A stretch of 64,000 bases of DNA from Methanoplanus limicola DSM 2279 (GCF_000243255.1 NZ_CM001436.1:124692-188691), one strand, 5' to 3'; counted from the stretch's first letter, positions 1 to 64,000 are shown. The notes: a model not told the origin generated them from the sequence alone. Program-made: numbers and translations.

Positions 1-1098
1 AAACGGCCCTTCTGCAATCTGTGAGAGGCCCTGCCTTGAAGAACCTGAAGAACCCGATGATAAAACTCCGCTTCTGCCCAGAATCTGCGCACTCTTGACT
101 CCGGTCATGATGGCCATGACTCTCACCTTACCCTCATAGTCATTGTTGATACGTGCACCCCATATAACATCAGCATGCGGATCAAGCTCATATGTAAGTG
201 TGCTGGCAATATCCTCTGCGTCTGAAAGTGTAAGGTCACTTCCACCAGTGATATGAATAAGACCTCCGGTTGCACCGCGATAATCTATGTCAAGAAGAGG
301 GTGGTTTAGACATTCATGAACAACGCTCTCAGATTTGTTCTGCTGCTTGCTCTCTCCGACAAGCATAACAGCAACGCCGCCCTTGCTCATAATTGCCCTC
401 ACATCAGCATAATCTATATTGATCAGTGATGGTTCAGTGATAGTTTCCGATATTCCTTTAACGGTCTCGGCAATTAGCTGATCCATGACTGAAAATGCCT
501 GTCCAAGCGGAAGATTTGGAACAAAGGACATAAGACGGTTGTTGTCCAGAACAATGACTGAGTCAGCCGCATTTGATAACGCTTCAAGACCCTCCTCGGC
601 CCTGATAAGCCTGGCTTTTTCAACCTGGAAAGGGTAACTGACCATGCCGACAACAATTGCACCCTGATCCTTTGCGATCTGAGCAACCACCGGTGCAACA
701 CCCGTACCAGTACCGCCGCCCATTCCGGCTGTAACAAATACAAGATCTGCATCCTGAAGCAGTCCTTCAAGAGTAGTCCTTGCCATCTCTGCCGCACGCT
801 TTCCGACATCCGGAAAACCGCCGGCACCAAGACCTTTTGTGAGTGACTTACCTACCAGAACCCTCTTATCGGCCTGGATCATCTCAAGGTGCTGTTTATC
901 AGTATTGACTGCAATTGTTTCGGCACCACGCACTTTCATGTGATAAAGCCTGTTAATTGTATTGTTGCCTGCACCTCCACAACCGACAATTACAATTCTT
1001 GGCTGACCAATGAAATCATCCTCTCCAATTACTCCGCTTCTTCTGCTGTTCTGATCACTCTCGGCATGTTTTAATGCCTCGTTAATTATGCTCTGCAT
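1..1098 (-). CDS. ftsZ: Cell division protein FtsZ (3' end cut by window edge)
   Basis: Tubulin-like GTPase that polymerises into the division ring at mid-cell. The reverse-strand reading frame is open for 366 codons from the ATG at 1098 to base 1 and has no stop, so only the extreme C-terminus is missing. Visible motifs are the N-terminal nucleotide-binding [12 protein letters not shown], the tubulin signature [13 protein letters not shown] and the synergy-loop region after NIDYADV. A clear AGGAGG (1107-1112, reverse strand) lies about 8 bases before the ATG. A small ribbon-helix-helix gene lies 103 bases upstream in the same direction, the arrangement seen for cdrS-ftsZ2 in haloarchaea. Identification is firm; whether it is the FtsZ1 or FtsZ2 paralogue cannot be settled without an alignment. 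Confidence 0.97.
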
Positions 1099-1201
1099 AC
1101 AATAAACCTCCTAAATACCTCAATTTTATTTAAATACATGGAGAGAAGTCCGGTTATCCGCCGAAAAATCATAAACCCCTGTATATTGCTACTTTATTTC
1201 C

Positions 1202-1381
1202 TTACATTTTAAATGATATCTGTTCGCTGTCCATGATTACCCGGTTTGCATGTTTCTCTATCAGTTCACGAACAGAATACCTGATTGCCTCAGAAACCGT
1301 CGGGAATTCGCCTGCCTCCACAAGTTTATGAAGCATTGCAACCTGTTGTGAGGGCAGTCTGATTGTAACTCGCTCCATCAT
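1202..1381 (-). CDS. Small ribbon-helix-helix DNA-binding protein, CdrS-like
   Basis: A 59-residue protein starting MMERVTIRLPSQQ, with a short beta strand (RVTIRL) followed by two helices. This is the MetJ/CopG/Arc ribbon-helix-helix fold, which dimerises and reads DNA with the strand pair. It sits directly upstream of ftsZ in the same orientation. In haloarchaea the small RHH protein CdrS is co-transcribed with ftsZ2 and controls cell-division genes; equivalence here is inferred from fold, size and position. An in-frame ATG at 1414 would add 11 unlikely residues. The internal start at 1381 or 1378 is preferred because it fits the family's usual N-terminus and leaves the TGTCA-type repeats (1399-1476) outside the coding region. 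Confidence 0.82.
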   Translation of the reverse strand: MMERVTIRLPSQQVAMLHKLVEAGEFPTVSEAIRYSVRELIEKHANRVIMDSEQISFKM

Positions 1382-1398
1382 TGAAACCAACTGCGTCC

Positions 1399-1476
1399 GA
1401 CATTTGGCAGACATATGTCAGCCATGAGTCTGACATAGAGCACCCTCATGTCAGATTCAAATTTATTTTTCAGACA
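1399..1476 (-). promoter_or_regulatory. Cluster of GACA/TGTC half-sites upstream of the RHH gene (candidate operator)
   Basis: Upstream of the RHH gene the sequence carries GACAT (1399-1403), the palindrome GACATATGTC (1410-1419), TGACAT (1431-1436), ATGTCA (1448-1453) and CAGACA (1471-1476). An AT-rich block at 1459-1470 could serve as TATA box for leftward transcription. RHH proteins typically bind spaced short repeats, so autoregulation is a reasonable inference. Confidence 0.45.
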
Positions 1477-1587
1477 ATGAAATCATGCTACTGTATTGTA
1501 TTTAAACTTTATGAGTTGGACATACCGGCATTTCAAAAGAATATTTAGCTATTATAATACAATATTAGCCTGAAAGGAGATATTTTT

Positions 1588-2592
1588 TTGAGAGACAATT
1601 TCCCGAACAAGGTAATTCACGGAGGCCTTCTTCAGCTGGGACCGGATAATTATAATAAATATATAACAGATTACAGCGCGAGCATAAATCCCTGGCCGCC
1701 CGAAACAGGATGGAAACCTGATTTTAAAAGAATAAAAGACTACCCGGATGATACATACACCAGATTAAAAGAGGAGATTTCAGCATACCACAGAGTTAAA
1801 ACAGAAAATATAGCTGTTGGAAACGGATCAGTTGAGATAATAAGATCACTCTTTAAGGCCGTATTAAATCCGGGAGAGAACGTCCTGACAGAGAGGCATA
1901 CCTTTGGTGAGTACCGGTTTTCCGCAGAACTTGCAGGCGCATCATGCATACATGATCCAGAAACACCGCACAGATTAAGAGTGATATGCAACCCCAACAA
2001 TCCATCGGGGGAGATTGTTACCCGGGCAGAAATGCTGGCCATTGCTGATGAATGCTCAGAAAAAGAAGTAATGCTGTATGTTGATGAGGCATTTATGGAC
2101 CTTGCCGACAGTGACGAGAGCGTGACAGACTGCGGATATGATAACGTAATAATCAGCAGATCGCTCACAAAATCCTTCGCAATACCGGGACTCCGTATCG
2201 GTTACGGCATAGGCAATCCATCATTAATTAAAAAAATTGAGGCCATACGCCTCCCCTGGACAGTAAATTCCTTTGCAGAAGATTTTGCAATATCCGCAGT
2301 CAGAAATTATGACAGACTAAAAAATTCCAGAATAAAAATCCGGGCTGAGAGAGACTACCTCTGCGAAGGTCTAAAAAATCTTGGCCTGGATTATCATCCC
2401 CCTTCTGCAAATTATATCCTTTTCAGTACTGAAATTTTATCATCAGAACTTACCGGAAAACTTCTTAAAAAAGGATTTTATGTACGGGACTGCACATCAT
2501 TCGGCCTCCCCCGTTCCATCAGAATTGCTGTCCGGAAAAGAGAGGAGAATGAGAGACTGCTGGAGGCACTAAAAGAATGCTTGCACTCATAA
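1588..2592 (+). CDS. cobD: L-threonine-O-3-phosphate decarboxylase (CobD), class I/II PLP enzyme
   Basis: A PLP-dependent, histidinol-phosphate-aminotransferase-like enzyme of 334 residues. The N-terminal HGG followed by DYSASINPW is the CobD signature that separates it from HisC; SRSLTKSFAIPGLRIGY contains the PLP lysine and the domain-closing arginine. The expected reaction decarboxylates L-threonine phosphate to (R)-1-amino-2-propanol phosphate, the linker of the cobamide nucleotide loop. Translation probably starts at TTG 1588, about 9 bases after AAGGAGAT. The gene overlaps cobY by 16 bases, so the two are translationally linked and act in the same pathway. HisC activity is the main alternative, made less likely by the cobY neighbour. 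Confidence 0.85.
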   Translation: MRDNFPNKVIHGGLLQLGPDNYNKYITDYSASINPWPPETGWKPDFKRIKDYPDDTYTRLKEEISAYHRVKTENIAVGNGSVEIIRSLFKAVLNPGENVLTERHTFGEYRFSAELAGASCIHDPETPHRLRVICNPNNPSGEIVTRAEMLAIADECSEKEVMLYVDEAFMDLADSDESVTDCGYDNVIISRSLTKSFAIPGLRIGYGIGNPSLIKKIEAIRLPWTVNSFAEDFAISAVRNYDRLKNSRIKIRAERDYLCEGLKNLGLDYHPPSANYILFSTEILSSELTGKLLKKGFYVRDCTSFGLPRSIRIAVRKREENERLLEALKECLHS

Positions 2593-3185
2593 TGGCAGGG
2601 GGCAGAGGCACAAGACTTGGAATGGGCGAAAAGCCGCTTGTCAGAATTCTGGACAGACCGATGATAGATTATATATTACAGGCTTTTGAGAGCGCAGGGC
2701 ATGAACCTATAATCGCACTCTCGGACAACGTGCCCATGACAAAGAACTGGTGCAGAGTAAACGGGGTTGAATATTACTGCGCCGGCGGGCTTGGATATGT
2801 GGAAGACCTGATAGAATTTACAAGAGAAACCAATGAGAGATCGGCATTCCTCACATGCGCTTCAGACATCCCGGGAATCACCAGCCGGACGATAAATGAG
2901 ATATGCATGAAGTATTCGCAGTCAGGGAAGGATTCATGCTCAGTGTGGATTCCGGAAGACCTTGTCAGAGAGATCAGTTTCAGCTGCGGTTACCGTGAAA
3001 ATATTGAAGGGGTAAAAGCCTGCCCCACCGGACTGAATATAGTAAAAGGAAGTATGATTGAAGAGGAACAGGACGAACTGAAAGTAATTTCGGATGACAT
3101 CTCACTTGGGTATAATATCAACACACCGGATGAACTCTCACTCTTTGAAAAATTCCTGAAATCCGACAGAAAAGGCATATTCTGA
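2577..3185 (+). CDS. cobY: NTP:adenosylcobinamide-phosphate nucleotidyltransferase CobY
   Basis: A 202-residue MobA-like nucleotidyltransferase. The N-terminus LALIMAGGRGTRLG followed by EKPL is the NTP-binding motif of this fold. In archaea CobY replaces the bacterial CobU and transfers GMP to adenosylcobinamide phosphate during corrinoid salvage and synthesis. Its start codon lies inside the end of cobD, supporting an operon of cobamide-assembly genes. A molybdenum-cofactor MobA is the alternative, but length and neighbour favour CobY. A seven-T tract follows the stop. Confidence 0.88.
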   Translation: MLALIMAGGRGTRLGMGEKPLVRILDRPMIDYILQAFESAGHEPIIALSDNVPMTKNWCRVNGVEYYCAGGLGYVEDLIEFTRETNERSAFLTCASDIPGITSRTINEICMKYSQSGKDSCSVWIPEDLVREISFSCGYRENIEGVKACPTGLNIVKGSMIEEEQDELKVISDDISLGYNINTPDELSLFEKFLKSDRKGIF

Positions 3186-3203
3186 AATTATCATCCCGGT
3201 TCC

Positions 3204-3210
3204 TTTTTTT
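3204..3210 (+). terminator. T-tract terminator after cobY
   Basis: Seven consecutive T residues lie about 20 bases after the cobY stop. Archaeal RNA polymerase terminates at such oligo-T runs. The next gene has its own AT-rich promoter-like sequence near 3240. Confidence 0.45.
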
Positions 3211-3263
3211 ACTGCTCTGTCACCAGCAAAAAAATATTAACATTATAAAACAACCTTATTTTC

Positions 3264-4493
3264 ATGGATTCTTCCAGAGAGATCGAACTTGAAGGGCACA
3301 TCATAGATTCAGGCATAATGACCCGCGTGTATGATAAAATAATAGATATGGGGGGTAATTTTGAACTCATTACATTTGATGTGGGCAAAAAAAAGCAGGA
3401 TATAAGTTATGCCCGGCTTATAGTGACAGCAGAATCCGAAGAACTTTTAGAGGAGATCCTGAGCGAACTTCACCGACTCGGAGCCAAAATGCCGGAAGTG
3501 GAGGACGTCGCACTGAAAGCAGCAGAGGCAGACAGGGTAGTCCCAAAGGGTTTTTATTCAACAACAAACCACCCGACATTTCTCAAATACAATGACAGAT
3601 GGATAGATGTTGAAGATATTGAGATGGACTGCCTGATAATTATAAAACCTGATGAAGACAGGGCAGTGTGCACCCCGCTGTCAAGGCTCAAAAAAGGAGA
3701 CCTAGTCGTAATCGGAGAGAAGGGAGTCAGAATTGTCCCTCCGGAGAGATCCAGGAAGGTAAATTCCTTTGAATTCATGCAGAATACTGTCTCATCCGAA
3801 AGGCCGAGCGAGACGATCATCGCCAAAATTGCGGATGAGATGCTTGAGATCAGGAAAAACGGAGGTAAAATCGGAATTGTCGGCGGCCCTGCAATAATCC
3901 ATACAAGGGCAGCCCCGGCACTTGCTGAGATTATCAGGGAAGGTTATGTCGATGTCCTCTTTGGCGGGAATGCACTTGCCACCCATGATATAGAATACAA
4001 TCTCTTCGGGACATCTCTCGGTATGGAGCTTGACTCCGGGAAACTGACACCTGGCGGGCATAAGAACCACATCTATGCAATCAGCGAGGTAATAAGGGCA
4101 GGGTCCATCAGGAATGCAGTAGAACAGGGAATTATAAAGAAGGGTATCATGTATGAATGCGTGAAAAACGATGTCCCGTTCATACTTGCAGGGTCAATAC
4201 GTGATGACGGCCCCCTGCCGGATGTCATAACTGACGTTGTTGAAGCGCAGGATATGATGAGAGAGTATCTCCACGGCCTTGATATGGTAATTATGATTGG
4301 CACACTGCTCCACTCAGTTGCTATAGGAAACTGCCTGCCATCTTTTGTAAAGACCATCTGTGTCGATATTAACCCGGCATCGGTGACAAAACTGATGGAC
4401 AGGGGGACAAGCCAGGCTATCGGTGTTGTAAGTGATGCAGGTGCATTCCTGCCGCTCCTTGCAAAATCACTCAGCAAAAAGAGCCAGGAATAA
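3264..4493 (+). CDS. LOR/SDH-type archaeal ornithine cyclodeaminase-like enzyme (TIGR00300 family)
   Basis: A 409-residue two-part protein. Residues 1 to about 90 form the LOR/SDH N-terminal domain (begins REIELEGHIIDSG). The C-terminal half has a Rossmann-type segment with GKIGIVGGPAIIHT, FGGNALATHDIE, LGGH-like GGHKNHIYA and a DINPASVTKLMDRG stretch near the end. This composition matches the archaeal family once called bifunctional LOR/SDH conserved domain, members of which convert ornithine to proline and ammonia using NAD. It is unrelated to the mu-crystallin-type cyclodeaminase. ATG 3264 lies close behind a TATA-like ATTATAAAAC (3242-3251), so the leader is very short or absent. It stands alone, so the reaction rests on family knowledge only. 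Confidence 0.8.
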   Translation: MDSSREIELEGHIIDSGIMTRVYDKIIDMGGNFELITFDVGKKKQDISYARLIVTAESEELLEEILSELHRLGAKMPEVEDVALKAAEADRVVPKGFYSTTNHPTFLKYNDRWIDVEDIEMDCLIIIKPDEDRAVCTPLSRLKKGDLVVIGEKGVRIVPPERSRKVNSFEFMQNTVSSERPSETIIAKIADEMLEIRKNGGKIGIVGGPAIIHTRAAPALAEIIREGYVDVLFGGNALATHDIEYNLFGTSLGMELDSGKLTPGGHKNHIYAISEVIRAGSIRNAVEQGIIKKGIMYECVKNDVPFILAGSIRDDGPLPDVITDVVEAQDMMREYLHGLDMVIMIGTLLHSVAIGNCLPSFVKTICVDINPASVTKLMDRGTSQAIGVVSDAGAFLPLLAKSLSKKSQE

Positions 4494-4676
4494 AAATATA
4501 AATGAAATTCCGGATTAAAACCCGGAGAAATTAATTTTTCCGGGATGAAAGGCCGTCCCTCAATAAATCCCGTGCAGACACACACAAAAATAAAATTAAT
4601 TTATCCCTCTGATTTTACTCCCTCTGCCGGACGGCAGCAGAACCGGACATTTTTTTTGATTTTTACAGATCTCTCT

Positions 4677-5663
4677 TCATCTCGTCAGAGGCATGCAGTA
4701 AGGCTTCTCCTCATCCAGCACAAACTCCCATTCCTCTTTGCAGCGGCAGCCCCTCTCAAAGAGTGACCTTAACAGTTCACGATCATAATTGAGTGAATAT
4801 GTCCTTATGCCGTCAACGATGTCATGGTCACATTCCCCGCAGTTATGAGGGCCGCGCATCTTACCACCGCCGACAGGATCGCATAATATGTGCCTCTCAG
4901 CATCAATTAAGACATCAAGGACACTCCACAGATATGGCGGGCGGTATTCACGCCTCTTCCAGTAATGCTCAACCTCAGTCCTCCCCTGTATTGTACAGAG
5001 ATTCATTGAGATAATATCAGAATATTCCGAACATTCACGGAGGGATTTTTTCATGTCGTCAATTGCCTCTTTTTCTGTGAGAAATAACGGCTTCATCATA
5101 AGATAGGTCTTAACACCAGCACCGGCGGCCCTGACCTCGCCTGCCGCACCTTTGTATTCATCAAAGGTAAGACCCTTATCTATACATTTCTCCCGGATGA
5201 AATCATCGGTGGTCTCAAGGCCCATTGCAATGTAAAGCGGAATTTCATGTGTGCCGTCATTGACTGCATCCAAAAAACCCTTTACAGATTCTCTCTGCAC
5301 ATACTCAGCCCTCGTCTCGGCAATGACAATCTTTCCCCTGAAAACACCGCCGGCATATTCCAGCACCTCAGGGGGAACCTCCTCAGGATCAAAGAAACTT
5401 CCGGATGTGAAGATCTTAATCATATCAAACCCAAAGAGATCAAAGTTCTCCTTTACCCAGTTTACCTGCGCGATAAGCCTCTTTCCAAGGTCTTCATCGC
5501 AGATATCATGGTATCTCTCAAAACGGTACCCGCACATCAGGCATTTATTCCACCTGCATCCCGATGTCTTAAAAATCACTGTGAGGCATTTTACTTCCGC
5601 CCCGCTGTAGTTATCCGTGCCAGGCCAGCACGCCAGAGGTTTCTCAGTTGTAACAGATATCAT
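4677..5663 (-). CDS. Archaeosine biosynthesis radical SAM protein RaSEA
   Basis: A 328-residue radical SAM enzyme. The cluster cysteines are C36, C41 and C44 in SGCRWNKCLMCGYRF, a C-x4-C-x2-C spacing rather than the usual C-x3-C-x2-C. The segments FTSGSFFDPEEVP, AETRAEYV and GLETTDDFIREKCI match the family that works with ArcS to turn lysine-modified preQ0 into archaeosine at tRNA position 15. Extra cysteines sit near the C-terminus (GCRCKEEWEF). The start at 5663 leaves only 29 bases to the divergent surface-protein gene, so the promoters overlap coding sequence. No archaeosine partner gene is visible in the window. Assigned from recalled family motifs. Confidence 0.85.
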   Translation of the reverse strand: MISVTTEKPLACWPGTDNYSGAEVKCLTVIFKTSGCRWNKCLMCGYRFERYHDICDEDLGKRLIAQVNWVKENFDLFGFDMIKIFTSGSFFDPEEVPPEVLEYAGGVFRGKIVIAETRAEYVQRESVKGFLDAVNDGTHEIPLYIAMGLETTDDFIREKCIDKGLTFDEYKGAAGEVRAAGAGVKTYLMMKPLFLTEKEAIDDMKKSLRECSEYSDIISMNLCTIQGRTEVEHYWKRREYRPPYLWSVLDVLIDAERHILCDPVGGGKMRGPHNCGECDHDIVDGIRTYSLNYDRELLRSLFERGCRCKEEWEFVLDEEKPYCMPLTR

Positions 5664-5692
5664 TTAGTGTTAGTAGTTATGATCGTGTAGAT

Positions 5693-6799
5693 ATGAAAAA
5701 GATCTGCTGGATACTGCTGATAGCAGCAGCTGCCATATGCACAGGATCAGCATATGTCATGAACTATGATATGCCGGCAACCGTGTATGAAGGCGACATG
5801 ATAATCGCTGAGGGAACAGGCACACTGCCGGCCGGAACAACGATGGAACTTGTCCTGTACTCCAATATCAATTCAATAGTTGAAGTTGACAGACAGTCAT
5901 TTGTTGTTCAGGAGGGCGGAGGCTGGTCAGTCTCTTTTGACACAACCGGACTTAAACCGGGACAGTACAAACTTGAAGTGCCTAAAGGGTATAAGGAAAA
6001 TCTCGGCGGAAGTTCTGATATAACAAAAATATTCAGTATTGTTGACCGTTCAGGTGAGATTTTTCTGACATCACCTGCGGAGCAGAAGTTCAACGGAATT
6101 CTTGAGGTTACCGGAAGAAGCACAACGAGGGGTGACAGAGGAATTGAGATAATGGCAAAGAATGATGAAGGTACCGTCTTTCCCAGAGAATGGGTGAGCA
6201 CAGACAGCGCCGGAAGCTTCTCGGTTAAAATTCCGGTGTACAAAGAAGGCACCTATCAGGTATATTTCTACGATCCAAAAGGAGTTATCAGGCACACTGA
6301 TTATTATCTGATACCATCTTCTCCGACAGTCCAGCCAACAGTTCCAGGAAGCACGGCAAAACCATCCACAACCATAAAACCTCTGTCAGCAGAGGCTTTC
6401 GCATCCGTTTCATCACCTGCCTACTTTAAGGCGGAGACTGCAACCGGAGAACTTCATGTATATACTTCAGAAGGAAAGGACTGGATACTATGCTATAATG
6501 ACGGCAAAGGCGCATCTGTCACCATCAATAACCACCAGAGCACAACTGCCGAGGAGTTCACAATTCCGGTGAGCGGAAAGACAGTTTACATAAGAGTCTG
6601 TCCTGCAAGTGAATCTGAGAGCGGATATGTAAAGATAAATGCTGAGGGCGCTTCATCACTGACTGTAAGCGCAGACGCATCAGAGTATTTTGATGACCTG
6701 TCAAAGGCAGAAGCAACACAGTCAGGCCCTGAAACAATAATAGGCACACTTACAGCAGTAATTCTGTCCATTATTGCAGTATCTCTCAGAAGAAGATAA
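5693..6799 (+). CDS. Secreted surface protein with C-terminal membrane anchor
   Basis: A 368-residue exported protein. It has an N-terminal signal peptide (MKKICWILLIAAAAICTGSA), two beta-rich repeats of about 100 residues with Ig-like character (YEGDMIIAEGTGTLPAGT and later ILEVTGRSTTRGDRGIEI), a Ser/Thr/Pro-rich linker near residues 205-230, a second beta domain, and a C-terminal hydrophobic helix ending in SLRRR. This layout is typical of archaeal cell-envelope proteins tethered by the tail. No enzymatic motif is visible. It may belong to the MEMO-type or DUF3821-like surface proteins of methanogens, but that is a guess. A T-tract follows the stop. Confidence 0.85.
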   Translation: MKKICWILLIAAAAICTGSAYVMNYDMPATVYEGDMIIAEGTGTLPAGTTMELVLYSNINSIVEVDRQSFVVQEGGGWSVSFDTTGLKPGQYKLEVPKGYKENLGGSSDITKIFSIVDRSGEIFLTSPAEQKFNGILEVTGRSTTRGDRGIEIMAKNDEGTVFPREWVSTDSAGSFSVKIPVYKEGTYQVYFYDPKGVIRHTDYYLIPSSPTVQPTVPGSTAKPSTTIKPLSAEAFASVSSPAYFKAETATGELHVYTSEGKDWILCYNDGKGASVTINNHQSTTAEEFTIPVSGKTVYIRVCPASESESGYVKINAEGASSLTVSADASEYFDDLSKAEATQSGPETIIGTLTAVILSIIAVSLRRR

Positions 6800-6808
6800 A
6801 ATCAAATC

Positions 6809-6815
6809 TTTTTTT
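6809..6815 (+). terminator. T-tract terminator before tRNA-Ser
   Basis: A seven-T run directly after the surface-protein gene. The downstream AACTATAAG (about 6816-6824) is at the right distance to be the TATA element of the tRNA gene. Confidence 0.4.
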
Positions 6816-6844
6816 AACTATAAGCCACAACATTAGTAGAGCGG

Positions 6845-6928
6845 GCCGAGATAGTCTAGTCCGGTAAGGCGGTGGCCTTGAAAGCCACTGGTGATTCCAC
6901 CTCAGGAGTTCAAATCTCCTTCTCGGCG
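6845..6928 (+). tRNA. tRNA-Ser (anticodon UGA)
   Basis: Acceptor stem GCCGAGA (6845-6851) pairs with TCTCGGC (6921-6927), followed by discriminator G. The anticodon arm is GTGGC-CTTGAAA-GCCAC with anticodon TGA. A long variable arm (GGTG/CACC) marks a serine tRNA, and the T arm is AGGAG-TTCAAAT-CTCCT. There is no intron and no encoded CCA. A T-run at 6933-6937 follows. Confidence 0.96.
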
Positions 6929-6932
6929 CTCC

Positions 6933-6937
6933 TTTTT
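6933..6937 (+). terminator. T-tract after tRNA-Ser
   Basis: Five T residues five bases after the tRNA 3' end, consistent with archaeal oligo-T termination of the tRNA transcript. Confidence 0.4.
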
Positions 6938-7114
6938 GAAATATAATTCCTTTACCGGGAGGATTAGATCGTGTCCTTCCGGCCGGGAATAAAAATTAAC
7001 TTCAATAATGGCAGATTAATAATATCAAATACAATTACCTCTATCATATATCTGTGCTTTTTTCGTTAATTTTAAAGAGATTAAGTTCTAACTCTTTCAT
7101 GAGGCAAACTTTAC

Positions 7115-7339
7115 ATGTGTATTGCAGTCCCGGCAGAAGTTCTGGAGATAAAGGACGGAAATAAAGCCGTTGTAGATTACGGCAACCTTCAGCAGGAAGT
7201 AAGAATAGATCTTGTTGATGTAAATGTAGGCGAATTCGTATTAGTCCACGTAGGCTTTGCTATACAGAAGCTGAGCCGTGAGGATGCCCTTCAGACCCGC
7301 CAGATCTTTAAGGAGGTCTATGCGGCTATGGAGGAGTGA
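7115..7339 (+). CDS. hypC: [NiFe] hydrogenase maturation chaperone HypC
   Basis: A 74-residue HypC/HupF family chaperone with the diagnostic MCIAVPAEV N-terminus; Cys2 carries the Fe(CN)2CO precursor and contacts the hydrogenase large subunit. It acts with HypD as scaffold for the cofactor and delivers it to apo-hydrogenase. It is the first gene of a three-gene overlapping operon with hypA and hypE; its TGA stop shares bases with the hypA ATG (TGATG). A GAGG ribosome site lies about 12 bases before the start. Methanogens need it for F420-reducing, Mvh-type and membrane hydrogenases. Confidence 0.96.
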   Translation: MCIAVPAEVLEIKDGNKAVVDYGNLQQEVRIDLVDVNVGEFVLVHVGFAIQKLSREDALQTRQIFKEVYAAMEE

Positions 7340-7680
7340 TGCACGAATATTCAATAGCATACGATATTTTTGCAACCGCAAAAAAGACAGCCCTTGACAA
7401 CTCCGCCACCATGGTCAGAAAGGTCCACATGTCTGTCGGAGAGATGACAATGATCAATCCCGAACAGGTGGTATTTTTATTCAACACCATGAAGGATGAA
7501 GACCCGCTCTTTAAGGACTGTATCCTCGAATATACCGACACACCCGTAAAATCGGTTTGCAAATGTGGATATGAGGGCAGTGAAAAATATGTATGTCCTG
7601 ACTGCGGCGGCATGCCTGAAATTGTGGATGGCAGGGAAGTGAGAGTCACAAATATCGAAATAGAGGTTGACGAAGAATGA
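7339..7680 (+). CDS. hypA: [NiFe] hydrogenase nickel-insertion protein HypA
   Basis: A 113-residue HypA/HybF protein. MHEYSIA carries His2, the nickel ligand, and Glu3. The zinc-binding loop is near residues 75-95, with CKCGYEG and CPDCGG. HypA inserts nickel into the hydrogenase large subunit, usually with HypB, which is not in this window. A GTG at 7336 is also in frame, but the ATG at 7339 puts His at position 2, required in this family. The gene overlaps hypE by 4 bases (ATGA). Confidence 0.95.
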   Translation: MHEYSIAYDIFATAKKTALDNSATMVRKVHMSVGEMTMINPEQVVFLFNTMKDEDPLFKDCILEYTDTPVKSVCKCGYEGSEKYVCPDCGGMPEIVDGREVRVTNIEIEVDEE

Positions 7681-8675
7681 AGATCAATATGATGCATGGT
7701 GCGGGAGGTGCTGTTTTTGGAGAACTTCTCGGAGAGACACTGACAAAATATAAAAACAACAATGCCGGCGGGATAGGACTTGAATCACTTGATGACGGCG
7801 CTGTAATCCCAATTGACGGGAAAAATATTGTTCTGACAACCGATTCGCATGTTGTAAGGCCGCTCTTCTTCCCCGGAGGAGACATAGGAAGAATTGCGGT
7901 ATGCGGGACTGCAAACGATCTGGCAATGATGGGGGGAAAACCGCTCGCCCTCACATGCTCAATGATCATTGAAGAGGGTTTTGACATTGAAATCCTGGAA
8001 AGAATAGTTCAGTCCATGGACAGTGCCCTTGAAGAGGCAGGCGCTTCAATCGTTACCGGAGATACAAAAGTGCTTGCAAAGGGTGAAATTGACGGCATAG
8101 CCATAAACACCGCCGGAATAGGGATAGCTGAAAAACCGGTACGTGACAGTGCCTTAAAACCCGGAGACATAATAATTGTCAGCGGTACTCTCGGTGATCA
8201 CGGACTTGCCATTATGACAAGCCGGGAAGGGTTTGACTTTGGCGAACAGATAAGATCTGATGTTGCTCCGGTATGGAATCTCGTAAACGCTGCAATGCAG
8301 GCAGGAGAAGTACACGCAATGAAGGACCCCACAAGGGGCGGCTTTTCAAATGCAATCAATGAGATGGCAGAAAAGTCCGGGGTCCAGGTCAGAATTTCGG
8401 AAGAGAGCCTGCCAATCAGAAGAAGTGTAAGGAGTGCCTCAGAACTTCTCGGTATAAACCCGCTTGACGTTGCAAATGAAGGCAAGGTCGTAATGGGTGT
8501 CGCACCGGAGGACGCAGAAGCTATCCTCGCTGCAATCAAAAAAGACAAATATGGAAAAGATGCAGCAATTGTCGGCAGAGTAGTTGAAGGAAAATCAGTG
8601 ATTATGGAAACCGGAATCGGGGGCGAGAGATTTATCGAACCGCCGGTGGGAGATCCGGTTCCAAGAGTGTGCTGA
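7677..8675 (+). CDS. hypE: [NiFe] hydrogenase maturation protein HypE
   Basis: A 332-residue AIRS/PurM-like ATPase. N-terminal MMHGAGGAVF and internal DDGAVIPIDG form the ATP site, KDPTRGGFSNAINEMA is a family motif, and the protein ends in DPVPRVC. The terminal cysteine is the residue that is carbamoylated and dehydrated to the thiocyanate that supplies CN ligands for the NiFe site (family knowledge). The usual end is PRIC; Val for Ile is conservative. The start overlaps the hypA stop, so hypC-hypA-hypE are translationally coupled. Confidence 0.96.
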   Translation: MKINMMHGAGGAVFGELLGETLTKYKNNNAGGIGLESLDDGAVIPIDGKNIVLTTDSHVVRPLFFPGGDIGRIAVCGTANDLAMMGGKPLALTCSMIIEEGFDIEILERIVQSMDSALEEAGASIVTGDTKVLAKGEIDGIAINTAGIGIAEKPVRDSALKPGDIIIVSGTLGDHGLAIMTSREGFDFGEQIRSDVAPVWNLVNAAMQAGEVHAMKDPTRGGFSNAINEMAEKSGVQVRISEESLPIRRSVRSASELLGINPLDVANEGKVVMGVAPEDAEAILAAIKKDKYGKDAAIVGRVVEGKSVIMETGIGGERFIEPPVGDPVPRVC

Positions 8676-8697
8676 ATATATCAAAACCAAAGTCATC

Positions 8698-8703
8698 TTT
8701 TTT
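8698..8703 (+). terminator. T-tract after the hyp operon
   Basis: Six T residues 23 bases after the hypE stop, followed by a long gap before pyrC. It may also form part of an AT-rich promoter element (TTTTATAAATT). Confidence 0.35.
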
Positions 8704-8811
8704 ATAAATTGTAACATACAATACCAGAGTTATCACGATATCAGAATCAGCCGGAAATTTGCATTGGTCCGGATAAATTCAAAAAAAAGGGATTAATAAA
8801 GGGGAATACAG

Positions 8812-10104
8812 ATGGGATTAAATATTGAACTGCTTCTAAAAAATGCAAGGCTTCCTGACGGCCTTATAAAAGACATATCAGTTTCAGAAGGCAGAGTCCT
8901 TCACTGCGGATCAGTTTTTGGCCACGCGGAATCTGTGATTGACTGCAAAAGCCGCCTCTGCCTTCCCGGAGCCATAGACATGCATGTCCATATCCGCGGC
9001 GGTGAACAGTCATATAAAGAGACCTGGGAATCCGGCACAAAGAGTGCCGTCTCCGGCGGTGTCACAACTGTGGTTGACCAGCCAAACACAGTCCCGCCTC
9101 TTACAGATGCCGCCGTGTATGAAAAACGTCTCAGAGAAGCGAAGGAGCAGTCGTACTGCAACTTTGGAATAAACGGAGGGGTTTACCCAAAATCTGACCT
9201 AAAAGGTCTGTACAAAGCAGGAGCACTTGCCTTTGGCGAGATCTTTGCGGCACCGTCAAGCTATGGGGATGCGCTGGAAGAATCACAGCTGAAAGATTCA
9301 CTGGATAAAATTTCGGAGATGAATGCAACTGCAACGGTTCACACTGAAATTGTGCTTGAAGGTGACGATGATTCACTCATTGATCACGACAATTTAAGGC
9401 CCGGAGATCTTGAGGCCAATGCCGTGGAATATATCTGTAAACTTGCAGATCCTAAGATGAAACTTCACTTCTGCCATCTATCATCACCTTTTTCAATAGA
9501 TGCAGTGCCGGCCGGCTATACGCTTGAAGTTATGCCGCACCACCTTTTCCTGACACCTGAGATGTTTGAAGATAAAGAAAACCCCGGATACGGAAAGGTA
9601 AACCCGCCACTGAGAGACAGAAAAATAGTTGACGCCATCTGGAAAAGGTGGGAGAGGATTGATGTCATTGCATCGGACCATGCGCCGCATACCAGGGAAG
9701 AGAAGTCTGCCGGATTTTCTGAGGTCCCGTCCGGAATTCCGGGCACAGGAACAATGATGCCCCTTCTGCTTGAAAGGTGCCTTGAAAAAGGCGGCATTAC
9801 ACTGGAATCAGTTCTCAGAAAAACGGTTACAAAGCCGGCAGATATTCTTGGGATAGAGCCTCCGGGATTTTTAAAAGGTCAGAAAGCAGATTTTGCGGTT
9901 TACAGCAATGAAAAGGAAATTATCACTGCTGACAGACTGTTCTCAAAGGCCGGATGGACGCCCTATGAGGGAATGAACGGCATATTTCCGGAAATTGTTG
10001 TCATTAACGGAGAGCATGTTTATGAAGACGGAAGTTTCCTGCAGAGATCTTCAGAATGGATCTGCGGGGATGGTTATATAGCCAAAGAAGATAAATATAT
10101 ATAG
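8812..10104 (+). CDS. pyrC: Dihydroorotase
   Basis: Third enzyme of pyrimidine synthesis: it interconverts carbamoyl-aspartate and dihydroorotate. The 430-residue type I amidohydrolase has the metal ligands H58 and H60 in DMHVHIRGG, a HLSS segment carrying a further histidine, MPHHLFL, and catalytic D289 in SDHAPH. The product-loop VPSGIPGTGTMMPLLL is typical of dihydroorotases. Upstream AAAGGGGAAT serves as ribosome site. The last codons (AAATATATATAG) double as the TATA box of the following structured RNA. Another pathway gene, pyrE, lies about 10 kb away. Confidence 0.95.
   Translation: MGLNIELLLKNARLPDGLIKDISVSEGRVLHCGSVFGHAESVIDCKSRLCLPGAIDMHVHIRGGEQSYKETWESGTKSAVSGGVTTVVDQPNTVPPLTDAAVYEKRLREAKEQSYCNFGINGGVYPKSDLKGLYKAGALAFGEIFAAPSSYGDALEESQLKDSLDKISEMNATATVHTEIVLEGDDDSLIDHDNLRPGDLEANAVEYICKLADPKMKLHFCHLSSPFSIDAVPAGYTLEVMPHHLFLTPEMFEDKENPGYGKVNPPLRDRKIVDAIWKRWERIDVIASDHAPHTREEKSAGFSEVPSGIPGTGTMMPLLLERCLEKGGITLESVLRKTVTKPADILGIEPPGFLKGQKADFAVYSNEKEIITADRLFSKAGWTPYEGMNGIFPEIVVINGEHVYEDGSFLQRSSEWICGDGYIAKEDKYI
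10093..10103 (+). promoter_or_regulatory. TATA box for the structured RNA at 10126
   Basis: AAATATATATA overlaps the last codons and stop of pyrC and sits 24-30 bases before GGTCCCCGC, where the first hairpin begins. This spacing equals the normal archaeal TATA-to-start distance. Confidence 0.5.
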
Positions 10105-10125
10105 CCGATAAATGCGTTTCTTTTA

Positions 10126-10275
10126 GGTCCCCGCCTGATCACAGGAAGAATCCTGACATGATGTGCGGGACAACCCGGATACGCGACAGGTATTTAAAAC
10201 GCCCGGTTGGGTTTGACAGGTGAAGTTACGGCCGCAGAGCCACTTATGATCCATGTCTGTTAATACCGGGCGACA
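10126..10275 (+). ncRNA. Candidate two-hairpin H/ACA guide RNA
   Basis: Two hairpins, each followed by ACA. Hairpin 1: GTCCCCGC (10127-10134) pairs with GCGGGAC (10165-10171) with one bulged C; above it CAGGA/TCCTG closes an AGAA loop, with CTGA and TGATG elements on opposite strands; ACA at 10170-10172. Hairpin 2: CGCCCGGT (10200-10207) pairs perfectly with ACCGGGCG (10265-10272); an unpaired pocket, then GACAGG (10215-10220) with CCATGTC (10251-10257); TGA and ATGAT flank the upper stem as in a kink-turn; ACA at 10273-10275. The upper stem ends 15 bases before the second ACA, within the 14-16 base rule for pseudouridine guides. A correctly placed TATA box precedes it. Hairpin 2 is the stronger half; the two could be separate RNAs. 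Confidence 0.55.
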
Positions 10276-10299
10276 TTTTACTTTTAAGCTACGATTAAG

Positions 10300-10617
10300 A
10301 TGAATTTAGAGGATGCAGTTTTTAAATCCGGAACTGGTATTACCATTACCCTTGATGTAAGTCCCGGAAGCAAAAAAACACAGTTTCCTTCCGGATATAA
10401 TGAGTGGAGAAAGGCAATATTGTGCAGAATTTCTGCCCCGCCTGTTGACGGAAAAGCCAATAAGGAAATTGAACGGGCAGTTTCAGACTTTTTTTCAATA
10501 CCAAAAAGAAATGTTTCCATCATCTCAGGCCAGACCTCATCACTTAAGCGTGTCCTGATTGAGGGTATCGAACCTGACAGAGCAGTGGAACTCTTAAAAT
10601 CATCAATAAATAAATAA
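10300..10617 (+). CDS. DUF167 / UPF0235 (YggU) family protein
   Basis: A 105-residue protein matching the small YggU-type alpha/beta family of unknown function. Landmarks are VSPGSKKT near residue 25, RISAPPVDGKANKEIERAVSDFF and the SIISGQTSSLKRVLIEGI end, where SG-x-SS-x-K is the family hallmark. Bacterial and archaeal members often sit beside translation or envelope genes without known role. ATG 10300 is preferred. No strong ribosome site is visible, so it may be read from the upstream RNA transcript or be nearly leaderless. Confidence 0.88.
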   Translation: MNLEDAVFKSGTGITITLDVSPGSKKTQFPSGYNEWRKAILCRISAPPVDGKANKEIERAVSDFFSIPKRNVSIISGQTSSLKRVLIEGIEPDRAVELLKSSINK

Positions 10618-10804
10618 TTGAACAATATTTCCGCGCCGGAAAAATGCCTGAAAAATAAGCAATTATTTCCACATAAGATACTGCTTCCTGCATCAAATAC
10701 CGGATTCTGTATTAACCATCATCCGGCAGATTTTTACCCGTAAATAATTTTTTCCGGAAAAATTCTGTACTCAGAATCCCGGGCAAAAATAAACCATCAC
10801 AACG

Positions 10805-10815
10805 ATATATATAAT
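10805..10815 (+). promoter_or_regulatory. TATA box of dnaG
   Basis: ATATATATAAT lies about 90 bases before the dnaG start, predicting initiation near 10838 and a leader of roughly 65-70 bases. The leader has three purine-rich sites in series (CAGGAG near 10854, AGGAG near 10873, AGGAGG near 10892); only the last is properly spaced from the TTG start. Confidence 0.45.
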
Positions 10816-10905
10816 TTTAATTACTACTAATCACTGTCATATGCCTGACCTATCAGGAGTTATATCATTTCACAGGAGATTACAGCATTACAGGAGGAAT
10901 TATTA

Positions 10906-12117
10906 TTGTACTTATCAGAAACAACAAAATATCAGATTCATGCAACATTTGAAGCGGAGGGAATTGTTGAAAAATCAGATGTAATCGGAGCAATTTTCGG
11001 CCAGACTGAGGGCATTCTTGGAGAGGACCTTGACCTCCGGGACCTTCAGAGATCCGGTCGTCTCGGACGAATTGATGTCCGGACAGAGAGCCGTAAAGGC
11101 CAGACAAAAGGCGAGATTACAATCTATTCATCGATAGATAAAATCGAAACTGCATTACTTGCTGCATCCCTTGAGACCATTGAGAGGGTGGGACCCTGCG
11201 CCTCAAGATTTGCCATCAGAAATATTGAGGATATCCGCATATCCAAGAGAAAGGTGATCATTTCGAGGGCCAAGGAACTTTTAGCCGGAAGCTTTGAAGA
11301 ATGTGATTTTGACACAAATGAGATACTGGATGAGATAAGAGAACATTCAAGAATTGAGAAGGTCATAGAATACGGCCCTGAAAAACTCCCTTCCGGACCG
11401 AATGTCGTGGATTCTGATGCAATTATCGTTGTGGAGGGACGTGCGGACGTTATTAACCTGTTAAGATACGGAATTAAAAATGCAATTGCCGTTGAGGGCA
11501 CAAATGTTCCGGCTTCAATTATTGACCTCTGTGAAAAAAAGACAGCCACAGCGTTTATGGACGGTGACCGGGGTGGGGATTTAATTATAAGTGAACTTCT
11601 CCAGGTTGCGGATATTGACTTTATTGCAGTAAGTCCGAGAGGAAAAAATGTAGAGGAGATGACCAGAAAGGAGATCATAAAACCTCTGAGAAATAAAATC
11701 CCGGCTGAACTTGCACTGACGTCAGAAGGACGGCTGGACACAAATATTCTCTCCCTCCATTCTGAAAAGATGAGAAAAGAGAAGGAAGAAGAGGATAAAA
11801 AAGAGCAGAATGAACCTGTTATGCCACAGCATGAGAAATTACTGCATAGTATGATGAAAGAGGTTCGGGAGCAGAATATTGTCAGATTCCTCTCAGTTGC
11901 AGACGAAACCATAAGTGAGTATCCATCTGATGAAATTGAAGCTGCCTTAAAAAAGGCTGACGATAATGTCTCAGGAGTAGTTACCGGGCAGACCATTGAC
12001 CAGAATCTTCTTGACCTGATTGCAATGCATGGAATATCCATGATCGCCGCGCCGGATTTCAGGGATATAGTCAAAAAGCCCGTATCTGTCAGACTTATGA
12101 AGATTAATCAGCCGTAA
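10906..12117 (+). CDS. dnaG: DnaG-like primase, exosome-associated
   Basis: A 403-residue archaeal DnaG. The TOPRIM domain is centred on [12 protein letters not shown] (about residue 176, catalytic Glu) and [10 protein letters not shown] (about 219, the DxD pair), with [12 protein letters not shown] between. Archaeal DnaG lacks the bacterial zinc-finger and helicase-binding domains; it can make short primers and is a core subunit of the archaeal RNA exosome, bridging Csl4 and poly(A)-binding. The C-terminus holds a charged helical linker ([15 protein letters not shown]) and a conserved end domain. Start is TTG 10906 behind AGGAGG at a good distance; no ATG fits. Confidence 0.95.
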
Positions 12118-12319
12118 TTATGGCTGTATAGTGTCTGAAAAAATGCTTAACCGGGCGGAGGTCAGCAAAGGGTTATGGTAGAACTGAAAATCACCCCTTC
12201 AAGTTAAATGGTTTGAAACACAAATTGTAATATCAATCCTTCAGAGGACAAACCACCGCCTCTTAAAATAAGCCATTATAACCTTAAAAAGGCAATATAA
12301 TGACATATAAGGGATATTT

Positions 12320-12640
12320 TTGGATGTGAAATCAGTGCACAAAGACGAACTAATAGCGCTACACCAGTTCATGTTTACCATTAAGGAAAACCTGCAGAAA
12401 GCTAATGCAAACGCTTCATTTTCCGAATACGAGGGATTAAAAGTACTTCCAACCCAGACGCATAAAAGCAAAATGGAGCATAAGCATGCAATATTTATTC
12501 TTGGTGAAGAGATTGCCGATGCTATGAAAGATATTGAACCTTCAGCGGCAAAAAGAATATCAGCAAGAATGCATGAACTGGCATTAAAGACAGAGAAAGA
12601 GATAGATGAAGATTCCGAAAGGGGCCACAGAAAATACTGA
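12320..12640 (+). CDS. UPF0058 family protein
   Basis: A 106-residue helical protein of an archaea-specific uncharacterised family. The N-terminal HKDELIALHQFMFTIKENL and the KMEHKHAIFILGEEIADAM block with His residues are its hallmark. TTG 12320 lies six bases after AAGGG; GTG codons at 12326 and 12332 are alternatives, the last giving the commonest family N-terminus (V/M-HKDEL). Function unknown. Confidence 0.85.
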   Translation: MDVKSVHKDELIALHQFMFTIKENLQKANANASFSEYEGLKVLPTQTHKSKMEHKHAIFILGEEIADAMKDIEPSAAKRISARMHELALKTEKEIDEDSERGHRKY

Positions 12641-12663
12641 AATATTTTCAGACAGCCTAATTT

Positions 12664-12700
12664 AAGTTTTTTTACTGAAGTTTTTTTACTGAAGTTTTTT
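12664..12700. repeat. 14-bp tandem repeat, about 2.6 copies
   Basis: Unit AAGTTTTTTTACTG at 12664-12677 and 12678-12691, with a partial third copy to 12700. The T-runs would also terminate transcription of the UPF0058 gene. Confidence 0.85.
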
Positions 12701-12778
12701 CCCGGTATTTACATCATTCCGGAATTATTTAGCATCTGCAATGGTTTTTACCATCCGGTGATTATTCTGAATATTTTT

Positions 12779-12841
12779 GATTATCATACCTTCAGATGCG
12801 ATTATCATACCTTCAGATGCGATTATCATACCTTCAGATGC
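12779..12841. repeat. 21-bp tandem repeat, three exact copies
   Basis: Identical units occupy 12779-12799, 12800-12820 and 12821-12841, each running GATTATCATACC then TTCAGATGC. Lack of divergence suggests recent amplification. No dyad symmetry that would mark it as CRISPR or operator. Confidence 0.95.
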
Positions 12842-12931
12842 AGTCATACAGAGACTCCCTGAATCAGCAGGAGTCGGCCAGTGAAGGTTATTTTGCTGGT
12901 AAAACTACGATCAATTCTGATTTATCTAATC

Positions 12932-12969
12932 AATACGACCAATTCTGATCAATACGACCAATTCTGATC
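12932..12969. repeat. 19-bp tandem repeat, two exact copies
   Basis: AATACGACCAATTCTGATC at 12932-12950 and again at 12951-12969, flanked by further partial TCAATTCTGAT matches (from 12911). Confidence 0.9.
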
Positions 12970-13164
12970 AGTTCAGACCATAAAATAATATATCCATACA
13001 AAAATGGCAAATAAATAAATTATATATGCTGAAATTACTTACAGTTACTCATCAGCTATAAAATCCTGAGGATTTTTGGTATGGAAATAAAAACAAAAAA
13101 GTACTGATAACAGATTGTTGATTATCGGTATTTTTTTTTGAAATACAGTTAGTGGTGTATCATA

Positions 13165-16100
13165 ATGAATAAAGTAAGAGAAACTGTTGAAAAATTTCTA
13201 AAAGACAAAAATAGTGCATTACTCAATCCCGATGATTTTAAAGATCAGGAGAAGGAATATGCAGAGCTTTTAAACATCCTTATGGATGAGATTAAAAATA
13301 TTGAAGAACTGAGGGAAAAAGAATCAAAAGAGGCAGAAAAACTACAGAAGCGTGCAGATGCCTTTTTGAAATACAACCCGCAGGGAATCACTATGCTTGC
13401 TGCTGACAAGCACAGGCTTGATCTCAACAAAGAGTATCAGAATATCTGGCGTGGAAGCTATGACGAACTGATGGCCAAGAAGCTCTATGATTTTGATATA
13501 ACAATTACAGGCGGAGACGATTTCTATGCCTCATATGAGACAAAAAGAAATGCAGTCTCAGACCTTGAGATAAAATGGCCTGATGGTGAAGTCAGTTACC
13601 TCAGGCTCTTTCAGACACCAATTCTTGATGATGACGGTGAAATTGACGTCAATTACTATATCTATCAGGATCTTACCGAGCAGACCGAAAAGATGAATGC
13701 CATCAGGAAACTTGAGGAGCAGTCAAATGCAATTGTCCAGGAAAACCCGATGCCGATTCTTCTCTGGAATAAAGATATGTCTGTCAGAAAATCAAACAGG
13801 GCATTCACAGAACTGACAGGATTTTCAGAAGAGGAAACTGACAACCTGACAATCAGAGATTTTAAATACATAAAACAGGCCGGAAAATCAATTGCACAGA
13901 CCATAGAGGCAAAAACCGCGAGCCACGGTGAGGCAACGATAGAGTTCCCATCCGGAATAAAAATCGTTGAGAGGTATAATATTCCGCTGCTTGATGAAAA
14001 AGGCATGGTTGACTCTGTTTTAACGGTTTACAACGACATCACAGCGTTAAGAGAAGAGATAAACAACTCCAAAAAACTACAGAAACGCGCAGAGGCTTTC
14101 TTAAAGGACAACCCGCAGGGAATAACTGTTCTTGCAGGCGATAAGCACAGGCTTGACCTGAATAAAGAATATGAACGTATATGGCGGGGAACATACGATG
14201 AACTGATGGCAAAGAAACTCTATGACTTTGACATTACAGTTACAGGCGGCGATGACTTCTATGCATCGTATGAGACAAAGAGAAAGGCAGTATCAGACCT
14301 TGAGATAAACTGGCAGAGCGGAGAAAAGACATATCTCAGGCTATTCCAGACTCCTATTCTTGATGAGAACGGTGAAATTGATGTAAATTACTACATCTAC
14401 CAGGACTTAACCGAAGAGGTTGAGAAGATAAGCAACATAAAAAAACTTGAAGAGCAGTCCAATGCCATAGTTCAGGAAAATCCTATGCCCATAATATTGT
14501 GGGAAAAGGACATGAGTGTGAAGCAGTCAAACAGAGCATTCATAGAAATGTCCGGATTTACTGAAAATGAGGCAAAAAATCTCACCATCAACGATTTTAA
14601 ATACATAGAACAGACCGGAAAATCGGTTGCCGAAACCATTGAGACAAAAAAGGCAAGTTATGGAGACGCCACAATCGAGTTCCCCGGCGGAATTAAGACT
14701 GTTGAGAGATACAACATCCCGATGCTTGATGAATCCGGAACTGTGGACTTTGTTTTAACGGTTTACAACGATATCACCCAGCTCAGAGAAGAAATTAATA
14801 ACTCCAAAAAACTACAGAAGCGTGCCGAGACATTCCTCAAAGACAATCCTCAGGCAATAACAATGCTTGCACCCGACAAGCACAGGCTTGATCTCAATAA
14901 AGAATATGAGAGGGCATGGCGCGGAAGCTATGAAGAACTGATGGCAAAGAAGCTTTATGACTTTGACATTGATGTCACAGGTGACGACTTCTATGCCTCA
15001 TACGAGACAAAGAGAAAGGCAGTATCCGACCTTGAGATCAGATGGCCCGATAACACCAAATCATACCTGAGGCTCTTCCAGACACCTATTCTTGACGATG
15101 ACGGTAATATTGATGTGAACTACTACATCTACCAGGACAGGACTGCTGAAGTGTCACAGAGCCTTTACATGGACAGAGAGGTTGCAAAGATTGCAGCAGA
15201 TCTTGAAGCAATAGCAGCCGGTAAACCCGAAGACATAAAGCTTGATGTAGGCGAAGCAGACAGTTACACAAAAGAGATAAGAGAGCAGTTTGTTGAAATA
15301 TCCTCATCAATTAAAGTGGTCTATACTACCCTCCTTGAACTTATCAATGATATTGATAATCTTGTAGTGGCAGGACAGGACGGCAACCTTTCCGAAAGGG
15401 CAGACGGCAAAAAATACGAAGGGATCTATTCAGGGCTTGTTGAAAATATCAACAATCTCATGCAGGGCATTGCAACACCCATACATGAAGCGATGTCACT
15501 ATCAGGACACTACGCCAAAGGAGACTTCACAGCAAGGTTTTCAGACGGTATAACAGTCAAAGGTGATTTTGAGAGGTTTAAACATGAACTGAACAATGTC
15601 GGTAAAAATATCTCCGAAAGCCTTGGTGTAGCAAACGATGTCACAAAACAGATTGTAATCAATTCAGGAGAGATCAGCAGGGGAACTGACGAAGTTGGCA
15701 AGGCGGCGGAAGAGGTTGCACATACAAGCCAGAAAGCAGCAGACCTTACCAGAAAGCTTCTGGAGAGCATAGAAGATATTAACCGCCAGATTGCCGACCT
15801 TTCAGCATCAAACGAGGAGATTGCAAGCACATCACAGGAAGTATTCAACGCGGCAAACCACGTTGTTGAGATTGGCAGGGAAGCGCAGAACCTCGGCAAT
15901 GATGCGAACCGGAAGATGGGCAATGTAGAGAAGATCGCAAACGAGAGTGTCCTTGATATAAACGAACTGACCGAGAAGGTTAAAGAAGTCAGCAATGTAG
16001 TAAAACTGATCAATGATATAACCGGACAGATCAATCTCCTTGCGCTCAATGCAGCGATAGAAGCAGCACGTGCCGGAGAACACGGAAGAGGATTTGCAGT

Positions 16101-16545
16101 TGTGGCAGGTGAAGTCAAAAACCTGGCAGGAGAGGCAAGGGCAGCAGCAGATTCAATAGGTAATGTTGTATCCATGGTTCAGGCCAGCAGTGAGAAGACA
16201 GCGAAGGCAATAACATCTGCGAACAATGAGATCGTTGACGGTGTCGGAAGCGTTACAAAGACAATAGAAGCCCTGAATACTATCATCAGTAATGCCGGGC
16301 AGGTCTCAACCGATATAGGTGAGATTACAAGGGCCATTGAAGATCAGGCCAACATCTCCAATAATGTTGTCCGTTCGGCTGATACCGGAACAGAACAGAC
16401 AAAGGAAGTTCAGAAAGAAGCAGAAGAACTTGCAGCACTTGCAGAAGAAGCAAGCGCATCTGTAGAGGAGATTGGCAGCGCAATTCATGAAGTAAGTGAA
16501 CTTGCAAATAAACTTGAAGCCGCAAACTCAAAGTTCAAATGCTGA
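13165..16545 (+). CDS. Soluble methyl-accepting chemotaxis protein with five duplicated PAS-type domains
   Basis: A 1126-residue chemoreceptor with no membrane segment, so a cytoplasmic sensor. After a short N-terminal helix it has alternating sensor domains A-B-A-B-A from about residue 59 to 660. Each A starts KLQKRA (residues 59, 304, 549) and each B contains [11 protein letters not shown], so an A+B unit repeats every 245 residues. A HAMP-like region (about 690-820) follows, then the signalling hairpin with its tip at [22 protein letters not shown]. The C-terminus has Glu/Gln-rich helices suited to methylation but no CheR-tethering tail. The adjacent cheW implies coupling to CheA, which is not in the window. 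Ligand unknown. Confidence 0.95.
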
Positions 16546-16565
16546 CAGAAAGGAGATAAGACACA

Positions 16566-17018
16566 ATGATGATTGATGTTGTACAGTTTGAAATATCGGG
16601 CGTTCACTACGCCCTCGATATACATATTGCCAGAGAGATAGTCGAGATGATGCCGATAACACCGGTTCCAAGGGCACCGGCACATATTGCAGGCATCATC
16701 AATCTCAGAGGAGAGATTACCAACATTCTGAACCTGAATCAGCTTATGGGCCTTCCGGCCGGAGATAAAGCAGAAAATCAAAAAATAATTGTTCTTGTTG
16801 CAGATGCGGCAAACGGATCAAATGTAGGCCTCATAGTTGATGATGTCCAGAGCGTACTACAGATATCCGAAGACGATGTTGACCAGATGGATGAGACAAT
16901 GTCAAGAGAAGCCTATGTTAAAGGCATTATTAAAATCGGTAAGGAAGAGAACGGAACAAAAGACCTTGTAATCTGGATCGACATCGCAAAGATTCTTGCA
17001 GACACTCTGGTAAAATAA
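16566..17018 (+). CDS. cheW: Chemotaxis coupling protein CheW
   Basis: A 150-residue CheW domain protein: VVQFEISGVHYALDI, then ITPVPRAPAHIAGIINLRGEI, the conserved receptor/kinase contact region, and VGLIVDDVQSVLQI. It links the receptor tip to CheA in the cytoplasmic array. AAAGGAGAT ends about 8 bases before the ATG, and the gene begins 20 bases after the chemoreceptor stop, so the two are an operon. A T-tract follows at 17072-17078. Confidence 0.95.
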   Translation: MMIDVVQFEISGVHYALDIHIAREIVEMMPITPVPRAPAHIAGIINLRGEITNILNLNQLMGLPAGDKAENQKIIVLVADAANGSNVGLIVDDVQSVLQISEDDVDQMDETMSREAYVKGIIKIGKEENGTKDLVIWIDIAKILADTLVK

Positions 17019-17071
17019 TTATTGCAAAACACAGGACGATCAATAACTCAGAAAAAATACAACAAATAATA

Positions 17072-17078
17072 TTTTTTT
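17072..17078 (+). terminator. T-tract after cheW
   Basis: Seven T residues about 53 bases after the cheW stop, upstream of the convergent mptN-like gene. Confidence 0.4.
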
Positions 17079-17158
17079 AGACATTTAACATACATAAATG
17101 TCAGAGATAAACTGCCGGAATTTATACCAATAAACAGCAGAATAAAAAAAATCAGGAT

Positions 17159-17950
17159 TTAAATAGTTTTTTCCGTTTCTATCAGATATTCTGCGAGATA
17201 ATCCCAGATAGGCACGCCCATGCAGTGCCAGTTTGGCGTCCCGTTTACCTCAAGAACAGTGTATGAACCATTATAATCTAAAAGATCAACACCACAGTAG
17301 TCAATATCGACAGAGAGGGCAGCCCGTGAAGCAATATCTGCCATATCCTTTGGGATATCAAAGACAGGTACACCTGACCCTCCCTGGTGTATATTATGTG
17401 CAAAGGTATCAGACTCCCTTCTTATAGCACCTACCGCCTCACCATTGATCACAAATACCCGGTAATCACAGATATTTTCGATAAATTCCTGAATATAGTA
17501 CGGAGAGTCACCCAGCATCGAGATGTCATCCATCGGATAAATCCCGTTGCCGTCATAGCCATAAACCGGCTTATAAACAACCTTCTTCCGCTTCTTTAAG
17601 AATTCCTCCACTTTCTCCACCGAATCAGTAAATATCGTTTCAGGCGTCGGTACATTATCACGCAGAAGTCTGGCAGTTGTCTGGGCTTTATTAGCGCATA
17701 TCGCTATCGCCTCCGGAGAATTGACAACCTGATTGCTCAGATTCAGTGCAGAGATCGCATCAAAATGAATTCCGGTCTGCTTAATGCCGCATACCCAGAT
17801 GAGATCATTTTCGATGTCGCCGGAGAATAAGTCAATGCTGTCAAGGTCAAGGTATGAAAAATCCGCGCCCCTCTTTTTAAGTGCATCTGCAACCATCCCG
17901 GTGGAGTTGTCATCCGGCGTATCAGTGGGTTTTTTAACAATGCGTATCAT
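17159..17950 (-). CDS. mptN: RimK-type ATP-grasp ligase, MptN-like (tetrahydromethanopterin:glutamate ligase)
   Basis: A 263-residue ATP-grasp enzyme: KKVVYKPVYGYDGNGIYPM holds the nucleotide-binding strand and glycine loop, and LEVNGTPNWHCMGVP the metal-binding end. RimK-like ligases add glutamate through an amide bond; MJ0620 (MptN) does this to tetrahydromethanopterin, giving tetrahydrosarcinapterin. The assignment rests on the neighbour: immediately upstream lies the MJ0619-like pterin methylase, and MJ0619 and MJ0620 are also adjacent in Methanocaldococcus. The substrate amino acid could differ, because Methanomicrobiales are reported to make tatiopterins. The two genes are 15 bases apart and co-directional. 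Confidence 0.72.
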   Translation of the reverse strand: MIRIVKKPTDTPDDNSTGMVADALKKRGADFSYLDLDSIDLFSGDIENDLIWVCGIKQTGIHFDAISALNLSNQVVNSPEAIAICANKAQTTARLLRDNVPTPETIFTDSVEKVEEFLKKRKKVVYKPVYGYDGNGIYPMDDISMLGDSPYYIQEFIENICDYRVFVINGEAVGAIRRESDTFAHNIHQGGSGVPVFDIPKDMADIASRAALSVDIDYCGVDLLDYNGSYTVLEVNGTPNWHCMGVPIWDYLAEYLIETEKTI

Positions 17951-17965
17951 GTAAAAAAATGTTAT

Positions 17966-19456
17966 TTAATCGAGAGATTCGAGATCATCCGGTTTTTCAA
18001 TCGGCCTTGAAAACTTCTTCCATACCTGCTCCCTGAAGACAGGACCTGAATTATAGGTGCAGAACGGTATCAGGCGCCCGTCAGGAGTTGCATAATGAAT
18101 ACAGCATCTCTGCACACGGGCAAGGTCGTAATTATAATTGTCCATGAAGTGCATCGTTCCGATAAAAAGTGCATTCCAGTGGAAATCTTTCAATGCATCA
18201 AAATCATGTTTAATTAATGCCTGATAGAGCATCTTCCAGAACTCACCTGTCTTTCCGGATTCACTGGTTTTGACAGAGTGATGAAGACCTTTAATCCCCT
18301 CTGCAAGAGTCTTGTATTTATTAATTGTACTCTTGTCGCCAAGTTTTTCTGCCATCTCGGTCATAACCCTGAAAAATTCATCGACATTTATCATTTTGTT
18401 AACCGGAGAAAGTCCGTCTTCGGTTACAAAGGCATAAGTGGCTGCGCCGCAGTGCTGATGAGCTGTAAAGGTAAACTGAGGTTTTCCGGAGTATGACTCA
18501 ATAAGCTCTGAAATTGGAACCACGCACGGAACCGGATAGAAATAATCCTTTTTAAGCTTTCCTTCAGTCTGAACCTCAATTCTTTCAAGAAGATCAGGGA
18601 TAGTGACCCGCTCCTTTACAACATCATCTTCAGAAGCAGCGCCTGTAAATGCCACAGGCTGGAAATTCACACCTCTTATAACATCAATATGCTCAGATGC
18701 AAATTTGATTATATCCCCCACCTGGTGGTCATTCATGCCGTTTATGACTGTCGGCACAAGAACAATCCCCTGCCCGATCTCAGAACAGTTGTCAACAACT
18801 TTTCTGCTGATATTGATCATTGGATTGGTATCCTTTGTAACGCCATCAAAGTGAAGATATATTGTGGATAAACCGGCAAGCTTCAGCTCTTTTAACAGCT
18901 CTCTGTTGCGTGCAAGAATGACACCGTTTGTTGCAAGCTGTATCTGCTTAAAGCCAAGTTCACGGGCTTTTTTGACGATATCAACAAGGTCGTCACGCAT
19001 CGTAGGCTCTCCGCCTGCGAACTGAACAGCCGGCGCAGGAAGAGGCTTTTCAGCTCTGAGCATCTTAAGCATATCAACTATCTGCTCAAATGTAGGTTCA
19101 TAGACATATCCACATGCCCTCGCATTGGCAAAGCAGAATTCACAGTTTAAGTTACACCTGTTTGTCAGGTCAATGTTTGCAAGCAGTGTGGATGATTTAT
19201 GGTTATTGCAAAGCCCGCAGGCAGTATTGCACTCCTCAGGGGCCGCCATTCTCTGTGGATTATCAACACCTCTGCCAATATACTCAAACTGTTCATATCG
19301 TTTGTACATCTCCACATCTGACCAGTATAAATTCTTAAATTTACCATGTTCAGGACATGTACGGACTATCCATACTTTACCGTCATCTTCAATAATTTCT
19401 GCCGGAAGAATTGCACCGCATTCCGGACAGAGTCCTTTTGTAATTTTCAGCACCAT
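17966..19456 (-). CDS. Radical SAM pterin methylase, MJ0619-like (7,8-dihydro-6-hydroxymethylpterin dimethyltransferase)
   Basis: A 496-residue radical SAM protein. The core cluster ligands are C101, C105 and C108 in NRCNLNCEFCF. Further cysteine pairs at C10/C13 (CPEC), C34 and C76/C80/C83 suggest additional iron-sulfur or zinc sites, as described for MJ0619. AGGEPTMRDDLVD is the SAM-binding GGEP motif. MJ0619 methylates the pterin precursor of methanopterin at C7 and C9. Together with the ATP-grasp gene it forms a two-gene cofactor operon. It is read away from carS, and a 194-base AT-rich divergent spacer holds both promoters. Confidence 0.82.
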   Translation of the reverse strand: MVLKITKGLCPECGAILPAEIIEDDGKVWIVRTCPEHGKFKNLYWSDVEMYKRYEQFEYIGRGVDNPQRMAAPEECNTACGLCNNHKSSTLLANIDLTNRCNLNCEFCFANARACGYVYEPTFEQIVDMLKMLRAEKPLPAPAVQFAGGEPTMRDDLVDIVKKARELGFKQIQLATNGVILARNRELLKELKLAGLSTIYLHFDGVTKDTNPMINISRKVVDNCSEIGQGIVLVPTVINGMNDHQVGDIIKFASEHIDVIRGVNFQPVAFTGAASEDDVVKERVTIPDLLERIEVQTEGKLKKDYFYPVPCVVPISELIESYSGKPQFTFTAHQHCGAATYAFVTEDGLSPVNKMINVDEFFRVMTEMAEKLGDKSTINKYKTLAEGIKGLHHSVKTSESGKTGEFWKMLYQALIKHDFDALKDFHWNALFIGTMHFMDNYNYDLARVQRCCIHYATPDGRLIPFCTYNSGPVFREQVWKKFSRPIEKPDDLESLD

Positions 19457-19650
19457 ATTGATCTCACAAGTATTATCATATTAATCGGGATTATTCCCAC
19501 TTATATTCTTTTTTTTCATTAATTTTTCTATACCTTATATTTTATGACAATGATACCTTAACTTAATTCATATTGAATTTAAATTTCAAAATTGACTATT
19601 CTTATTAAATCGTTATATTATTTATTTTAATAAAGCTTTATATTAGTATA

Positions 19651-20205
19651 TTGTCGTTAATTGATTTCATTTACCAGGATATTTTAACAGCTCTCTTCAT
19701 AGCACTGTGGATTATGCTTCCGGCGTACATTCCGAATTCTGCTGCGGCAGTATTCGGAGGCGGAAGACCGATAGATTCCGGGAAGAACTATTCTGACGGA
19801 AGAAGACTTTTTGGGGACGGTAAAACGTGGCGTGGCCTCATCGGCGGTATATTCTGTGGAATAATCATCGGGCTTATCCAGATATACCTCCAGGGAGTCT
19901 TTGATTTTCAGATACATACCGTTCTTTCTGTAGTGCTCCTCTCAGCGGGCGCACTGCTTGGTGACCTTGTAAAGAGTTTCTTTAAGAGGAGGCTGAACAA
20001 AAAAAGCGGGGAAGAGTGGCTTATTGCAGATCAGTATGACCTTGTTGCAGGAGCCATGGTGCTCCTGTTAATATTTGATTTCCAGTGGCTGACAGTATAT
20101 ATAACTCCGGTTGTCTTCATCTGGATTCTGATAGCCACACCTCTTCTGCATAGAATTACAAATATTGCAGGATATATGATAGGAGTAAAGGATGTTCCAT
20201 GGTAA
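19651..20205 (+). CDS. carS: CDP-archaeol synthase
   Basis: A 184-residue integral membrane protein with about five hydrophobic segments. It transfers CMP from CTP to digeranylgeranylglyceryl phosphate, the activation step for archaeal polar lipids. Family landmarks are PAYIPNSAAAVFGGGRPID, DGKTWRGLIGG, LLGDLVKSFFKRRL and DQYDLVAGAM. Translation apparently starts at TTG 19651; no ribosome site is visible and the upstream region is AT-rich, so it may be leaderless. It overlaps pyrE by 7 bases, giving a carS-pyrE(-purD) transcript. Confidence 0.93.
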   Translation: MSLIDFIYQDILTALFIALWIMLPAYIPNSAAAVFGGGRPIDSGKNYSDGRRLFGDGKTWRGLIGGIFCGIIIGLIQIYLQGVFDFQIHTVLSVVLLSAGALLGDLVKSFFKRRLNKKSGEEWLIADQYDLVAGAMVLLLIFDFQWLTVYITPVVFIWILIATPLLHRITNIAGYMIGVKDVPW

Positions 20206-20711
20206 ACAAAATTGCAGATATTCTCATTGAACACGGCGCGATTGAATTCGGAGAGTTCACGCTGGCATCGGGCGCAAAGAGTTCATATTATATTGATATA
20301 AAAACAGCATGCACAAAACCGGCACTGCTCTCTCAGATAGGAGACGCAATCTCTGAAAATTTTGAATTTGATGTAGTTGCAGGTGTTGCCGTAGGCGCTG
20401 TCCCAATCGCAGTTGCGGCATCACTCTCATCAGGCAGACCCTTTTGCATAATCAGAAAAGAAGAGAAGGAATACGGACTTTCCGGAAACATAATCGGGGA
20501 TGTAAAGGGTAAAAATGTCCTTTTAGTCGAAGACGTTACAACATCGGGCGGAAGTGTAATTTATGGCATAAATTCACTCAAAGATGCCGGCGCTAATATT
20601 GAAACGGTTGTCTCTGTGGTCGATCGTGAACAGGGAGCAGATAAAAGGCTTGCAGAGGAGGGTGTGAAACTGAAATCACTTGCCTCGGTCTCTGAACTTT
20701 TAAGTAAATAA
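20199..20711 (+). CDS. pyrE: Orotate phosphoribosyltransferase
   Basis: A 170-residue type I phosphoribosyltransferase that makes OMP from orotate and [20 protein letters not shown] binds orotate and [18 protein letters not shown] is the PRPP-binding motif and [10 protein letters not shown] the flexible catalytic loop. Its start lies within the last codons of carS. It continues the pyrimidine theme begun by pyrC 10 kb upstream. Confidence 0.95.
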
Positions 20712-20743
20712 GACAGATTTTTGTTTTACAGGATGGAAATAAT

Positions 20744-22036
20744 ATGGCTATGAAGATTCTTGTTGTCGGTGGAGGAGGAAGAGAACACGCAATTGCAAAG
20801 GCACTGTCACGAAATGCCGACTGCGAATTATATGCGGTTATGGGTAAGAAAAACCCGGGCATTGCACAGATATGCAGAGAATATCTGGAAATAAGTGAGA
20901 CGGAGATTGCTGCCGTGGCTGAATTTGCATATAATAATGGTATTGAGTACGCTGTAATCGGCCCGGAAGCCCCCCTTGAAGCAGGAATTGTGGACCTGCT
21001 TGAAGAGAAGGGTATAGCCTGTGTCGGTCCGTCCAGAATGGCGGCAAGGCTTGAGACAGACAAGGCATTCTGCCGGAATATGATGGAGAAGCACGGCGTT
21101 GCCGGATGCCCGCTTTACAGGGTATTTCATGACGCTGAAGAGGCGGCTCTTTTTATCCGGAGTTATGACGGCGATCTTGCAGTAAAACCTATCGGACTTA
21201 CGGGTGGAAAGGGCGTAAAGATAATGGGTGAACACTTTGATGCTGAAGGCGCGATTGAGTACATAAAGGAGATCGGCGGAGATGTCGTCCTGGAAGAGCG
21301 GCTCATCGGTGAGGAGTTCACACTTATGGCCTTTGTGGACGGTGCCCACATAGTACCTATGCCTCTGGTGCAGGACCATAAAAGAGCATTTGCAGGCGAT
21401 GTCGGCCCCAATACAGGAGGTATGGGATCATATACAATGCCGGATCACATGATGCCCTTTGTTACAGAAGAGGATTATGAGAAGGCACTTGCTATAATGA
21501 AAGATGTTGTTGCATCCCTCAGAAGTGAAGATGTAATTTACCGCGGAATGCTCTACGGTCAGTTTATGAATACATCCGAAGGACCAAAAGTTATTGAGTT
21601 TAACGCAAGATTTGGCGACCCTGAGGCTATGAATCTGCTAACTCTCCTTTCATCTGATTTCTGTGATATTGTCAGGAGAATTGCAGAAGGCACGCTCTCA
21701 CAGTCAGATGTTACATTTGAGAATAAAGCAACGGTCTGCAAATATCTTGTCCCGGAAGGTTATCCGGACTCACCAAACCAGGGAGACCTGATTACAATAA
21801 AAGATGCCGGAGAGGCATACATATATTATGCCAATGTCACTGAAGAAGATAAAAAACTCTATACGCAGACATCAAGGACACTTGCATTCGTCGGAATGGC
21901 AGATACCTTAAAAGAGGCAGAGGAGATTGCAGAAAAGGCAGCAGCATCGGTAGAGGGAAAGATCAGATACAGAAAGGACATCGGCACACAGGAAGTCCTT
22001 GATAAAAGAATTGCCCACATGAAAGAGATAAGATAA
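20744..22036 (+). CDS. purD: Phosphoribosylamine-glycine ligase (GAR synthetase)
   Basis: A 430-residue ATP-grasp ligase joining glycine to phosphoribosylamine in purine synthesis. The N-terminal [17 protein letters not shown], the [12 protein letters not shown] segment, the [11 protein letters not shown] nucleotide loop, [13 protein letters not shown] and [14 protein letters not shown] are all family signatures. Length is normal. ATG 20744 (AUG-GCU-AUG) follows AGGATGGAAAT; the second ATG at 20750 is possible. It lies 32 bases after pyrE, so probably in the same transcript. A seven-T tract follows. Confidence 0.95.
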
Positions 22037-22040
22037 ATTA

Positions 22041-22047
22041 TTTTTTT
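22041..22047 (+). terminator. T-tract after purD
   Basis: Seven T residues five bases after the purD stop, the likely end of the carS-pyrE-purD transcript. Confidence 0.45.
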
Positions 22048-22126
22048 CAGAATAAAATTCAATCCCGGATTACTTTAATTTCTCAAAAAATTACCGGGCT
22101 GCATATTCTAAAGAAGCAGTCCGGAA

Positions 22127-22408
22127 TCAATAACCAAATATTGAACTGAAATCCAGTATAAATTTATCTTTATTATTTTTAGCGGCTTCAATGTGATATA
22201 TCATCTCCTCGATAATCTCACACTCATCTCTGGGCTGATCTCCGGCAAGTATATCATCCAGTATCCGGTTCTGGAATATCTTATGCTGAAGCCTTATATC
22301 CTTATATCCGACAACTGCAACAAAAGAGTTGCATCTGCTGTCAAAAGTTATGGAGAGAATACTGTCAGTATTTAAATATGAATTTTCAAGTGTTTTTAGC
22401 CATACCAT
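22127..22408 (-). CDS. Hypothetical protein, 93 residues
   Basis: A small acidic protein with alternating strands (SILSITFDSRCN, SFVAVVGYKDIRL) and a C-terminal helix pair (ECEIIEEMIYHIEAAK). Composition and periodicity look like a real small alpha/beta protein, but I recognise no family. No ribosome site is visible before ATG 22408. It lies between purD and the mmp14 pair and points the same way as the latter. Confidence 0.5.
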   Translation of the reverse strand: MVWLKTLENSYLNTDSILSITFDSRCNSFVAVVGYKDIRLQHKIFQNRILDDILAGDQPRDECEIIEEMIYHIEAAKNNKDKFILDFSSIFGY

Positions 22409-22530
22409 TACTAAAAAATATCTGCGACTTGTTTAAGTTTCTTGTGGTTTGGCTCTGATCAACCAGAAAACAAAAAAAACGTTTAAAATATAATAAATTT
22501 TATTCCGGGTCATTAAAGACCCAAAAAAAG

Positions 22531-22770
22531 TTAGTCTGCTATAAACTTTTCAAGTTCAGAGAGCATGTACTCCTGAACTTTTTCAGCCGTATCCTTTGTG
22601 CAGCGGAATGCTAAAAGTTCCCTTATGTCTCCGTCCATATTTGCAAACTTCATCATGCGCCTGCGGTTTACGACCTCAACCTCAAACCTGTCGGTGATAT
22701 CATAAATAATCGTTCTTGGCACTCCCGGTGGGATTAAAACATCAAAATACTCTGTTTTTTTATCTTCCAT
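22531..22770 (-). CDS. Conserved small protein paired with methanogenesis marker 14
   Basis: A 79-residue protein beginning MEDKKTEYFDVLIPPGVPRT, with a central RRRMMKFANMDGDIRELLAFR and a helical end. It starts 9 bases after the mmp14 stop and so is translated from the same message. It probably assists mmp14, but the family and role are unknown to me; no enzyme motif is visible. Confidence 0.75.
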   Translation of the reverse strand: MEDKKTEYFDVLIPPGVPRTIIYDITDRFEVEVVNRRRMMKFANMDGDIRELLAFRCTKDTAEKVQEYMLSELEKFIAD

Positions 22771-22779
22771 ATCAGATAC

Positions 22780-24273
22780 CTACTTTCCTATCTTCATGCG
22801 TCTCTTCATGATGCACGGTCCGCCTCTGACGCCGCCCATCGGATTGTTAGGTTTACCGATTGAGGACATGCATCTGCCCATAAGTGCCGCGCCCCTTGCA
22901 AGGCCGTCATCAACAAATAAGACGTGATCATAAGGATCTCTGTAAAATCCCCTCTCTTCGATCCCGTCCATAATAATTTGTGGTTTCTTACCGGATATAG
23001 CCGCCCTTCCTGTAAAGCCAATTGAAGAGTTTTCAGGGACAAGTTTCTTCTCTGAAGCAACATCAATGAGCCTGAGCGCCATACCGGCGCAGACATGATC
23101 GACTACCTCAGTCAGAATGCAGGAGTTATGTTTTGTATAAATCTCACTGCCGATCTCCTTTAGTCTGTCAGCCATGCTGAAGTTTTCTCCGGCATCGCAG
23201 CCAATCATCGCAATTCCTGACTTCATCGCAATATCTGCCCTTACCGGAACTTTGCCAAACCTCTCCCTCTCCGGAGGAACGATTCTTATATCAATCAGGT
23301 CATTGATCATCTCCTCATAATCTGACACAATGGTATTCTTTTTCCTGGAGAGCGCACATTTTATGCTCTTATCACCAAAGAGATCAAGTGCTGTTCCTGT
23401 ATGGTCATTCACCTTTCCCGTGCCTCTTACAATCGCATCCGGAATCGCACCTGCAAGCCCGCAGAAATTTCCGATTGTCATGGCAAACGGATATTCGGCA
23501 TCGGCGGCAACGTCACTTGTAATTCTGCCGTCAAGTGTTGTACCAAAGTCAATTGATATGCATGGATTTCTGAAATCAACTTCGGTCCATTTTGCACCCT
23601 CCTTGATGCCCGCCATTGCAAGTTCTCCTTCCATCTCGTTTGCAACCATTTCAACACCGGAAGAACCAATAGGCGGGGATACACCCGCAACAGTGCCGCA
23701 GAATGTCAGCCTGTCAGCAAAACTGAACTTTCTGATCCTTGCCGGGAGGTTGTCAATTCCCATAGGAGGTGTCATCTTCTTTGGAGGCACTCCTGCTTCA
23801 AGACACCCGTTTGCCAGTGCAATGACAAAATCACCTACCTGGTCAGGTGAGTCCATTGCCGCAACAACACCGGTGCTCCTTACAACAAAATCAAGGTCAT
23901 CTTTAATAGAGAGTCCGGCCTCCTTATGGCAGCGGATCAGTGTATCTTTTACAAGGTCAGTAACTGACTCCCTTGTGATGGGTGTTCCGACAAGGGTCTC
24001 ACCAAATATCTCCTCTCCGGGTTTTGGCGGCCTTACATCACGGGACATGCTGACCGTTTTATTGATGATATATGAACGGCCGCTCTCAAGGTTTGTCCCT
24101 ATCAGTATGCATTTTGTTGTGGTATTGCCCATTTCAACAGAGGCAACGATGTAATATGGCTTGCTTTTGTATTCAGGAACCATCATCCCCGCACCCTGAC
24201 CAACAGTTGGGGGTTTTGGGCTTTCCACAATATGGGGGGATTTCTTCTTTTTAAAAAATGAAAAAGCACACAT
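22780..24273 (-). CDS. Methanogenesis marker protein 14
   Basis: A protein of about 497 residues found only in methanogens (TIGR03285 family by recollection). Segments such as VEMGNTTTKCILIGTN, SIDFGTTLDGRITS and GFTGRAAISGKKPQII have the look of the ASKHA (actin-like ATPase) fold of RACE/RamA-type corrinoid-activation proteins, so an ATP-dependent activation role in methanogenesis is plausible but unproven. The start at ATG 24273 begins MCAFSFFKKKK; a longer frame to 24339 and a shorter start near MVPEYKSKP are both possible. It forms a pair with the 79-residue gene downstream. Confidence 0.85.
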   Translation of the reverse strand: MCAFSFFKKKKSPHIVESPKPPTVGQGAGMMVPEYKSKPYYIVASVEMGNTTTKCILIGTNLESGRSYIINKTVSMSRDVRPPKPGEEIFGETLVGTPITRESVTDLVKDTLIRCHKEAGLSIKDDLDFVVRSTGVVAAMDSPDQVGDFVIALANGCLEAGVPPKKMTPPMGIDNLPARIRKFSFADRLTFCGTVAGVSPPIGSSGVEMVANEMEGELAMAGIKEGAKWTEVDFRNPCISIDFGTTLDGRITSDVAADAEYPFAMTIGNFCGLAGAIPDAIVRGTGKVNDHTGTALDLFGDKSIKCALSRKKNTIVSDYEEMINDLIDIRIVPPERERFGKVPVRADIAMKSGIAMIGCDAGENFSMADRLKEIGSEIYTKHNSCILTEVVDHVCAGMALRLIDVASEKKLVPENSSIGFTGRAAISGKKPQIIMDGIEERGFYRDPYDHVLFVDDGLARGAALMGRCMSSIGKPNNPMGGVRGGPCIMKRRMKIGK

Positions 24274-24525
24274 AATAATATTTTGATTGCCTTTTAGATG
24301 AATTAAACTTTTTTCTATGACTCCCCCGAAAAAATACACCCCAGATTAGCAGGATATAACAATTATCCGGCAGATGTGGCCGGATTTATTCCAGATAAAT
24401 AAATATCCGGTTTATGAAGAAAATAAGAGAAATAAAGAAGCTGACGGTTATCAGCTAAGCTCTCAGCGCCACATTTATTAATTATATGAATGACAATATC
24501 TGGAAGTATTAAGGAGGAACTGAAT

Positions 24526-24942
24526 TTGGTAAAACTTAGCGAAGATATGAAAGAAGTTTACAGGAAAAATATGGAGAAGCTCTTTGCCGTTCCTATGGCA
24601 ACTACATCAGCAGACGGTGTACCCAATGTGGCACCTATGGCATCTGTCTGGCTTGAGGATGACGAAACCTTCTGGATTGGAGACAATTTTATGGTAAAGA
24701 CTCTGGATAACCTTAAAGCAAATCCCAAAGTGGCATTATACTTCTGGGACCCCGAAACCAAAAGATGCCTTCAGGTAAAGGGGGATGCTGAAATCAAAAC
24801 AAAAGGTCCTGATTATGAGACTGCAAGAAAGAGAATCAAAGATGCAAAACCGCAGATGCCTGCAAAATCACTGATTGTTATTAAAATTACAGAAGTCTTT
24901 GAGTGCACTCCGGGAAAAATTGCCGGACAGAAACTGCTCTGA
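24526..24942 (+). CDS. Pyridoxamine 5'-phosphate oxidase-like FMN-binding protein
   Basis: A 138-residue split-barrel flavin-binding protein. MEKLFAVPMATTSADGVPNVAPMAS, then FWIGDNFMVKTLDNLKANPKVALYFW, show the PNPOx-like fold that holds FMN (or F420) between two subunits. It is too short for a true PdxH; many methanogen homologues are flavin reductases or flavin stores of unknown substrate. TTG 24526 is preferred over ATG 24490 because AAGGAGG ends 9 bases before it. It is transcribed alone. Confidence 0.85.
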   Translation: MVKLSEDMKEVYRKNMEKLFAVPMATTSADGVPNVAPMASVWLEDDETFWIGDNFMVKTLDNLKANPKVALYFWDPETKRCLQVKGDAEIKTKGPDYETARKRIKDAKPQMPAKSLIVIKITEVFECTPGKIAGQKLL

Positions 24943-25162
24943 TAATTTGAATGCCGGAAATATCCGGAGAAATTTATACTATTTTATTGCAGATACCAAA
25001 ACAGAATAACTACCGGGCAATGAATTGCTATTTAAACGGCTCAAAGAAGAAGTCGCAATTCTCCGAAAAATAAAAGTTCCGGCAGTTATATCCCCGTGAT
25101 TTCTTCACAGGAGATACTCCGGACCTGGAAAATACGGCTTAAATACAGAAATTACCCTGCAT

Positions 25163-25169
25163 AAAAAAA
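25163..25169 (-). terminator. T-tract after argG (reverse strand)
   Basis: An A-run on the forward strand, hence seven U residues in the leftward transcript two bases beyond the argG stop. Confidence 0.45.
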
Positions 25170-25171
25170 GA

Positions 25172-26362
25172 TTAATTGTTATTTCTGAGGTTTTTGCTCA
25201 GTCTTGCCTGGAATCCGTAGAATGCAGAGAATCCCTCTGAATCCTTCTGGTCTATTGTTGTGCTGTCAAATGATACAAGGTCGTCAGAATATAAAGCGTC
25301 AGGTGAACTTCTGCCTGCAACTGTTACTGAACTCTTGTATAATATGAGGTCAACCTTTCCGTTGACCCTCTCCTGCGTCTTATCAATAAATGCTGTCAGT
25401 GCTGCAAAGAGAGGTTCATGAATAAGGCCCATATATCCAAGTTCGGACCATTTTTCATCTACTGATGCCTTAAATGAGAGTTCCTGGCGGCTCAGAACAA
25501 GACGCTCGAGGTCACTGTGCGCCTTTAACAGCACAGTTGCCGCAGGGTGTTCGTAGATCTCACGTGCCTTAAGCCCAAGAATCCGGTCCTCAACCATATC
25601 ATTTCTGCCAACACCGTTTCTTCCGGCAATTACATTGAGCTCCTCAATAAGTTCAATGCCATTCATCCTTCTGCCGTTTATCGATACCGGAATTCCCTTC
25701 TCAAACTCAATTGATATCTCTTCAGGAGTGTCAGGCGCTTCCTTTGCAGAGACTGTCCAGCCATAGATATCATCTGGAGGATGGAAAGATGGATCTTCAA
25801 GTTTCCCGCCTTCAATGCTTCTGCTCCAGCAGTTCTCATCAATCGAGTATGGTTTTTCCTTCACTACCGGAACAGGTATATTGTGCTTTTCAGCGTATTC
25901 CATCTCCCATTCACGGGTCAGGTTCATCTCACGCATAGGTGCAATAACCTCAAGTCCGGCCATTCTGAAGACGAAATCAAACCTTAACTGGTCATTACCT
26001 TTTCCTGTGCAGCCGTGGGCAACTGTAAATGCACCCTCTGACTTTGCGATTTTTACAATCTCTTCAGCAATCAGAGGTCTTGCAAGGGCTGTACCCATCG
26101 GATAGCCTTCGTATGAACCGTTTGCCTTAATTGTCGGAAATAGCTGTGTCTCCACAAATTTTTCCTTGATATCTATTGTATAGTGCTTATCAGCGATCAG
26201 TTCGCCTTTTTTTGTGGCGCTGATTATATCCTCAGCCGGCTGACCGACATCAACAGCCACTGTGACTACTTCATCATATCCATAGTGCTCCTTTAAAAGG
26301 GGCACACATATTGATGTGTCAAGACCGCCTGAGAATGCAAGAACAACTTTTCCTTTACCCAT
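25172..26362 (-). CDS. argG: Argininosuccinate synthase
   Basis: A 396-residue enzyme that condenses citrulline and aspartate with ATP in arginine synthesis. N-terminal [15 protein letters not shown] is the pyrophosphate-binding loop; [33 protein letters not shown] and [15 protein letters not shown] are family motifs. The length is normal. AGGAGAT lies about 8 bases before ATG 26362. It is not linked to other arginine genes here. Confidence 0.97.
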
Positions 26363-26649
26363 TTGTGATTATCTCCTGATTTTTTTATGCCCCGGTTCCG
26401 GACGTCTGACAGAAACAATAATCTCCGGCATATGATGCTGAAATTATGACTGTCCGGAGCATAAAGGATTTATTTCCTGTCCGGTAAAAATCCGATTAAT
26501 TATTGTATTTCAAAAGATTAAATTCTATTCTTAAGTATTATCTCTTCTCAACCGGGAAAACTCCGGAATTATCGGGTAGAGGTTCATACGGGAGATATGC
26601 ACCCTGCCCGCCAGATTTTTATGGATTAATCGTCTATTTAATTATACAT

Positions 26650-27231
26650 ATGTCTGATTCATTAAGCATAACCGGAAATCTTCTGAAGGTAATGGCACTC
26701 TTTACTGAAGGTTATGACAGGCAGCTGTACATAAGGGAGGTATGCGGACTTCTGCCCCTGACACACGGCACTGCATACAATATCCTGACACTTCTTGAGA
26801 AGAGAGGAGTTCTGGAATCGGTTATTAAGGGAAAGATAAGAATTTTTACCCTCAGAAAAAATAATCAGGCACAGCACTACTGCGCCCTGGCCGAGAGTTA
26901 TAAAAGGGTCATATTCTCAGAGGAATTTCCGGATGCAGACGGGATAATATGCAGAATTACTCCGCATCTCTTCGGTCCGGCGGCACTCTTCGGGAGTTAT
27001 GCAAAGAGAAGACCTGACGGAAATTCCGATATAGACATCTTTGTCGCCGGAGATTATGACAGAAGTGAGATTATGAAAATTTCACGGATCTTTGGCATCA
27101 GAATTCAGGTTAAGGCATATCCGGCTGATCTCTTCACTGAGATCAAAAGAGATGATCCTTTAATTAAAGAGGTCTATAAATCACATATCCTGATAAAATG
27201 CCAGGATTTCTTTATTCGGGAGATTTTTTAA
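26650..27231 (+). CDS. Winged-helix fused to minimal nucleotidyltransferase (MNT antitoxin-like)
   Basis: A 193-residue protein. Residues 1 to about 80 form a winged helix (LLPLTHGTAYNILTLLEKRGVLE, a helix-turn-helix with wing). Residues about 105-185 are an MNT domain with the catalytic pattern FGSYAKRRPDGNSDIDIF (GSxxR and DxD). MNT partners neutralise HEPN toxins by AMPylation in characterised type VII toxin-antitoxin pairs; the next gene is a HEPN protein two bases downstream. The fused winged helix suggests autoregulation. ATG 26650 is taken because TTTTTATGG at 26618-26626 is a well-placed TATA box for a leaderless message. Confidence 0.85.
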   Translation: MSDSLSITGNLLKVMALFTEGYDRQLYIREVCGLLPLTHGTAYNILTLLEKRGVLESVIKGKIRIFTLRKNNQAQHYCALAESYKRVIFSEEFPDADGIICRITPHLFGPAALFGSYAKRRPDGNSDIDIFVAGDYDRSEIMKISRIFGIRIQVKAYPADLFTEIKRDDPLIKEVYKSHILIKCQDFFIREIF

Positions 27232-27232
27232 G

Positions 27233-27694
27233 ATGGATACAATAATCTGGTGCAGAAAGAATAAAAACGGGCTTAAGATTATCAGTCCGAACAATAACCT
27301 CTCAGAAGCATATTTCCTTAAGGCTGAAGATGCCCTCTCTGCAATGGACTCGGTCACATCTGCGGACTGGAAGATCTCAACCGGCTATTATGCCATGTAT
27401 TATGCCCTCTATGCAATACTTGTCAGAGCCGGAATTGAGAGTGAGATTCATACCTGCACCATAGAATGCATGAGGGCTTTCTTCTCAGATTATTTTTCAG
27501 ATACGGATATCGAAGCAATGGAGAGGGCAAAGGAACTGAGAATTGATGCCCAGTACTATGTCCCTGAAAAAGCACGCGGCAAAGAGATCACGTGGATAAT
27601 ACGTGCTGCACCTGAATTTGTCCTGAAGTGCGCAAAGGTCAGCCGGATGATAAAAAACAGTGATATTGAGAGGATAAGAAAGACAATTGCATGA
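27233..27694 (+). CDS. HEPN domain protein (partner of wHTH-MNT)
   Basis: A 153-residue all-helical HEPN protein. AYFLKAEDALSAM and STGYYAMYYALYAIL mark helices 1-2, ELRIDAQYYVPEKA the conserved R-x4-Y segment, and IIRAAPEFVLKC the last helix. Catalytic HEPN RNases carry R-x4-6-H; here no histidine follows the arginine, so RNase activity is doubtful, and this subgroup may be a non-catalytic or differently active partner. It starts two bases after the MNT stop, so the pair is translationally coupled. Confidence 0.8.
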   Translation: MDTIIWCRKNKNGLKIISPNNNLSEAYFLKAEDALSAMDSVTSADWKISTGYYAMYYALYAILVRAGIESEIHTCTIECMRAFFSDYFSDTDIEAMERAKELRIDAQYYVPEKARGKEITWIIRAAPEFVLKCAKVSRMIKNSDIERIRKTIA

Positions 27695-27751
27695 CTTTAC
27701 GGTTATCGAAACCGGAAAAATATGAGGAGTCACAGGTAATATCCTCATATT

Positions 27752-29074
27752 TCAGTATGGATAGAATATAAAAAATAACAGGCAGAATACAAAAAATATC
27801 CAGGTCAGTTTTGGAATCTCTGCATATCTGCCGGATGCGACCTTAAATAACGGATATAACACAAATCCGCTGCAAAGGCCAACTCCGATATTGTATGTAA
27901 AGCTTAAGAGGACAATGACGGATAAGGCAGGTATCATCTCAGTATAATCGCTGAAATTGATCTTTTTTATGGGTGACAGCATCATCAGTCCGACCATAAC
28001 CATCGCAGGGCCGGTTGCTGCGGCAGGTATGGCAGAGAATAGCGGCGATAAGAAGAGGCCGATTCCAAAAAGACCTGCGACAACAACTGCCACAAGACCT
28101 GTCCTTCCACCTGCTGCAATCCCGGCGGCAGATTCCATAAATACACCGCTTGTTGTTGTCCCGGATATCCCGGCTATGACACTTGCAATGCCATCCGCAA
28201 GAAAGGGTTTTTCGATCTCAGGGAGATTTCCTTCATCATCAAGAAAACCTGCCTGTTCGGAGACTCCGATGATACCACCCATGGTATCAAGGAAGTCCAT
28301 GGTAAACATGGTCAGGACAACGGCAAAAAATCCCCAGGTAAAGACACCCATAATGTCGAGCTGAAGAAAAATGGGGGATATGTCCGGGGGCATGCTGAAT
28401 AGAGCCTCCGGTGGAGCAAAGATTCCGGCAGAAAAACCGATGAGTGAAGTGACAAGAATTCCGATAAGAATCGAGCCGCTGACATTCCGTGCATAAAGCA
28501 CTGCAATTAAGATAAAACCAAATACTGCCAGCATAACTGCCGGATTGCCAAGATTACCTACGTGAACGGGAGCACCCGCTGTGCCGGCCTCCACAATCCC
28601 GGAATTAACAAGCCCGACAAAGGTGATAAAAAGCCCTATTCCGGCGGCAAAACTATATTTCAGACTTTCCGGGACAGCCTCACACATAAGTTTTCTGCCG
28701 CCCGCCAGTGTCAGCGCTGTAAGCATTATTCCGCTTACAAATACCGCACCGATTGCCGTCTGCCAGGGATATCCAAGAACGCCGCAGACAGTGTATGCCA
28801 CAAAGGCATTCTCACCCATATATGGTGCAACTGCAAAAGGGCGGTTTGCATAAAGACCCATTATCAGGGTGCCTGTGACTGCCGTAATTATAGTCGCAAC
28901 CATTGAAGGGCCAAAAGGAATTCCGGCGGCCATTAGTATTGCAGGATTTACAACAATTATATATGCCATTGTCATGAAAGTGGCAAGGCCTGCGAAGAAC
29001 TCTCTTCTGATGGTTGTCCCTGATTCTTTGATTCTGAAGAATCTGGTGATGGTATTTTGTAAACCGGAAAACAT
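27752..29074 (-). CDS. NCS2/AzgA-type purine (adenine/guanine/hypoxanthine) permease
   Basis: A 440-residue membrane protein with 12-14 hydrophobic segments. RREFFAGLATFMTMAYIIVVNP and APYMGENAFVAYTV at the N-terminus, TMDFLDTMGGIIGVSEQAG, and the second-repeat GTTTSGVFMESAAGIAAGGRTG are signatures of the AzgA-like branch of the NCS2 family, proton-coupled nucleobase importers. Specificity among purines cannot be read from sequence. It is monocistronic and convergent with the HEPN gene. Confidence 0.92.
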   Translation of the reverse strand: MFSGLQNTITRFFRIKESGTTIRREFFAGLATFMTMAYIIVVNPAILMAAGIPFGPSMVATIITAVTGTLIMGLYANRPFAVAPYMGENAFVAYTVCGVLGYPWQTAIGAVFVSGIMLTALTLAGGRKLMCEAVPESLKYSFAAGIGLFITFVGLVNSGIVEAGTAGAPVHVGNLGNPAVMLAVFGFILIAVLYARNVSGSILIGILVTSLIGFSAGIFAPPEALFSMPPDISPIFLQLDIMGVFTWGFFAVVLTMFTMDFLDTMGGIIGVSEQAGFLDDEGNLPEIEKPFLADGIASVIAGISGTTTSGVFMESAAGIAAGGRTGLVAVVVAGLFGIGLFLSPLFSAIPAAATGPAMVMVGLMMLSPIKKINFSDYTEMIPALSVIVLLSFTYNIGVGLCSGFVLYPLFKVASGRYAEIPKLTWIFFVFCLLFFIFYPY

Positions 29075-29258
29075 TCTGATTAATTATTTAGGATTTAAAG
29101 TAAAAAAAATTGTTTAAACGAGATCCGGATATTAAGGAGAAAATCTGGACTATAATGACTCATTTTATGCCGGAATTCACATTCCTGCCGTAATATATTA
29201 TAATGCAGAACTTTCCGGAGAATTCCGGCAGGTAAATTCCGCCGCCCCTGTAACAGAC

Positions 29259-29879
29259 TCAGGGAATAATCTCAGCCAGAATTTTCCTGCAGGTGCAGTG
29301 ATTCCCAAGGTGACATATGGCAATCCTTCTGCAGATAAACTCTTCCGGCATCTCAGGGAGATCTTTAAGCCTGCTGATATCACCGTGACCTATGGTTATA
29401 TGCGGTGAGAAGTTTTCTCCGGTTGATTCATTAATATATGAACCCGAGTAACTGACCGTAAATTCAGTAATCTCCTCAGTTCTGTCACTGTAAACCATAT
29501 CAGAGCTGACACATTTAAGGTATCTTTCAGCAATTGCTGCAATTTCATTCTGAAGGTTAAGGATTTTTTCATCTCTTCTTATATCAGCACCGGATACTGT
29601 TGTCCCGGAGTCGGTCTCTATAACGGCAAAGCCTGAAAATGATGCACTATAAGGAAGAAACCGGTCTGAAAATACTGAAATTGCCTCTTTTAGCGGCTCA
29701 ATATCATCATGGCTGATGCCGCCCATAAGCAGAGAGATATGCGGCAGGCAGTCATCTGAATTTAACTGAATTGATCTGTCGCCGGAATTGTCAGTCAGTT
29801 TCTGATTATAAGAGATAATTTTCCTGGAAATTTCATCCGGAGGAAGGAGGACTATATCAATTGCAATGTTTTCTGTCAT
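29259..29879 (-). CDS. 2H phosphoesterase superfamily protein (2'-5' RNA ligase-like)
   Basis: A 206-residue protein with the two H-x-T/S catalytic motifs of the 2H superfamily: HIS at residue 47 (PHISLLMGG) and HIT at residue 160 (PHITIGHG), about 113 residues apart. Members hydrolyse 2',3'-cyclic phosphates or join tRNA halves through 2'-5' links. The middle region is diverged, so substrate is not assigned. It stands alone. Copy A of a dispersed palindromic repeat lies about 85 bases upstream of its start. Confidence 0.85.
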   Translation of the reverse strand: MTENIAIDIVLLPPDEISRKIISYNQKLTDNSGDRSIQLNSDDCLPHISLLMGGISHDDIEPLKEAISVFSDRFLPYSASFSGFAVIETDSGTTVSGADIRRDEKILNLQNEIAAIAERYLKCVSSDMVYSDRTEEITEFTVSYSGSYINESTGENFSPHITIGHGDISRLKDLPEMPEEFICRRIAICHLGNHCTCRKILAEIIP

Positions 29880-29963
29880 AGCATCTACACCTTAAATCTG
29901 TACAGAATGACATCCGGCATTATTTATAAATAGCCATAACTCCGGCAGTTATCTTTTAAAAAA

Positions 29964-30025
29964 AGTCACCCATGAACCAGCCGGTCCACAGATGATGAAT
30001 GAAACAGTGTATTGTTTCATAGGAG
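29964..30025 (+). repeat. Dispersed double-palindrome element, copy A
   Basis: About 62 bases that recur at 41280 and, inverted, at 45783. Two dyads: GAACCAGCCGGTCC (imperfect here) and TGAAACAGTGTATTGTTTCA, joined by CACAGATGATGAA. It lies between two leftward genes and encodes no protein. Confidence 0.85.
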
Positions 30026-30121
30026 ATGCAGTAAAATGACGGATAACTGCAGAATGTATTTTTCGTGAACTACCTCTGGGCTAAAGACCAAGGGGATTTA
30101 TGCTAAACTTTTTAAATCAGC

Positions 30122-30658
30122 TCAGCCTATGAATTTCTCAAACCTCTCTTCAGATGCTCCACATATCGGGCATTTTTCCGGCGGGGAATTCCCTGCAGAG
30201 AGATAGCCGCAGACCCTGCACCTGAAGACAGGATATTTTAATTTCATAATTTCCGGAATATTTCGGTTATCCTCACCCGGAAAGTTCCCCTCCTCCGACT
30301 CTTTCACCTGTAATCTTCTGTCAGGAATTATACTGACATCCTTTTTCCCGGAAGCTACATCCTCTGAGACATAAAGGCCGCAGTAGCAGCATCCAAACTC
30401 CCTGATGTCCTCATCGCGGTAATCACAGGGGCAGACTATATCAAAATTATCTTCTATCGGCCCGATTACAAGGCGGCAGGGGCACGCCTCATGGCCATAT
30501 CGTTCTTTATTAATCAGCAGGCCGTTTATCAGGTCCATAGTGAACTTTTTATCCGGATTGAGAAAAATACCGCTGACATTTGCATAAGATTTAATTTCAT
30601 TATATTTCCGGAGAAGAACAGAACTGCTTTCGGGATTGTCATCAGAGTTATCATTCAT
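30122..30658 (-). CDS. Ferredoxin-thioredoxin-reductase-like disulfide reductase with C-terminal rubredoxin domain
   Basis: A 178-residue protein. The first part has the catalytic-subunit pattern of ferredoxin:thioredoxin reductase: EACPCRLVIG, DIVCPCDYRD and GCCYCGLYVSEDV, supplying the 4Fe-4S ligands and redox cysteines. A linker leads to a rubredoxin-like domain with CRVCGYL and CPICGASEERF. The same FTR-rubredoxin fusion in Methanosarcina was described as a ferredoxin:disulfide reductase. It overlaps the upstream glutaredoxin gene by 4 bases, implying that it reduces that partner. No separate FTR variable subunit is present. Confidence 0.88.
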   Translation of the reverse strand: MNDNSDDNPESSSVLLRKYNEIKSYANVSGIFLNPDKKFTMDLINGLLINKERYGHEACPCRLVIGPIEDNFDIVCPCDYRDEDIREFGCCYCGLYVSEDVASGKKDVSIIPDRRLQVKESEEGNFPGEDNRNIPEIMKLKYPVFRCRVCGYLSAGNSPPEKCPICGASEERFEKFIG

Positions 30659-30936
30659 AGCCCAAGCGCCTCCGATATTTCATCCAGTCTTGAGCCGACT
30701 ATAACTTTATCGCCATTAATGACAATTGTCGGGAAAGAACCGGCCGGATTGAATCTTTTAACGTCTTCATAGATCTCAGAGAGTTTCTTTTCTTCAAGAA
30801 GATCAACAAAGAGATAATCAAATGCAATGCCTGAATCTGTTAAAAATTCCTTCGTCCTTTTGCAGTGCCCGCAGGTGCTTAAGGCATACAGTTTTACATC
30901 CCCTGCATCTCTCCCGTCAACATGAAGCCATTTCAT
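30655..30936 (-). CDS. Glutaredoxin-like protein
   Basis: A 93-residue thioredoxin-fold protein with C22-G-H-C25 in LYALSTCGHCKRTKEF and the cis-proline region GSFPTIVINGDKVIVG. Such small glutaredoxins serve as dithiol carriers in methanogens that lack glutathione. GAGGTGAG ends about 8 bases before ATG 30936. Its stop overlaps the start of the ferredoxin:disulfide reductase gene, so the two are likely a redox pair. Confidence 0.9.
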   Translation of the reverse strand: MKWLHVDGRDAGDVKLYALSTCGHCKRTKEFLTDSGIAFDYLFVDLLEEKKLSEIYEDVKRFNPAGSFPTIVINGDKVIVGSRLDEISEALGL

Positions 30937-31018
30937 TTATTCTCACCTCATCAGTGAAACCATCATTTAATTTATTCACAGAATAATCTTTTCCAGATAA
31001 ACCTGAAAATACATCAGT

Positions 31019-32153
31019 GAGAATTTCGAAAAACCCCCTTAAAAAGTACTTTACCTTCTTAGAACCTATAATTATTATGAGTTCCTTTGCCAATTTTGCT
31101 TTGAAGAATGAGTATAAACAGAAAATTTCAAAAGAAGACAAATTGGCCAAAGTAAATAATAAAATTGACTGGGAAAAATTTAGGCCCATTATTGCCCCAT
31201 TATATATGAACAAGATAGGGCTTGGTGGAAGGCCCAATTATGATGAAGTTCTGATGATCAAAATGCTTGTCCTTCAACAATGGTATAGCCTCAGCGATCC
31301 TGAATTAGAAAGGCAAACTTATGACAGACTTTCATTCAGAAACTTTTTGAATTATCCAGACAAAATTCCAGATCGCTCAACAATTTGGTTCTTTAGAGAA
31401 AGACTGGTAAAAGGCCAGATTATAGATAAAATATGGGATGAATTGCTAAGACAAATGAATAACAAAGGGCTTACTATCACTCGTGGGGTTATGCAGGATG
31501 CATCATTCATCACAGCAGACCCTGGTCATGCAAAGAAGGATAAACCAAGGGGTGATGAAGCACAAACACGAAGATCAAAAGATGGGGAATGGTCTAAAAA
31601 AGGCAATAAGTCATATTTTGGTTACAAATTGCACACATTAACGGATAAAGAAAATCAGCTTATCTATCGATTTACAACAACTATAGCCAATGTTCACGAT
31701 AGCAAAATAGATCTCTCAAAAGAAGGGGAGACAGTATATCGTGATAAAGGATACTTTGGAGTTAAACCAAATGCTTCAATGGATAAAACGATGAAGAGAG
31801 CAACAAGAAATCATCCATTGAAAGAAAAAGATAAGCGTAGAAATAGAGCAATTTCCCGAACAAGATCAATGGTGGAATTACCTTATGCTTTCATAAAGCG
31901 TATATTCCATGGAGGACATGTTTTACAAACTACAGTTGAAAGAGTGCACGCAAAAAATATGTTTTCTTGTTTTGTATATAATTTATTTCGACTTGATGGC
32001 TTATCGCGATAGTCCACAATAGCGACAGCTATAGAAAAAAATCTAAAATAACTCAAATATGAAGACTTTTTTAGCTTAAACTCCTAAATCATTGAGATAT
32101 TTGCAGAATATTTGGCATGATTTTGAAAAAATCAAGGGTTTTTAGATAATCTC
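31019..32153 (+). mobile_element. IS5-type insertion sequence, 1135 bp, intact
   Basis: Imperfect terminal inverted repeats: left GAGAATTTCGAAAAACCC (31019-31036) and right, read inward, GAGATTATCTAAAAACCC (32153-32136), 15 of 18 matching. Both ends are flanked by the 4-bp direct duplication CAGT (31015-31018 and 32154-32157), so the target was CAGT and insertion was simple and fairly recent. One full transposase gene lies inside. Confidence 0.92.
31077..32012 (+). CDS. IS5 family transposase (DDE)
   Basis: A 311-residue transposase. The N-terminal DUF772-type segment (GRPNYDEVLMIKMLVLQQWYSLSD, DRLSFRNFL, PDRSTIWFFRERL) is followed by the DDE core: QDASFITADPGH (first Asp), YRDKGYFGVKP (second Asp) and SRTRSMVELPYAFIKRIF (Glu). 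ATG 31077 is chosen over the longer frame from 31017, which would begin outside the left terminal repeat. The gene is uninterrupted, so the element may be active. Base use is more AT-rich than the genes to its left. Confidence 0.93.
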   Translation: MSSFANFALKNEYKQKISKEDKLAKVNNKIDWEKFRPIIAPLYMNKIGLGGRPNYDEVLMIKMLVLQQWYSLSDPELERQTYDRLSFRNFLNYPDKIPDRSTIWFFRERLVKGQIIDKIWDELLRQMNNKGLTITRGVMQDASFITADPGHAKKDKPRGDEAQTRRSKDGEWSKKGNKSYFGYKLHTLTDKENQLIYRFTTTIANVHDSKIDLSKEGETVYRDKGYFGVKPNASMDKTMKRATRNHPLKEKDKRRNRAISRTRSMVELPYAFIKRIFHGGHVLQTTVERVHAKNMFSCFVYNLFRLDGLSR

Positions 32154-32347
32154 CAGTATAATTTCACATCAGATATACATAATTTCTGCAGAAAATCAGA
32201 AAATAATAAAAATAAAGATAAATTCCGGTTATTTGAATAACTCAAAAGATCGTTATAAAGAATAATGAATATCTAAAATAAGAAAATAATATTTATAACA
32301 GGTTTTCAGTCCGGCAGAGATGGAAACCATAACTGCAAAGCACAACT

Positions 32348-32357
32348 TTAAATAAGA
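32348..32357 (+). promoter_or_regulatory. TATA box of the eight-PAS regulator (leaderless)
   Basis: TTTAAATAAG lies 22-31 bases before ATG 32379, which places transcription start at or next to the start codon. No ribosome site is present. Confidence 0.6.
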
Positions 32358-32378
32358 TACATTAATTATAATGCATTG

Positions 32379-35300
32379 ATGCCCTCTGAAGAGGAGACCC
32401 TTGAGAAGATTCTCAAAATAATCCGGTTTAAGAGCAAAGGAATGACAATTACCGAATTGTCACGCCAGACGGGGATACACAGGAACTCTATTGCAAAATA
32501 TCTCCAGATATTATTAGCATCAGGCAAAGTGGATATTCAGTTAATTGGAAATGCAAAGATATACACCATTGCAAAAAGAGTTCCTATTTCATCAATGATG
32601 GACTGCACAACAGACCTGATCCTCATAATTAACAAAGAAAAGAAAATTGTAAATGTAAATACTAATTTCCTCGATTTTTTTGGCCATAAAAAAGACGAAC
32701 TCTTCCTTGAAAAATATGACAGGATTGAAAACCCGATACTGGAAAATAAAGAAATTACAGAACTGATTTCAAAAGGCATAGAAGACGGTGAAAAAGCAGC
32801 GCTTGAAATTATTCTGGAATATAAAAGCAGAGAATATGATTTTTATATTAATATCATTTCAATGGTCCTTGATGGTGGGGGAAAAGGAATATTACTCAGA
32901 ATCCAGGATTTTACAGAATCAATGATTGCAGAGAGAGCAATTCTTGAGAGTGAACAGAAATTCAGAAATGTCTTTAACTTCGCTTTTGATTCAATATTCC
33001 TCTATAGAATAAATGAAGACAAAATTATCGGTGATTTGATAGAGGTAAATGACAGAGCCATTGAAAATCTTAACTACGAACCCGGAGAAATGCCTCATTT
33101 ACCGGCATGTAAAATAATAGAACCTGAAAACTGGGATATCTCAACACAGCTTGAACAAAACCTCGCTGAAAATTACAACTCGATATTTGACGGTTCATTA
33201 ATCCGCAGCGACGGAAAAAAAATTCCTGTGGAAATAAGCAGCCAGATATTTCTTCTGAATAATAATCTGGTTGTTCTTTTTATTGTAAGGGATATTACAA
33301 GATGGAAGAAAGCTCAGAAATGTCTTGAATTAAGTGAAGAAAGATACCGCAAAATTCTGGAAACACAATCAGAGTTCATCTGCCGCCAGTACCCTGACGG
33401 AACCTTCAGTTATGTAAATGATGCTTTCTGCCGGTTCTGCAATAAAAAAAGAGAAGAAATAATCGGTAACAGAAACATACTGGAGATATTTCCGGAAGAT
33501 AAAAAAATAATAAAAGACTGCCTGAAGAAAATTGATAAAAACAACAATACAGTAGAATTTGAACAGAGAATAATCTCAGATACAGGAAAAGATATATGGC
33601 TCCAGTGGCGCACACAGGTGATATTTAACGAAGAATCAGAAATTATTGAATATCAGTCTGTTGCAAGGGATATTACTGATAACAAAAAAGCAGAACTTTC
33701 GTTACAGATCAGTGAAGAGACAGCGAGAATACTGCTTGATGAGAATGCAACAGCCTCAATACTATTGGATACTAATGGAAATATCCTTGACCACAACAGA
33801 AAAATATTTGAATATTTCAGTATCGCCATAAAAAATAATATCAGCAAAAATAAAAGCAGTAACTCAGAAGGCAGTAATGACATTGAAGATAACAGTGACA
33901 GTATAAATAAGGATGATAACCGTGCATCACTAATTGGTAAAAACTTTACTGAAATTATATCAAAGGAAGAGTCTGAGGACATAAGACAGATATTCAATGC
34001 TGTTAAAGATAAAAAAATTCAGGGAACTATTAAGAGCAAATACGAAAATGACGTATTTGAATACACTTATTATCCAATTCTGTCCAGCAGTTCTGAACTC
34101 ACAAAGATTGTAATTTTTAAGAACAATATCACAAAAGAAGAGAAAAATAAAGAGTATCTTCAGAACAGAATCAAAGTTCTTGGCGATATAATTCATTCCC
34201 TGCCGGATGCAACATTTGCGCTGAATACTGATAAAGAAGTTATTGCATGGAATAAAGGCATGGAAAAACTTACAGGAATCAGAAAAGATGAAACAGACAG
34301 AATAAATAAAAGATATTCTGAGATATTTTATGAAGGAAATGAAGAACTTCTCATAGAAAACCTACTGAATAATATTGAGAATTATAACGGAAGCCAAAAA
34401 TATCCTGAACCGCTATCCAGGAGATGTTTCTGCCCGAAATTAAACAGAGGACAGGGCGTAGACATTAAATGCAGTGCCTCTTACCTGTATGATGAAGAAG
34501 GAAAAATTTACGGCGCAATTGAAACAATAGCAGATTTAACCCGACTGAATAAGACCAGAGATGCATTAAGCAAGAGTGAAAGAAAATACTGGTCAATGAT
34601 TGAGGAGCACTCGGATATGATATGCAGGTTCTCATTTCCGGAAAGAAAAATTACTTTTGTAAACAGCTCTTTATGCTCACATTTTGGATTTGAGAAGAAG
34701 GAACTTATTGGAAAGGACATCTCAAATATATTCCCACAGAGTATATGTGAGAACATAAATAATATTCAGAATAATCCAGTACCAAAAATTGGTTCTTCAA
34801 ATTATGAAACCAGAATTGTTGACAGTACAAAGAAAACTTTCTGGCAGAAATGGACGATTAAACCGGTATTTAACAGAGAAAACTCTCTGGTTTCCTTTAA
34901 TTGTACTGGAAGAGACATCTCGCAAAAAAAAGAGTATGAATATGGAATCCAAAAATCCGGAGAAGACTACAGGCAATTTTTTGAAAATGCGGATTTTATT
35001 GTATTAAAAACTGATATTAACGGAAAAATACTCTATCTTAATAAATTTACAGAAAAGTATTTTGGCTACAATTATTATGAGATATACAACAAGTCCTTTT
35101 ATGATTATCTTGCTGCTGATAATTATGATATTAGAGCAGAAATTAAGAATTTATATGAAGAAATAGAGAATAAACCTGATAAGCAGTCCAGAACAGAATG
35201 CAGTATAATTAATTCAGGTGGGGAATCCATACCGGTAATCTTCTGTTTTAATAAAATATATGATATGAATGAAAAAAAAGATATACTCCTGATAACCGGC

Positions 35301-35921
35301 AAACCTTATGAAAATAATAAATTTAAGAATAATTCAGACACTAAAAATAATAAAACAGAATCTCTAAAATCAGAATCACCAGACAAAGCAGAATTATCTG
35401 AAAATAAATTTATTATTAATATAAACCGTAACCGGAATAATTCAGAATTATTAAGATCTGCTACAACTGCGGATAATCTCTATGAAAAAAAAATTAAAAC
35501 TAAACATTACGATTCAGAATACGGTGATTTAAAAAATATAAAAAAGAACAACCCTGATAATTCAAAAGACGATAGTGAAGCAATAATTACTGTTGATCTT
35601 TATGGAAACATTGCTCTTATCAATGACAAAGCATGTGAATTAATAGGAATTTCAGAGAGTAATATAATTGGAAGAGATCTTTATTCCTGCTTTCCGGGGT
35701 ATATGCAGGATACAGCAAGAAAAATACATGAAAAAATATCCAATAGGAAAGAAACAAATCCGGCCTCTTTACTTGCACAGCATCCGGATGGAAATGGTAA
35801 CAAAAAAACAATATTATGGAATATAAACAAACCGATCAATAATTCAGGAAATGCAGAATCAATAATTTGGACCGGAAACAGATTAAAAAAGACACCACCA
35901 ATAATTTCAGAGCAAATTTAA
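32379..35921 (+). CDS. Winged-helix regulator with about eight PAS domains, no kinase domain
   Basis: A protein of 1180 residues. Residues 1-65 are a winged helix (SKGMTITELSRQTGIHRNS as helix-turn-helix), then RVPI at 67-70 and PAS 1. Further PAS domains follow at roughly 195-315, 320-440, 445-590, 600-735, 737-855, 858-970 and 1070-1170, several closing with the DIT-type motif (RDITRWKKA, RDITDNKKA, RDISQKKEY). There is no histidine kinase, GGDEF or receiver domain, so output is probably the DNA-binding head itself. No membrane segment, so the signal is cytoplasmic. The first 70 residues align without gaps with the regulators at 38205 and 53171. The repetitive Asn/Lys/Glu-rich linker (about 985-1065) is unusual. 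Confidence 0.9.
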   Translation: MPSEEETLEKILKIIRFKSKGMTITELSRQTGIHRNSIAKYLQILLASGKVDIQLIGNAKIYTIAKRVPISSMMDCTTDLILIINKEKKIVNVNTNFLDFFGHKKDELFLEKYDRIENPILENKEITELISKGIEDGEKAALEIILEYKSREYDFYINIISMVLDGGGKGILLRIQDFTESMIAERAILESEQKFRNVFNFAFDSIFLYRINEDKIIGDLIEVNDRAIENLNYEPGEMPHLPACKIIEPENWDISTQLEQNLAENYNSIFDGSLIRSDGKKIPVEISSQIFLLNNNLVVLFIVRDITRWKKAQKCLELSEERYRKILETQSEFICRQYPDGTFSYVNDAFCRFCNKKREEIIGNRNILEIFPEDKKIIKDCLKKIDKNNNTVEFEQRIISDTGKDIWLQWRTQVIFNEESEIIEYQSVARDITDNKKAELSLQISEETARILLDENATASILLDTNGNILDHNRKIFEYFSIAIKNNISKNKSSNSEGSNDIEDNSDSINKDDNRASLIGKNFTEIISKEESEDIRQIFNAVKDKKIQGTIKSKYENDVFEYTYYPILSSSSELTKIVIFKNNITKEEKNKEYLQNRIKVLGDIIHSLPDATFALNTDKEVIAWNKGMEKLTGIRKDETDRINKRYSEIFYEGNEELLIENLLNNIENYNGSQKYPEPLSRRCFCPKLNRGQGVDIKCSASYLYDEEGKIYGAIETIADLTRLNKTRDALSKSERKYWSMIEEHSDMICRFSFPERKITFVNSSLCSHFGFEKKELIGKDISNIFPQSICENINNIQNNPVPKIGSSNYETRIVDSTKKTFWQKWTIKPVFNRENSLVSFNCTGRDISQKKEYEYGIQKSGEDYRQFFENADFIVLKTDINGKILYLNKFTEKYFGYNYYEIYNKSFYDYLAADNYDIRAEIKNLYEEIENKPDKQSRTECSIINSGGESIPVIFCFNKIYDMNEKKDILLITGKPYENNKFKNNSDTKNNKTESLKSESPDKAELSENKFIININRNRNNSELLRSATTADNLYEKKIKTKHYDSEYGDLKNIKKNNPDNSKDDSEAIITVDLYGNIALINDKACELIGISESNIIGRDLYSCFPGYMQDTARKIHEKISNRKETNPASLLAQHPDGNGNKKTILWNINKPINNSGNAESIIWTGNRLKKTPPIISEQI

Positions 35922-36048
35922 ATAACCCAGAATCCACGTAATTATCAGTTTTAACTCCTTATCTCCTCATTCTGATGCACAGCATAGCTGTTTAGCAAAC
36001 CTTAATCATAGAACCTGCGGCAATTTCACAACTGGGGATTGAAAAGGG

Positions 36049-37857
36049 ATGAATCCATATGACATTATTGAAAAATTTTTAAAGTATTATTCTGCGAAAG
36101 CCGGAATAAATCCGGAAAATTATAATAAATTTCTGAACCGCCTGAGTATACTGGAAAAATCCGGAATAATTAATAGAATCTGTAGAACAGACTACAGAGT
36201 ATTGCTTTTTGCAGCATTATTAATTATAATGCCTGCAATATCTGCATCAGGATCTATATTTTATGATGACAATTTTAAAAGCACAGATGTAAAAGAAATA
36301 ACTAACGCCGGAATTGAAAAAAAAAGTACTTTCGACGACATAACCAGAAGAAACGGTATAAATGACATATTAAATCTGATTAAAAAAACTCCGGAAGAGG
36401 AGATCAGTAAATCTTTGGTTAATGAACAAATGAAAGAGAACATCTCTTTTCAGACAACAGTAAAGGATGAACTTGATATTGCCGCCGGAGATTTTATAGG
36501 GCCTGCAAAAATAGCTGAAGAATTTGAAATTCAGGTCTTTGATCTGATTCCTGACTCTTATATTATTAATCCGGAATATCTTGAAAAGGAGACAGGAATA
36601 CGGATAATTGTCCACTATAAGAGCAGCAGACTTAACATAATCCAGAATACAGTATGGGCATTTGAAACTGATGCAACCAGGATGCTGTCCGGAATTATGG
36701 GTGGGAAAAACAGGGACGATATCGCCTTTATAATAATTAATTTTGATGATGTTGACGGGAGGGAAAATGATGTATTATTTAAAATGAGTGCAGGCGATGT
36801 TGATGAACTGGATAATTTTCCGGAACCTGGATATTATATTCCGGGCAGTGAATGGACAGAATATAAAATAGATATGGATACAGAGATAAAATATTATGAA
36901 GATCCGGCTACAAAATTTGAATTTGAGAATTCAAAAAAATATATATCATACAATGATGCCGCCAGAGTATATTCAGCAGATGATTTAAGAGAATACACTA
37001 TTGAAAAGTCAAAAGAACTCAATGAAATTACCTGGAAAATTACAGATTATGCAGTTAAAAAAGACTGGTTTAAAGCAGCAGAAGAATCTGAAAATCTTAT
37101 AACAGTTTCATCAGAATATATAAAAGAAATCGAAAAATTTGCTGTGGATAAAAACCTTGAAGGGCCCCTTGAAGAAATTAAAGAAGGTTTTAAACAATAT
37201 AATAAGGCAGGGATGGATTTCTGGTACGGTTCGTACTATTATAATTCAGACAGGATTCTTGAAGGTACTTTTTCAGTTAAATCCGGAATTAACCATTTAA
37301 ATTCGGCATTTAACAATCTGGAAATTAATGAGATTAAAGAAGAACGTATATTCAGGGCACCAGTAACTGAAATGCTTCCAAAACTACTCAAATTAAATGA
37401 AATATACAAATATAAAGATATATCAGGATCAAACGATATATCAATTAAAATTGAGGCTTATAATACTGCATACAGGTACTATCTGAAAAATGGTAATTCA
37501 GAAAATACTATAGTAACATCCGACTATGGCACTAAATTTCTCTTTGTAACACTGGATATAACCCACATGGGATATAGGGGAGGAAAAAGTCAGACGGTAA
37601 GCACTCCTTCAAAAAATGACATCTCTTTGCACTGGTTAAATCAGAAAATCAGTCCTTCCACACCAGAACAATATATAACAGGTATCGGAGTGCCTTATTC
37701 CAAAAAGAAACTTGATAGAAGGGAGCATTTTGAATCTGTTCTTCTCTTTATTGTTCCAGAAGATTTCAATCCCGGCAATGCATATATTGAAATAAATCTG
37801 GGTAGCCAGGGTAATCCGGCATGGTCTTTTGAATATCCTGATATTTCGCACAAATGA
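36049..37857 (+). CDS. Membrane-anchored extracytoplasmic protein of unknown family
   Basis: A 602-residue protein with a cytoplasmic stretch of about 48 residues, one hydrophobic segment (VLLFAALLIIMPAISA, about 50-65), and a long outer part. That part has a beta-rich block (TGIRIIVHYKSSRLN, NTVWAFETDATRMLSG), a helical middle (about 320-410), and a C-terminal beta domain (KFLFVTLDITHMGYRG). The final domain resembles accessory ligand-binding Ig-like folds in which a variable metal or lipid is bound, but I cannot assign a family. No enzyme motif seen. It begins 127 bases after the eight-PAS regulator, in the same direction. Confidence 0.75.
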   Translation: MNPYDIIEKFLKYYSAKAGINPENYNKFLNRLSILEKSGIINRICRTDYRVLLFAALLIIMPAISASGSIFYDDNFKSTDVKEITNAGIEKKSTFDDITRRNGINDILNLIKKTPEEEISKSLVNEQMKENISFQTTVKDELDIAAGDFIGPAKIAEEFEIQVFDLIPDSYIINPEYLEKETGIRIIVHYKSSRLNIIQNTVWAFETDATRMLSGIMGGKNRDDIAFIIINFDDVDGRENDVLFKMSAGDVDELDNFPEPGYYIPGSEWTEYKIDMDTEIKYYEDPATKFEFENSKKYISYNDAARVYSADDLREYTIEKSKELNEITWKITDYAVKKDWFKAAEESENLITVSSEYIKEIEKFAVDKNLEGPLEEIKEGFKQYNKAGMDFWYGSYYYNSDRILEGTFSVKSGINHLNSAFNNLEINEIKEERIFRAPVTEMLPKLLKLNEIYKYKDISGSNDISIKIEAYNTAYRYYLKNGNSENTIVTSDYGTKFLFVTLDITHMGYRGGKSQTVSTPSKNDISLHWLNQKISPSTPEQYITGIGVPYSKKKLDRREHFESVLLFIVPEDFNPGNAYIEINLGSQGNPAWSFEYPDISHK

Positions 37858-38204
37858 CACACAGACCAACAAATATAATGACAATATAAATATCTGAATT
37901 AAAGCAACCAATATATTTTATCCGGAAGATGTGAGGTAAATGATGCAAAACCTATTCTCTCCCGGAGGTCAGCATATATATAATTGACCACCGTCACAGC
38001 TTATAGGATCTGTGGCCTTTTCCGGTGCCAGCATACATATAATTGACCACCAGTATATTACAGCCACCTTATTATTAATGTTTTGATGAATAATATTCAG
38101 ACATGCAACTGAGAAAATCAGGAAAGTCAATGACAGGGAATTATCCTGCAGAACCGGAAAAACTCTGAAATTACTTAAAATGTCATAACAAAAATCAGGA
38201 GGCA
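37858..38204. other. Intergenic gap of about 350 bases between convergent genes, with a direct repeat
   Basis: No credible gene. It holds a duplicated 23-bp sequence (listed separately) with a TATA-like core although the flanking genes converge here, so any promoter would serve an unannotated short RNA. Confidence 0.6.
37970..38051. repeat. 23-bp direct repeat with TATA-like core, two copies 59 bases apart
   Basis: Copy 1 (37970-37992) and copy 2 (38029-38051) differ at one base; each reads CAGCATA, then T/C, then ATATAATTGACCACC. In copy 1 GGTCA (37967-37971) and TGACC (37985-37989) form a dyad around the TATA-like centre; copy 2 preserves only part of it. Confidence 0.85.
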
Positions 38205-39047
38205 TCAGGCAGCATTTAATAAAATATTATTTATTGCCACGTATTTTCTTATAAAATCCCTTATATTTTCAGCCTCTCTCCAGCCTATATCCAGTTCTCT
38301 AAGCGATTTATCTATTTCAAGCGCTTCATCATAGACACGATTTGCAATTTTGCCGCCTTCAAGATCAGTAAGGCCCACAATTGCCTGAAGAGGGTTTCTG
38401 ATATCTGCATTTATCTTTTCATATTCATCTACGTAATTTAAAAAATCACTAAGTTTCTGAATGAGGGTAAGAAGTTTATTTTCACTTTCGGCAAGTGCTA
38501 TCAAAGATTTTTTATAATCTGTTATATCAACAAATATTATTGTTATTCCCGAACTACCATCGGAAAATACTGTAGGAATAATTTTCATCTGAAAATACTG
38601 TTCTTCTCCGGAAACAGAAATTGTTATCTCTTTTGAAACCTTTTCACCTTCTATGCCGGAATCAATTAATTCCGAGATATCAATCAATAGTTTTTCATAA
38701 ATAATTTTTTCAGCATCAATACCCTGAAAATTATTTTCAATACCCAATAGTGCAGACATTTTTTCGTTTGTACTGACTATTTTTTTTTCTTCGTTTAACA
38801 TAAGAACAGCATCTGATGTCAGGTCCATCATTGCATTGATGGGTATCCTTTTTGACAGAAAAAAGACTTTTGCCTGTCCGTACGTCTCCATATCAACTTC
38901 CCCTAAAAGGAGCAGTATCTCAAGATAATGCCCGACCGATATTCTGTTTACCCCTATAGCTTCGGAAATTTGTTTAACAGACATTCCTCTGGGATTATCC
39001 TTTAAGACCTCAAGTATTTTAGGAAATTCCCGGTGTTCCTTACCCAT
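38205..39047 (-). CDS. Winged-helix-PAS regulator with degenerate histidine-kinase dimerisation helix
   Basis: A 280-residue protein. The winged helix (residues 1-65, helix-turn-helix SVKQISEAIGVNRIS) is followed by RIPI at 67-70, a PAS domain (about 72-180, ending VDITDYKKS), then a helical region. ADIRNPLQAIVGL (214-226) matches the HisKA H-box of archaeal kinases (H-D-I-R-N-x-L) but has Ala214 where the phospho-accepting His should be, and no ATP-binding domain follows. This looks like a kinase dimerisation helix reused for dimer formation. ATG 39047 is chosen because it gives the same 22-residue lead as the two paralogues and lies 20-29 bases from TTTATAAAAG. Confidence 0.85.
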   Translation of the reverse strand: MGKEHREFPKILEVLKDNPRGMSVKQISEAIGVNRISVGHYLEILLLLGEVDMETYGQAKVFFLSKRIPINAMMDLTSDAVLMLNEEKKIVSTNEKMSALLGIENNFQGIDAEKIIYEKLLIDISELIDSGIEGEKVSKEITISVSGEEQYFQMKIIPTVFSDGSSGITIIFVDITDYKKSLIALAESENKLLTLIQKLSDFLNYVDEYEKINADIRNPLQAIVGLTDLEGGKIANRVYDEALEIDKSLRELDIGWREAENIRDFIRKYVAINNILLNAA

Positions 39048-39066
39048 AAACTCCAATTTAGCATAG

Positions 39067-39076
39067 TTTATAAAAG
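39067..39076 (-). promoter_or_regulatory. TATA box of the wHTH-PAS gene at 39047 (leaderless)
   Basis: The forward strand TTTATAAAAG reads CTTTTATAAA in the leftward direction, ending 20 bases before ATG 39047. No ribosome site precedes the start. Confidence 0.55.
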
Positions 39077-39204
39077 AAGCTATCTTCATCATTATAAACA
39101 TCAGTTATGCTTGGCATACCCAGAGATCCGAAATTTGACAGAGCAGGAATTATAATCCAATACTGAACTTTTAGGAATAATTCAAAAAATTAGTTAAGAT
39201 TATG

Positions 39205-39270
39205 TAGTGCGATTAAAGTTCACGTTTAGAAATACTCTCCGGACATTTCTAAATGTAAAGTTCTGCACTA
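39205..39270. repeat. Imperfect inverted repeat / hairpin, 66 bases
   Basis: TAGTGC (39205-39210) and TTTAGAAAT (39225-39233) pair with ATTTCTAAA (39245-39253) and GCACTA (39265-39270), leaving an 11-base loop (ACTCTCCGGAC) and an unpaired inner region carrying AAAGTT on both arms. It could be an RNA hairpin or a remnant mobile end. Confidence 0.7.
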
Positions 39271-39617
39271 TAATATTGTACCTCTCCGAAAGGTTAACCG
39301 ATCAGATGTAATCAAATTAAATCCTGAACGGAAATTATTAAATCAATCAGCAGTCTGGGATATCAGAGATATAAATAATATAAATCTGAGACCAAATAAA
39401 TTGTCAGAAATAATCAGACAAATTTAATGAATCACAACAAATATCAGGTAAATATACTCTTTCAGAAAATTGGATAAGAGTCATAAAACATAACATACTG
39501 AAATTATTTTTTTTGAAATTAGCTTTAATAAAATTTTAAAATTTGCTTTTTCACCTTCAACTGCAATCAGGCGATGAAATCCAACAAAAATATAGAATAA
39601 AAACAATGATACAATAG

Positions 39618-40640
39618 TCATTTATGACTATCATATATTACAAGCATTACAAGTCCGGAAATAAGAACAAATACCATAAAAACAAAAACAATTGCCTCTG
39701 AAGCCATGGTTTCCTCAGTATAAATCTCTGACATGACCTTTTGAATATTCTCTTTCGGTTCTTTTGGGGTTAAAAAGAGAGCATAAAGACCAAAATTTTC
39801 TATCTTTGCTGAAAATGACATGTTTTCCCGACTCTCAACTGTATTCAGCTCTTCCCAGTATCCGGTATAAGGATTCATCCATTTTATACCTTCAATGCTG
39901 GTTCCTGACTGAATATAATCCCATTCCTCAGGTCCCGGAACTATTGTAAGTACATTGTAACATTCAAAAGAGCAATATTCAGGAGATATATAGTATGTAT
40001 AATAAGGACAGTCAGAATCAAGGCAGGCAGGGTCTGAATTTAATCTCTTTATGGATATATTTTCAGGATCACCAATATAACTGATCCCGTTTTCTGAGGT
40101 ATAATCAAAGGAATTCAGGTTATAAATATACGCTTTTAAATCGTCAGCCCACAGGATAAATAATTTCTCATTCTGTAAACTATTTCCACCGGGAGAATCT
40201 GGTAAATCAAATGTAACCACTTCATCTTCAGGCCAGTCATCATGGCTGCTGCCACCAGGTTCAGGAACTTCCTCCATAACAAAGACAACCTCCTTGGTCA
40301 CATTTGAAGAACTGAAATTGTTGGAAATAAATAATGAAACATTATATATCCCAGAACTTTGGAAGCAATGCACGGGATTTTGTTCACTTGAAGTTGAATT
40401 ACATCCATCCCCAAAATTCCACTCCCACAGGTCAGGATTTCCCCTGGAGGTATCCTTAAATTGTGCAGCAATTACATCATTCCCGCAATTCTGTATCACA
40501 GTAAAATCTGCATCCAGAGAACTGCCCCCAATAATTGTAACTGAAGTTTTCACATTAGAGCCGACCGCAGGTCCACTTAGAACTACAATTATAATAATCA
40601 GCAGGAAAAATTTAGAAGCCAGCAAAAATTTTTGATCCAT
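39618..40640 (-). CDS. PKD-domain surface protein with C-terminal anchor
   Basis: A 340-residue exported protein. An N-terminal signal sequence (FFLLIIIIVVLSGPAVGS), one PKD domain (about 40-120, with DLWEWNFGDGCNSTSSEQNP and the closing YNVSLFISNN), a cysteine-containing middle part (DSDCPYYTYY, CSFECYN), and a C-terminal membrane helix (IVFVFMVFVLISGLVMLVIY). PKD domains are beta-sandwiches common in methanogen cell-envelope proteins. The middle region after the PKD domain is not recognised. Confidence 0.88.
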   Translation of the reverse strand: MDQKFLLASKFFLLIIIIVVLSGPAVGSNVKTSVTIIGGSSLDADFTVIQNCGNDVIAAQFKDTSRGNPDLWEWNFGDGCNSTSSEQNPVHCFQSSGIYNVSLFISNNFSSSNVTKEVVFVMEEVPEPGGSSHDDWPEDEVVTFDLPDSPGGNSLQNEKLFILWADDLKAYIYNLNSFDYTSENGISYIGDPENISIKRLNSDPACLDSDCPYYTYYISPEYCSFECYNVLTIVPGPEEWDYIQSGTSIEGIKWMNPYTGYWEELNTVESRENMSFSAKIENFGLYALFLTPKEPKENIQKVMSEIYTEETMASEAIVFVFMVFVLISGLVMLVIYDSHK

Positions 40641-40847
40641 TACAATAACACCCGCAATTCTTTAAGCCCTAAAAGATGATATTGAAGAATAAACATTTGC
40701 CAAATAATTCTGCAAAACAGAAATTCTGAAACTGATATATATGTATGTAAAAAGTAACCAATAAGAGCCGGATTACAATTGACAGATAAAACAAATATTC
40801 CATTCATATGTAAAGGATAGCATATCTGTCCAGACAGGGACAGAATG

Positions 40848-40965
40848 AACATACGGATATTTATATAACCTTCATCATAACATACGGACATTTATATGAT
40901 ATTTATTAGAATATACAGATATTCATATAACCTTTATCAGAACATACAGACATCTTAAAATTGAT
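40848..40965. repeat. 31-bp degenerate tandem repeat, four copies
   Basis: Units begin at 40848, 40879, 40910 and 40941, exactly 31 bases apart, each starting AAYATACRGAYATT and continuing with an AT-rich TATATAACCTTYATCA-like half. The last unit decays after about 20 bases. Unlike the exact repeats at 12.8 kb, these copies have diverged. Confidence 0.85.
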
Positions 40966-41279
40966 ATACACAATTTCTAAATTAATCTATCAGATATGCC
41001 ATTTTATATCATAATAATTCATTTCTGTCCTTAAAAAGGAAATATATCCACATAATAAATAAACTTCACAAAAGATAAAGTGGAAATATCAGATAATATA
41101 ATTCTCCGGGCAGATAGGTCTTTTCAAGGCCGCCTGAACTATATGATTTAAAATTTCCAGCTACAAACAAAAATACACAGACAGTAATAATAAAACTATG
41201 CAAAGCAAAAATGAGCAGCATCACCATTCAGAATAATATTTGTACTGCTACTGTGTCAATTTCTGCGGATATTCAAAAT

Positions 41280-41341
41280 AGTCACTCATGAACCAGCTGG
41301 TTCACAGATGATGAATGAAGCAGTGTATTGTTTCATAGGAG
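41280..41341 (+). repeat. Dispersed double-palindrome element, copy B
   Basis: Same element as at 29964. In this copy the first dyad is perfect (GAACCAGCTGGTTC); the second is TGAAGCAGTGTATTGTTTCA. It is followed by GGAGCAT as in copy C. Confidence 0.88.
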
Positions 41342-42048
41342 CATGAAATAAAAACTCAATTCAGGCTTTAATTTACGGCTACATTAAATAATGTTAACAT
41401 CCCGGACTCATTTACAGCACAGCCGGATATAATCCATTTATAGACGTAAAGGTCCATATAAAGGCAGCAATTTACAATTTCAAATCATAAATATCCTATA
41501 TAATTATAATGATACTACGGCAGCTGATTGTAAAACTGTAAAAATCAATCCAAAAAGAGATGGTGAGCATCCTTTCTCCTTATCTATTAAAGGAAGGCAT
41601 TTTCAACCATCCAGAAAGCACCTGTTTAAATGCCAAATGATCTTACTATTGAACCATGAAGAGACACCTTTCTTAATAAATAAGAAAAGGCCTTTGGACG
41701 CGTCACCATACGATAAATAAGCTATAAATAATATAGATATGTGCAGAGCACACAATATATATTTACTGATATACATTAATGAAAAAGAAAAAAGACTGAC
41801 AGAATTGTTCAACCCACAAAACTCTCAAAATATCTTAGAATATCAATTATCCTGCATAATTCCGCTAAAAATAAAATAAATAGATGGCCGATATAAATTA
41901 AAAATTAAAATAAATTAACACCAGCATAAATTAAACACCAATATAAATTATGAATCAATATAAACAAAGGATTAAAATAAATAGAGGATTAAAAATATCT
42001 GATGACAGTACAATATTACCTGAAAAGCAGCCGGATTTATCTGACGGG

Positions 42049-42747
42049 CTATAACCAACCGGACAAATCCCTGTTATTCTCCTTTATCCTGTAATATATA
42101 TCCCCGTTATATTCCCTCTCTTCAAGAACAATTACTTCAACATCATCACAGGCATTGGTTGTACCAATATATTTTTCACTTCCGGGAGATTCCCACAGAT
42201 TAAGCCTGTTCCACTTTTTCCAGAATTCATAATTGTCAGGATCCGATTTACAGGTATTAACAACAATAATGTCTCCTGTATTATAATAAACCCTTCCAGG
42301 ATTTCCGGATATAAAAGATATGCCCCTTTCATTAAACCCCAGTCTCAGAAGTGAAATCTCCTTTAAGAGAAATGGATCACTTGAACGCCCGTCTGTCTCC
42401 ATCGCCTTTTCGGAATATTTTATACAACCGGTATAATCACCCATCTTTAAAAGAAGAGATGACATAAGAGTCAGTGACAGATAATTACTTCCATTAATAT
42501 CAAGGGCATCAGAAATTTCAGAATATGCCTGACTGTAATCCTCATTCCTGTAATAATTAAAGGAATTATTAATATGTATCTCTTCCTGAGCATATTTTTC
42601 AGATTCGTCTGATGATGCAAATAATTCTGCGGATACAGCAAATGAGAAAAACAGGATAATTACTGCCAAAATCACAGAAATAAAAATATAATTCCAATAT
42701 CTTCTTCTTTTGTCAGTTTTATCATCATATATGTTCTTTTTAGTCAT
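42049..42747 (-). CDS. Membrane-anchored TPR protein with C-terminal SH3b-like domain
   Basis: A 232-residue protein. One N-terminal membrane helix (YIFISVILAVIILFFSFAVS), then two or three tetratricopeptide-like helix pairs (about 65-140: NSFNYYRNEDYSQAYSEISD, LKMGDYTGCIKYSEKA), then a C-terminal beta part ending YYRIKENNRDLSGWL, the typical close of a bacterial-type SH3 domain. Such architecture suggests an envelope scaffold binding other surface molecules. ATG 42747 is used because GGAGAGG lies about 9 bases before it; its start overlaps the end of the upstream gene, so the two form an operon. Confidence 0.75.
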   Translation of the reverse strand: MTKKNIYDDKTDKRRRYWNYIFISVILAVIILFFSFAVSAELFASSDESEKYAQEEIHINNSFNYYRNEDYSQAYSEISDALDINGSNYLSLTLMSSLLLKMGDYTGCIKYSEKAMETDGRSSDPFLLKEISLLRLGFNERGISFISGNPGRVYYNTGDIIVVNTCKSDPDNYEFWKKWNRLNLWESPGSEKYIGTTNACDDVEVIVLEEREYNGDIYYRIKENNRDLSGWL

Positions 42748-43228
42748 GAATACCTCTCCTGTTCCAGGAACCAAAGATCACAGCAATGAAAGAGATCATA
42801 AAAGTTACAGGCATAATAATTATCAAAATCAGGTAAAGAAAGATTGACAGCGTCATTTCAGTCGGCGTAATCGTTATCGTCAGAACTCCGGTTTCACCCG
42901 AAGAGACAGAATAACCCGGATATTTTGAATAAACTTCAGAATAACTATTCAATAGATTACCAGATTCATCCGGGTAATATTCATTTCCTGAATAAAAAGA
43001 GAGACCTGAAAAGAGATTATCTCCATCCTGAAATCCCGGCACACGGGGATAAATATCCGGCATACCACCAGCAAAGTGAATTAAAAGTAAAATAATAATG
43101 ACTGCTGCTGCCAGACATATCCGTGGATAATTAAAATTAAACCAGGTTGATGACTGTCCACCACCCTTATCATTATAATTAACAGTTAAATCCTTCTTTT
43201 TGGCATTTCCTTTCCAAAATATCACCAT
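42740..43228 (-). CDS. Small membrane protein with an outer loop, two helices
   Basis: A 162-residue protein with a cytoplasmic start, a first helix (ICLAAAVIIILLLIHFAGG), an outer loop of about 65 residues rich in Tyr, Ser and Gly, and a second helix (LSIFLYLILIIIMPVTFMIS). Start ATG 43228 is favoured because GAGGGGGG lies five bases before it. No family recognised. It overlaps the TPR-SH3b gene by 8 bases, so the proteins probably act together at the membrane. Confidence 0.7.
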   Translation of the reverse strand: MVIFWKGNAKKKDLTVNYNDKGGGQSSTWFNFNYPRICLAAAVIIILLLIHFAGGMPDIYPRVPGFQDGDNLFSGLSFYSGNEYYPDESGNLLNSYSEVYSKYPGYSVSSGETGVLTITITPTEMTLSIFLYLILIIIMPVTFMISFIAVIFGSWNRRGIHD

Positions 43229-43494
43229 CAAAACCCCCCTCACCCTTAGGAACAATCACTTCTGAAATTGTCCGGAGATTATTATTTAGCATCTCCTGAG
43301 TTTCAGTCATATATGTCCCGGTTATATCATACATGATATATTGATTTGCTGTGCAGTCAAAATTCTGTCATGTGAAGATAAAATGGAATAATTTTTTACT
43401 GCACGGCATATTTTTTTAAACTCATTCTTTTCAAATTCAGATTATAATGCGGCCCTGAACAGAGCCGGATAATGAACTCAGGAAGGTGTTTAAG

Positions 43495-44073
43495 ATGAAA
43501 AGGGGATTAATAATCTGTATCTCGGTAATATTGCTGGGATTGATACCAAATGCAATCGCATTTGCAGAATGCAATAATATAATTCTAAACGGTGATTTTG
43601 AGGAAGAGAATTTTAACGGATGGATTACCCAGGATCATCCTCCATACATAAGGTACGATATTGAAAGGGGACATAACGCCGGATTTTTCTTCACAGATAA
43701 ATGCCTTATTCAGGAGACTGACCTTACAGATATTGATGAAATAACATATGACCTGAAAATCCTGGCACTCGGACCATCCGAGCAGTCATTTAATATATAT
43801 ATTGGAAAGACACTGGTCAGGACATATGTCAATGAGACATTTCAGTGGAGAACCGAAAAGATAGATACATCTGAATTTTCCGGAAATCAGGCCATTATAT
43901 TCACATCCGAAGGATTAAGGGGAAGTACAATGAATATTTATCTTGACAATATAAGGGCCTGCAAAAATTCCTGTGAAGAAAAGAGCAGTATGCCGGTAAA
44001 AAGTTCTTCAGGTATATCAGCAATTCTCCTGATCTCAGGAATAATAATTTTCGCCGGAAAAATCAGGAGATAA
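43495..44073 (+). CDS. Secreted protein with carbohydrate-binding-like beta-sandwich and C-terminal anchor
   Basis: A 192-residue protein: signal peptide (GLIICISVILLGLIPNAIAFA), then a jelly-roll-like domain. NNIILNGDFEEENFNGWI is the usual opening and IYLDNIRAC the usual close of CBM4/9- or DUF642-like domains. A C-terminal hydrophobic tail (ISAILLISGIIIFAGKIRR) follows a Ser-rich linker. ATG 43495 lies six bases after GGAAGG; a GTG at 43486 overlaps that site and is unlikely. It is 19 bases upstream of the beta-propeller gene, and both are read together. Confidence 0.78.
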   Translation: MKRGLIICISVILLGLIPNAIAFAECNNIILNGDFEEENFNGWITQDHPPYIRYDIERGHNAGFFFTDKCLIQETDLTDIDEITYDLKILALGPSEQSFNIYIGKTLVRTYVNETFQWRTEKIDTSEFSGNQAIIFTSEGLRGSTMNIYLDNIRACKNSCEEKSSMPVKSSSGISAILLISGIIIFAGKIRR

Positions 44074-44092
44074 CATATTTCCGGGTCAGATT

Positions 44093-45697
44093 ATGTCATT
44101 AAAAACAAACAGGTCCGGGAAAAAAATATTTTCGGCATCAGTCATAATAATTTTATTTTCAATATTGCTTCTGATTCAGATAAATTCAGTCGATACATAT
44201 TCACTGGCATTCAATAATACCTATGAGATTTCAAAAACAAACGCAGTCAATGGTGCAGATTGTGAAAGCTATAAAGACAATATAGAAGTAACAAATATCA
44301 ATTCATCTGTAATCCCTGTATTTTCATCATATTTCGGTGGAAAAGATACGGATTCAGTAAACTCAGTTTCTATCGGTAAAAAAAATAATCTAACCGCTAT
44401 AACAGGGGTTACACAGTCGGAAGATTTTCCTCTGACAGAAAATAATCAAAAAAAGAGAGCAGGAAATATCGATGGATTCATTGCATTAATAAACAGTAAC
44501 TCAAAAAAGCTTTTATATTCAGGATTTATCGGCGGAAAAGGAAGTGACAAACCTGTATCCTCCGCTTTTAACAATGAAGGAAATTTATACATTGCAGGAT
44601 ACACAGATTCCGATGATTTCTTCACAACCAAAGATGCACTTCAAAAGAATAACAGAGGTAAATGGGATATATTTCTAGTTAAAATAAATATAAATAATTT
44701 TGAAACTGAATATTCAACCTTAATAGGCGGATCATCATCAGATGTACTGCATGACATAACTATTGACAGTAACAACAATCTGTATCTCACCGGCACAACA
44801 GAGTCCAGAGATTTTCCGGTAACAAAAGGCGCTTTTCAGGAAAAAATTACCGGAAAAAGAGATGCATTTCTTATGAAAATTAATCCGGAAGAGAACATTA
44901 TTGTCTATTGCACCTTCTTTGGCGGAGTCAGTGACGATTACAGCGAAGCAGTAGGAATAGATTCAGAACTGAATGCATATATTACAGGATATACCTATTC
45001 ATCAAAAACAAGGTCACTTCCGGTAAAAAATGAGATATTCGGCCCCTCAACTTTCTCTTATGACTCATACATCGCGGCATTTAATCCGGACGGAAGCGAT
45101 CTGATCTATTCAACCTATATTGGCGGGGGTGGCGGTGACAGGGCCAAAGGAATTGCTGTCACAGAAAAGAGAGTTCATATTGCCGGATATACATATTCAG
45201 ACGATCTTTTTGTGAAAAATGCATTCCAGAATAATTTTTCCGTGGGCAACGGTTCAGAAGGATTTCTGACCTGCCTTAATAAAGAAGGAACTGAAATTAT
45301 TTATTCAACATATTTCGGCGGGGAAAATGATGATTTTATTCATGCCATAAAGAGTGATAACAGAGGAAATATAATCATTGCAGGTGAGACCAAATCTGAA
45401 AATATATTCAGTTCCAAAAAATACGACATTGAAAGAATTCCGGATGAAAAAAGATTAAAAAATAACTCTGATGCTTTCATTGCCGTCTTTCAGGAAGATT
45501 CCGGCAGTATGAATTCTGCAATACTTATACAGGGCAATGATTATGATGTTATTTATGATGTTGACGGATATAACGGAAAATTAATCACAGCCGGAATGAC
45601 AAAATCAGATGATATTGACGGAACAGAACCTGTACAGAAATCAAATGCCGGGTCATATGACGGACTCATCACCGAATACATAATCGCAGACAAATAA
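44093..45697 (+). CDS. SBBP-repeat beta-propeller surface protein
   Basis: A 534-residue exported protein with a signal anchor (FSASVIIILFSILLLIQINS) and six or seven blades of the seven-bladed SBBP type. Each blade has a YSTYFGG-like strand, then NNLYLTG/AGYT and a SxDFPxT turn (for example SSYFGGKDTDSV, YIAGYTDSDDFFTT, YSTLIGGSSSDV). These propellers occur in surface proteins of methanogens and many bacteria. No C-terminal membrane helix is visible. Its function, whether adhesion or enzyme scaffold, is unknown. It shares a transcript with the CBM-like gene. Confidence 0.88.
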   Translation: MSLKTNRSGKKIFSASVIIILFSILLLIQINSVDTYSLAFNNTYEISKTNAVNGADCESYKDNIEVTNINSSVIPVFSSYFGGKDTDSVNSVSIGKKNNLTAITGVTQSEDFPLTENNQKKRAGNIDGFIALINSNSKKLLYSGFIGGKGSDKPVSSAFNNEGNLYIAGYTDSDDFFTTKDALQKNNRGKWDIFLVKININNFETEYSTLIGGSSSDVLHDITIDSNNNLYLTGTTESRDFPVTKGAFQEKITGKRDAFLMKINPEENIIVYCTFFGGVSDDYSEAVGIDSELNAYITGYTYSSKTRSLPVKNEIFGPSTFSYDSYIAAFNPDGSDLIYSTYIGGGGGDRAKGIAVTEKRVHIAGYTYSDDLFVKNAFQNNFSVGNGSEGFLTCLNKEGTEIIYSTYFGGENDDFIHAIKSDNRGNIIIAGETKSENIFSSKKYDIERIPDEKRLKNNSDAFIAVFQEDSGSMNSAILIQGNDYDVIYDVDGYNGKLITAGMTKSDDIDGTEPVQKSNAGSYDGLITEYIIADK

Positions 45698-46282
45698 CAC
45701 ATGTAAACAAAACGAAAGAATATCTTATGTCAGATGATATATCGGGCATAATAACTGCTTTTTTTCTGACATCTTCATTATGCTCCTGTGAAACAGTGCA
45801 CTGTTTCATTCATTACCTGTGAGCCAGCTGTTCATAAATGACCTTTTTGCTCTTTTATGTTCTGCATTCTTCATTATGCTTTTTTCTGAGATCTTCAGCC
45901 GGAAAGAGAGGTAAAACAGCAGATTACCAGTATGGTGCACTGCCAGTGCGTAATGCACAGCACAGAATCAGAATCCGGATTTACACCTGCCACTACCAAT
46001 CAGGCATCACATATGATAAAATCAACCAATAAGAACCAGATTTACCTAAAATCCAGGATTAAAACCAAATACCGGGTAAAGTTATATCCAGTCAGTTTTG
46101 TACAGCATACGTTTATGTATTTATGTTAAAAATCAAAGTCTGGTTACTCTAGAGGAAATCTGTTTAATCAGCCAGTCTTCTGTGTAATCCCAAAATAAAG
46201 AACAGTTTAACTTTCCAGATATGGGGAAAACCCGACATGAAACCGGGGAAACTACTGGAAGGATAAGCTTTTAAAAAATCGG
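45698..46282. other. Intergenic gap of about 590 bases with copy C of the palindromic element
   Basis: Carries copy C (45783-45844), a repeated TTCATTATGCT (45776 and 45870), and inverted GTGCAC/GTGCATT sequences near 45930. Its right end must hold the promoter of the strongly C-ending-codon gene at 46283; a TATA-like TTTATGTT lies near 46118. No credible gene. Confidence 0.6.
45783..45844 (-). repeat. Dispersed double-palindrome element, copy C (inverted)
   Basis: Reverse orientation relative to copies A and B. The second dyad is a perfect 20-bp palindrome, TGAAACAGTGCACTGTTTCA; the first is degenerate (GAACAGCTGGCTC). It shares the flanking GGAGCAT with copy B. Confidence 0.85.
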
Positions 46283-47362
46283 ATGTGTGAAAAAATGATG
46301 CGAAAAGAAATTGGTATTGCAGGCATTATTCTTGCAATGCTTGTATTTGCACTTGTTGCACCGGTATCAGCCGATACAACAGTAACAACCGGAGTAAACA
46401 TTGCCACCGGGGGGGGAAATGCACCGGTAATTATGGCAAAGTGGGAACAGGATACTACAGCAGAACTTGAAGACGGTGACCCGACACACCTGACATTAGG
46501 ATCACAATTCCTGCCACCGGCAACATTTGAAGGGGTAAAAGAGATAAAATACTATGCAATTGTCTGCGATGAGGAAGACGGAGGAGATTTAAGCCTCGTT
46601 TCTGCATATGTATACCACCCTGACAACGCTTACTTTGACCCTGATATGTGGGAGGAGCTTAAGTACCAGGTTATGCTCACAAATATCGGACATGACAACT
46701 GTGCAGTCACCAATGCAACAGCAGCATACGAAGCCGGCCTTATCCAGCTCGCCTCAGGATACACCTGGAACGGAGATAACGGAACAGCAGTAATGTACAG
46801 ACTTGGCAAGGGAACCGCTGATGTCTGGATGGGTACAGCAGAGATTCACTACTGCCAGCCAGCAGGCGACTATGAAGTGGTTGTCCGTGCAGTTGACAGA
46901 AACTCCAACCCTGCAATCAATCTTATAAACATCTTCAACTACCTTGAAGTTCCGGCAGCAGAGTTTGATTTTAGCTCTGTAAATTACGGAAGCACAAGTG
47001 TCTGCACAAACAAGTGGACAACAGGAAACACAGTATTCTCAATCGGGGACAACCTCCCAACAGTACGTAATATAGGAAACGTACCTGTAAATGTAAAGAT
47101 TATCAGGCAGGACGCAATGGAGTTTGGAAGAGACAACCTGGGCAACTGGGATGTTGAATTCGATGCACGCCTCGGGGATTCAGGAACAGTCGTAGCATAC
47201 GACCCTGTTGCAGCCGGTGAACCTGACCAGAATGAAGTATTACCAGACGACCTCTGGATGTGCCACAGCGAAGAACTTGACTTCTCAATCCACATTCTGA
47301 AAGGATTTGCAGGAGAAACTCACGAGGGTGAGATGATCCTCGGATTCGATAAAGCATTCTGA
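46283..47362 (+). CDS. Secreted surface protein, first of two paralogues
   Basis: A 359-residue exported protein with a signal peptide (GIIRAMLV-like IILAMLVFALVAPVSAD) and no C-terminal anchor. It has an N-terminal beta domain (VNIATGGGNAPVIMAKWEQD) and a C-terminal Ig-like domain with PTVRNIGNVPVNVKII and LDFSIHILKGFAGETHEG. The codon use favours C-ending codons much more than its AT-rich neighbours, as in highly expressed genes. ATG codons at 46295 and 46298 are alternative starts. It is paralogous to the gene at 49157. It may be a major envelope component (S-layer or filament subunit), but that is inference; family not recognised. Confidence 0.8.
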   Translation: MCEKMMRKEIGIAGIILAMLVFALVAPVSADTTVTTGVNIATGGGNAPVIMAKWEQDTTAELEDGDPTHLTLGSQFLPPATFEGVKEIKYYAIVCDEEDGGDLSLVSAYVYHPDNAYFDPDMWEELKYQVMLTNIGHDNCAVTNATAAYEAGLIQLASGYTWNGDNGTAVMYRLGKGTADVWMGTAEIHYCQPAGDYEVVVRAVDRNSNPAINLINIFNYLEVPAAEFDFSSVNYGSTSVCTNKWTTGNTVFSIGDNLPTVRNIGNVPVNVKIIRQDAMEFGRDNLGNWDVEFDARLGDSGTVVAYDPVAAGEPDQNEVLPDDLWMCHSEELDFSIHILKGFAGETHEGEMILGFDKAF

Positions 47363-47510
47363 GAAGGCTGAATAATAAAAACTGAGAAGTAGAGATAATA
47401 TTCTCTAACTCTCATCTAATTTAATTTATTGATTTACTGATAAACCAGACCTAACTACTTTTTTATTTTTAGCGATTCAGAAAAATTATTCTTAAAGAGG
47501 AGGAAAGAAA

Positions 47511-48746
47511 ATGAAAGGGGATTTTAACAGATTCAAATTAATTGCTTTGCTGATATTTACATCACTGTTTGTATTTCATACAGTTTCAGCAGCAGGAATT
47601 GCAGTAACACCTTCATTAATTAATATCAGTGATGCAGCAAGGAGTATTGAGTATGAAAAAACAATTACGGTATTTAATCCCGGAAATGATGAACTAATGG
47701 CAGACATCATGATCTCCGGAGATGCCAAAGAATGGATAAAAATCTATGAGGATACCCCCGATGCGGGAGAACCTGTAAACGAGATCAAAATTCCGGGCAA
47801 AAATATTAAAGTAAAAGCCAGAATTTCAGTCCCGGAAGATACGGCAAACGGCATGTACAGAGCCGAAATTAATTTTGACACAAAAAGTCCGGAATCTTCA
47901 GAAAATACTGAAGTAGGAGCCGTACTAAAAGTCCGGGCAACGACCAAAGTCGAAATTGATGTAACAGGTACTGAAATAATCAGTGGTGAAGCAGATCTCC
48001 TCAGAATCAGTGATTCCGAAGTTAATTACCCTGTCCCTGTTGAAATTATGTTTCAGAATACAGGTAATGTAGTGCTTGCACCGGGAATAACGATTGTAAT
48101 ATCAAAAGAAGGAAAAAACATCGACACAGTCAGAAAAACCGCTTCAGAGATAAAACCGGGTGAAAAGGAGAAAATAACAGTGAACTGGGAAAACAATGGT
48201 CTGGAAAGCGGGGACTACTCTGCCATTGTAACAGTTAATATCGGAGATAATGAGATATTAAGAGAAGAAACAAAGTTCAGTCTTATTCCGGAAGGGACGC
48301 TTACGAGAAAAGGTGAGTTCACAGAGATTAACTACGAAGGAAAAACTGTTGTAGGGAGGATATTAAAGATATCCGGAACATTTGTCAATACAGGAGAAAT
48401 TCCAACAAAAGCAGTTCTTAAAGGTGAGATCTATAAAGACGATGAACTAATAGACACCTTTGAATCCGATGAATTAACTGTGACAGCCATGGGGACAGAG
48501 AACCTTGTTTACTATTATAAACCGGAAATCTCAGGGGAATACAAAATCATAACATACATAGTTTATGAAGACAAAAAAACCGGTGAAAAGGAATTAAATA
48601 TACAAGTCACCGGATCAGCTGACTCTACTGGTGACAGTTCAAAACCGACAGAAAGTGGAAAAGCACCGCTACCAACCGCACTTGTAATTGCAGCACTTAC
48701 AATATTTGCACTTGTAATGGCACTAAAATCAGCTTTCAGAAAATAA
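47511..48746 (+). CDS. Anchored surface protein with Ig-like (NEW3-type) domains
   Basis: A 411-residue exported protein. A signal peptide (LIALLIFTSLFVFHTVSAAG) precedes three beta-sandwich domains: an N-terminal one reminiscent of DUF916/NEW3 (TPSLINISDAARSIEYEKTI, TVFNPGNDEL), then EIMFQNTGNVVLAPGITIVI and a third near FVNTGEIPTKAVLKGEI. A Thr/Ser/Lys linker and a C-terminal helix (LVIAALTIFALVMALKS) with a basic end follow. AGAGGAGG lies about 8 bases before ATG. It sits between the two paralogous secreted proteins, suggesting it tethers or assembles them. Confidence 0.82.
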   Translation: MKGDFNRFKLIALLIFTSLFVFHTVSAAGIAVTPSLINISDAARSIEYEKTITVFNPGNDELMADIMISGDAKEWIKIYEDTPDAGEPVNEIKIPGKNIKVKARISVPEDTANGMYRAEINFDTKSPESSENTEVGAVLKVRATTKVEIDVTGTEIISGEADLLRISDSEVNYPVPVEIMFQNTGNVVLAPGITIVISKEGKNIDTVRKTASEIKPGEKEKITVNWENNGLESGDYSAIVTVNIGDNEILREETKFSLIPEGTLTRKGEFTEINYEGKTVVGRILKISGTFVNTGEIPTKAVLKGEIYKDDELIDTFESDELTVTAMGTENLVYYYKPEISGEYKIITYIVYEDKKTGEKELNIQVTGSADSTGDSSKPTESGKAPLPTALVIAALTIFALVMALKSAFRK

Positions 48747-49156
48747 TAACTATTTTTTAACTTTCTTTTTGCAACTTATACCTTTAAGGAAAGATCTCCC
48801 AAGACATAAACTGTTTCACAAAAGTCACTTTATCTTCTGGCAAATCTGCCTGCAAACAGATAACAGATAAAACATTATGATGCCTGATACAGATGTTTCA
48901 TGAAGGGTGTATTCCGGATACTGCACGTTATAAGATATCAAAAAGAGTGAACTATGCAGATAAAATACCGGCTCAAAATATAACTGCCCGTCACTATCAA
49001 AAGATAATAATTACCAGCTAAAATAACAAATAATGGAATAATAGATGTTATCGGCATAACACGAATCTGCTTTGCATAAATTAATATTCTTATTTTACTC
49101 ACCTCCATTCAACAGAATTTAATTAATACGGGGTTTTGAAATTGGGTAATAAAAAT
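48747..49156. other. Intergenic gap of about 400 bases
   Basis: Nothing gene-like seen. A CTGTTTCACAAAAGTCAC stretch near 48806 shares short matches with the double-palindrome element but lacks its dyads. The promoter for the second paralogue should lie near the right end. Confidence 0.5.
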
Positions 49157-50188
49157 ATGCAGAGTAAAAATTTAAGCAGGTTATTTATATCAGCTATAAT
49201 ATTGGGAATGCTAACAGGCATATTAACTATTCCTGTACAAAGCAGTGCAGAAATAATTACAACCTCAGTGGAACTTTCGGCCGGGGGGGGACTTAAACCT
49301 GAAGTCCTGTGCACCTGGACAGAAGATGAGACAATAAACCTTGAAAACGGTGATGAGAACCACATACTGACCGGATCTCAGTTCTATCCTGAACCGGGAT
49401 ATGGCAATAGCAGAAACCTGAGTATCTATGCCGTCGTATTTGATGAAGAAAGCGGAGGTGACGTGATATCAACCTCTTCTGAGATATATAAACCTCTTCA
49501 TTCATTTTCCGGCGGGGAATACTACCAGAGTATAACATTTACAAACGAAGGAAGCGGAACGGTTCAATTAGCCAAATTTATTGAAGCATATGAATCGGGA
49601 ATTGTTCTCTTCAGTCCGGACTCAGACTTTGAAGAGACAAATTACAGATTAAAAAAAGGGACAGGGGCACTATGGACAGGAAAATTTATTCTTCCGTCAT
49701 GTATGCCGGCCGGAAATTATACAGTTAAAATCAGGTGCATAGACCAGTCCGCCAACCCTTCCAATGAACTGATACTTGAATTTGAATACCTGCCGCTTGG
49801 GTGTATAGAATCCGATTTCAGCTCTGTTGATTATAAGAGCACTATTGTAAAAGTGAATAAATGGGTTACAGGTAACAGTGTATTCGCTGTAAATGACGGA
49901 TATCCGACAGTACGAAATGCAGGCAATATCCCGGTCAGGATAACAGTCACCCAGGACGATATGGACTTTGGAAAGGATTACAAAGGCCTCTGGAATGTAC
50001 TGTTTGATACAAGAATGGGAAACAGCGGAACAGTAATTGATTACTTTCCCGGAGAGGATGTAATTATTCCGGAAAAACTGATGCCCTGCAGTACTGAATC
50101 GCTGGATTTCTCAATTCATATCCTGTCAGGATTTCCCGGAGACACCCATACAGGGACTATGATTCTTGGTTTTGAGGATGCAGTCTGA
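49157..50188 (+). CDS. Secreted surface protein, second paralogue
   Basis: A 343-residue exported protein with a signal peptide (FISAIILGMLTGILTIPVQSS). It shares with the protein at 46283 the N-terminal pattern S-x-GGG-x-x-P, the segment NKWVTGNSVFAVNDGYPTVR, NAGNIPVRITV, the FGKDYKGLWNV strand and the LDFSIHILSGFPGDTHTG end. It lacks a membrane tail. Codon use is less biased than its paralogue's, suggesting lower expression. ATG 49157 is preferred; TTG 49136 and 49142 are in frame upstream. Confidence 0.8.
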   Translation: MQSKNLSRLFISAIILGMLTGILTIPVQSSAEIITTSVELSAGGGLKPEVLCTWTEDETINLENGDENHILTGSQFYPEPGYGNSRNLSIYAVVFDEESGGDVISTSSEIYKPLHSFSGGEYYQSITFTNEGSGTVQLAKFIEAYESGIVLFSPDSDFEETNYRLKKGTGALWTGKFILPSCMPAGNYTVKIRCIDQSANPSNELILEFEYLPLGCIESDFSSVDYKSTIVKVNKWVTGNSVFAVNDGYPTVRNAGNIPVRITVTQDDMDFGKDYKGLWNVLFDTRMGNSGTVIDYFPGEDVIIPEKLMPCSTESLDFSIHILSGFPGDTHTGTMILGFEDAV

Positions 50189-50258
50189 TAATTCAGCCAA
50201 GTAATTAGAAGCCCAACCACATATTTTTCAGAAAAAATATAATATTTAAATAAACAGA

Positions 50259-51284
50259 TCACCGGAATTCCGGTTTAAATGAATGGTATATTCCTTTACC
50301 GATTCTGATTAGAGGTGAATACCACCTCATTGAATAATAGTGACGTAGTTCAGCATTAAATTTATTTTTAAAGGGAAATAATTCCGGAGTGTCAGCTCCA
50401 ATGATTTCATAGTAATCATAACCCTGACTACATGCCCATTCAATAGTATGCCACAATAATATTCCATTGAGATTAAGATTTCCAAACAACAGCCCGGGAG
50501 CACCAATCCAGGCATCAACCTTTTTTTTGTAATATGTGATCAAAACTCCGGTCAGAAACTGATCATCCTTTTTGGCGATAAACAGTTTGACATATCCACG
50601 GGAAAAATCATCATAAATATCATGAATATACTCCCTTGAAGTATGAATTCTCCCTCTTTTGACCATAAGATCAAATAGCTGATCAATATGCTCCTTTGAA
50701 CCTTCCTCAATGACTATGCCTGCTTTCCGGGCTTTTTTAATCTCAGAACGTAAATTTATGTGAATATTTGTCCACACTACATCTTTTCCTTCTTTTAGGC
50801 TAAGGACATATGTGTGCCTTGGTACCACACTATAACCACTCCAGATAAACGATCTCGGATCATATGGGAAGGGAGACATATCAATTTTAATTACATCCGA
50901 CATCAGATGATCCTTCATGAAACCATCCAGTACCTTCTGAAATACGATAAATTTAGAATATTTATTTCTGAGTTTTATATCATCATATTTCTTAATTACG
51001 GGGCCCAGATAACTGTTTTCAACCCCAACAGGAGGGGAAAATACAATATTAACTGACAGAAACTTATATACATACAGTGGAATCAGCCCGTATAACTCTG
51101 AACCTTCATAAGCCATTAAGCGGTATAGTACAGGATCAATACTGCCGGAAAAGACTTTAATTGAAGAATGCTCATTCATTTTTACAAGCCAGTCCCATGT
51201 ATGATAGAGGGTACTATTATCAGAAGAAAAAACAAGATCATCCCAGGAATTTTTATCACCCTCATCTGCAACCTTTAATTCCAT
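50259..51284 (-). CDS. FemAB/GNAT-fold transferase (BioF2/CelD-like), first paralogue
   Basis: A 341-residue cytoplasmic protein with two GNAT-like halves. DDLVFSSDNSTLYHTWDWL and the substrate-positioning PLYVYKFLSVNIVFSPP open it; LRSEIKKARKAGIVI and the C-terminal GILLWHTIEWACSQGYDYYEIIG match the FemAB/Acetyltransf_6 superfamily that transfers aminoacyl or acyl groups to sugars or peptides. In bacteria related genes sit in exopolysaccharide loci. It is 35-odd percent similar in layout to the protein at 61883 (estimated by eye). ATG 51284 gives MELK, matching the paralogue's MEIK, so it is preferred over 51302. Confidence 0.82.
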   Translation of the reverse strand: MELKVADEGDKNSWDDLVFSSDNSTLYHTWDWLVKMNEHSSIKVFSGSIDPVLYRLMAYEGSELYGLIPLYVYKFLSVNIVFSPPVGVENSYLGPVIKKYDDIKLRNKYSKFIVFQKVLDGFMKDHLMSDVIKIDMSPFPYDPRSFIWSGYSVVPRHTYVLSLKEGKDVVWTNIHINLRSEIKKARKAGIVIEEGSKEHIDQLFDLMVKRGRIHTSREYIHDIYDDFSRGYVKLFIAKKDDQFLTGVLITYYKKKVDAWIGAPGLLFGNLNLNGILLWHTIEWACSQGYDYYEIIGADTPELFPFKNKFNAELRHYYSMRWYSPLIRIGKGIYHSFKPEFR

Positions 51285-51473
51285 ATTTAATACCTCAACC
51301 ATAAACTAAATATCTTAAGACTGTATCAGAATTTTATCCCGCACAAAATAAGATGTATAAATGCATTTGATCTCATAATTCAGTAGGAATAACTATTGAA
51401 TTCATGCAACACTTATCAAACCAAAAACCCCATAACATTTATAGCAGCCAACAAATATACTTCAGAACAGTAC

Positions 51474-51798
51474 TTAACCAACAATTAATGATACATATTC
51501 CGTTACAGGGCGATTACATCTGTCACAACAGAACCCAATATGATTAATAACATAATATCTCCCTTCAGCCGGATTAACCGTCACTGAAAAAGGTTCTGAA
51601 TCAGAACATATAGACAGAGAACTACATATCGGCATTGGGCCCTCCCCTTACAATAACAATATCTATTTCACCATCCGGTGAAGATCTAAAAAGAATATTG
51701 TCTGCAACATTAATGCCGGTTATGCATGCTGCTCCGGCTGCCGCAATAAGTACAGAAAACTGAAATATGATACAGAAAAATAAACTGTTACAATTCAT
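51474..51798 (-). pseudogene. Frameshifted small secreted Cys-rich protein gene
   Basis: ATG 51798 opens a 58-codon frame: a hydrophobic signal segment (SLFFCIIFQFSVLIAAAG), then SSPDGEIDIVIVRGG, ending at TAG 51622. A shift of one base near GGGGAGGGCCC (51637-51648) continues into PMPICSSLSICSDSEPFSV, NPAEGRYYVINHIGFCCDRC and a stop at 51474, giving one coherent protein of about 107 residues. Both halves have coding character and together resemble a short exported cysteine-rich protein. An indel in the homopolymer run, real or from sequencing, explains it. Not recognised as a family. Confidence 0.6.
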
Positions 51799-52010
51799 TA
51801 AAACCCCCGGGTATTCATTTTTTGAATAGTCACAAAAATGTTATAAATCTAAGCCGGGCATAATTAAAAAAAGTAAATTGTTTCAATCCTGTAAAAGTCA
51901 AATTGAACGTAAAACAAGGGAAACAGATATTTCACAGGATTCTGTTATAGTGATTATGGGAGATTCTCCAAAACTTCAGAAGACGAAACATGAATAATCT
52001 CAGAGATTAA

Positions 52011-52925
52011 TCAGTAGCCACATTTCTGCCTGATATCTTCACATATACGAACATTCTTTACTGCCTGATCCGGACTGACCGGAAATTCCTTACCAGACCT
52101 AACACAGTCAACAAAAGTGTTCAGTTCCACTTTTAAGGGTTCAACCTTGCTGACCATTACTTTCTCCACAATATTCTCCTGAATGTATTTATCAGCATCA
52201 TGAGAATACCTTTCAGGTTTTTTATGAATATACACCTCCTGAGTCATATAATCTCCCTCTATAGTAAAATTTTCCTCTTCGATATAGACCATTCTGATCT
52301 TTTTTGAAGATTTCCGGCTCGTTGAGAGATATACAGGAAAACCGGGAAATTCAAATATTGCGCCGCATATATCACTGTTGCCGGAAGAGTAAAGATTGTA
52401 GGGACCCCTGAAGTGGCCATTATTGAATATTATATCAATATCATGAATCATTAAATCTTCAACAACACTACTTCCGTTTATCCTGATAGATGAAGGGTTA
52501 TGTCTCTTCATTTCTACATAAAGAGGAGAATCAATAATTCTGGATATTTCATTAACAATCGGGTTAAACCGCTCAATATGTCCCACTCCAGCCACAATAT
52601 CATCAGGAATTTCTGATAATAACTCTTCACCCTGCTTTGAAGTCTGACAGATCGGTTTTTCTATCAGCATACTGATACCAGCCCTGGCAACCTGTACTGC
52701 GGTCTCATAATGATACTGAGTAGAGACACAGATGCTCACAGCATCAACGTTTTTTAGCAGCTCATCAACTGAATCAACCACATTTATCCCGCATCCCTTT
52801 GCAATTCCGGATGACGCACTGCTGTTGACATCATACAAAAAAAGATCTCCGACTTCCTTCATCTCCGAATACACTCTCACATGATTCTTCCCCATAACGC
52901 CTGTTCCAATAACCCCTACATCCAT
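52011..52925 (-). CDS. Gfo/Idh/MocA family sugar dehydrogenase
   Basis: A 304-residue NAD(P)-dependent oxidoreductase. The Rossmann start VGVIGTGVMGKNHVRVY, SICVSTQYHYETAV, the EKPI motif in SMLIEKPICQ, and the catalytic His in EDLMIHDIDII are family hallmarks. Relatives that oxidise UDP-N-acetylglucosamine-type sugars at C3 (WlbA-like) fit the surrounding glycan genes. The substrate is inferred from context only. GAGGTAAT precedes ATG 52925. It is one of several leftward genes between 50 and 58 kb. Confidence 0.9.
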   Translation of the reverse strand: MDVGVIGTGVMGKNHVRVYSEMKEVGDLFLYDVNSSASSGIAKGCGINVVDSVDELLKNVDAVSICVSTQYHYETAVQVARAGISMLIEKPICQTSKQGEELLSEIPDDIVAGVGHIERFNPIVNEISRIIDSPLYVEMKRHNPSSIRINGSSVVEDLMIHDIDIIFNNGHFRGPYNLYSSGNSDICGAIFEFPGFPVYLSTSRKSSKKIRMVYIEEENFTIEGDYMTQEVYIHKKPERYSHDADKYIQENIVEKVMVSKVEPLKVELNTFVDCVRSGKEFPVSPDQAVKNVRICEDIRQKCGY

Positions 52926-53170
52926 TATAAATTACCTCAGTTTACTGAAATTAAATCTGTAACCAATTCTTCAGTGAGCACACTGGATCAGTTTTTCGTG
53001 ACCTTTTACATTCCTGAAAAACCCGTTAAGAAAAAATATACTATTCTTTTCCAGAATATACCAAAATCTCCTGTATCTGAACAGTACTCTTAAATCCTGA
53101 TTCTGAGAGGTTCAGATAATAAAATAAGATTATGCCATGCAGAGGCTTTCAGGATTGAACTGTGAATAAA

Positions 53171-54073
53171 CTAAGAATTAATTTCTGTGCATAAGGTCTG
53201 AAAACCGCAATAATCTGATGAACTGGTATATTCGGCGAATATAAATAAATTCAGAACAACAAAACTTCCGTCATGACGTATAAATTCAGATTTTAAACTC
53301 TCAGGTGCAGAACTGCCTGAATTCTTCCTCATATCAAGGCAATCCAGAATTCTGCTCTCATCTCCGGATATGAAATCAAAAATATATTTCCCAGCCATCT
53401 CTGAAGGCTGATAACCCAAAACACCAATACAACCCGGATCGGCATATGTAATAAGCCCGTTATAATCAATATAGAAAATAATATTTTTGAATCCTCTAAT
53501 CAGGGAATCGTATAAATTCTCAACTTTCTTAAGTCTGGACTGAATATTGGTAATATCAGTTATATCCCTTAAAAAAACTGCAATGCCAATATTCCCATCA
53601 ATAGAAACAGTTTTTATAAAATTCGCCGTGAATTTCTTCACCGCATCATTTTTTATCACCGAAATTTCCTGATTATCAAATTCTGTTAAGATGTCAAAAC
53701 CAAAATTCTCCCCGCACGGACTTAAAATATCAAAAACATATCTGCCATATATTTCATTTTCTTCTTTGCCCACAAGATCCAAAAAGGATCTGTTTCCAAA
53801 GACAATATTATAGTCCTGATCCAGAGTAATTATACAGTCTGAAAGGCAGTTTAAAATATCATTAATGGGAATTCTGCTTGAAGCTGAATATATCTTAGAC
53901 TGACCGAATGTTATCATTTCAACATATCCGGAGATAAGCATGGTATCAAGGTAACGTGCAACCGTCATACGGTTCATTCCAATACCTTCGGATACTTTTT
54001 TTACAGTAAGACCTTCCGGATGCTGCTTCAGAAGAGTCAGTATTTCAGATACTGCAGAATCCCTGTTGCTCAT
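53171..54073 (-). CDS. Winged-helix-PAS-PAS regulator
   Basis: A 300-residue protein. The winged helix (residues 1-65, helix-turn-helix TVKKVSEGIGMNRMT) is followed by RIPI at 67-70 and two PAS domains (about 75-190, ending FLRDITDITN, and about 195-298, with GLITYADPGCIGVLGYQPSEM). No kinase or receiver. It aligns with the proteins at 32379 and 38205 through the first 70 residues with no gap. ATG 54073 is used because it restores the shared 22-residue lead and lies about 23-31 bases after a TATA box. It could regulate the flanking glycan genes. Confidence 0.88.
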   Translation of the reverse strand: MSNRDSAVSEILTLLKQHPEGLTVKKVSEGIGMNRMTVARYLDTMLISGYVEMITFGQSKIYSASSRIPINDILNCLSDCIITLDQDYNIVFGNRSFLDLVGKEENEIYGRYVFDILSPCGENFGFDILTEFDNQEISVIKNDAVKKFTANFIKTVSIDGNIGIAVFLRDITDITNIQSRLKKVENLYDSLIRGFKNIIFYIDYNGLITYADPGCIGVLGYQPSEMAGKYIFDFISGDESRILDCLDMRKNSGSSAPESLKSEFIRHDGSFVVLNLFIFAEYTSSSDYCGFQTLCTEINS

Positions 54074-54095
54074 TAAACTATTATAATAACAGTAT

Positions 54096-54104
54096 CCTAT
54101 AAAA
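54096..54104 (-). promoter_or_regulatory. TATA box of the wHTH-PAS-PAS gene (leaderless)
   Basis: The forward CCTATAAAA reads TTTTATAGG leftward and lies 23-31 bases before ATG 54073, with no ribosome site. Position matches the boxes of the two paralogues. Confidence 0.55.
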
Positions 54105-54254
54105 CCCATGCGTTTCTGTCAATCTTTAATGATAATATGGTCTCTGTTTCATAAGTGATATATGATAAATTATATCATTATCTTACCCTCACCAAAATAC
54201 ATACGGATTAAAAAAAATTAAAAAATATAACCCATCATCACAGAAAAGAGATAT

Positions 54255-55046
54255 TCAGAGAATATTCAGAAAATAATACAGAAATGTAAAGATTATTGTG
54301 ACCAGGCCAAATAACAGACAGAATTTCCAGAAAGAAACTTTTACTGCAATCTTTAGAAGAAGGTCCATAGAGATATATCCAAAGAAAAGTGATGAGGCAG
54401 ATAATATCACCATTGACTGAAGAGGAATCCTGCTGATTGAATTAAAATCAATAAAAAGAATACCTGCGGTTGCAGGAACACTAAGCAGAAATGAGACCAT
54501 TAATGCAGTCTCCTGATTCACCTTTCTGATGAGTAATGCAGTAACAGTAATTCCTGATCTTGAAATCCCCGGGATTACTGCAAAACCCTGTGCAATTCCG
54601 GTTAGAATTATATCACGGTTGCTTATATCATTAATATCCTTATCACCTTTTGAATCAGCGATTTTCATCAGAATTCCGGTCAGGACTAACATAAATCCGA
54701 TAATCATAGTAAATAAAACCGGATTTACAAATGTTGAAAGATTCCGAAGTAGCAGGTACAAAGGAATTGCTGAAAATGCAGTAAAAAGTGTACCATAAAA
54801 TATTACTGAACTGAGTTTAAGTTCAGAGAGAGGCGACATAAGAACAGAAAAAAATTCATCCCTATACTTAATTAATACTGCAAGCATAGTACCAAAATGA
54901 AGATAAAATGCATAAGAGAGAGCAGTCTGTGGATCAAGGTTCAGAACATTGAGCATATAAAGCATTGTCTGGGCTTCACTGCTCACAGGAAGCCACTCAA
55001 AAATACCCTGAATTACACCTGCAATTACAGCCTCAGAACCGTTCAT
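54255..55046 (-). CDS. uppP: Undecaprenyl/polyprenyl-diphosphate phosphatase (UppP/BacA family)
   Basis: A 263-residue membrane protein with seven or eight helices. GIFEWLPVSSEAQTMLY and VIPGISRSGITVTAL are the two catalytic motifs of the BacA family. It dephosphorylates polyprenyl diphosphate to recycle the lipid carrier; in archaea the carrier is dolichyl phosphate used for N-glycans and polysaccharides. AGGAG lies about 14 bases before ATG 55046. Location between regulator and glycan lyase supports a glycan-carrier role. Confidence 0.9.
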   Translation of the reverse strand: MNGSEAVIAGVIQGIFEWLPVSSEAQTMLYMLNVLNLDPQTALSYAFYLHFGTMLAVLIKYRDEFFSVLMSPLSELKLSSVIFYGTLFTAFSAIPLYLLLRNLSTFVNPVLFTMIIGFMLVLTGILMKIADSKGDKDINDISNRDIILTGIAQGFAVIPGISRSGITVTALLIRKVNQETALMVSFLLSVPATAGILFIDFNSISRIPLQSMVILSASSLFFGYISMDLLLKIAVKVSFWKFCLLFGLVTIIFTFLYYFLNIL

Positions 55047-55113
55047 TATATAATATGGATTCTCCTACTGGGATTAATAATTTTGTCACACATTAGTGAA
55101 GTGAAAACCTCTT

Positions 55114-57768
55114 CTATAAAGAAGATCTCCTGAATGAGATCAAAAATACCAGCAGTGCCAGATTAAATCCGGACAATAACAGGTAAAATGAAATACCGGC
55201 AAACTTCCTGCTGACAGCCGGATCATTTGCTCCTTCAGAACCCAATATATAATCAGACCGGAAATTATCAAAATAAATAACTGATATTTTTTTGTTTCCC
55301 AAGTTGATTTCAATAATATGGCTGCTGTTTCCGGAATCAGGGAAATATATACATCCGGAATTACTGACATCTTCACCTGTAATTTCTATGCCATCTATGA
55401 TTACAGATTTCAACTCTCCACTCATACCACAAAAATTCATATACTTCCCGGAATTATCCTCATTAAACAGAAATAAATCAGAACCGTCCATACCAAGATA
55501 TGAACCTCCAAAAAAGAGGTAATATTCATACGGGTTATCAGTCGATTTCCGGATGAAAACAATATCAGCATCCGTATTGTACCTGTCAAACACGCAGGAA
55601 CCCTCCCCCGAATATATGTAATCAGTCTCTGAACCTGAGAACACTTTTACTGCACTGCCACTGCCACTGACCTTCAGTGTTTCTGCTGAATTTAAAACCT
55701 CATTTTCATAACCTGAATTTAGAAGGGTAATTCTGTTAAAATCTTCAGAACTTGGGCTTTTGAAATACACGACAGGTGAAAATACCTCTGACTGATAGGT
55801 GTATCCGGCAATTCTGCCGATATTTTTTGTAATGATAATATCTGATGCGGGTGAAGAGAAGATATTCATATTAACTCTTTTACCATATGGATTTGTAACT
55901 GACCATGTGATATTATCTGTAATAATACCTGTTGCAGTCTCCCTCTTATATGGAAGACTTAACCAGTCATATCCGGATGTTCCAATCTTAAGTTCACCCG
56001 GGATATATCCGGTTTCATCTTCAGAAAATATTCCATCCCCATTTATATCCAGGGTGGGCACTATTGCCAGTCCTGACGGCCGGAATACATTCCAGTACAT
56101 TCTGTCAGAATTCCCGTCAAAATAATCAATAATAATAAAATAATCATTAAACGGGTAAATTATTGTCCTCTCATAATACACCGGAGGTGAAACTGAATAA
56201 TAATCTGCCCACACATCTCCAATAACCTTAGATATCATCTCCTCCGCTCCCAGAGTACTTATCCATGAGGTCTCCACAATATTTTTGACATTTACGGGAG
56301 TAAGGACACCATTTACATTCCCTTTATAAACACCCCTTGATCTGCTGTCTGACCATTCAGAGACAGGATGTGGATTATCTGCATCTTCTAACGATATTCC
56401 GTTATGGTGATAAGCATACTGTCCGTAATACCTGTCAAGAACATACTTATTCTCTCCGGCATCAGCAAGCAGAAGATCCCCGCAACTGAAGTATTCAAAT
56501 GACAGCTGATCATGATGAGCAGAATCGCGGTTACTATTGGTCCTGCCGTTAAATGTTACAAGAGAGAGCCAGTCTGAATCTTCCTCCCAGTTCTCCCTGA
56601 AAACCTGATAAGAGGACCCAGCATTCAGGTATGATTTCCATGGAGGAGGGGAGGACTTCATATTGTCGAAATTATCAGATACAATATAATAATAGAGATC
56701 AGGCATTTCACTATTCTCCGATGAATAAAGGAGAATGTTTTTAGCTTCCGTTTTTTTCAGGTAATCAAGAACTATCGCTTTATCCACGTCATCAAGAAGA
56801 TTAAGAATACCCCTGTGATATGTCTTGAGTGTATTTCCGGAAGTGACACAGTTATTCATATAACCGTTTGGAAGAGTTTCCCATATTTCAGAAGTAACAA
56901 TCTTTTTTGATAACGGATATTCCTCAAAAATATTCCTCCCATAATAGTGGCTATATATCTGAAACCACCACAGAAGACTTTCAATCACATAACTTTTATA
57001 GGCACCTAGATAATTTTTGCCTGAAACATTGTCAAAACCAAAATTAATAAGCGGTATGTTGTAGGAATGAAGTTTATCATCAATGAAGAGGTATTCGGTT
57101 CCTGTCTTAACCCACTCACCAGGCCCTGAATTCAGTGGAATATTGTCGGGATTAGTAAAATCAGATAAGACAACTCCGGCAACAGCAACATTGGGATATG
57201 CCTGACCATGATAATCTGAAAAAGATATATATTCAGTATTTCCACCGTTACTGTTCAGCTCATGATATGCAGAATCCACAAATGCAGCATATTTATTCCG
57301 GATAATTCTATCCATTTCTTCATCCAGATATGACTGTATCCAGTCGTAGGTAAGACCGTAGTCCCTTACGGCTGATGACCTTGACCATGGCTCCTGATCC
57401 CCAAGGTCAATATTAAACAGTGCCTCAGCTGCCTTCCCGGCGTATTTTTCATCACCTGTTATCTGATAGGCCAGACCAAGATCTCTTGCAAAACCTGCAC
57501 GGTAAGATATCTTATCGTAATTCTGCCATTCAGGGACGGAAAAATCCATTTCAAGTGAATAATCTGCCCGGCTAATTATATAACTCTCCCAAGTATTCCA
57601 GGGTTCAGAACTCCTGTACTGATAGCCCGGGACTTCAGTAATATCATCAAAAATCAGACATGGATGATTAAGTTGTGCTTCGGATACCTGTACCTGGGAA
57701 AAAATAATTGTCAGTAATATTATTGGACATAATCTGAAGGATATTGGCAGATCTTTTTTTGAGTTCAT
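55114..57768 (-). CDS. Secreted, membrane-anchored heparinase II/III-like polysaccharide lyase
   Basis: An 884-residue exported protein. Signal peptide (CPIILLTIIFSQVQVSEA); N-terminal alpha/alpha-toroid region (about 40-380, with AGFARDLGLAYQITGDEKYA and VRDYGLTYDWIQSYL); the heparinase II/III beta-sandwich core (about 400-640, with DSAHHDQLSFEYF near 416 and YAYHHNGISLED); a further beta domain; and a C-terminal membrane helix (FAGISFYLLLSGFNLALLVFL). The His-His/Tyr arrangement is that of alginate- and heparin-type lyases acting on uronic-acid polymers. It would face outwards from the cell. The specific substrate is not deducible. Clustered with sugar dehydrogenase and transferases. Confidence 0.85.
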   Translation of the reverse strand: MNSKKDLPISFRLCPIILLTIIFSQVQVSEAQLNHPCLIFDDITEVPGYQYRSSEPWNTWESYIISRADYSLEMDFSVPEWQNYDKISYRAGFARDLGLAYQITGDEKYAGKAAEALFNIDLGDQEPWSRSSAVRDYGLTYDWIQSYLDEEMDRIIRNKYAAFVDSAYHELNSNGGNTEYISFSDYHGQAYPNVAVAGVVLSDFTNPDNIPLNSGPGEWVKTGTEYLFIDDKLHSYNIPLINFGFDNVSGKNYLGAYKSYVIESLLWWFQIYSHYYGRNIFEEYPLSKKIVTSEIWETLPNGYMNNCVTSGNTLKTYHRGILNLLDDVDKAIVLDYLKKTEAKNILLYSSENSEMPDLYYYIVSDNFDNMKSSPPPWKSYLNAGSSYQVFRENWEEDSDWLSLVTFNGRTNSNRDSAHHDQLSFEYFSCGDLLLADAGENKYVLDRYYGQYAYHHNGISLEDADNPHPVSEWSDSRSRGVYKGNVNGVLTPVNVKNIVETSWISTLGAEEMISKVIGDVWADYYSVSPPVYYERTIIYPFNDYFIIIDYFDGNSDRMYWNVFRPSGLAIVPTLDINGDGIFSEDETGYIPGELKIGTSGYDWLSLPYKRETATGIITDNITWSVTNPYGKRVNMNIFSSPASDIIITKNIGRIAGYTYQSEVFSPVVYFKSPSSEDFNRITLLNSGYENEVLNSAETLKVSGSGSAVKVFSGSETDYIYSGEGSCVFDRYNTDADIVFIRKSTDNPYEYYLFFGGSYLGMDGSDLFLFNEDNSGKYMNFCGMSGELKSVIIDGIEITGEDVSNSGCIYFPDSGNSSHIIEINLGNKKISVIYFDNFRSDYILGSEGANDPAVSRKFAGISFYLLLSGFNLALLVFLISFRRSSL

Positions 57769-58150
57769 AAATCGTTCACTCCGGATATAAAGACCATGCA
57801 GATATATCAGTATGCCATGAATTTTCTAAAGCCGGTTTGCCGGAGTACTCAATATGGCAGTATAGCAAATGATAAAATCCCTGAGGATAGTATTCAGTCT
57901 GCCTGCCCGAATACATAGTTAATCTTAAAGTATTCAACAGAATTTGTGGATGATAATATTACTTCCCACTCTTTATTCTAAGTCAAAAGCACAGATAAAG
58001 AATCAGGCATAGAATTAAAATATCAAAAATCTCAGAAAATCACTGTTGATAAACTTACATTTCCGATCCTTAAACATATGCATTACGTCAGGAATGTTTG
58101 ACATGCAATAAAAATACAAAGAAAAAACAGTCATATTTAAGCCAGGAACA
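57769..58150. other. Divergent promoter gap of about 380 bases
   Basis: Separates the leftward lyase from the rightward membrane transferase and must contain both promoters; CATATTTAAG at 58132-58141 is a TATA-like candidate for the latter. No small gene or repeat seen. Confidence 0.5.
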
Positions 58151-61100
58151 GTGAAAATGAAGAGAGCGGACAAATTATTATTCTACATTAAATCCGGAAT
58201 TAACAGATTTTTTCCGCAGCAGGACAAGCTATCTGCCCTGCTGATATTATTCCTGATATTTGTCCTTACTATAGCCTACTTTATTCCTCTGCTATTCTTT
58301 GGAAGACCATTTGGAACTGATACTTATACCCATCTCTTCCATACAATGCAGATATATAATACCGATTCTTTGTTCAGTTTTTACGAAGAGGTTGGTAAAA
58401 TAGTGTTTAATCCCGGTCTGAATGAAAACTCATATAATTATCCCTTTGGTTCATGGTTGTTTATTGCCGTAATCTCCAAAATATCAGGATTAAAACCAAT
58501 ATTAACAGCCGGAATTTTTTCAGCATTATATCTGGCTGTGATCATATCAACCTATTATGTATATTCCGGATCATTCCTGATGTACAAATGGCAGAAAATA
58601 CTCTCAATTCTTTTTCTGCTTTCTATGCCCATAGCAGCTATATCACTTGAAACATTCAGACCTTCCGTATTTGTAATTCCTTTTTTGCTTCTCGCGTTTT
58701 ACTTTGCCTATTCTGAAAAACTGAGTCTGAAAACTGTAGTAATTATCACATTGATGAGTATAACAATTGCTCTTTCCCATGCAGGTACTTTTATTTATTT
58801 AATGATCTTTTCTATCGTTTTTTTCCTTGCCGGATGCCTGTTCCAGGGTAAATTCTATAAAACAGTATATTTTATCCTTGCCTCATCATTTTTTGTATAC
58901 TGGGTAACTGTGAGAGTATTCCCCCATCTACTACCGCAGTATGCAAACAAATCTTCAATGTTTATGATACCAGGCAATTTTATGGCTACTAAACTTCATA
59001 TCTTCTTTGCAGATGACTTAAGCTATATATTATACAACAATATGTTTGTAAATGATGAATTTGTATATGCCTTAATTTACTCAGCACTCTTCTTTGCATT
59101 GGGACAGTTTCTGATCTACGTAAACAAATTTTTTATTCAAAAATATAATGAAATAAAAAAAAGCAGAAATTATGCTTTAATTCCGGCAAGCATATCCCAT
59201 TCATCTCTGCTGATCCCTTTCTGGATAGGACCTGTACACACAATACTATCCTTTGCAGGTTTTTTCAGGCTGGATTCAAAAGGAAAATGCTTCATGATCT
59301 CACTCCTTGCAGTTACGGTATTACCCGCATGGATCAATGAAACAGAAGATATTGCCGGAGCAACGGGAGTACTAAGGGAAATTAATTACCTGATCCTTAT
59401 AATTCCGGTCTCTGCTGTTCTGGGGTTTTCCAAAATTACAGAAATACTCCAGCAAAAGAAAAAAGGAGGCAGGTTTTTACTTCTTCTTCTGACCCTCGCG
59501 ATAATCTCTTCAGCAATAATTATACCTCTGATTGGCAATGCTTATTACAATAACAAATTCTCAGGTGACGACTACATAATAAACGGTATGACCTGGCTTT
59601 CAGGAACCGGAAGTCCTGATGAAAAGGTTGTTGGAGTTGGTTACCGAAATATTCCAATATTTACAGAAAAACAGGACAGTACATACGGACTGATGCAGGG
59701 TTCAAGGACAAAAACCTTTACAAAAATATTGAACAGAGTTTATTTCTATGGAGATGGGAATCATGCCATGGAGCACTATACGCTCTTTGGAACCAGATAC
59801 TACCTCCTGTCAGATAAACTGATATCCAATCTTCATGGCAAACCAGAGGACTTAACAATAGATCACAACATTGATCTTGACAGGATATATTCATGCCGGG
59901 ATTTTGGAATTTACAGCCTTTCCCTCCAGTCCGGAAACACACTGATGCCTAACGAAGGTTATCATAAGAACAGTGGCCCTACCATAAATGAAATAGGATC
60001 TGGTTTTGAGATAAATACAGAGGCCTATAAAATATCTGTAGACAAATACAATCCAACAATAAAATATATCGGTGATAATTACCACAATCTCCTTCAGGAA
60101 GGGTCTATTAACGAAATGGCCTCCTTTTACTTTTATAGTACTGATGAACAGTTCAGTCCCTCACAATATTCATTCAACTCAGGTAATAATTATGAGATAA
60201 AAAGGGACAACAACCAGTTAATTTACAGAACTATAATAAAAAACAAAGACAGAATTAATATTTCAACCGCCGAGGTAAGATATACATTCTATCCTGAAAT
60301 TATAAAAAGAGAATATATTATCTCAAATGACCGTATTGAAAATGAAGAAAGAGTCCCGATGCTGTTGTATTTTAACTCTGAATTTTTCTCGCCATCAAAC
60401 AATTTTTTTTACTTTAATAACAATGAAAGATATGAAAAAACCATCTATCCTTCCCAGGATTGTGTAGAACTTGACGATAAATTTGAAAGGATATATATTT
60501 CCGAAGGGGACAGTGGCATATTCATTGATTATGAGGATACATCAGTTTATCCGGACTATCTATATTACAAGGGAATTATCTCCTGTGAATACAGCGTTAT
60601 CGGGCTGAGGCAATATGAGATTGTAGAACCGGGAGCGTCAGTGCATATTACCCAGTACATATCAGCGGGCGCTGAAACAACTGCAGAAAGAAGAATAAAT
60701 GAGCAGAACAGAGTTTCATTGCATCTCTACCCTGACGGAATTCTTCCACTTATATTCTGTAGTTACAATTCAGGAACAGTTCTTGCCGGACCCGGAGAAT
60801 TCAGGGAAATTTCAACCAAAAACAGCAGTATAAAATTAACTGAAACTTTGGGGAGAACCCAAAAAGAGATTAATCTTAAGTCTCTGAAACAATACTCTGT
60901 AGAAAATACACCATATATAACCTCAATAATGATAAATGTACCATATTACAATTTAATAAATAATGAAGGACTCAGGCATCCACAAAATGTTTTGATTGAC
61001 GGTGAAGAAACAGACATAATAATTTTGCCGATATCAAAGCCAGCAACAAATATTCTAAGCTTTACAAATAACTCTGAAAAATTTTTTGAAGACTGGGAAA

Positions 61101-61786
61101 AAGTCGCAGAAAGTGCTTCTGAAAATAATGACATGGCACTTTTCCTGATAACAGAAAGTGATATTTCAAACCAGATGAAATCCGGAAAAATGGACGAATT
61201 TCTGAATTATGCTGAAATTCTAGGTCTTTTCCCCGTTTCAGCAGATGAAACGGCCCGGCATTTCAGACTGATAGGAAACATAGAATATAATTTTGCAGAA
61301 GAAAATGATAAAATAACAATTACTGCAAGAAACAAAAATAATGAGGCAGTAAAAGGCTTAACATTCCGGATTAAAATGCCGGCAGTTAAAGATGGCAGTT
61401 ACATTGCCCAAAACTCCAAAATTGTAAAGGAGCAGATATCAGGAGATCAGAAAATAATTTTTGTCAGTGTAAATCTTGAACCCGGGGAGTCAAAAAAGAT
61501 CAGTATATTACCTGATTTTGAGAGAAAAAAACTCTTAGCGGAAATTAGTGGATGCCTGGGGGAGGGAGAGGCAAAAATAAAAATAACTGATGATAAAGGA
61601 GAGGAAATTGATAAAGCCACAGTAATTATAGACTCTGAAATCTACTACACTGACGAAAACGGAATTATTGAAGTATTCCTCAGAAGGGGAGAACACAAAA
61701 TAATTGTTAAAAAAGCCGGTTATACAATGTACAGTTACGAGTTTGTTGTAACTGACAGAATATCGGCAATTCTTGGAATAGTATAA
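58151..61786 (+). CDS. Large GT-C-type membrane protein with extracellular multi-domain region
   Basis: A 1211-residue protein. Residues 1 to about 480 contain about eleven to twelve membrane helices with a first outer-loop motif GTDTYTH (55-61), which resembles the acidic DxY-x-H catalytic motif of GT-C glycosyltransferases such as AglB. The rest is extracytoplasmic: a region around 480-620, beta-rich parts (ISVDKYNPTIKYIGDNYHN, YTFYPEIIKREYII), an alpha/beta section near 950-1040, and a C-terminal carboxypeptidase-regulatory-like domain (1130-1200, KATVIIDSEIYYTDENGIIE). Start may be GTG 58151 or ATG 58157. It likely transfers sugars from a lipid carrier outside the cell; precise reaction unknown. 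Confidence 0.75.
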   Translation: MKMKRADKLLFYIKSGINRFFPQQDKLSALLILFLIFVLTIAYFIPLLFFGRPFGTDTYTHLFHTMQIYNTDSLFSFYEEVGKIVFNPGLNENSYNYPFGSWLFIAVISKISGLKPILTAGIFSALYLAVIISTYYVYSGSFLMYKWQKILSILFLLSMPIAAISLETFRPSVFVIPFLLLAFYFAYSEKLSLKTVVIITLMSITIALSHAGTFIYLMIFSIVFFLAGCLFQGKFYKTVYFILASSFFVYWVTVRVFPHLLPQYANKSSMFMIPGNFMATKLHIFFADDLSYILYNNMFVNDEFVYALIYSALFFALGQFLIYVNKFFIQKYNEIKKSRNYALIPASISHSSLLIPFWIGPVHTILSFAGFFRLDSKGKCFMISLLAVTVLPAWINETEDIAGATGVLREINYLILIIPVSAVLGFSKITEILQQKKKGGRFLLLLLTLAIISSAIIIPLIGNAYYNNKFSGDDYIINGMTWLSGTGSPDEKVVGVGYRNIPIFTEKQDSTYGLMQGSRTKTFTKILNRVYFYGDGNHAMEHYTLFGTRYYLLSDKLISNLHGKPEDLTIDHNIDLDRIYSCRDFGIYSLSLQSGNTLMPNEGYHKNSGPTINEIGSGFEINTEAYKISVDKYNPTIKYIGDNYHNLLQEGSINEMASFYFYSTDEQFSPSQYSFNSGNNYEIKRDNNQLIYRTIIKNKDRINISTAEVRYTFYPEIIKREYIISNDRIENEERVPMLLYFNSEFFSPSNNFFYFNNNERYEKTIYPSQDCVELDDKFERIYISEGDSGIFIDYEDTSVYPDYLYYKGIISCEYSVIGLRQYEIVEPGASVHITQYISAGAETTAERRINEQNRVSLHLYPDGILPLIFCSYNSGTVLAGPGEFREISTKNSSIKLTETLGRTQKEINLKSLKQYSVENTPYITSIMINVPYYNLINNEGLRHPQNVLIDGEETDIIILPISKPATNILSFTNNSEKFFEDWEKVAESASENNDMALFLITESDISNQMKSGKMDEFLNYAEILGLFPVSADETARHFRLIGNIEYNFAEENDKITITARNKNNEAVKGLTFRIKMPAVKDGSYIAQNSKIVKEQISGDQKIIFVSVNLEPGESKKISILPDFERKKLLAEISGCLGEGEAKIKITDDKGEEIDKATVIIDSEIYYTDENGIIEVFLRRGEHKIIVKKAGYTMYSYEFVVTDRISAILGIV

Positions 61787-61882
61787 TTATAGTAATAATA
61801 AGTCCTTTAATCAGGATTGAACCTGAATTTTCGTCACAGAATGATAAAAACATCATAGAGATTATTAAAACCGGTGAAATAA

Positions 61883-62890
61883 ATGGAAATTAAATTGTGC
61901 AATGATAATCTTTCAGATATATGGGATAAATCCGTATTATCATCAGAGTATGGCACTATCTTTCATAAATGGAATTTTTTGAGGATTGCAGAAAAATATT
62001 CAGGCTCCAGTCTGCTTGGACTGATGATATATCAGGGAACTGAGCTTAAGGCAATATATCCGGTTTTCCTGAAAAATAGGTCCGCATTTAATATTGCAAT
62101 GTCGCCGGTTTCAAGATCATTTATGTATTATCTCGGACCGCTCTTTGTAGATTATGAAAACCTTAAGCAGAGAAAAAAAGAGACCAGATTCATCAATGTA
62201 CAACAGATAGTTGACGAATTATTATTTTCTGAACTTGGGTGCAGATATGCAAGAATCAGACTTGTACCCGGTTATTATGATTCAAGACCACTTTCATGGT
62301 CAGGGTACGATGTAAAACCATTATACACCACCAGAATTGATCTGAAAAGGGATATTGATGATATATGGAATGATTTTGATAAAAGAATAAAGGGAACAAT
62401 AAAAAAAGCCGACAGTAACGGTATTCAGGTTAATCTTGGTGACTTGGAAGATATGAGGTATATATTTCAATCATTATCAGAACGCCTAAAGGATCAGAAT
62501 CTCAGGCCCTCAGGAAATTGGGAATTTATATATGAAATATATAATGAATACAACAATAAAAATCTGAATGTATTCATTGCAAAAGAGAACAAAAAAAGGA
62601 TTGGGGGGATTATATCCCTTTATTTCAAAGGTATATTTTTCCTCTGGATCGGCACCCTCAAAAACCCAGGATGCAGTATTTCACCTAACGAACTGCTGGT
62701 ATGGGAGTCACTGAAGTGGGCAAAAGAGCATGGTTTAAAATATTTTGAGAATATGGATTCAGGCAGCGACCCCAGACTAAGATTTTTTAAATCAAAATTT
62801 AACCCGGAACCAGTAATATGGCATTCAGCAGAAAAATACAGCCCAAAATATCTGAAATACCTAGGGCAGGTATACAATAAAACCAACTAA
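61883..62890 (+). CDS. FemAB/GNAT-fold transferase, second paralogue
   Basis: A 335-residue protein of the same family as 50259-51284. Shared features: N-terminal MEIK and WDKSVLSSEYGTIFHKWNFL, the IYPVFLKNRSAFNIAMSP loop, WNDFDKRIKGTIKKADSNGI, and the C-terminal ELLVWESLKWAKEHGLKYFE. Ribosome site GGTGA lies before ATG 61883. It is read in the same direction as, and 96 bases after, the GT-C protein, so it may modify the same glycan with an amino-acid or acyl group. Confidence 0.82.
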   Translation: MEIKLCNDNLSDIWDKSVLSSEYGTIFHKWNFLRIAEKYSGSSLLGLMIYQGTELKAIYPVFLKNRSAFNIAMSPVSRSFMYYLGPLFVDYENLKQRKKETRFINVQQIVDELLFSELGCRYARIRLVPGYYDSRPLSWSGYDVKPLYTTRIDLKRDIDDIWNDFDKRIKGTIKKADSNGIQVNLGDLEDMRYIFQSLSERLKDQNLRPSGNWEFIYEIYNEYNNKNLNVFIAKENKKRIGGIISLYFKGIFFLWIGTLKNPGCSISPNELLVWESLKWAKEHGLKYFENMDSGSDPRLRFFKSKFNPEPVIWHSAEKYSPKYLKYLGQVYNKTN

Positions 62891-62936
62891 AAAGGAGATT
62901 TTTCCGGATAATATTCAGTAATAAAACTAATAATGA

Positions 62937-63359
62937 TTATAGATTATCAGGATTTTTGATCCGGAAATATACATATTCTTCATTCTGACCACCCTCAAGT
63001 ACAACTTTTACTGCCATAGGATAACTTACATCAGGAGAGACAGAAACAGTTTCATATTTAACAGCGGATTCCCTATCGGCAAGTTCAAAGGAATCGTATT
63101 TCTGGATATCTTCATTAAGATATATTTTAATATTATATGTTGTTAATTCTCCTTCAAAACATCTGACTCCGTAAACAAAAGAAATATTATCGGAGTATGC
63201 ATAACCGGAATAAGATTCCGGAACAAGATAGAGGGCTGAATAATGATCATCAGTCCCTAAGTAAAAATAAGCCAAAAATATTACAGACAGAACCAGAGAA
63301 ATAATTACAGCGGTCCTGATAAACGGATGCAGGTAATTTCCAAAATTCTCATCAGACAT
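62937..63359 (-). CDS. DUF1616-like membrane-anchored protein
   Basis: A 140-residue protein with one membrane helix (AVIISLVLSVIFLAYFYLG) and an outer beta domain. YSALYLVPESYSGYAYSDNI, then FVYGVRCFEGELTTYNIKIY, match the periplasmic part of the archaeal DUF1616 family; the upstream multi-helix part of full-length members is absent. Function unknown. It is close to the PKD gene, which also runs leftward. Confidence 0.72.
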   Translation of the reverse strand: MSDENFGNYLHPFIRTAVIISLVLSVIFLAYFYLGTDDHYSALYLVPESYSGYAYSDNISFVYGVRCFEGELTTYNIKIYLNEDIQKYDSFELADRESAVKYETVSVSPDVSYPMAVKVVLEGGQNEEYVYFRIKNPDNL

Positions 63360-63424
63360 AGCCGTGGATTATTCATAAACAGCCACATATAAAACTATGC
63401 AAGGTATTGGAAAAAAAGTAGTTT

Positions 63425-64000
63425 TTATGTAACTACAATATACATCATCTTCTTCTCTGTATCCTTCTCTTTTCCATTCTCCTTGGTAACACGAAGCATT
63501 ACATTATATTTTCCCGGTTTAATATAGGTATGCACCGGACTCTTTTCATATGCTGTTTTTCCGTCACCAAAGGAATATACCCAGGTTTCAGGAGAACCTG
63601 TGCTTTTGTCTGTAAACAAAACTTCCAGGGGAGCACTGCCGGTTGTGACATCAGCCAGGAATTCAGCATTCAGTACCTCCTCTACAGGAGGTTCCGGTTC
63701 AGCAGATGAAAGAACAGTAATATAATCTGTTTTAACCTCAGTATCAGTGCCATTATCATTGGCTACTTCAAGCGAGACAGAATATTTCCCGGGATTATCA
63801 TAGATATAAACCGGATTCTGTTCCACGGATGTGCCTTCATCGCCAAAGTTCCATTTCCATGACAGAGGATTTTCTGTACCTGTATAGGTGAACCGGATCC
63901 CGGTGCCGGCTTCTGCTTCGGTAATATCAGCACTGAAATCAGCAGAAGGCAAAACCGGAACAGGTTCAGTAACTGTAATGAAACCTGCTTTCTCCTCAAA
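63425..64000 (-). CDS. PKD-domain surface protein (5' part cut by window edge)
   Basis: The reverse-strand frame is open to base 64000 and continues outside, so only the last 191 codons are seen. They hold the tail of one PKD domain (EEKAGFITVTEP), a second (about 15-105, with PLSWKWNFGDEGTSVEQNP) and a third (about 115-190, with PETWVYSFGDGKTAYEKSP and YNVMLRVTKENG). The protein ends right after the third domain without a membrane tail. An internal TTG at 63952 is not the true start. PKD strings of this kind belong to secreted envelope proteins. Confidence 0.88.
   Translation of the reverse strand, partial: FEEKAGFITVTEPVPVLPSADFSADITEAEAGTGIRFTYTGTENPLSWKWNFGDEGTSVEQNPVYIYDNPGKYSVSLEVANDNGTDTEVKTDYITVLSSAEPEPPVEEVLNAEFLADVTTGSAPLEVLFTDKSTGSPETWVYSFGDGKTAYEKSPVHTYIKPGKYNVMLRVTKENGKEKDTEKKMMYIVVT

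Follow-up and report, generated by a model that had tools for sequence, protein, structure and literature searches.

An archaeal gene cassette that appears to encode an undescribed system of cell-surface assembly or display

Analysis of a 64,000-nt stretch of the Methanoplanus limicola DSM 2279 genome (GCF_000243255.1 NZ_CM001436.1:124692-188691; hereafter the window, whose positions serve as coordinates) identified, at 46283-50188, a cassette of three genes encoding two paralogous secreted proteins, P1 and P3, and, between them, a membrane-anchored protein with Ig-like domains, IG. The cassette looks like an undescribed system that builds or displays cell-surface structures in many archaea. 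We interpret it as a conserved archaeal surface-assembly cassette in which IG would be an anchor-chaperone, P1 would polymerize and the second subunit would be distal, a model that, taken as a whole, appears to have an even chance of being correct.

All three open reading frames are located where the initial annotation of this DNA had placed them, and its description of two paralogous secreted proteins flanking an anchored Ig-like protein is borne out by the reading frames, the alignment of P1 with P3, the hydropathy profiles and the AlphaFold2 (AF2) models. Two details have to be revised. The reasoning in that annotation assumed a subunit-subunit-anchor order, whereas the actual order is subunit-anchor-subunit, as in its own title; and the start of P1, previously set at 46283, is more likely at 46295, where ATGATG is found with GGATGTGTGA just upstream. 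The start of P3 may likewise be ATG 49157 instead of TTG 49136. The features of the cassette are as follows.

46295..47362, + strand: P1, secreted, putative major subunit, 355 aa from ATG (P3 paralogue, AF2, codon use); signal peptide and two beta-sandwich domains, membrane tail absent
46373..46417, + strand: mature N-terminus of P1, DTTVTTGVNIATGGG, candidate donor strand (low pLDDT yet conserved)
46424..47359, + strand: putative assembly domain of P1 (A2 profile), the most widely shared part, with sandwiches at ~18-191 (N-terminal) and 192-329 (C-terminal)
47511..48746, + strand: IG, membrane-anchored, three Ig-like domains, predicted WxLIP-like/PapD-like fold
47592..47966, + strand: IG domain 1 (residues 28-152), pilus-chaperone-like (VIA-align to FimC)
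47892..47933, + strand: long hairpin of IG domain 1 (residues 128-141), candidate subunit-complementing strand (conservation, WxLIP analogy)
47979..48290, + strand: IG domain 2 (residues 157-260; AF2)
48306..48614, + strand: IG domain 3 (residues 266-368), the membrane-proximal domain, retained in the L116 and L117 mini-anchors
48675..48740, + strand: IG transmembrane helix (residues 389-410; AF2, hydropathy)
49136..50188, + strand: P3, secreted, putative minor subunit, 350 aa from TTG 49136 or, alternatively, from ATG 49157 (P1 paralogue, average codon use)
49256..49291, + strand: candidate donor strand of P3, ITTSVELSAGGG, aligned with the P1 segment

P1 and P3 are 41-43% identical (41% over 348 aligned residues, E 7e-94). 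Both start with a hydrophobic segment that is not followed by any membrane segment (maximum later hydropathy of 0.80 and 0.85, respectively, compared to 2.48 in IG), in agreement with secretion without a tail anchor. The AF2 monomer model of P1 has a pLDDT of 89. Neither protein has a match in Pfam or NCBIfam, and a PDB sequence search with the P1 profile retrieved just designed Ig proteins, at E-values of 0.3 or worse. Comparison of the complete P1 model with known structures using Foldseek and VIA yielded poor matches, namely, adhesins and Ig proteins with TM-scores below 0.35 or restricted to a single domain, and the search against a viral structure library produced no good match either; AbpA, TasA and thread structures are missing from these lists of structural matches, which is uninformative either way. 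P1 is not covered by any described family in the databases searched.

The distribution of the system is patchy: the P1 family is represented in 16 of the 232 genomes of the order, from six genera and five families, and another genome of the M. limicola genus lacks it. A search for the three-gene set in other Methanomicrobiales, which the initial annotation had proposed, shows that the P1-IG-P3 order is retained in nine further genomes from four families, and a contig scan with a two-row alignment yielded a single locus, on an uncultured Methanofollis contig. Across 393 genomes of the phylum, the P1-family (A2) profile was detected in 28 and the IG (A3) profile in 36, with both present in 26 genomes from eight families (Fisher p 3e-30, without phylogenetic correction). 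The genes are linked in relatives as well, contrary to the unlinked arrangement that the initial annotation had listed among the observations that would refute its reading: 26 of the 28 genomes with the P1 family also encode IG, and the two genes are neighbors in nearly all gene maps. Among five IG-only genomes examined with a widened profile, a divergent P1 relative adjoins IG in four, and in the fifth (G193) the IG match is merely partial. Because the two genes are neighbors nearly everywhere and four of the five IG-only cases are thus resolved, we regard the pair of P1-family and IG genes as the unit and the third gene as variable. A single origin of the P1/P3 pair is rejected by the phylogenetic tree, in which the pairs of lineages f1 and f3 group by lineage and the P3 genes of f4 and f5 form a clade of their own. 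This pattern suggests repeated duplication or gene conversion, the two-subunit layout thus having been reached or homogenized more than once.

Upstream of P1, window positions 43486-45697 encode two further proteins, a small secreted one that has weak CBM/MAM matches and a membrane segment at its C-terminus, and an SBBP beta-propeller protein; both genes also directly precede the cassette in G103 (L031 4624-6796; ~46% and ~41% identity, respectively), so that in this family the block could comprise five genes. Downstream, on the opposite strand (50259-51302), there is a gene for a FemAB/GNAT-type protein that matches TIGR03019, the PEP-CTERM-associated FemAB model, below the threshold, and a putative oxidoreductase gene is located nearby (52011-52925); the FemAB/GNAT-type protein may be part of an extracellular polysaccharide cluster.

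The codon use of the three genes differs markedly. Against a background of 188 ORFs from eleven sampled stretches of the M. limicola genome, P1 uses the C-ending form in 65% of its C/T-ending twofold codons (98.4th percentile) and has a codon adaptation to the mcr operon of 0.66 (98.9th percentile), compared to the 36th percentile for the codon adaptation of IG and the 11th for that of P3. The earlier remark that the C-biased codons of P1 are typical of abundant proteins is thus confirmed and applies to P1 alone, with a bias even stronger than had been claimed. The gene in the P1 position has the highest C-ending choice of the set in 11 of 13 relatives; the exceptions are two f3 genomes, in which the third gene is the highest. 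As judged from codon choice, P1 appears to be expressed far above IG and P3. A T-rich run, ctacttttttatttttagc, was noticed by eye 3' of P1 (window 47455-47475); it could be a partial archaeal terminator that helps to raise P1 above IG.

The mature N-terminus of P1 is a candidate donor strand. Residues 7-13 have pLDDT values below 50 in the AF2 monomer model, that is, are predicted to be disordered, yet the alternation of V4, T6, V8 and I10 and the following glycines are conserved in the family (VxTxVxIxxGGG); among P1 windows, the alternation itself ranks only at the 93rd percentile. Distant relatives have comparable short strands after their signal peptides, and in L090 a poly-Gly hinge separates the N-terminal strand from the domain. 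A donor-like strand is also retained in P3 of M. limicola and of the f1 and f3 relatives, and is missing in the second subunit of several lineages. A strandless second subunit could only accept a strand; because P3 here and in f1/f3 keeps a donor-like strand, a capping role is clear in f4 and f5 only.

IG contains a signal peptide and a second hydrophobic segment (hydropathy of 2.48 at residue 387), and its AF2 model (mean pLDDT 83) comprises three Ig-like domains followed by a helix at residues 389-410, so that model and hydropathy agree with the earlier description of an anchored protein with three such domains. FimC and Caf1M chaperones are among the structural matches of IG, and domain 1 aligns with the FimC N-domain with a Z-score of ~11 and an rmsd of 2.4-3.0 over 105-110 residues (VIA-align). 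For domains 1-2, the Enterococcus faecium WxLIP structure 9i1y ranks first (Z 12.9) but is tied with unrelated Ig proteins, such as CEP192 and transglutaminase (Z 12.6 each), within one Z unit; 9i25, in which WxLIP is bound to a long WxL protein, scores 11.4. At the sequence level, IG of the window reaches 15.9 bits against Pfam WxLIP (cut-off 28.9), and sub-threshold matches were obtained for WxLIP_HBD in three to four relatives (best E 1.3e-5) and for WxLIP_PGBD in one (E 4.9e-4). Sequence homology of IG to WxLIP is not claimed because E. faecium WxLIP, found in the PDB with the first IG profile at E 0.07, was lost with a broader one. The long hairpin of domain 1 includes a segment of low confidence in the AF2 model (residues 128-137), with V135, G136 and L139, as well as A143 beside the hairpin, invariant in ten relatives. 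In WxLIP, a hairpin of the first domain is predicted by AlphaFold to complete the WxL sandwich (PMC10599100); by analogy, hairpin 128-141 of IG is a candidate for complementing a subunit.

The P1-family domain is found at the C-terminus of diverse proteins, following a VWA domain (G103), three BACON domains (G524), a subtilase (G282), or Ser/Thr/Pro-rich or PTTD stalks (f4, f5), and because it closes all these proteins it appears to be an assembly or attachment module. A subtilase fused to a P1-family C-terminal domain, encoded at L098 6241-8367, may be a surface-displayed protease. In the lineage represented by genome G010, which has no IG match, the P1-family protein is equipped with a stalk and a membrane helix of its own; this evidence is suggestive only because the 5' end of the gene is unclear.

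A reduced version of the cassette is present in G086 and G090, where the P1 gene is absent and IG is trimmed to a mini-anchor that consists of a signal peptide, ANVTVSTHVTVVTDTD (ADVTVSTHVTIVTDTD in G090), a Gly/Ser linker, domain 3 and the helix; the f5 mini-anchor peptide is NVTVSTHVTVVTDTD. The two loci are:

L116 573-1472: mini-anchor locus, G086
L117 7600-9092: mini-anchor locus, G090

In both genomes, the mini-anchor gene is followed by a gene for a stalked P1-domain protein with PTTD repeats that runs into the contig end, probably because these repeats broke the assembly. The mini-anchor strand matches the P1 N-terminus better than shuffled sequences do (p 0.019 and 0.002; the two values are not independent). 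The simplest reading is that the P1 leader and strand were fused to the last IG domain, such that the anchor of the mini-system itself seems to carry a P1-type strand. A fusion of this kind is expected if the strand binds a neighboring subunit.

We propose that P1 and P3, both secreted via Sec, are beta-sandwich subunits with a common assembly domain and that P1, exported in excess, would be the structural major subunit. IG, being WxLIP/PapD-like, would receive, or chaperone, the secreted subunits and tether them to the cell. The free N-terminal strand of P1 would be inserted into the neighboring subunit and complete its sandwich, which would lead to chains or a thin filament, the base of which would be held by IG, probably via the conserved hairpin of domain 1. 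The second subunit would be located at the distal end of the chain; its versions in relatives are often strandless and carry a stalk or a VWA, BACON or protease module. The genes, their linkage and co-occurrence, the domain architectures, the codon asymmetry and the predicted folds are observations, whereas the mechanistic components of this model differ in strength: contact between the subunits and IG is probable, beta-strand complementation is somewhat favored by the evidence, and polymerization of P1 falls slightly short of an even chance. The envelope filament or lattice expected in the initial annotation is accordingly supported in part, by the linked gene set, the codon use of one subunit and the anchored Ig protein. 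Several observations speak against the model, namely, the tied fold matches of IG and its sub-threshold Pfam WxLIP scores, the lack of a good structural match for the complete P1, the 93rd-percentile rank of the N-terminal alternation, the donor-like strand kept in P3, the absence of an adjacent dedicated signal peptidase and the patchy distribution of the system.

The main rival of this filament model derives from the WxL/WxLIP (DUF916-DUF3324) clusters of Firmicutes, in which a small one-domain subunit, a large subunit with that domain at the C-terminus and a membrane-anchored multi-Ig protein are encoded together (PMC10599100). In this view, each IG would hold a small subunit together with a large one at the membrane or S-layer, with the binding modules of the latter exposed, and no filament would be formed. 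The gene set corresponds to that of the WxL cluster, with an anchor, a small and a large subunit sharing a C-terminal domain in the f4, f5 (G095) and G103 loci (both subunits are small in the window), and large partners carry adhesin-like modules. IG has the WxL-type anchor fold as predicted, combining Ig-like domains in tandem with a membrane helix at the C-terminus, and is similar to WxLIP in the predicted fold of domains 1-2 and the unstructured domain 1 hairpin, in addition to the sub-threshold WxLIP_HBD and WxLIP_PGBD matches. However, the subunit domain, with its two sandwiches, is ~300 aa long, a third Ig domain is present in IG, the Pfam WxLIP scores are under the cut-off, and the host is an archaeon; archaea lack peptidoglycan (PMC5744192). 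The WxL domain (PF13731) is missing from the M. limicola genome at E-values up to 1, under which the Lactococcus lactis control was detected, and from 25 members of the P1 family. Furthermore, a one-to-one complex would need no excess of P1 over IG and P3, such as codon use indicates, and would leave the conserved free strand of P1 unexplained. Altogether, a non-polymeric display platform of this type seems unlikely, albeit a serious competitor.

Membership of the cassette among the donor-strand filaments, that is, TasA-TapA, the archaeal bundling pilus (AbpA) and the Sulfolobus threads (PMC10151520, PMC9715654), is distinctly improbable. The cassette shares with them secreted beta-sandwich subunits, an N-terminal donor strand (here a candidate) and the combination of an abundant major and a scarce minor subunit, but shows no detectable sequence relation, has larger, two-domain subunits and includes a dedicated Ig-type membrane anchor. 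The TasA/camelysin family (PF12389, Peptidase_M73) has no match among the 25 P1-family members and only matches elsewhere in the M. limicola genome that never exceed the cut-off; AbpA and thread proteins were not retrieved in the PDB sequence search; and the SipW-type signal peptidase is not adjacent, the sole TIGR02228 locus of the genome being at 1.036 Mb, ~0.86 Mb away. What favors this assignment, apart from the shared architecture, is the situation in f9, where the P1-IG pair adjoins DUF1102 genes. At L085 7532-14488, the pair is followed by genes for a DUF7344 protein, three DUF1102 proteins, a DUF1102-VWA fusion, an S24/S26-type signal peptidase and a DUF5305 protein, and the pairs in L086, L087, L088 and L094 are likewise followed by such a cluster. 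These clusters, with their serial small secreted proteins and VWA fusion, are candidates for a separate pilus cluster; DUF1102 and the P1 family show no match to each other in Pfam scans, and the DUF1102 cluster is not part of the cassette in the window. Finally, soluble or S-layer-associated binding proteins, sensor-like or enzyme-accessory, with IG merely a neighboring surface protein, are very improbable, despite the resemblance of P1 domain 1 to carbohydrate-binding and other generic Ig-type domains in structure comparisons, given that the two gene families are linked almost without exception in eight archaeal families and that anchor and strand are rearranged in the mini-system.

Returning to the filament model, IG can also be compared with the PapD/FimC-type chaperones of chaperone-usher pili, with which its first domain aligns; both would handle beta-sandwich subunits that are incomplete, but IG is tethered to the membrane, comprises three Ig domains and ends in a helix. 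An usher would be expected to be absent from a monoderm archaeon. More tentatively, and with less confidence than for polymerization as such, the cassette could represent a distinct class of archaeal filaments. Here, an Ig chaperone-anchor tethered to the membrane would, without an usher or cell wall, nucleate donor-strand polymers of a subunit family that is new to the databases searched; these polymers would be terminated by interchangeable tip modules, with a minimal one-subunit version that relies on a strand-donating anchor.

The initial annotation could not match the cassette to a described system. This holds insofar as the sequence definitions of WxL and TasA do not apply, whereas the arrangement of the genes and the predicted fold of the anchor closely parallel those of Firmicutes WxL/WxLIP and, more loosely, donor-strand pili. 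By analogy, the cassette would work like both while lying outside the sequence definition of either. The titles and abstracts of the open-access papers searched contain nothing on DUF1102 in archaea, on WxL in archaea or on the P1-IG-P3 cassette. A family without matches in Pfam or NCBIfam or a convincing structural match has a member with the codon use of a methanogen's most abundant proteins, and the system is present in at least eight archaeal families. If the proposed model is correct, archaea would possess a modular surface-display or filament system that parallels the WxL platform of Gram-positive bacteria, and the cassette would make it possible to test how cells with a single membrane receive and anchor donor-strand subunits.
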